Shown here one piece after another: positions 1-13,569 of a stretch of 13,569 nucleotides of DNA. Location of the stretch: NCBI GenBank assembly GCA_017987615.1, contig JAGNTI010000017.1:1-13569 (forward strand), written 5' to 3'. The notes under the pieces are model-generated. The model was given only the letters and a program-made list of their open reading frames with translations. It was not told where the DNA came from and did not search any database. Within the stretch, counting starts at the first letter, position 1. Every line of letters begins with the position of its first letter. The translations under genes and the position numbers were made by a program. The stretch is from Sediminibacterium sp. (GTDB lineage Bacteria; Bacteroidota; Bacteroidia; Chitinophagales; Chitinophagaceae).

Positions 1-1706
1 AAGAATTTAATGAAGAACAACAAATGGTAAAAGACATGTGTGATCAATTTATTGACACAGAAATTTTACCTATCGTAGATCGTATCGATAAACTAGAGCC
101 AGGGTTAATGCCATCACTGATGGAAAAGGCAGGTGAGCAGGGGCTTTTGTCTACTTCTTGTCCCGAAGAATATGGTGGACTCGGTAAAGATTTTATTACC
201 TCTACCATTGTAAATGAAGCGCTGGGCGGTGGCTATTCTTTTTCTGTAGCCATTGCTGCACACACAGGTATTGGTACACTTCCAATTTTATATTTTGGTA
301 ATGACGAGCAAAAACAAAAATACATTCCTAAGCTAGCAAGTGGTGAATGGAAAGGAGCGTATGGTTTAACAGAACCCAATAGTGGTAGTGACGCACTCAG
401 TGCAAAAACTACAGCGGTACTTTCTGCTGACGGGCAGCACTATATTTTAAATGGTCAAAAGTGTTGGATTACCAACGGTGGTTTTGCAGACGTATACACT
501 GTTTTTGCAAAAATTGACGGTGAAAAATTTACTGGTTTTATTGTAGAAAAAGGTACTGAAGGATTTACGCAAGGACCCGAAGAACATAAAATGGGAATCA
601 AAGGATCTTCTACGGTTCAACTCTATTTTCAAGACTGCAAAGTGCCTGTGGGTAACGTTTTGGGCGAAATAGGCAAAGGCCATATCATTGCATTTAACGT
701 GTTAAATATTGGCCGTTTAAAATTATGCGCAGCAACTCTAGGTGGTGCAAAAAGAGCAACCACGGTGAGTGTGCAGTATGCAAAAACTAGAGAACAATTT
801 AAATTACCGATTGCAAAATTTGGCGCCATCAAACATAAAATGGCGGAGATGGCAATTAAAATGTGGGTGTGTGAAGCGGGTCTTTACCGAACTGCAAAAT
901 GGATTGATGATAAAGAACATGCATTACTACAAGAAGGAAAAACATTTGCGCAAGCATTACTAGGTGCCGCAGAAGAGTATGCTATTGAGTGTGCGATGTT
1001 AAAAGTATTTGGTAGCGAAGTGTTGGATTTTGTTGTTGACGAAGGCGTTCAAATACATGGTGGTAATGGCTTTAGTGATGAATATCAAATTTCAAAAGGA
1101 TATCGTGATAGCAGAATCAACCGCATTTACGAAGGCACCAATGAAATTAACCGTTTGCTTACAGTAGACATGGTTTTAAAGCGCGCAATGAAAGGAAAGC
1201 TTGATTTAATGACTCCAGCTATGGCGGTTCAAAAAGAACTGATGAGTATTCCTGATTTTGGTGATACCGATGATGCGCCGTTTGCAAAAGAAATTAAATA
1301 TATCAAAAACTTTAAGAAGGCTATATTAATGGTAGCAGGTGCTGCCGTGCAAAAGCTTATGATGCAACTTGAAAAAGAACAGGAAGTATTAATGAATATT
1401 GCGGACATGGCTATCGAAGTATTTCATACCGAGAGTGCACTACTTCGTGTTATGAAACTTGCTCAAAAAAATGGGGAAGAAGCTACTAGCTTGCAAGCAG
1501 ATATTATGCGTACTTATTTATACGACGCTGCCGATAAAATCAATAAAGCAGGGAAAGACGCCCTCAATAGTTTTGCTGACGGTGATGAACTTCGTATGAT
1601 GCATATTGGTCTTAAGCGTTTTACCAAAGTTGATCCATACAATACCAAAGAGGCTCGACGCCGAATTGCAGACAAATTGATTGCAGATGATGGTTATAAA
1701 TTTTAA
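1..1706 (+). CDS. Acyl-CoA dehydrogenase (long FadE/VLCAD-like type), 5' partial
   Basis: FAD-dependent enzyme that introduces the alpha,beta double bond into acyl-CoA, the first step of fatty acid beta-oxidation, passing electrons to ETF. The open frame runs to the left edge (codons before the ATG at 24 read EFNEEQQ), so the true start is outside the window; positions 1-2 are the tail of a split codon. Counting from the Met at 24, family signature 1 (GLTEPNSGSD) is at about 114-123, the FAD-side WIT motif at 148-150, signature 2 (QIHGGNGF) at 343-350, and the catalytic glutamate in IYEGTNEINR at 370. About 190 residues follow that motif, the extended C-terminal part seen in VLCAD-like enzymes rather than in short and medium-chain ones of about 380-400 residues. 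The AhpD-like gene starts 11 nt after the stop, so the two are probably co-transcribed. Chain-length preference cannot be read from the sequence. Confidence 0.95.
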   Translation, partial: EFNEEQQMVKDMCDQFIDTEILPIVDRIDKLEPGLMPSLMEKAGEQGLLSTSCPEEYGGLGKDFITSTIVNEALGGGYSFSVAIAAHTGIGTLPILYFGNDEQKQKYIPKLASGEWKGAYGLTEPNSGSDALSAKTTAVLSADGQHYILNGQKCWITNGGFADVYTVFAKIDGEKFTGFIVEKGTEGFTQGPEEHKMGIKGSSTVQLYFQDCKVPVGNVLGEIGKGHIIAFNVLNIGRLKLCAATLGGAKRATTVSVQYAKTREQFKLPIAKFGAIKHKMAEMAIKMWVCEAGLYRTAKWIDDKEHALLQEGKTFAQALLGAAEEYAIECAMLKVFGSEVLDFVVDEGVQIHGGNGFSDEYQISKGYRDSRINRIYEGTNEINRLLTVDMVLKRAMKGKLDLMTPAMAVQKELMSIPDFGDTDDAPFAKEIKYIKNFKKAILMVAGAAVQKLMMQLEKEQEVLMNIADMAIEVFHTESALLRVMKLAQKNGEEATSLQADIMRTYLYDAADKINKAGKDALNSFADGDELRMMHIGLKRFTKVDPYNTKEARRRIADKLIADDGYKF

Positions 1707-1717
1707 TACATTTGCTT

Positions 1718-2062
1718 ATGGACAATTCAATACAGGAGTTTAATGACTATCGTCAAAAAATGAATGATGTCATTTTAAGCAAAGACAACCTCGTTTTAAA
1801 ACGTTTGTGGAACCTAGACACCAATACCTATGATGATGGTGCGCTCGACAAAAAAACTAAGGAAATGCTTGGCCTAGTGGCTAGTATGGTGCTTAGGTGC
1901 GACGATTGTATCAAATACCATCTTCAAAAATGCCACGAACTGGGCCTTTCCACGGCCGAAGTCTATGAAATTTTTGCTGTAGCCAATATTGTTGGGGGTA
2001 CGATTGTGATACCCCATACCCGCAGAGGCGCCGAATTTTGGGAAGCCCTAGTAAATGGGTAA
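1718..2062 (+). CDS. AhpD-like / carboxymuconolactone decarboxylase family protein
   Basis: Small all-helical protein of 114 residues. It carries the AhpD-type redox motif CDDCIKYH (Cys61, Cys64, His68), in which the two cysteines form a dithiol/disulfide and the histidine assists proton transfer, followed by the family's G-x-(T/S)-x-x-E-(V/I) helix and a VGG turn near 92-94. True carboxymuconolactone decarboxylases lack this CxxC, so a thiol oxidoreductase or peroxidase role is more likely than ring-cleavage chemistry. I chose the ATG at 1718 over an in-frame TTG at 1712, which would add only Met-Leu. It sits 11 nt after the acyl-CoA dehydrogenase and 64 nt before the oxidoreductase beta subunit, inside what looks like one transcription unit. 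The physiological substrate is unknown; a role in protecting the neighbouring iron-sulfur/flavin enzymes from oxidants is only a guess. Confidence 0.88.
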   Translation: MDNSIQEFNDYRQKMNDVILSKDNLVLKRLWNLDTNTYDDGALDKKTKEMLGLVASMVLRCDDCIKYHLQKCHELGLSTAEVYEIFAVANIVGGTIVIPHTRRGAEFWEALVNG

Positions 2063-2085
2063 AAATTTTACCTTCTGTATTAAAT

Positions 2086-2100
2086 TTAGTCGGACCTTTG
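2086..2100 (+). promoter_or_regulatory. Weak candidate internal promoter for korB
   Basis: GACCTTTG at 2093-2100 differs at one position from the Bacteroidota -7 box TAnnTTTG and lies 26 nt before the korB start. No clear TTTG -33 box stands 19-21 nt upstream, so this may be chance; read-through from the upstream genes would serve equally well. Confidence 0.2.
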
Positions 2101-2126
2101 GTGACCATTCATTCAAATAATACCAG

Positions 2127-3167
2127 ATGTCTACCGATACTACTATAGAGGCTCCAATTTTAACCGCCAAAGATTTTGCCACCGACCAAGAAGTTAGATG
2201 GTGTCCGGGTTGTGGCGATTATTCTATTTTGGCGCAGGTTCAAAAAGTGATGCCCAATATTGGGGTTCCCAAAGAAAACATTGTTATTATTAGCGGCATT
2301 GGTTGTAGTAGTCGTTTCCCTTATTACATGAACACTTTTGGTATGCACTCCATTCATGGACGTGCAACGGCTATTGCTAGTGGCTTAAAAGCAACTAGGC
2401 CCGAACTCAGTGTTTGGATTGTTACTGGAGATGGTGATAGTTTAAGTATTGGCGGTAACCATACCATTCATTTGTTGCGTCGAAATTTTGACGTAAACAT
2501 CATGATGTTTAACAATCAAATTTATGGTTTAACAAAAGGGCAGTATTCACCAACTTCCGAAGAACATAAGATTACAAAAAGTACGCCTTACGGAAGTATC
2601 GATCATCCATTTAACCCTGCTGCATTAGCGCTTGGCGCAGATGCTAGTTTTATTGCGCGCAGTATGGATCGTGACCCTAAGCATTTACAAGCCATGCTTA
2701 CACGTTCACATCAGCACAGAGGCGCTTCATTTTTAGAGATCTATCAAAACTGCAACATCTTTAACGATGGCGCTTTTGAAATATTTACAGAAAAATCAAC
2801 CAAGCAGGAAGAGGCTTTATTTTTAGAACAAGGCAAGCCATTAATTTTTGGTGCTAACGCAGACAAGGGTATCAAATTTGATGGTCTAAAACCTGTGGTT
2901 GTTTCACTTGGTGATGGAGTTAGTGCCGATGACTTATGGATCCACGACGAAAGAGATTTTTATAAAGCGCAGGTGCTGGTTCGTTTATTTGATTCGCCCA
3001 CTAAACCGGACGGACATTTTCCAAGACCTTTTGGTGTATTCTTTGAAACAGATAGAGCATGTTACGAAGACGTAATGGCTATGCAAATTGAAGAAGTGAT
3101 TGCTACTAAAGGTAAAGGCGATTTGGATAAAATGCTACGTGGCCGCGAAGTGTGGGAGATTCTATAA
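2127..3167 (+). CDS. korB: 2-oxoacid:ferredoxin oxidoreductase, beta subunit (KorB-like)
   Basis: Thiamine-pyrophosphate and [4Fe-4S] subunit of a two-subunit 2-oxoacid (typically 2-oxoglutarate) oxidoreductase, which decarboxylates the oxoacid to its acyl-CoA with ferredoxin as electron acceptor; cytoplasmic. The 346-residue length fits the beta subunit. The cluster-ligand cysteines are visible as CPGCG (Cys26, Cys29), GIGCSS (Cys60) and QNCNIF (Cys209). The TPP/Mg motif is GDGDSLSIGG at 101-110 with NNQIYGLTKGQ at 129-139. It ends one base before the ATG of the next gene, so coupling is likely. The alpha subunit (gamma/alpha fusion carrying the CoA and pyrimidine-binding domains) is needed for activity but is not in the window; it may lie upstream of the acyl-CoA dehydrogenase or elsewhere. 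Substrate (2-oxoglutarate rather than pyruvate or branched oxoacids) is inferred from overall resemblance. Confidence 0.93.
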   Translation: MSTDTTIEAPILTAKDFATDQEVRWCPGCGDYSILAQVQKVMPNIGVPKENIVIISGIGCSSRFPYYMNTFGMHSIHGRATAIASGLKATRPELSVWIVTGDGDSLSIGGNHTIHLLRRNFDVNIMMFNNQIYGLTKGQYSPTSEEHKITKSTPYGSIDHPFNPAALALGADASFIARSMDRDPKHLQAMLTRSHQHRGASFLEIYQNCNIFNDGAFEIFTEKSTKQEEALFLEQGKPLIFGANADKGIKFDGLKPVVVSLGDGVSADDLWIHDERDFYKAQVLVRLFDSPTKPDGHFPRPFGVFFETDRACYEDVMAMQIEEVIATKGKGDLDKMLRGREVWEIL

Positions 3168-3168
3168 G

Positions 3169-3777
3169 ATGTTATTAGAAATACACCCTAACAACCCCAA
3201 TCCGCGACATATTGCTACTGTAGTGGACTGCCTTAAAAGTGGCGGTATCATTGCATATCCCACCGATACCATATACGGTTTAGGTTGTGATATTTTTCAG
3301 CCTAAAGCCATCGAAAAAATTGCACAAATAAAGGGGGTAGATCCAGCCAAAGCGCAACTTAGTTTTGTTTGTGCTGACCTTTCTGATTTAAGTAAATACG
3401 CCAAGTCTATTTCAACGCCACTATACCGGCTGTTAAAAAATTATTTACCTGGTCCATTCACTTTTATTTTGCCAGCAAGTAAGCAGGTACCCAAGCTTTT
3501 GCAAAACAAAAAAAATACCATCGGGCTTCGTATTCCTGATAATACAATTGCTAGTGCTATTGTTGCTGCACTAGAACATCCCATTTTATCTGCTTCTTTA
3601 CCTGGTGAGATGGTAGAAGACTACACCGATCCATATGTGATTCATGAAAATTTTGAAAAGCTTGTTGACATTGTTATTGATGGCGGCATAGGCGGCATGA
3701 TTCCTTCTACTATTGTTGATTGCACCACCGATGATTACACCGTTATTAGAGAAGGTGCGGGGGCGTGGGAAGGATAG
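3169..3777 (+). CDS. yciO: YciO/Sua5/YrdC-family protein (threonylcarbamoyl-AMP synthase-like)
   Basis: YrdC-fold protein of 202 residues. TsaC/Sua5 members make threonylcarbamoyl-AMP for t6A37 modification of tRNA; this one resembles the YciO branch along its whole length: N-terminal IHPNNPNPR, the nucleotide-site strand [13 protein letters not shown] (28-40), [14 protein letters not shown] (64-77), PGPFTFIL (94-101), IGLRIPDN (118-125) and the C-terminal PSTIVD and REGAG. In TsaC/Sua5 a KxR motif helps bind substrate; here the corresponding residues read K55-G-V57, so the arginine is missing. General annotation pipelines would label it L-threonylcarbamoyladenylate synthase, which may overstate the evidence. 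The ATG at 3169 is one base after the korB stop; a longer reading starting inside korB adds 23 unlike residues. Its last 32 bases overlap the 3' end of rnhB on the other strand. Confidence 0.88.
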
Positions 3778-4342
3778 CAAAACTTTTTCTATGATGTTCG
3801 CATAAGCCGTGTACTTCAATAGCCGCGCGGTGCACAGCCGTTCCGTATCCTTTATTTTTATTCCAACCATACATCGGATATGCCTTATGTAGCTTTTCTA
3901 AATAAGCATCTCTATGAGTTTTTGCTAAAATACTTGCTGCTGCAATCGATGCATATTTTCCATCACCTTTAACAATGCAAGTGTGGGGTATTTTTTTGTA
4001 GGGCTTAAAACGGTTGCCGTCTACAATTAAATATTTTGGCTTTTTTTTGAGCGCTGCAACTGCTAAGTGCATTGCTTTTATAGAAGCTTGTAAAATATTA
4101 ATCTCATCAATTTCTGTGTGTGATACACTTGCAACAGCCCATGCAATGGCTTCTTTTTCGATGATGGGTTTTAATACCGCTCTATTTTTTTCTGTTAGTT
4201 TTTTACTATCATTTAAAAGTGGATGATAAAAGTTAGCGGGTAAAATAACGGCTGCTGCAAATACAGGACCCGCATAACAACCCCTGCCTGCTTCGTCAAG
4301 CCCTGCTTCTAATAGCGCTGTTTGATAGTTTAGTTCTAGCAT
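3746..4342 (-). CDS. rnhB: Ribonuclease HII
   Basis: Endonuclease that cuts the RNA strand of RNA-DNA hybrids and nicks at single ribonucleotides misincorporated in DNA, starting ribonucleotide excision repair. The protein has 198 residues, the usual size for the family. The metal-binding DEDD set is present: Asp16-Glu17 in LDEAGRG, Asp108 in IVDGN, and Asp127 in [23 protein letters not shown] at 45-50 and the GYGT loop at 165-168 are also typical, the latter contacting the RNA-DNA junction. I chose the ATG at 4342; an in-frame TTG at 4360 would add six residues not expected in the family. The gene is divergent from ctaA (72-bp gap) and convergent with yciO, overlapping it by 32 bp, with no terminator between. 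Confidence 0.96.
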
Positions 4343-4401
4343 GGTGCCGGGGTTCCACAATTTGATGCAAAATAGGTAAAAAATAAGATGTATCTAAATC
4401 A

Positions 4402-4409
4402 TACCTTTG
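4402..4409 (+). promoter_or_regulatory. Promoter -7 box of ctaA
   Basis: TACCTTTG is a perfect match to the Bacteroidota -7 element TAnnTTTG recognised by the primary sigma factor. The ATG of ctaA begins only 5 nt after the final G, about where transcription should start, so the mRNA may have no or almost no leader. I see no good TTTG -33 box 19-21 nt upstream. Confidence 0.65.
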
Positions 4410-4414
4410 CATAA

Positions 4415-5497
4415 ATGAATACTGCAAATCGTTCTAACAAATTGGTAGCAACCTGGCTTTTACTAGGTGTTGTTATGACCATTATTCAATTTGTGCTTGG
4501 TGGTGTTACGCGCTTAACTGGCAGTGGACTTTCTATTACCGAATGGGAAGTGATAACGGGTGCCTTACCACCACTTTCTGAGGAGGCCTGGTTAATCGAG
4601 TTTGCGAAATACAAACAAACGCCACAGTTTCAGTTACTCAATTTTGAATTTGACTTACAAAATTTCAAATACATATTTTTTTGGGAATGGTTCCACCGTT
4701 TATGGGCCCGAATCATTGGTCTTGTTTTTGCGGGTGGATTTATTTGGTTTTTAGTGGCCAAGCATTTTAAAAAAGAAATGATTAAGCCACTGGTGATATT
4801 ATTTTTTTTAGGCATCATGCAAGGAGCTATTGGTTGGATTATGGTAGCGAGTGGACTTGAGGGTGATGCAGTATATGTAAAGCCCACGCGCCTTGCCCTG
4901 CATTTTATTTTTGCACTAGGGTTACTCTCTTATACATTTTGGTTTGCACTGCAACTGAGTGTGCCCAAAACGGCCCTTCAAATTTCTGCTGGCATGCACG
5001 AGGCTGTTCAAAAAGCCAAAACACTCAATGTAGCGATTCTTGCACTGCTTGTGCTACAACTCATGTATGGTGCCCTTATGGCGGGCCACAAAGCAGCTAT
5101 GGTAGCACCTACTTGGCCAACCATCAATGGCGATTACGTGCCAACTAATTTATTTTCTGATCCTGTTTTTCTATTAAACTTTATTGAAAATAAAATACTC
5201 GTGCATTTCATGCACCGCGGCATTGCGTATGTTTTATTGGCGCTGGTGATTTACTGGACGGTAAAATTGTATCAAATTAATGGGAGTTCATTTTTTAACC
5301 GTATTAAAATATTTCCATTGCTCCTTGTAGTGCTACAAGTATTATTAGGTATTGCGAGCCTTTTATATGCGCGCAGTATTATTCCTGGTGTATGGGGTAT
5401 TTTTGAATGGATGGCGCAAATACACCAACTGGTGGGTATGAGTTTGCTACTAAGTTTGGTGGCTACTTATTACGTGATGCGGGCACAAACAAAGTAA
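4415..5497 (+). CDS. ctaA: Heme A synthase (COX15/CtaA family)
   Basis: Integral membrane protein that oxidises the C8 methyl of heme O to a formyl group, making heme A for aa3-type cytochrome c oxidase. The 360-residue protein shows eight likely membrane helices at about 11-30, 98-115, 125-145, 160-180, 204-222, 264-284, 298-318 and 334-354, in two four-helix halves. The four heme-ligand histidines of the family are present: His94 (EWFHRLWAR), His163 (LALHFIF), His267 (FMHRGIAY) and His337 (QIHQLVG). The N-terminal motif GGVTRLTGSGLSITEW (29-44), which includes the conserved acidic residue, is characteristic of the COX15 (type 2) group. The heme O synthase partner (CtaB) and oxidase genes are not in the window, so the gene stands alone between two minus-strand units. 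Its last 35 bases overlap the 3' end of the lipid kinase gene. Confidence 0.95.
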   Translation: MNTANRSNKLVATWLLLGVVMTIIQFVLGGVTRLTGSGLSITEWEVITGALPPLSEEAWLIEFAKYKQTPQFQLLNFEFDLQNFKYIFFWEWFHRLWARIIGLVFAGGFIWFLVAKHFKKEMIKPLVILFFLGIMQGAIGWIMVASGLEGDAVYVKPTRLALHFIFALGLLSYTFWFALQLSVPKTALQISAGMHEAVQKAKTLNVAILALLVLQLMYGALMAGHKAAMVAPTWPTINGDYVPTNLFSDPVFLLNFIENKILVHFMHRGIAYVLLALVIYWTVKLYQINGSSFFNRIKIFPLLLVVLQVLLGIASLLYARSIIPGVWGIFEWMAQIHQLVGMSLLLSLVATYYVMRAQTK

Positions 5498-6377
5498 AAT
5501 AATTAGGCAATACTTTAATTGATAAGTGCTGCGCACTAGCTACTGCTTCTCCATCGATATGTAAAGGGGCAAGTTTTAAATTGCTAATTTCTAAACTGGG
5601 TGTTTGAAAGTATACAATGTTTTTGTGCTCCATGTCCTCTACCAACTGCTGCATTTTATTGTTACCACTTAACTGTTTTAAAATAGCGTAGGGTAGTTTT
5701 ACTTTGTGCATTTTTTGTACCACAATAACGTCTAGTAATCCATCATTGAGTTTTGCTTGTGGGGCGATTGTTACATTATTACCAAATTGGTTGCTGTTTG
5801 CAATACTTATTAAAAAAGCGTCTGTAAAAAAACTAAACTCGGGTAGTTTTATTTCAAAACCGTAAGGTTGTGCCTTAAAAAAATGAAGCAAACTTTCTTT
5901 GGTGTAATTGAATAAGCCGCGCTTAGCTTTTCGAGCAAAATTATGCGCAACTTGTGCGTCAAAACCAAGTCCACTTAGCATACAGGAGAATGCATCATTG
6001 ATGGTAAAACCATCTACGGGCATCGTGTTTCCCTCAATAATAACTTGTAATGCTCTTTTAATTTTTGTGGGTATACCCGCAGCTCTAGCGAGTCCATTGC
6101 CGGAGCCTACTGGTAAAATACCAAAGCGAACAGGGAGTGCTGCAAAAGCTTGCACCACTTGGTTAACAGAGCCATCGCCTCCAACAATGACAATATCCGT
6201 AAATCTATCTGCAATCACTTTTTCTTTTAGTAAAGTGTAATTACCCGTTGCATTTGTATAGTCGATTGTAAATAAAAACCCAGCACTGGTTACCTTTTCT
6301 GTAATAAAAGCAATGAGTTTTTCTTTTGTACGCGTCCCTGAAATAGGGTTCACTAAAAATAGCAACTTGCGGTCCAT
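5463..6377 (-). CDS. Diacylglycerol/sphingosine-kinase-like lipid kinase
   Basis: Member of the DAGK catalytic superfamily (DgkB/YegS/sphingosine kinase), which phosphorylates a lipid hydroxyl with ATP; soluble or peripheral at the membrane. From the ATG at 6377 the protein has 304 residues. Visible motifs: NPISGT (10-15), the nucleotide-binding GGDGS (66-70) followed by VNQVV, PVGSGNGLAR (89-98), NSNQFGNN (194-201) and the C-terminal lobe DGLLDV (212-217) and HIDGE (273-277). Most bacterial diacylglycerol kinases read P-x-G-T-x-N-D at the third motif; the GSGN form resembles eukaryotic sphingosine/ceramide kinases. It is the last gene of a three-gene operon. A second ATG at 6389 would overlap the fabH stop by 7 nt and add four residues; I prefer 6377 because family proteins begin just before the first strand, but the choice is not certain. 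The lipid substrate is unknown. Confidence 0.87.
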   Translation of the reverse strand: MDRKLLFLVNPISGTRTKEKLIAFITEKVTSAGFLFTIDYTNATGNYTLLKEKVIADRFTDIVIVGGDGSVNQVVQAFAALPVRFGILPVGSGNGLARAAGIPTKIKRALQVIIEGNTMPVDGFTINDAFSCMLSGLGFDAQVAHNFARKAKRGLFNYTKESLLHFFKAQPYGFEIKLPEFSFFTDAFLISIANSNQFGNNVTIAPQAKLNDGLLDVIVVQKMHKVKLPYAILKQLSGNNKMQQLVEDMEHKNIVYFQTPSLEISNLKLAPLHIDGEAVASAQHLSIKVLPNYFTLFVPASRNK

Positions 6378-6382
6378 GATAT

Positions 6383-7426
6383 TTACCATTTAATAAGCGC
6401 ACTAGCCCAAGTAAATCCACTTCCAAATGCGGCTAAACAAACAAGGTCACCTTCTTTAATTAAATTATTTTCAAAAGCTTCACATAGTGCAATTGGCACA
6501 GAGGCTGCTGTTGTGTTTCCGTACTGCATAATATTATTATACACCTGATCATCCCTAAGACCTAATTTTTGTTGTACAAATTGTGCAATGCGCAAATTGG
6601 CCTGGTGCGGTATAAGCATATTTAAATCAGATGGCGTGTAACCGTTATTCTGTAAGGCTTCTAGTATAACTTCTGGAAATTTTACAATGGCTTTTTTAAA
6701 CACCGATGGACCGTCCATGAATGGAAAATTTTGAGCACTGTCAATCATGTTATGGCTCATAAACATTTGACCAATTTCCGCCTCATCAAAATTTGCGTAC
6801 TCGCCCCAATGATTAGCGTGTGTGCCAGGGTTATACATGGCTAATATTTCTGCAGCTGCACCATCACTATGTAAGTGTGTGCTTAATATGCCCTGACCTT
6901 CACTTGTTGCGGGTTGTAAAACAACGGCGCCAGCGCCGTCACCAAAAATCACAGAAACGTTTCGTCCTCTAGTATTAAAATCAAGTCCAAACGAATGTTT
7001 CTCACTTCCAATAACAAGTATGTTTTTATACATGCCTGTTTTTATAAACTGATCCGCTACACTTAATGCATATACAAATCCACTACACTGGTTTCTAATA
7101 TCCAGTGCGCCAATTTCTTTCATCCCCATGGCTCTTTGTACAAGCACGCCACAGCCCGGAAAATAATAATCCGGAGAGAGTGTTGCAAACACAATAAAGT
7201 CAATGTCTGCAGCTGTAGTGCCCGCTCTTTCGATGGCAATTTTTGCAGCTTCCACCGCCATGGTAGTGGTAGTTTCTTCGGTTCGGTGCGCGTACCTTCT
7301 TTCTTTGATACCTGTTCTTTCCACAATCCATTCGTCACTGGTTTCCATATAGGCAGTGAGGTCTTGATTGGTCACTACATTAGAAGGTAAATATTTTCCA
7401 ATCCCAGCAATTTTACTACTTAGCAT
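6383..7426 (-). CDS. fabH: 3-oxoacyl-ACP synthase III (KAS III, FabH-type)
   Basis: Thiolase-fold condensing enzyme that joins an acyl-CoA primer to malonyl-ACP to start fatty acid synthesis. The 347-residue protein has the KAS III triad Cys114 (RNQCSGF), His274 (IPHQANLRI) and Asn304 (YGNTTAASVP), the N-terminal DEWIVERTGI (31-40), FGDGAGA (161-167) and the C-terminal GSGFTWASALIKW. It is about 30 residues longer than E. coli FabH (317); the extra length lies mainly between about 185 and 235, in the region that shapes the acyl pocket, so primer choice may differ. Bacteroidota often carry more than one KAS III, so this could be the housekeeping FabH or a paralogue for a special lipid. The start overlaps the upstream hydrolase gene by 11 nt and the stop lies 5 nt before (or inside the start of) the lipid kinase, which indicates one operon and translational coupling. 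Confidence 0.92.
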   Translation of the reverse strand: MLSSKIAGIGKYLPSNVVTNQDLTAYMETSDEWIVERTGIKERRYAHRTEETTTTMAVEAAKIAIERAGTTAADIDFIVFATLSPDYYFPGCGVLVQRAMGMKEIGALDIRNQCSGFVYALSVADQFIKTGMYKNILVIGSEKHSFGLDFNTRGRNVSVIFGDGAGAVVLQPATSEGQGILSTHLHSDGAAAEILAMYNPGTHANHWGEYANFDEAEIGQMFMSHNMIDSAQNFPFMDGPSVFKKAIVKFPEVILEALQNNGYTPSDLNMLIPHQANLRIAQFVQQKLGLRDDQVYNNIMQYGNTTAASVPIALCEAFENNLIKEGDLVCLAAFGSGFTWASALIKW

Positions 7427-8426
7427 GCATCACTTTTTTTAACTGTACAATTTGCTCCAAAAATAAAGCCGTTTCTTTTTCTACACTCACAATATCATTT
7501 GATTGAATAGGGGATGCCAGTACGTGATTGCCTGCTTCCGGAATTGGAACCATTCTCTTTAAATTAGCAGGTGTACCAACCGCTTCAAACATTTCTTTCA
7601 TCGCCGAAACTTTTACTACAGGGTCCTGATTTTTTTCGTCCTTGAAATAATAGAGCGTTAATAGCGGACATTTAATTTTATTAAAATGACTAGGAATCAT
7701 AGTGGTTTCTAATAATTCTTGTAGTTCAACCACGGCTTCTAATCTATACTGGTGGTTCCAATATTTTTTATAGGTATCTGTTCTGTCTTTTAACAGATTT
7801 TCTTTTCCACCCATCACCATTCTTGCAATTTGTAAACCCCATGGGTTGTTGGTTAAAAATGCACTTGGATTGTTGATGGCAATATTTGGAGAATATAAAA
7901 CCAAGCCTGCTACGTCTTCAAAATTAGACGCTAGTTCAAGTGCTACGGTTCCGCCCGTAGACGTTCCCATTAAAATGACTTTATCGCCTAGTTGTTTACC
8001 AATCGCATAGGCTTCTTTGGCAGACTCCCATAAACTGGTAGCAGTCATATTTACAAGTGCATCGGTGGTATCAATGCCGTGTTCCGATAATCTTGCGAGG
8101 TACATATTGCATCCAAACTGCTTCGCAATATTTCTATGTACAGGGTTTCCTTCTTCCTGACTAGCGCTAAAACCATGCAAATACACAATTACATACGGTG
8201 TTTTGGCTTTGGTGCTATCATTGGCCCAAACAATGCGGGCTTCATTGTCCGGTTTTACTTTGTGGGCAGCTTCTTTGGTCTTAATGTAGCTTTCTAATGC
8301 AGCTGGCTCCGACGGTACTTGTATTAAGTTATTGTTATAAATGGGGGCTGCCGGCTTTGGGCCTAAAAAATATACAATGGCAAGCAGGGCAACCAGTACG
8401 GCTATAATTTTGAGGAAACGCTTCAT
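7416..8426 (-). CDS. Membrane-anchored alpha/beta hydrolase (lipase/esterase-like)
   Basis: Serine hydrolase of 336 residues. The N-terminus (MKRFLKIIAVLVALLAIVYF) has two basic residues followed by about 16 hydrophobic ones with no clear cleavage site, so it is probably a signal anchor placing the enzyme outside the inner membrane. The alpha/beta hydrolase fold is clear: oxyanion strand VIVYLHGFSAS (79-89), nucleophile elbow GTSTGG with Ser156, an acidic residue at Asp263 or Asp268 after LTLYYFKDE, and His301 in EAGNHVLAS. Resemblance is to the carboxylesterase/monoglyceride lipase (hydrolase_4) group; the substrate is unknown. I chose the ATG at 8426 over a TTG at 8432. It is the first gene of the operon with fabH and the lipid kinase, which points to lipid or acyl ester turnover. 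A -7 box directly precedes the ATG. Confidence 0.87.
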   Translation of the reverse strand: MKRFLKIIAVLVALLAIVYFLGPKPAAPIYNNNLIQVPSEPAALESYIKTKEAAHKVKPDNEARIVWANDSTKAKTPYVIVYLHGFSASQEEGNPVHRNIAKQFGCNMYLARLSEHGIDTTDALVNMTATSLWESAKEAYAIGKQLGDKVILMGTSTGGTVALELASNFEDVAGLVLYSPNIAINNPSAFLTNNPWGLQIARMVMGGKENLLKDRTDTYKKYWNHQYRLEAVVELQELLETTMIPSHFNKIKCPLLTLYYFKDEKNQDPVVKVSAMKEMFEAVGTPANLKRMVPIPEAGNHVLASPIQSNDIVSVEKETALFLEQIVQLKKVMHAK

Positions 8427-8429
8427 AGG

Positions 8430-8437
8430 CAAATTTA
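8430..8437 (-). promoter_or_regulatory. Promoter -7 box of the hydrolase-fabH-lipid kinase operon
   Basis: Read on the minus strand this is TAAATTTG, a full match to TAnnTTTG. Only three bases (CCT) separate it from the ATG at 8426, so transcription would start at or within the first codon. Either the mRNA is leaderless or a different promoter further upstream is used. Confidence 0.5.
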
Positions 8438-8455
8438 TAGCCGTAAATATCTTGT

Positions 8456-8477
8456 TTTAGCCTGATATTAGGGTAAA
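8456..8477. promoter_or_regulatory. 22-bp imperfect dyad, candidate operator
   Basis: The 22 bases have the form TTTA-x-CCT-x-ATAT-x-AGG-x-TAAA; 18 of 22 positions are symmetric about the point between 8466 and 8467. The dyad lies where the -33 region of the hydrolase operon promoter would be, and about 70-90 bp upstream of the typA promoter, so it could be a regulator site for the divergent pair. No regulator for it is identified. Confidence 0.4.
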
Positions 8478-8544
8478 CTAACCGTTAATTATTGGCTTTC
8501 AGGCCCATCCTTTGCTTTTATGGGGTTTCTAAGCTTATAATCCT

Positions 8545-8552
8545 TACCTTTG
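8545..8552 (+). promoter_or_regulatory. Promoter -7 box of typA
   Basis: TACCTTTG matches TAnnTTTG exactly and is identical to the boxes of ctaA and obg. The ATG at 8570 follows 17 nt later, giving a predicted leader of about 12-14 nt without a Shine-Dalgarno sequence. No perfect TTTG -33 box stands at the usual distance; TTTC at 8525-8528 is the nearest. Confidence 0.7.
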
Positions 8553-8569
8553 CAGCCTTAAAAAAGCAC

Positions 8570-10369
8570 ATGGAAATAAGAAACATCGCCATTATTGCGC
8601 ACGTTGACCACGGTAAAACTACGTTGGTTGACAAAATTTTACACGCAACAAAGGTGTTCAGAGACAATCAAGAAACAGGTGAACTTATCATGGATAGCAA
8701 TGAGCTAGAACGTGAGCGTGGTATCACCATCTTAAGTAAAAATGCATCCGTAACTTATAAGGGCGTAAAAATTAACGTTATTGACACTCCAGGTCACTCG
8801 GATTTTGGTGGTGAAGTAGAGCGTGTATTAAAAATGGCCGATGGCGTTTGCTTGTTAGTAGATGCTTTTGAAGGCCCGATGCCTCAAACAAGATTTGTAC
8901 TACAAAAAGCTTTACAATTAAACTTAAAGCCAATTGTAATTATCAATAAGGTAGATAAACCAAACTGTCGTCCTGACGAAGTGCATGACTCGGTATTTGA
9001 ATTATTCTTTAACCTAGATGCTACCGAAGAGCAATTAGATTTCCCTACTTTTTATGGTAGTGGTAAAAATGGTTGGTTCAACGATAGCTTAACGCCTTGC
9101 GATAATATCGATCCATTACTAGATGGTATCTTAAAATTTGTGCCGCCACCAAATGCAAAAACGGGTGCTACACAAATGCAAATTACATCGCTTGATTACT
9201 CAACTTTCCTTGGTCGTATTGCCATTGGTAAAGTAGAGCGTGGTGTGATCAAAGAAGGCCAAAACGTAGTGTTGGTGCAGGCTGACGGCTCTATCAAGAA
9301 AAATAAAGTGAAAGAGTTATACGTGTTTGAAGGAATGGGTAAGCGTAAAGTAACAGAAGTTGTTTCTGGTGATTTATGTGCTGTTGTTGGACTTGAAGAA
9401 TTTAACATTGGTGATACCATTGCTGATCCTGAAACACCAGAAGCATTACCAATTATTAGTGTAGACGAACCTACAATGAGTATGACATTTAGTATCAACA
9501 ACTCTCCATTCTTTGGTAAAGAAGGTAAGTTTGTTACTTCTCGTCACATTCGTGATCGTCTGATGAAAGAAACAGAAAAAAACTTAGCACTTCGTGTTGA
9601 AGAAACAGATAGTGCTGATAGCTTCTTAGTATACGGTCGTGGTATCTTACACTTAGGTGTACTTGTAGAAACCATGCGTAGAGAAGGATATGAATTAACC
9701 GTGGGAAATCCGCAGGTACTTATAAAAGATATCGACGGAAAAAAACACGAGCCTTTTGAAATATTGGTAGTGGATGTGCCTTCTGAATTTAGTGGTAAAG
9801 CCATTGATTTAGTTACACAGAAAAAAGGTGAAATGCTTGTAATGGAATCTAAAGGTGACATGCAGCATTTAGAGTTTGATATTCCTTCTAGAGGACTTAT
9901 TGGACTTCGTTCACAAATGTTAACCCAAACTGCTGGTGAAGCTGTAATGGCGCACCGCTTTAATGAGTACAAGCCTTGGAAAGGACCTATTCCTGGTCGT
10001 AACAACGGTGTACTTATTGCTAAGTTTGGTGGAACAACTACTGCTTATTCTATCGATAAGTTACAAGATAGAGGACGTTTCTTTATCGAGCCAGGTGAAG
10101 AAGTATACATTGGTCAGGTATTAGCTGAACACATTAAGCCAGGTGATTTAAATATCAACGCTGTGGAAATGAAAAAGCTAACCAACCACCGCGCAAGTGG
10201 ATCTGATGATAGCGTTCGTATTACACCAAAAACACAGTTCACCCTAGAAGAGTGTATGGAGTACATTCAACAAGATGAGTGTATCGAAGTAACACCTAAA
10301 TCTGTAAGAATGCGTAAAACGCATTTAGATGAGAATGATCGTAAAAACGCATCAAGATCTAACGGGTAA
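8570..10369 (+). CDS. typA: Ribosome-associated translational GTPase TypA/BipA
   Basis: EF-G-like GTPase that binds the ribosome and assists 50S assembly and growth under stress such as cold. The 599-residue length is normal for the family. GTPase motifs: G1 HVDHGKTT (11-18), G2 RGITI (50-54), G3 DTPGH (72-76), G4 NKVD (126-129). Domain II and the EF-G-like domain III follow, and the TypA-specific C-terminal part includes PSRGLIGLRSQML, KPWKGPIPGRNNG and LTNHRASGSDDS. The start is the ATG at 8570 (MEIRNIAIIAHVDHG); an in-frame TTG at 8492 lies upstream of the promoter box and would add 26 residues foreign to the family. Transcription ends at the strong terminator 22 nt after the stop. Codon use is regular, as expected of a well-expressed gene. 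Confidence 0.98.
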   Translation: MEIRNIAIIAHVDHGKTTLVDKILHATKVFRDNQETGELIMDSNELERERGITILSKNASVTYKGVKINVIDTPGHSDFGGEVERVLKMADGVCLLVDAFEGPMPQTRFVLQKALQLNLKPIVIINKVDKPNCRPDEVHDSVFELFFNLDATEEQLDFPTFYGSGKNGWFNDSLTPCDNIDPLLDGILKFVPPPNAKTGATQMQITSLDYSTFLGRIAIGKVERGVIKEGQNVVLVQADGSIKKNKVKELYVFEGMGKRKVTEVVSGDLCAVVGLEEFNIGDTIADPETPEALPIISVDEPTMSMTFSINNSPFFGKEGKFVTSRHIRDRLMKETEKNLALRVEETDSADSFLVYGRGILHLGVLVETMRREGYELTVGNPQVLIKDIDGKKHEPFEILVVDVPSEFSGKAIDLVTQKKGEMLVMESKGDMQHLEFDIPSRGLIGLRSQMLTQTAGEAVMAHRFNEYKPWKGPIPGRNNGVLIAKFGGTTTAYSIDKLQDRGRFFIEPGEEVYIGQVLAEHIKPGDLNINAVEMKKLTNHRASGSDDSVRITPKTQFTLEECMEYIQQDECIEVTPKSVRMRKTHLDENDRKNASRSNG

Positions 10370-10390
10370 AACTAAATAGTCTTATACTAA

Positions 10391-10420
10391 AAAGGCCTCC
10401 GCAAGCGGAGGCCTTTTTTT
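10391..10420. terminator. Bidirectional intrinsic terminator between typA and obg
   Basis: Arms 10391-10402 (AAAGGCCTCCGC) and 10405-10416 (GCGGAGGCCTTT) are perfectly complementary. On the plus strand the stem runs into seven T (10414-10420), terminating typA 22 nt after its stop. On the minus strand the same hairpin is followed by five T, so it can also end the obg transcript, about 70 nt past the obg stop. The 10421-10486 spacer holds a direct repeat TTGCGAG (10461-10467 and 10473-10479) and nothing else I can name. Confidence 0.93.
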
Positions 10421-10486
10421 ATGCAAAAAATTTTCGCGCAACAAATCAAGCACAGTTTATTTGCGAGAAGTTTTGCGAGCAAATAA

Positions 10487-11482
10487 TTATTTATTAAGTG
10501 TATCCCACAGCAAATCTTTCAGCGCACTTAATCCTGTGTTGGTCACTGAAGATATAAATACGTGTGGTACATTTTTTGGAAGTTCTTTTGAAATCGCTTC
10601 TTTTAATTCATCATCAAGCATATCCGATTTAGAAATGGCAATGATAAAATCTTTTTGAAGCATATCAGGGTTGTACTGCTCTAATTCGTTGCGCAAAATG
10701 TCAAATTCTTTTTTATGGTCATCGCTATCAGCGGGGATCATAAAAAGTAAAATGGCGTTACGTTCAATATGCCTTAAAAACCTGTGCCCTAGGCCTTTTC
10801 CTTCGGCGGCACCTTCAATAATACCGGGTAAATCGGCGATACAAAAAGAACGTGAATCTCTATATTCCACCATGCCAAGTTGTGGCGTTAAAGTGGTAAA
10901 TGCGTAGTTGGCAATTTTAGGGGTAGCTGCTGTAATAGAAGAAAGCAAAGTTGATTTTCCAGCGTTTGGAAATCCAACAAGTCCTACATCGGCAAGTACT
11001 TTTAGTTCTAAATATTTATAGCCTTCAGATCCTTCTTCTCCGGGTTGAGCGTGCTCTGGAACCTGATTGGTAGGGGTTGCAAAATTGCTATTACCCAGTC
11101 CACCTCTTCCGCCTTTTAACCAAATTATTTCTTGACCGTCGTAAAGTATTTCAGCTTCTACATTACCTGTTTCTTCATCTTTTGCTAGTGTACCTAATGG
11201 AACTTCAAGTATGATATCTTTTCCATCATGTCCGGTGCAATTATTTTTGCTTCCACCTTCACCATGTTCTGCTAATACGTTTTTAAAATAACGCATGTGA
11301 AGCAGCGTCCATAGTTGTGCGTTACCTTTTAAAATGATATGGCCACCTCTTCCGCCATCACCGCCATCGGGTCCACCTTTTGCGGTGAGTTTATTGCGCA
11401 TAAAGTGTCTAGCACCAGCGCCACCATGGCCGCTGCGACAAAAAATTCGGATGTAGTCAATAAAATTATTTCTTTCAGACAC
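10487..11482 (-). CDS. obg: GTPase Obg/CgtA, short form
   Basis: Essential large-subunit-associated GTPase with roles in 50S assembly and stress signalling. The 331-residue protein has the glycine-rich Obg fold (about 1-158, including [22 protein letters not shown] and KGGRGGLGN) and a G domain: P-loop GFPNAGKST (170-178), switch I FTTL near 195-198, G3 DLPG (217-220), G4 SKSD (284-287) and G5 SS (311-312). G4 has Ser in place of the usual Asn of NKxD. The third (OCT) domain found in Bacillus and other forms is absent. The start is the GTG at 11482: an in-frame TAA lies 27 nt upstream with no ATG, GTG or TTG in between, and the protein then begins [18 protein letters not shown] as in homologues. 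It lies 45 nt downstream of tetR but has its own promoter box. Confidence 0.97.
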
Positions 11483-11514
11483 TATTTTCGTGCAACACGT
11501 ATTTTGTTAGAGTA

Positions 11515-11522
11515 CAAAGGTA
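11515..11522 (-). promoter_or_regulatory. Promoter -7 box of obg
   Basis: On the minus strand this is TACCTTTG, the same eight bases as at ctaA and typA. It lies 32 nt before the obg GTG, giving a leader of about 28 nt, and only 5 nt beyond the 3' end of tetR; its -33 region would be inside the tetR coding sequence. obg therefore need not depend on tetR transcription. Confidence 0.65.
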
Positions 11523-11527
11523 CAAGG

Positions 11528-12118
11528 TTATATGGTTAACCCGCCTACTAAAATGGTTACCATGTTTTCTTCTAATGCGGCTGCCGTAATTTTTTGTTTA
11601 GAACGGTGCCAGCTTTCGATACCACTAATGGCGTGCAATAAAATAAGCACTGCTGTTGGCGCATCAATAGGCTTGATCTCTTTGTTTTTAATACCCGTTT
11701 CAATAATCGCTGCAAGGCGCTTGCGATAAATACGACGCTGGTTTTGAAAATTGGAAAGGTAAGGATCGTTCAAATGTTTCCATTCTCTATCACTCACATA
11801 CACTTCTTCATAATTATTGACCATTTCCACAATATGGAAACGTAATATTTTTTCAATTTTCTGAATAGCAGGTATCTGTTCAGATTCTATTTCGTCAAGC
11901 TTTTGTAAAAAACGGTTGGCGACACTAAAACATAGCTCGTGTAGGAGTTCTGTTTTAGACTTAATATGATTGTACAAGCTCGCTGCTTCTACGCCCACCG
12001 ATTCGGCGAGGTCACGCATGCTGGCTGCTTTAAAGCCTTTTTCTCTAAATAAAATAGCGGCTTTACTAACGATTACGTCTTTACGGGTCGTGTTTTTTTC
12101 AGTTTTAATTCTTGCCAT
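11528..12118 (-). CDS. TetR/AcrR-family transcriptional regulator
   Basis: One-component regulator of 196 residues with an N-terminal helix-turn-helix (about 12-58: VIVSKAAILFREKGF, then MRDLAESVGVEAASLYNHIKSK, recognition helix around 44-50) and a helical C-terminal ligand and dimerisation domain (LLHELCFSVANRF onward). Ligand and targets cannot be read from sequence. TetR proteins usually repress themselves and a divergent neighbour; the 150-bp gap to the divergent pfkB-family gene contains repeated CTAA/TTAG dyads starting 16 bp before this gene, fitting autoregulation. Downstream obg is on the same strand but has its own promoter box. Some Bacteroidota TetR proteins of this look control acyl-CoA or phenylacetate catabolism, but nothing in the immediate neighbourhood shows that here. 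Start is the ATG at 12118. Confidence 0.9.
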   Translation of the reverse strand: MARIKTEKNTTRKDVIVSKAAILFREKGFKAASMRDLAESVGVEAASLYNHIKSKTELLHELCFSVANRFLQKLDEIESEQIPAIQKIEKILRFHIVEMVNNYEEVYVSDREWKHLNDPYLSNFQNQRRIYRKRLAAIIETGIKNKEIKPIDAPTAVLILLHAISGIESWHRSKQKITAAALEENMVTILVGGLTI

Positions 12119-12133
12119 AATCTTGAATTTGCA

Positions 12134-12181
12134 CTAACGTATGTTAGCGATATATGCTAAGTTATTAGTTTTTATCGTTAG
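12134..12181. promoter_or_regulatory. CTAAC/GTTAG dyad cluster, candidate TetR operator
   Basis: Contains CTAAC-N4-GTTAG (12134-12147), CTAA-N4-TTAG (12157-12168) and a further GTTAG at 12177-12181. The two dyads have the same N4 spacing and their centres lie 22 bp apart, close to two helical turns. They sit directly upstream of the tetR start and upstream of the pfkB promoter, as expected for a TetR operator region. Confidence 0.5.
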
Positions 12182-12211
12182 TTTTTACAATTTAGCCTCA
12201 AAATATTGGCT

Positions 12212-12246
12212 TTTGCCCCCTTTTGCACCTAAATAGCCTATTTTCG
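12212..12246 (+). promoter_or_regulatory. Candidate promoter of the pfkB-family gene
   Basis: TTTG at 12212-12215 (-33) and TATTTTCG at 12239-12246 (-7, one mismatch to TAnnTTTG) are separated by 23 nt, slightly longer than the usual 19-21. Transcription would start near 12250, leaving a leader of about 19 nt before the ATG at 12269. Confidence 0.45.
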
Positions 12247-12268
12247 CACCCGTAATAAATCAAAAAAT

Positions 12269-13192
12269 ATGTCTTTAGTAGTTGTAGGTTCGATGGCCTT
12301 TGATGCAATCGAAACACCTTTTGGAAAAAGTGATAGAATTATTGGTGGTGCGGGTACTTATATTGCCTGGTGCGCTTCTAATTTTACGCCTGTAAAACAA
12401 ATTTCTGTTGTTGGTGGTGATTTTCCGGAATCGGAACTTGCTGCATTAACTGCACGTGGAGTAGATTTAGAAGGTGTTCAAATCAAAAAAGACGAAAAAA
12501 CATTTTTCTGGAGTGGTCGTTACCACATGGATATGAATTCACGTGACACCCTCGAAACACAATTAAATGTGTTAGAAAACTTTGTGCCAGTTGTGCCAGA
12601 TAGTTTTCAGGATTGCGAATTTTTGATGCTTGGTAATTTAGTGCCTAGCGTACAAAGCAGCGTGATCAAGCAATTGAAAAACCGTCCAAAACTTATCGTC
12701 ATGGATACCATGAACTTTTGGATGGAAATTATGATGGATGATTTATTACACACCATTAGCCTTGTGGATGTATTGATGGTAAATGATAGTGAAGCGCGTC
12801 AATTAAGTGGTGAGTATAGCCTTGTAAAAGCGGCTAAAAAAATCATGGCCATGGGTCCTAAATATTTGATCATTAAAAAAGGAGAGCACGGTGCGCTTTT
12901 ATTCCACGAAGACCAAGTGTTTTTTGCACCAGCACTTCCATTAGAAGAAGTATTTGATCCAACCGGCGCTGGTGATACCTTTGCGGGTGGCTTTATTGGA
13001 CATATCGTTCGCACCAAAGACATTTCTTTCGAAAACATGAAAACCGCTATTATAGTGGGTTCTGCCATGGCTTCTTATTGTGTAGAAAAATTTGGTACCG
13101 AGCGTTTGAGAGAAATTAGCAAAGCAGATATTAGCGACCGAATCTCAGAATTTGTAGACCTAGTAAACTTTGACATTAAGTTAGTAGTATAA
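12269..13192 (+). CDS. PfkB-family (ribokinase-like) sugar/nucleoside kinase
   Basis: ATP-dependent kinase of the ribokinase/PfkB superfamily, 307 residues. The N-terminal substrate half has VVGSMAFDAI and GGAGTYIAW (26-34); the C-terminal half carries the family signature DPTGAGDTFAGGF (230-242), where Asp236 is the catalytic base and GAG forms the anion hole. MVNDSEARQLSG (170-181), the N-D/E-x-E region, and KKGEHGALLF (203-212) are also typical. The substrate-side GG motif is GGAGTYIA rather than the GGxxxN of ribokinase, so the substrate (sugar, sugar phosphate or nucleoside) cannot be assigned. The gene is divergent from tetR, so it may be under that regulator. No terminator follows within 140 nt; transcripts could run into the asd leader. 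Confidence 0.93.
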   Translation: MSLVVVGSMAFDAIETPFGKSDRIIGGAGTYIAWCASNFTPVKQISVVGGDFPESELAALTARGVDLEGVQIKKDEKTFFWSGRYHMDMNSRDTLETQLNVLENFVPVVPDSFQDCEFLMLGNLVPSVQSSVIKQLKNRPKLIVMDTMNFWMEIMMDDLLHTISLVDVLMVNDSEARQLSGEYSLVKAAKKIMAMGPKYLIIKKGEHGALLFHEDQVFFAPALPLEEVFDPTGAGDTFAGGFIGHIVRTKDISFENMKTAIIVGSAMASYCVEKFGTERLREISKADISDRISEFVDLVNFDIKLVV

Positions 13193-13207
13193 CCTAATTT
13201 AAAATAT

Positions 13208-13239
13208 TTTGGCGTTGTATTCAAATGCCCCTAATTTTA
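13208..13239 (+). promoter_or_regulatory. Candidate promoter of the asd leader
   Basis: TTTG at 13208-13211 (-33) and TAATTTTA at 13232-13239 (-7, one mismatch to TAnnTTTG at the last base) are separated by exactly 20 nt, the best-spaced pair in the window. Predicted transcription start is near 13243, so the RNA would begin about 6 nt before the ATG of the short lysine-rich ORF. Confidence 0.5.
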
Positions 13240-13248
13240 CATCCGAAC

Positions 13249-13293
13249 ATGAGAACATCGAAACATTCAAAACGTATTAAGAAACCACTCTAA
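13249..13293 (+). CDS. Putative leader peptide of asd, lysine-rich, 14 residues
   Basis: The short ORF ATG to TAA encodes MRTSKHSKRIKKPL: four of its 14 residues are lysine (codons at 13261, 13270, 13279 and 13282), including a Lys-Lys pair four codons before the stop. It begins just after the predicted transcription start, ends 4 nt before the antiterminator segment and is followed by an intrinsic terminator ahead of asd, whose product lies in the lysine/threonine/methionine pathway. That arrangement is the classic form of a leader peptide in ribosome-mediated attenuation. Short length means the ORF alone proves nothing; the case rests on its position and composition. Confidence 0.45.
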   Translation: MRTSKHSKRIKKPL

Positions 13294-13366
13294 CCAGGGA
13301 GGTGCTTCGTTTTGTAATGTATAAACATACGCAAGAGGCCTTCCCAAATGGGAGGGCCTTTTTTTT
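13286..13366 (+). promoter_or_regulatory. Putative attenuator upstream of asd (antiterminator/terminator switch)
   Basis: Three mutually exclusive pairings can be drawn. Region 1 (13286-13291) can pair with 13298-13304 across the leader stop codon. Region 2 (13297-13308, GGGAGGTGCTTC) can pair with 13335-13345 (GAGGCCTTCCC) in an 11-bp helix with one bulged T13303 and two G-T wobbles, enclosing a small GTAT/ATAC hairpin. That pairing uses the left arm of the terminator (13336-13346), so it would prevent termination. A ribosome waiting at the last lysine codons would leave region 2 free; one reaching the stop codon would cover it. Drawn by eye, without energy calculation. Confidence 0.45.
13336..13366 (+). 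terminator. Intrinsic terminator in the asd leader
   Basis: Arms 13336-13346 (AGGCCTTCCCA) and 13349-13359 (TGGGAGGGCCT) form an 11-bp stem with one T-G wobble and an AA loop, followed by a run of eight T (13359-13366). It ends 27 nt before the asd ATG and lies 144 nt after the pfkB stop, so it is better placed to control asd than simply to end pfkB, though it could do both. Confidence 0.88.
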
Positions 13367-13393
13367 AAACCATAAGAAACAAAAACTAAAAAA

Positions 13394-13569
13394 ATGAAAG
13401 TAGCAGTAGTAGGGGCAACTGGCCTGGTAGGTACAAAAATGTTACAAGTACTTGCCGAACGTAATTTTCCTGTCACTGAAATTGTACCGGTAGCATCAGA
13501 AAGATCTGTTGGTAAAGAAGTTCAATTTAAAGGGAAAGCGTATAAGGTAGTAAGTATGGAAGACGGTAT
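13394..13569 (+). CDS. asd: Aspartate-semialdehyde dehydrogenase, 3' partial
   Basis: NADPH-dependent reduction of aspartyl-4-phosphate to aspartate 4-semialdehyde, the branch-point precursor of lysine/diaminopimelate, threonine, isoleucine and methionine. Only the first 58 codons lie in the window. They show the Rossmann dinucleotide motif GATGLVG (7-13) right after the first strand MKVAVVG, and the ASERSVGK segment (34-41), which in this family contacts the NADP phosphate. Catalytic Cys and His lie beyond the window edge. The ATG at 13394 follows an A-rich stretch with no Shine-Dalgarno sequence. The gene lies directly behind an intrinsic terminator, without a visible promoter in the 27-nt gap, so expression probably depends on read-through. 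Confidence 0.93.
   Translation, partial: MKVAVVGATGLVGTKMLQVLAERNFPVTEIVPVASERSVGKEVQFKGKAYKVVSMEDG

Follow-up and report, generated by a model that had tools for sequence, protein, structure and literature searches.

A candidate lysine-codon attenuator upstream of asd in Sediminibacterium and other Bacteroidia

The Phe_leader (RF01859) and Thr_leader (RF00506) families, together with the his and trp leaders of enterobacteria, are the familiar models of transcription attenuation by a translated leader; in the first two, an ORF bearing codons for the end product, hairpins of the 1:2, 2:3 and 3:4 type and an intrinsic terminator precede the first gene. Bacteroid-trp (RF01692) is, according to its Rfam description, a tryptophan peptide leader RNA of Bacteroidetes. 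Lysine-responsive control of transcription of lysine genes is exerted by the lysine riboswitch (L box), which binds lysine, and by the Lys T-box, which binds uncharged tRNA directly, neither of them using a leader peptide. To our knowledge, a lysine attenuator of the leader-peptide type has not been described, and none was found for Bacteroidota in the literature searched, which lay mostly outside subscription journals. In Sinorhizobium meliloti, a possible leader peptide has been proposed in SEP5, a short ORF that has six Thr codons and three for Lys, lies in the 5' UTR of an "aspartate dehydrogenase" gene and is conserved only in Sinorhizobium (PMC10117765). In Flavobacterium psychrophilum, clues for leader-peptide attenuation before amino-acid operons have been presented, with elements at hisG and pheA listed; the main text of that report, from which the word lysine is absent, names no asd, dapA or lysine leader (PMC9723704).

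The leader analysed here, located upstream of asd in a Sediminibacterium contig and in many relatives, resembles Phe_leader and Thr_leader in its general architecture and differs from them in its lysine codons and in having asd and dapA as targets. It shares phylum and leader-peptide character with Bacteroid-trp, which concerns tryptophan instead. Control of lysine genes would be common to it and to the L box and the Lys T-box, whereas the leader ORF is found only here. SEP5, as far as its published description was consulted, belongs to a different phylum, carries mainly Thr codons and is presented with no RNA structure; the F. psychrophilum elements, as listed in the consulted text, come likewise from Bacteroidota, but asd, dapA and lysine are targets only of the present leader. 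At curated cut-offs no Rfam family, the lysine riboswitch included, matched the window (the whole stretch of 13,569 nucleotides that was analysed) or four related loci. Sub-threshold scores were 29.0 for Phe_leader (cut-off 55), 17.1 for Thr_leader (55) and 21.4 for Bacteroid-trp (49); Phe_leader being the best of 12 weak matches, with the other two among them, these scores fit the architecture without membership. On comparative sequence grounds, we consider it very probable that this leader acts as a ribosome-mediated attenuator of transcription whose control codons are those for lysine. Its parts, at the end of the window, are the following:

12269-13192: pfkB-family kinase gene (Pfam PF00294), ending 5' of the leader
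13207-13212 and 13232-13239, + strand: promoter-like pair TTTTGG / TAATTTTA, 9 nt 5' of the leader ATG
13249-13293, + strand: leader ORF of 14 codons, four of them Lys, encoding MRTSKHSKRIKKPL and ending in a stop codon
13261-13263, 13270-13272 and 13279-13284, + strand: Lys codons 5, 8 and 11 plus 12, inside the leader ORF
13263-13291, + strand: segment 1, left side of hairpin 1:2, within the ORF
13296-13320, + strand: segment 2, forming the right side of hairpin 1:2 and, in its initial part, the antiterminator left arm
13297-13308, + strand: antiterminator left arm, core GGGAGG at 13297-13302
13333-13345, + strand: segment 3, terminator left arm, of which 13335-13345 doubles as antiterminator right arm
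13350-13366, + strand: segment 4, terminator right arm (13350-13362) plus U run
13394-13569, + strand: asd, aspartate-semialdehyde dehydrogenase, first 58 codons, then contig end

The leader ORF reads ATG AGA ACA TCG AAA CAT TCA AAA CGT ATT AAG AAA CCA CTC TAA, so that the 14 codons with four Lys reported in the initial annotation can be read directly at 13249-13293. The intrinsic terminator that had been placed 27 nt before asd is indeed there, with a stem (13333-13345/13350-13362) slightly longer than originally given; it lies about 140 nt past the pfkB stop codon. The 27 nt separating it from asd are AT-rich, and a sigma-70 scan of them was empty, the sigma-70 model being one that does not cover Bacteroidota promoters. 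The 58 asd codons present score 69.5 bits with NF011456 and 63.8 bits with TIGR01296, below the full-length cut-offs because the gene is truncated at the contig end. The promoter-like pair had also been noticed before, with a spacer of 20 nt; the pair stands, but its spacer measures 19 nt. A loose pattern, used without chance control, recovered a similar pair in 72 of the 92 related leaders scanned, with a spacer of 19 in 66 of these 72 and a box ending 6-9 nt before codon 1 in 69. The promoter type assigned to the TTTTGG/TAATTTTA pair is presumptive. Given so short a distance between box and codon 1, the leader mRNA could itself be nearly leaderless.

Short Lys-rich ORFs are not rare by themselves: the window and five related loci contain 531 ORFs that start with ATG and are 10-22 codons long, and 28 of these have at least four Lys codons; it is therefore conservation that lifts the leader above chance. 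The relatives searched numbered 150, 90 of them from the genus of the window. Of the 82 regions upstream of asd examined in this genus, the window included, 61 contain a leader core with its stop at the same place; a leader was called where 5 of 11 positions, the stop being counted among the 11, agreed with a consensus that bears Lys, and the row of L047 was discarded as a false match. Codon 1 is ATG in 58 of the 61, two have another start (L039, L059) and one is cut by the contig end (L078). Another four regions (L010, L027, L035, L097), read by eye, have an 18-codon leader; the ORF is four codons longer in these, Pro13 and the usual stop codon are gone, and the end falls behind segment 2 as in many other genera. 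The remaining regions comprise one cut by its contig (L030), one at a second asd-like gene (L068) and 15 without leader. In two of these 15 (L038, L047) the leader ORF and the promoter region are gone and the terminator is kept between the kinase gene and asd; in the others (L051, L056, L058, L061, L062, L067, L071, L073, L075, L083, L085, L091, L095) the whole leader is missing, asd follows directly after the pfkB-type gene, and control seems to have been lost in these 13 loci.

A pattern scan of GTDB species genomes returned 97 stretches, 82 of them with an asd start within 700 nt; the other 15 are six leader-like stretches cut by a contig or locus end, eight chance matches and one (L184) that is probably chance. 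The rows dropped were the eight chance matches (L132, L148, L170, L202, L203, L204, L218 and L219), then L082, L168, L184 and L190, in which the terminator end was not found, and finally L039 and L213, which had been cut at a wrong end. The pattern demanded Lys codons, hence it is uninformative on Lys invariance; the later family and class scans were based on models. Contigs end at or near the asd leader in L142, L168 and L187, where assembly or strain mixture is possible; the same applies to genome G073, in which a second leader (L307) with Lys8 changed to Thr lies near a contig end.

Model R1 was built from same-genus leaders and pattern-scan contigs, mostly from Sediminibacterium or unclassified Chitinophagaceae/Bacteroidetes, including one contig labelled Comamonas that is probably mis-binned. 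It found matches in 120 of 396 genomes of the order (E <= 0.01), many of them in other genera of the family; some weak matches are due to chance, and low-scoring ones such as L301, L304, L306, L311-L313 and L315 look like chance terminators. The places fetched within the family yielded 53 Lys leaders, 48 before asd and five before dapA, a set that omits L375 (a Phe/Tyr leader at pheA) and L348 (the same place as L359). An R1-type leader model extended once (R2) was applied to 195 family genomes, 183 of which have an asd match. Among the asd genes listed for these genomes, 107 of 150 have an R2 match at most 500 nt upstream; no match was obtained within that distance at the other 43, of which strict filters may have lost some. 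These 107 are among 130 R2 matches listed outside the window, the other 23 including some at further asd genes (e.g. in G274 and G379) and five at dapA. The class-wide R2 scan (395 genomes) gave 18 genomes with a match. Twelve of the matches fall outside the family, and every one of them lies before asd; their ORFs carry 4-7 Lys (for instance MKMICKNKKHNMKRFQQGKGQ and MMIKKIKCAKKLFR, each closed by a stop codon), and these outside-family peptides share little except Lys. Thus, a short Lys-rich ORF is kept in most of the relatives examined, in the genus regions as well as in these 12 (among which L385 and L386 appear identical here, and L388 departs in frame from related leaders through a single base within a run of A).

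The core of the 53 family leaders can be written KHTKRxKK, with Lys11 in 53/53, Lys8 in 49/53, Lys5 in 48/53 and Lys12 in 43/53, counts that are approximate because the core finder prefers Lys and shifts by one codon where one is missing (L320, L326, L331). The ORFs contain 3-6 Lys each, and AAA and AAG interchange at the Lys codons, codon 8 being AAA in 18 and AAG in 31 of the family loci. Thr occupies codon 7 in 44 of the 53 and codon 10 in 26; codon 7 is Ser in the window and Ile in some relatives. Within the genus His6 is conserved, as is Pro13 with the use of all four Pro codons, according to a codon table of 100 sequences that still includes seven chance matches. Across the family, codons 13 and 14 vary freely, unlike Lys11. 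The position of the leader stop codon varies too, lying before or behind segment 2, and many relatives read on through segment 2.

The RNA from 13243 to 13366 folds at -39.4 kcal/mol (z -4.25, none of 200 shuffles as low), its lowest fold combining a hairpin of the ORF with 13296-13320 and the terminator 13333-13345/13350-13362; the long hairpin 1:2 is an additional feature that the initial annotation did not describe. Conservation of these helices was assessed in several alignments. In the first (A1), with 56 leaders of 58 representatives, segments 2-4 were out of register and RNAalifold recovered the terminator only; therefore, 31 better-registered rows were chosen for a MAFFT alignment (A2), which is not structure-fitted and leaves out the row of the window itself. 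No weight is put on alignment A3 because three weak extra matches remain in it, and A4 contains the 53 family loci aligned with model R1, being independent for the antiterminator and leaning towards 1:2 and 3:4. In A2, 91.3% of cells are paired in hairpin 1:2 plus terminator, against at most 56.4% when the partners are slid, and 64 cells are changed on both sides against 24.8 in shuffles (0/500 as high); the number of pair types is unexceptional in the same alignment, being reached by 79 of 500 shuffles. In A4, itself fitted to this structure, 149 cells are changed on both sides against 48.2 in shuffles (0/500), and 23 of 26 pairs show such changes. The terminator helix is paired in 92.6% of cells in A2 and 95.5% in A4. 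At codon 9, CGT/CGC (Arg) or CAA (Gln) is matched by ACG or TTG, respectively, in segment 2, and its columns in A2 are paired in 31/31 (26:62) and 26/31 (27:61) rows. Covariation also links codon 14 to the bases that follow the stop codon (99 of 146 cells paired in 73 sequences, the top of 2000 shuffles being 86), with which it forms a small hairpin holding the stop codon in its loop; the partners are CGC-GCG, CTA-TAG and CTC-GAG, and CTC also occurs with AGG and with CGG, each of which leaves one of the three positions unpaired. As the partner bases change along, the Leu/Arg exchange at this codon seems to be about RNA pairing, not about the peptide.

The complementarity of 13297-13308 to the terminator left arm, already pointed out in the initial annotation, was recovered by folding, as the RNA ending at 13345 adopts the antiterminator 13297-13308/13335-13345, although by its energy this fold does not stand out (z -1.41, 20 of 200 shuffles as low). 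The helix, GGAAGG:CCTTCC, is nearly invariant, with 88.4% of cells paired in A4 against at most 68.9% when slid. It gives no covariation signal, since 472 of 500 shuffles reach the observed pairing in A2 and 98 of 500 in A4, and A2 cannot test it because the choice of rows fixed segment 2 as GGAAGG. Of the two helices that the initial annotation had proposed to test for compensatory changes, the terminator has them in A2 and A4 and the antiterminator hardly varies. Concerted changes do occur in a few leaders: segments 2, 3 and 4 are jointly changed to GGGGC, GCCCC and GGGGC in L021, L026 and L134, and to GGGAG, CTCCC and GGAGGG in L035 and L097. Across 156 leaders, segments 2 and 3 pair with a score of 17.7 in their native combination, compared with 11.2 when segment 2 is shuffled, and the outside-family leaders score 17.0 with their own segment 3 against 14.1-14.3 with that of the family groups. 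The GGGGC group gains nothing from its own segment 3 (15.5 native against 13.7-16.7 with other groups), its segment 2 scoring 16.2-16.7 with segment 3 of some of them. Swapping over the whole set (92 sequences) gave 16.9 native against 16.2 swapped for the antiterminator and 16.3 against 16.2 for 1:2, a test that is almost free of signal because both helices are so conserved. Support for the putative antiterminator is therefore drawn from its near-invariance and from the few concerted changes, not from covariation statistics.

In the mechanism that we propose, transcription would start a few bases before the leader ATG. With charged Lys-tRNA at hand, a translating ribosome would pass Lys11-Lys12 to the end of the ORF and cover segment 2 (13297 onward), so that segments 3 and 4 would pair and RNA polymerase would stop 27 nt before asd. 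Under a shortage of charged Lys-tRNA, the ribosome would halt at Lys11 or Lys12 and cover the left side of hairpin 1:2, codons 13-14 included; the just-emerged segment 2 would then pair with segment 3, the terminator would come too late and asd would be transcribed. In the absence of translation, hairpin 1:2 and the terminator are expected together and transcription would stop. By a motif rule, segment 2 begins 7-14 nt past Lys12 in the family loci; given the size of the ribosome footprint, this distance would leave segment 2 outside a ribosome stalled there and inside one that has moved on. We simulated ribosomes by holding all RNA up to and under the ribosome unpaired. When the RNA ends at segment 3, an antiterminator of -20.2 kcal/mol forms if the ribosome is at Lys11 or Lys12, and -8.3 kcal/mol is left if it is at the stop codon; the antiterminator is still preferred with no ribosome (-20.3) and likewise with a ribosome at Lys5 or Lys8. 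In the full-length RNA, the terminator (-22.6 alone) is part of the lowest-energy fold at every ribosome position tested. As the energies separate only the stop-codon state and the terminator wins at full length, the remaining switch must be kinetic.

Other amino-acid genes carry leaders of related design. The same Lys leader precedes dapA, the first gene proper to lysine and diaminopimelate, in five family loci (L355, L356, L357, L359, L367); the product of L355 scores 296.1 bits against a cut-off of 206.15, and the other four were judged by their N-termini. In six same-genus genomes examined, dapA has no such Lys leader, and some Lys-rich frames upstream of lysA (L263, L265) are not followed by a T run. 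A Lys-containing ORF encoding MMIYKHKSSKRFLPKW lies before lysA in a different family of this order (L373; single weak match, 45.9 bits). R1 also found leaders with His codons before hisG in nine same-genus loci, e.g. MLLNNHIHHFHLLSNR, the identity of hisG being tested for L314. These His leaders (L296-L300, L302, L303, L305, L314) are of the MxxxNHTHHxHLLS type with a similar hairpin layout, and some same-genus genomes that have one lack the asd leader. Four of six genomes examined in the genus have a Thr/Ile-rich ORF, such as MSQKQLHIISTATTATLFTTAITIITTL, ahead of the large aspartokinase gene (L243, by eye, L244, L245, L248), and a Phe/Tyr-rich ORF read by eye, MIQQTSFGFFSFYYFWYQE, with a terminator precedes a pheA-like gene in the same family (L375). 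Across these genes the control codons agree with the pathway under control, which is what ribosome-mediated attenuation demands, although the lack of a Lys leader at dapA in the six same-genus genomes speaks against it.

Because Thr7 is conserved as well, signals other than lysine may also be read. As asd serves both the lysine and the threonine branches, the attenuator could sense the two amino acids together, with Thr7 and partly Thr10 (at the family frequencies given above) as further control codons. We regard this as unlikely, since codon 7 lies within segment 1 of hairpin 1:2 and may be conserved for the sake of structure, Ser is found at this codon in the window and Ile in some relatives, dapA, not needed for threonine, has the same leader in five loci, and the aspartokinase gene has a Thr/Ile-rich ORF of its own in most of the same-genus genomes examined. 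Far less credible is an arrest peptide, in which the nascent KHTKRxKKP would stall the ribosome on a small molecule and not on empty codons; conservation of His6 and of Pro13, encoded by all four Pro codons, would suit it at the level of the genus, but several conserved non-Lys positions lie in paired segments, codons 13 and 14 are free to change across the family while Lys11 is not, little but Lys is common to the peptides outside the family, and the hisG counterpart has His in place of Lys.

The strong RNA structure might also suggest a riboswitch or protein-binding leader with an incidental ORF, to which we assign a very slight probability, as Rfam matches at curated cut-offs are absent from the window and four related loci, AAA and AAG exchange at the Lys codons, and other families retain ORFs rich in Lys although the sequences differ. 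A reading in which the element only terminates the upstream pfkB-type gene and the intervening ORF is due to chance, as its distance of about 140 nt from the pfkB stop and the 28 comparable ORFs among 531 would allow, is largely contradicted by the conserved ORF, the alternative helices and the occurrence of the element before dapA, and can hardly be entertained. A chance ORF, the pfkB terminator alone and a riboswitch were rejected on these grounds.

Returning to the lysine-codon attenuator, its proposed control would extend to asd, a branch enzyme, and in some genomes to dapA as well, across a large part of one family and in representatives of other families of Bacteroidia. It thereby offers a rule for lysine control in this group that can be put to the test, and the His-codon counterpart in the same genus is a natural codon-swap control. 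More tentatively, and with the odds somewhat against it, one may speculate on a single old, modular attenuator scaffold of Bacteroidia with an almost leaderless ORF, whose specificity would have been set by swaps of control codons (Lys at asd, dapA and perhaps lysA, His at hisG, possibly Phe/Tyr at pheA) and which would have spread by duplication and codon replacement. If this were true, such a scaffold would give the class a shared control of amino-acid synthesis by tRNA charging.
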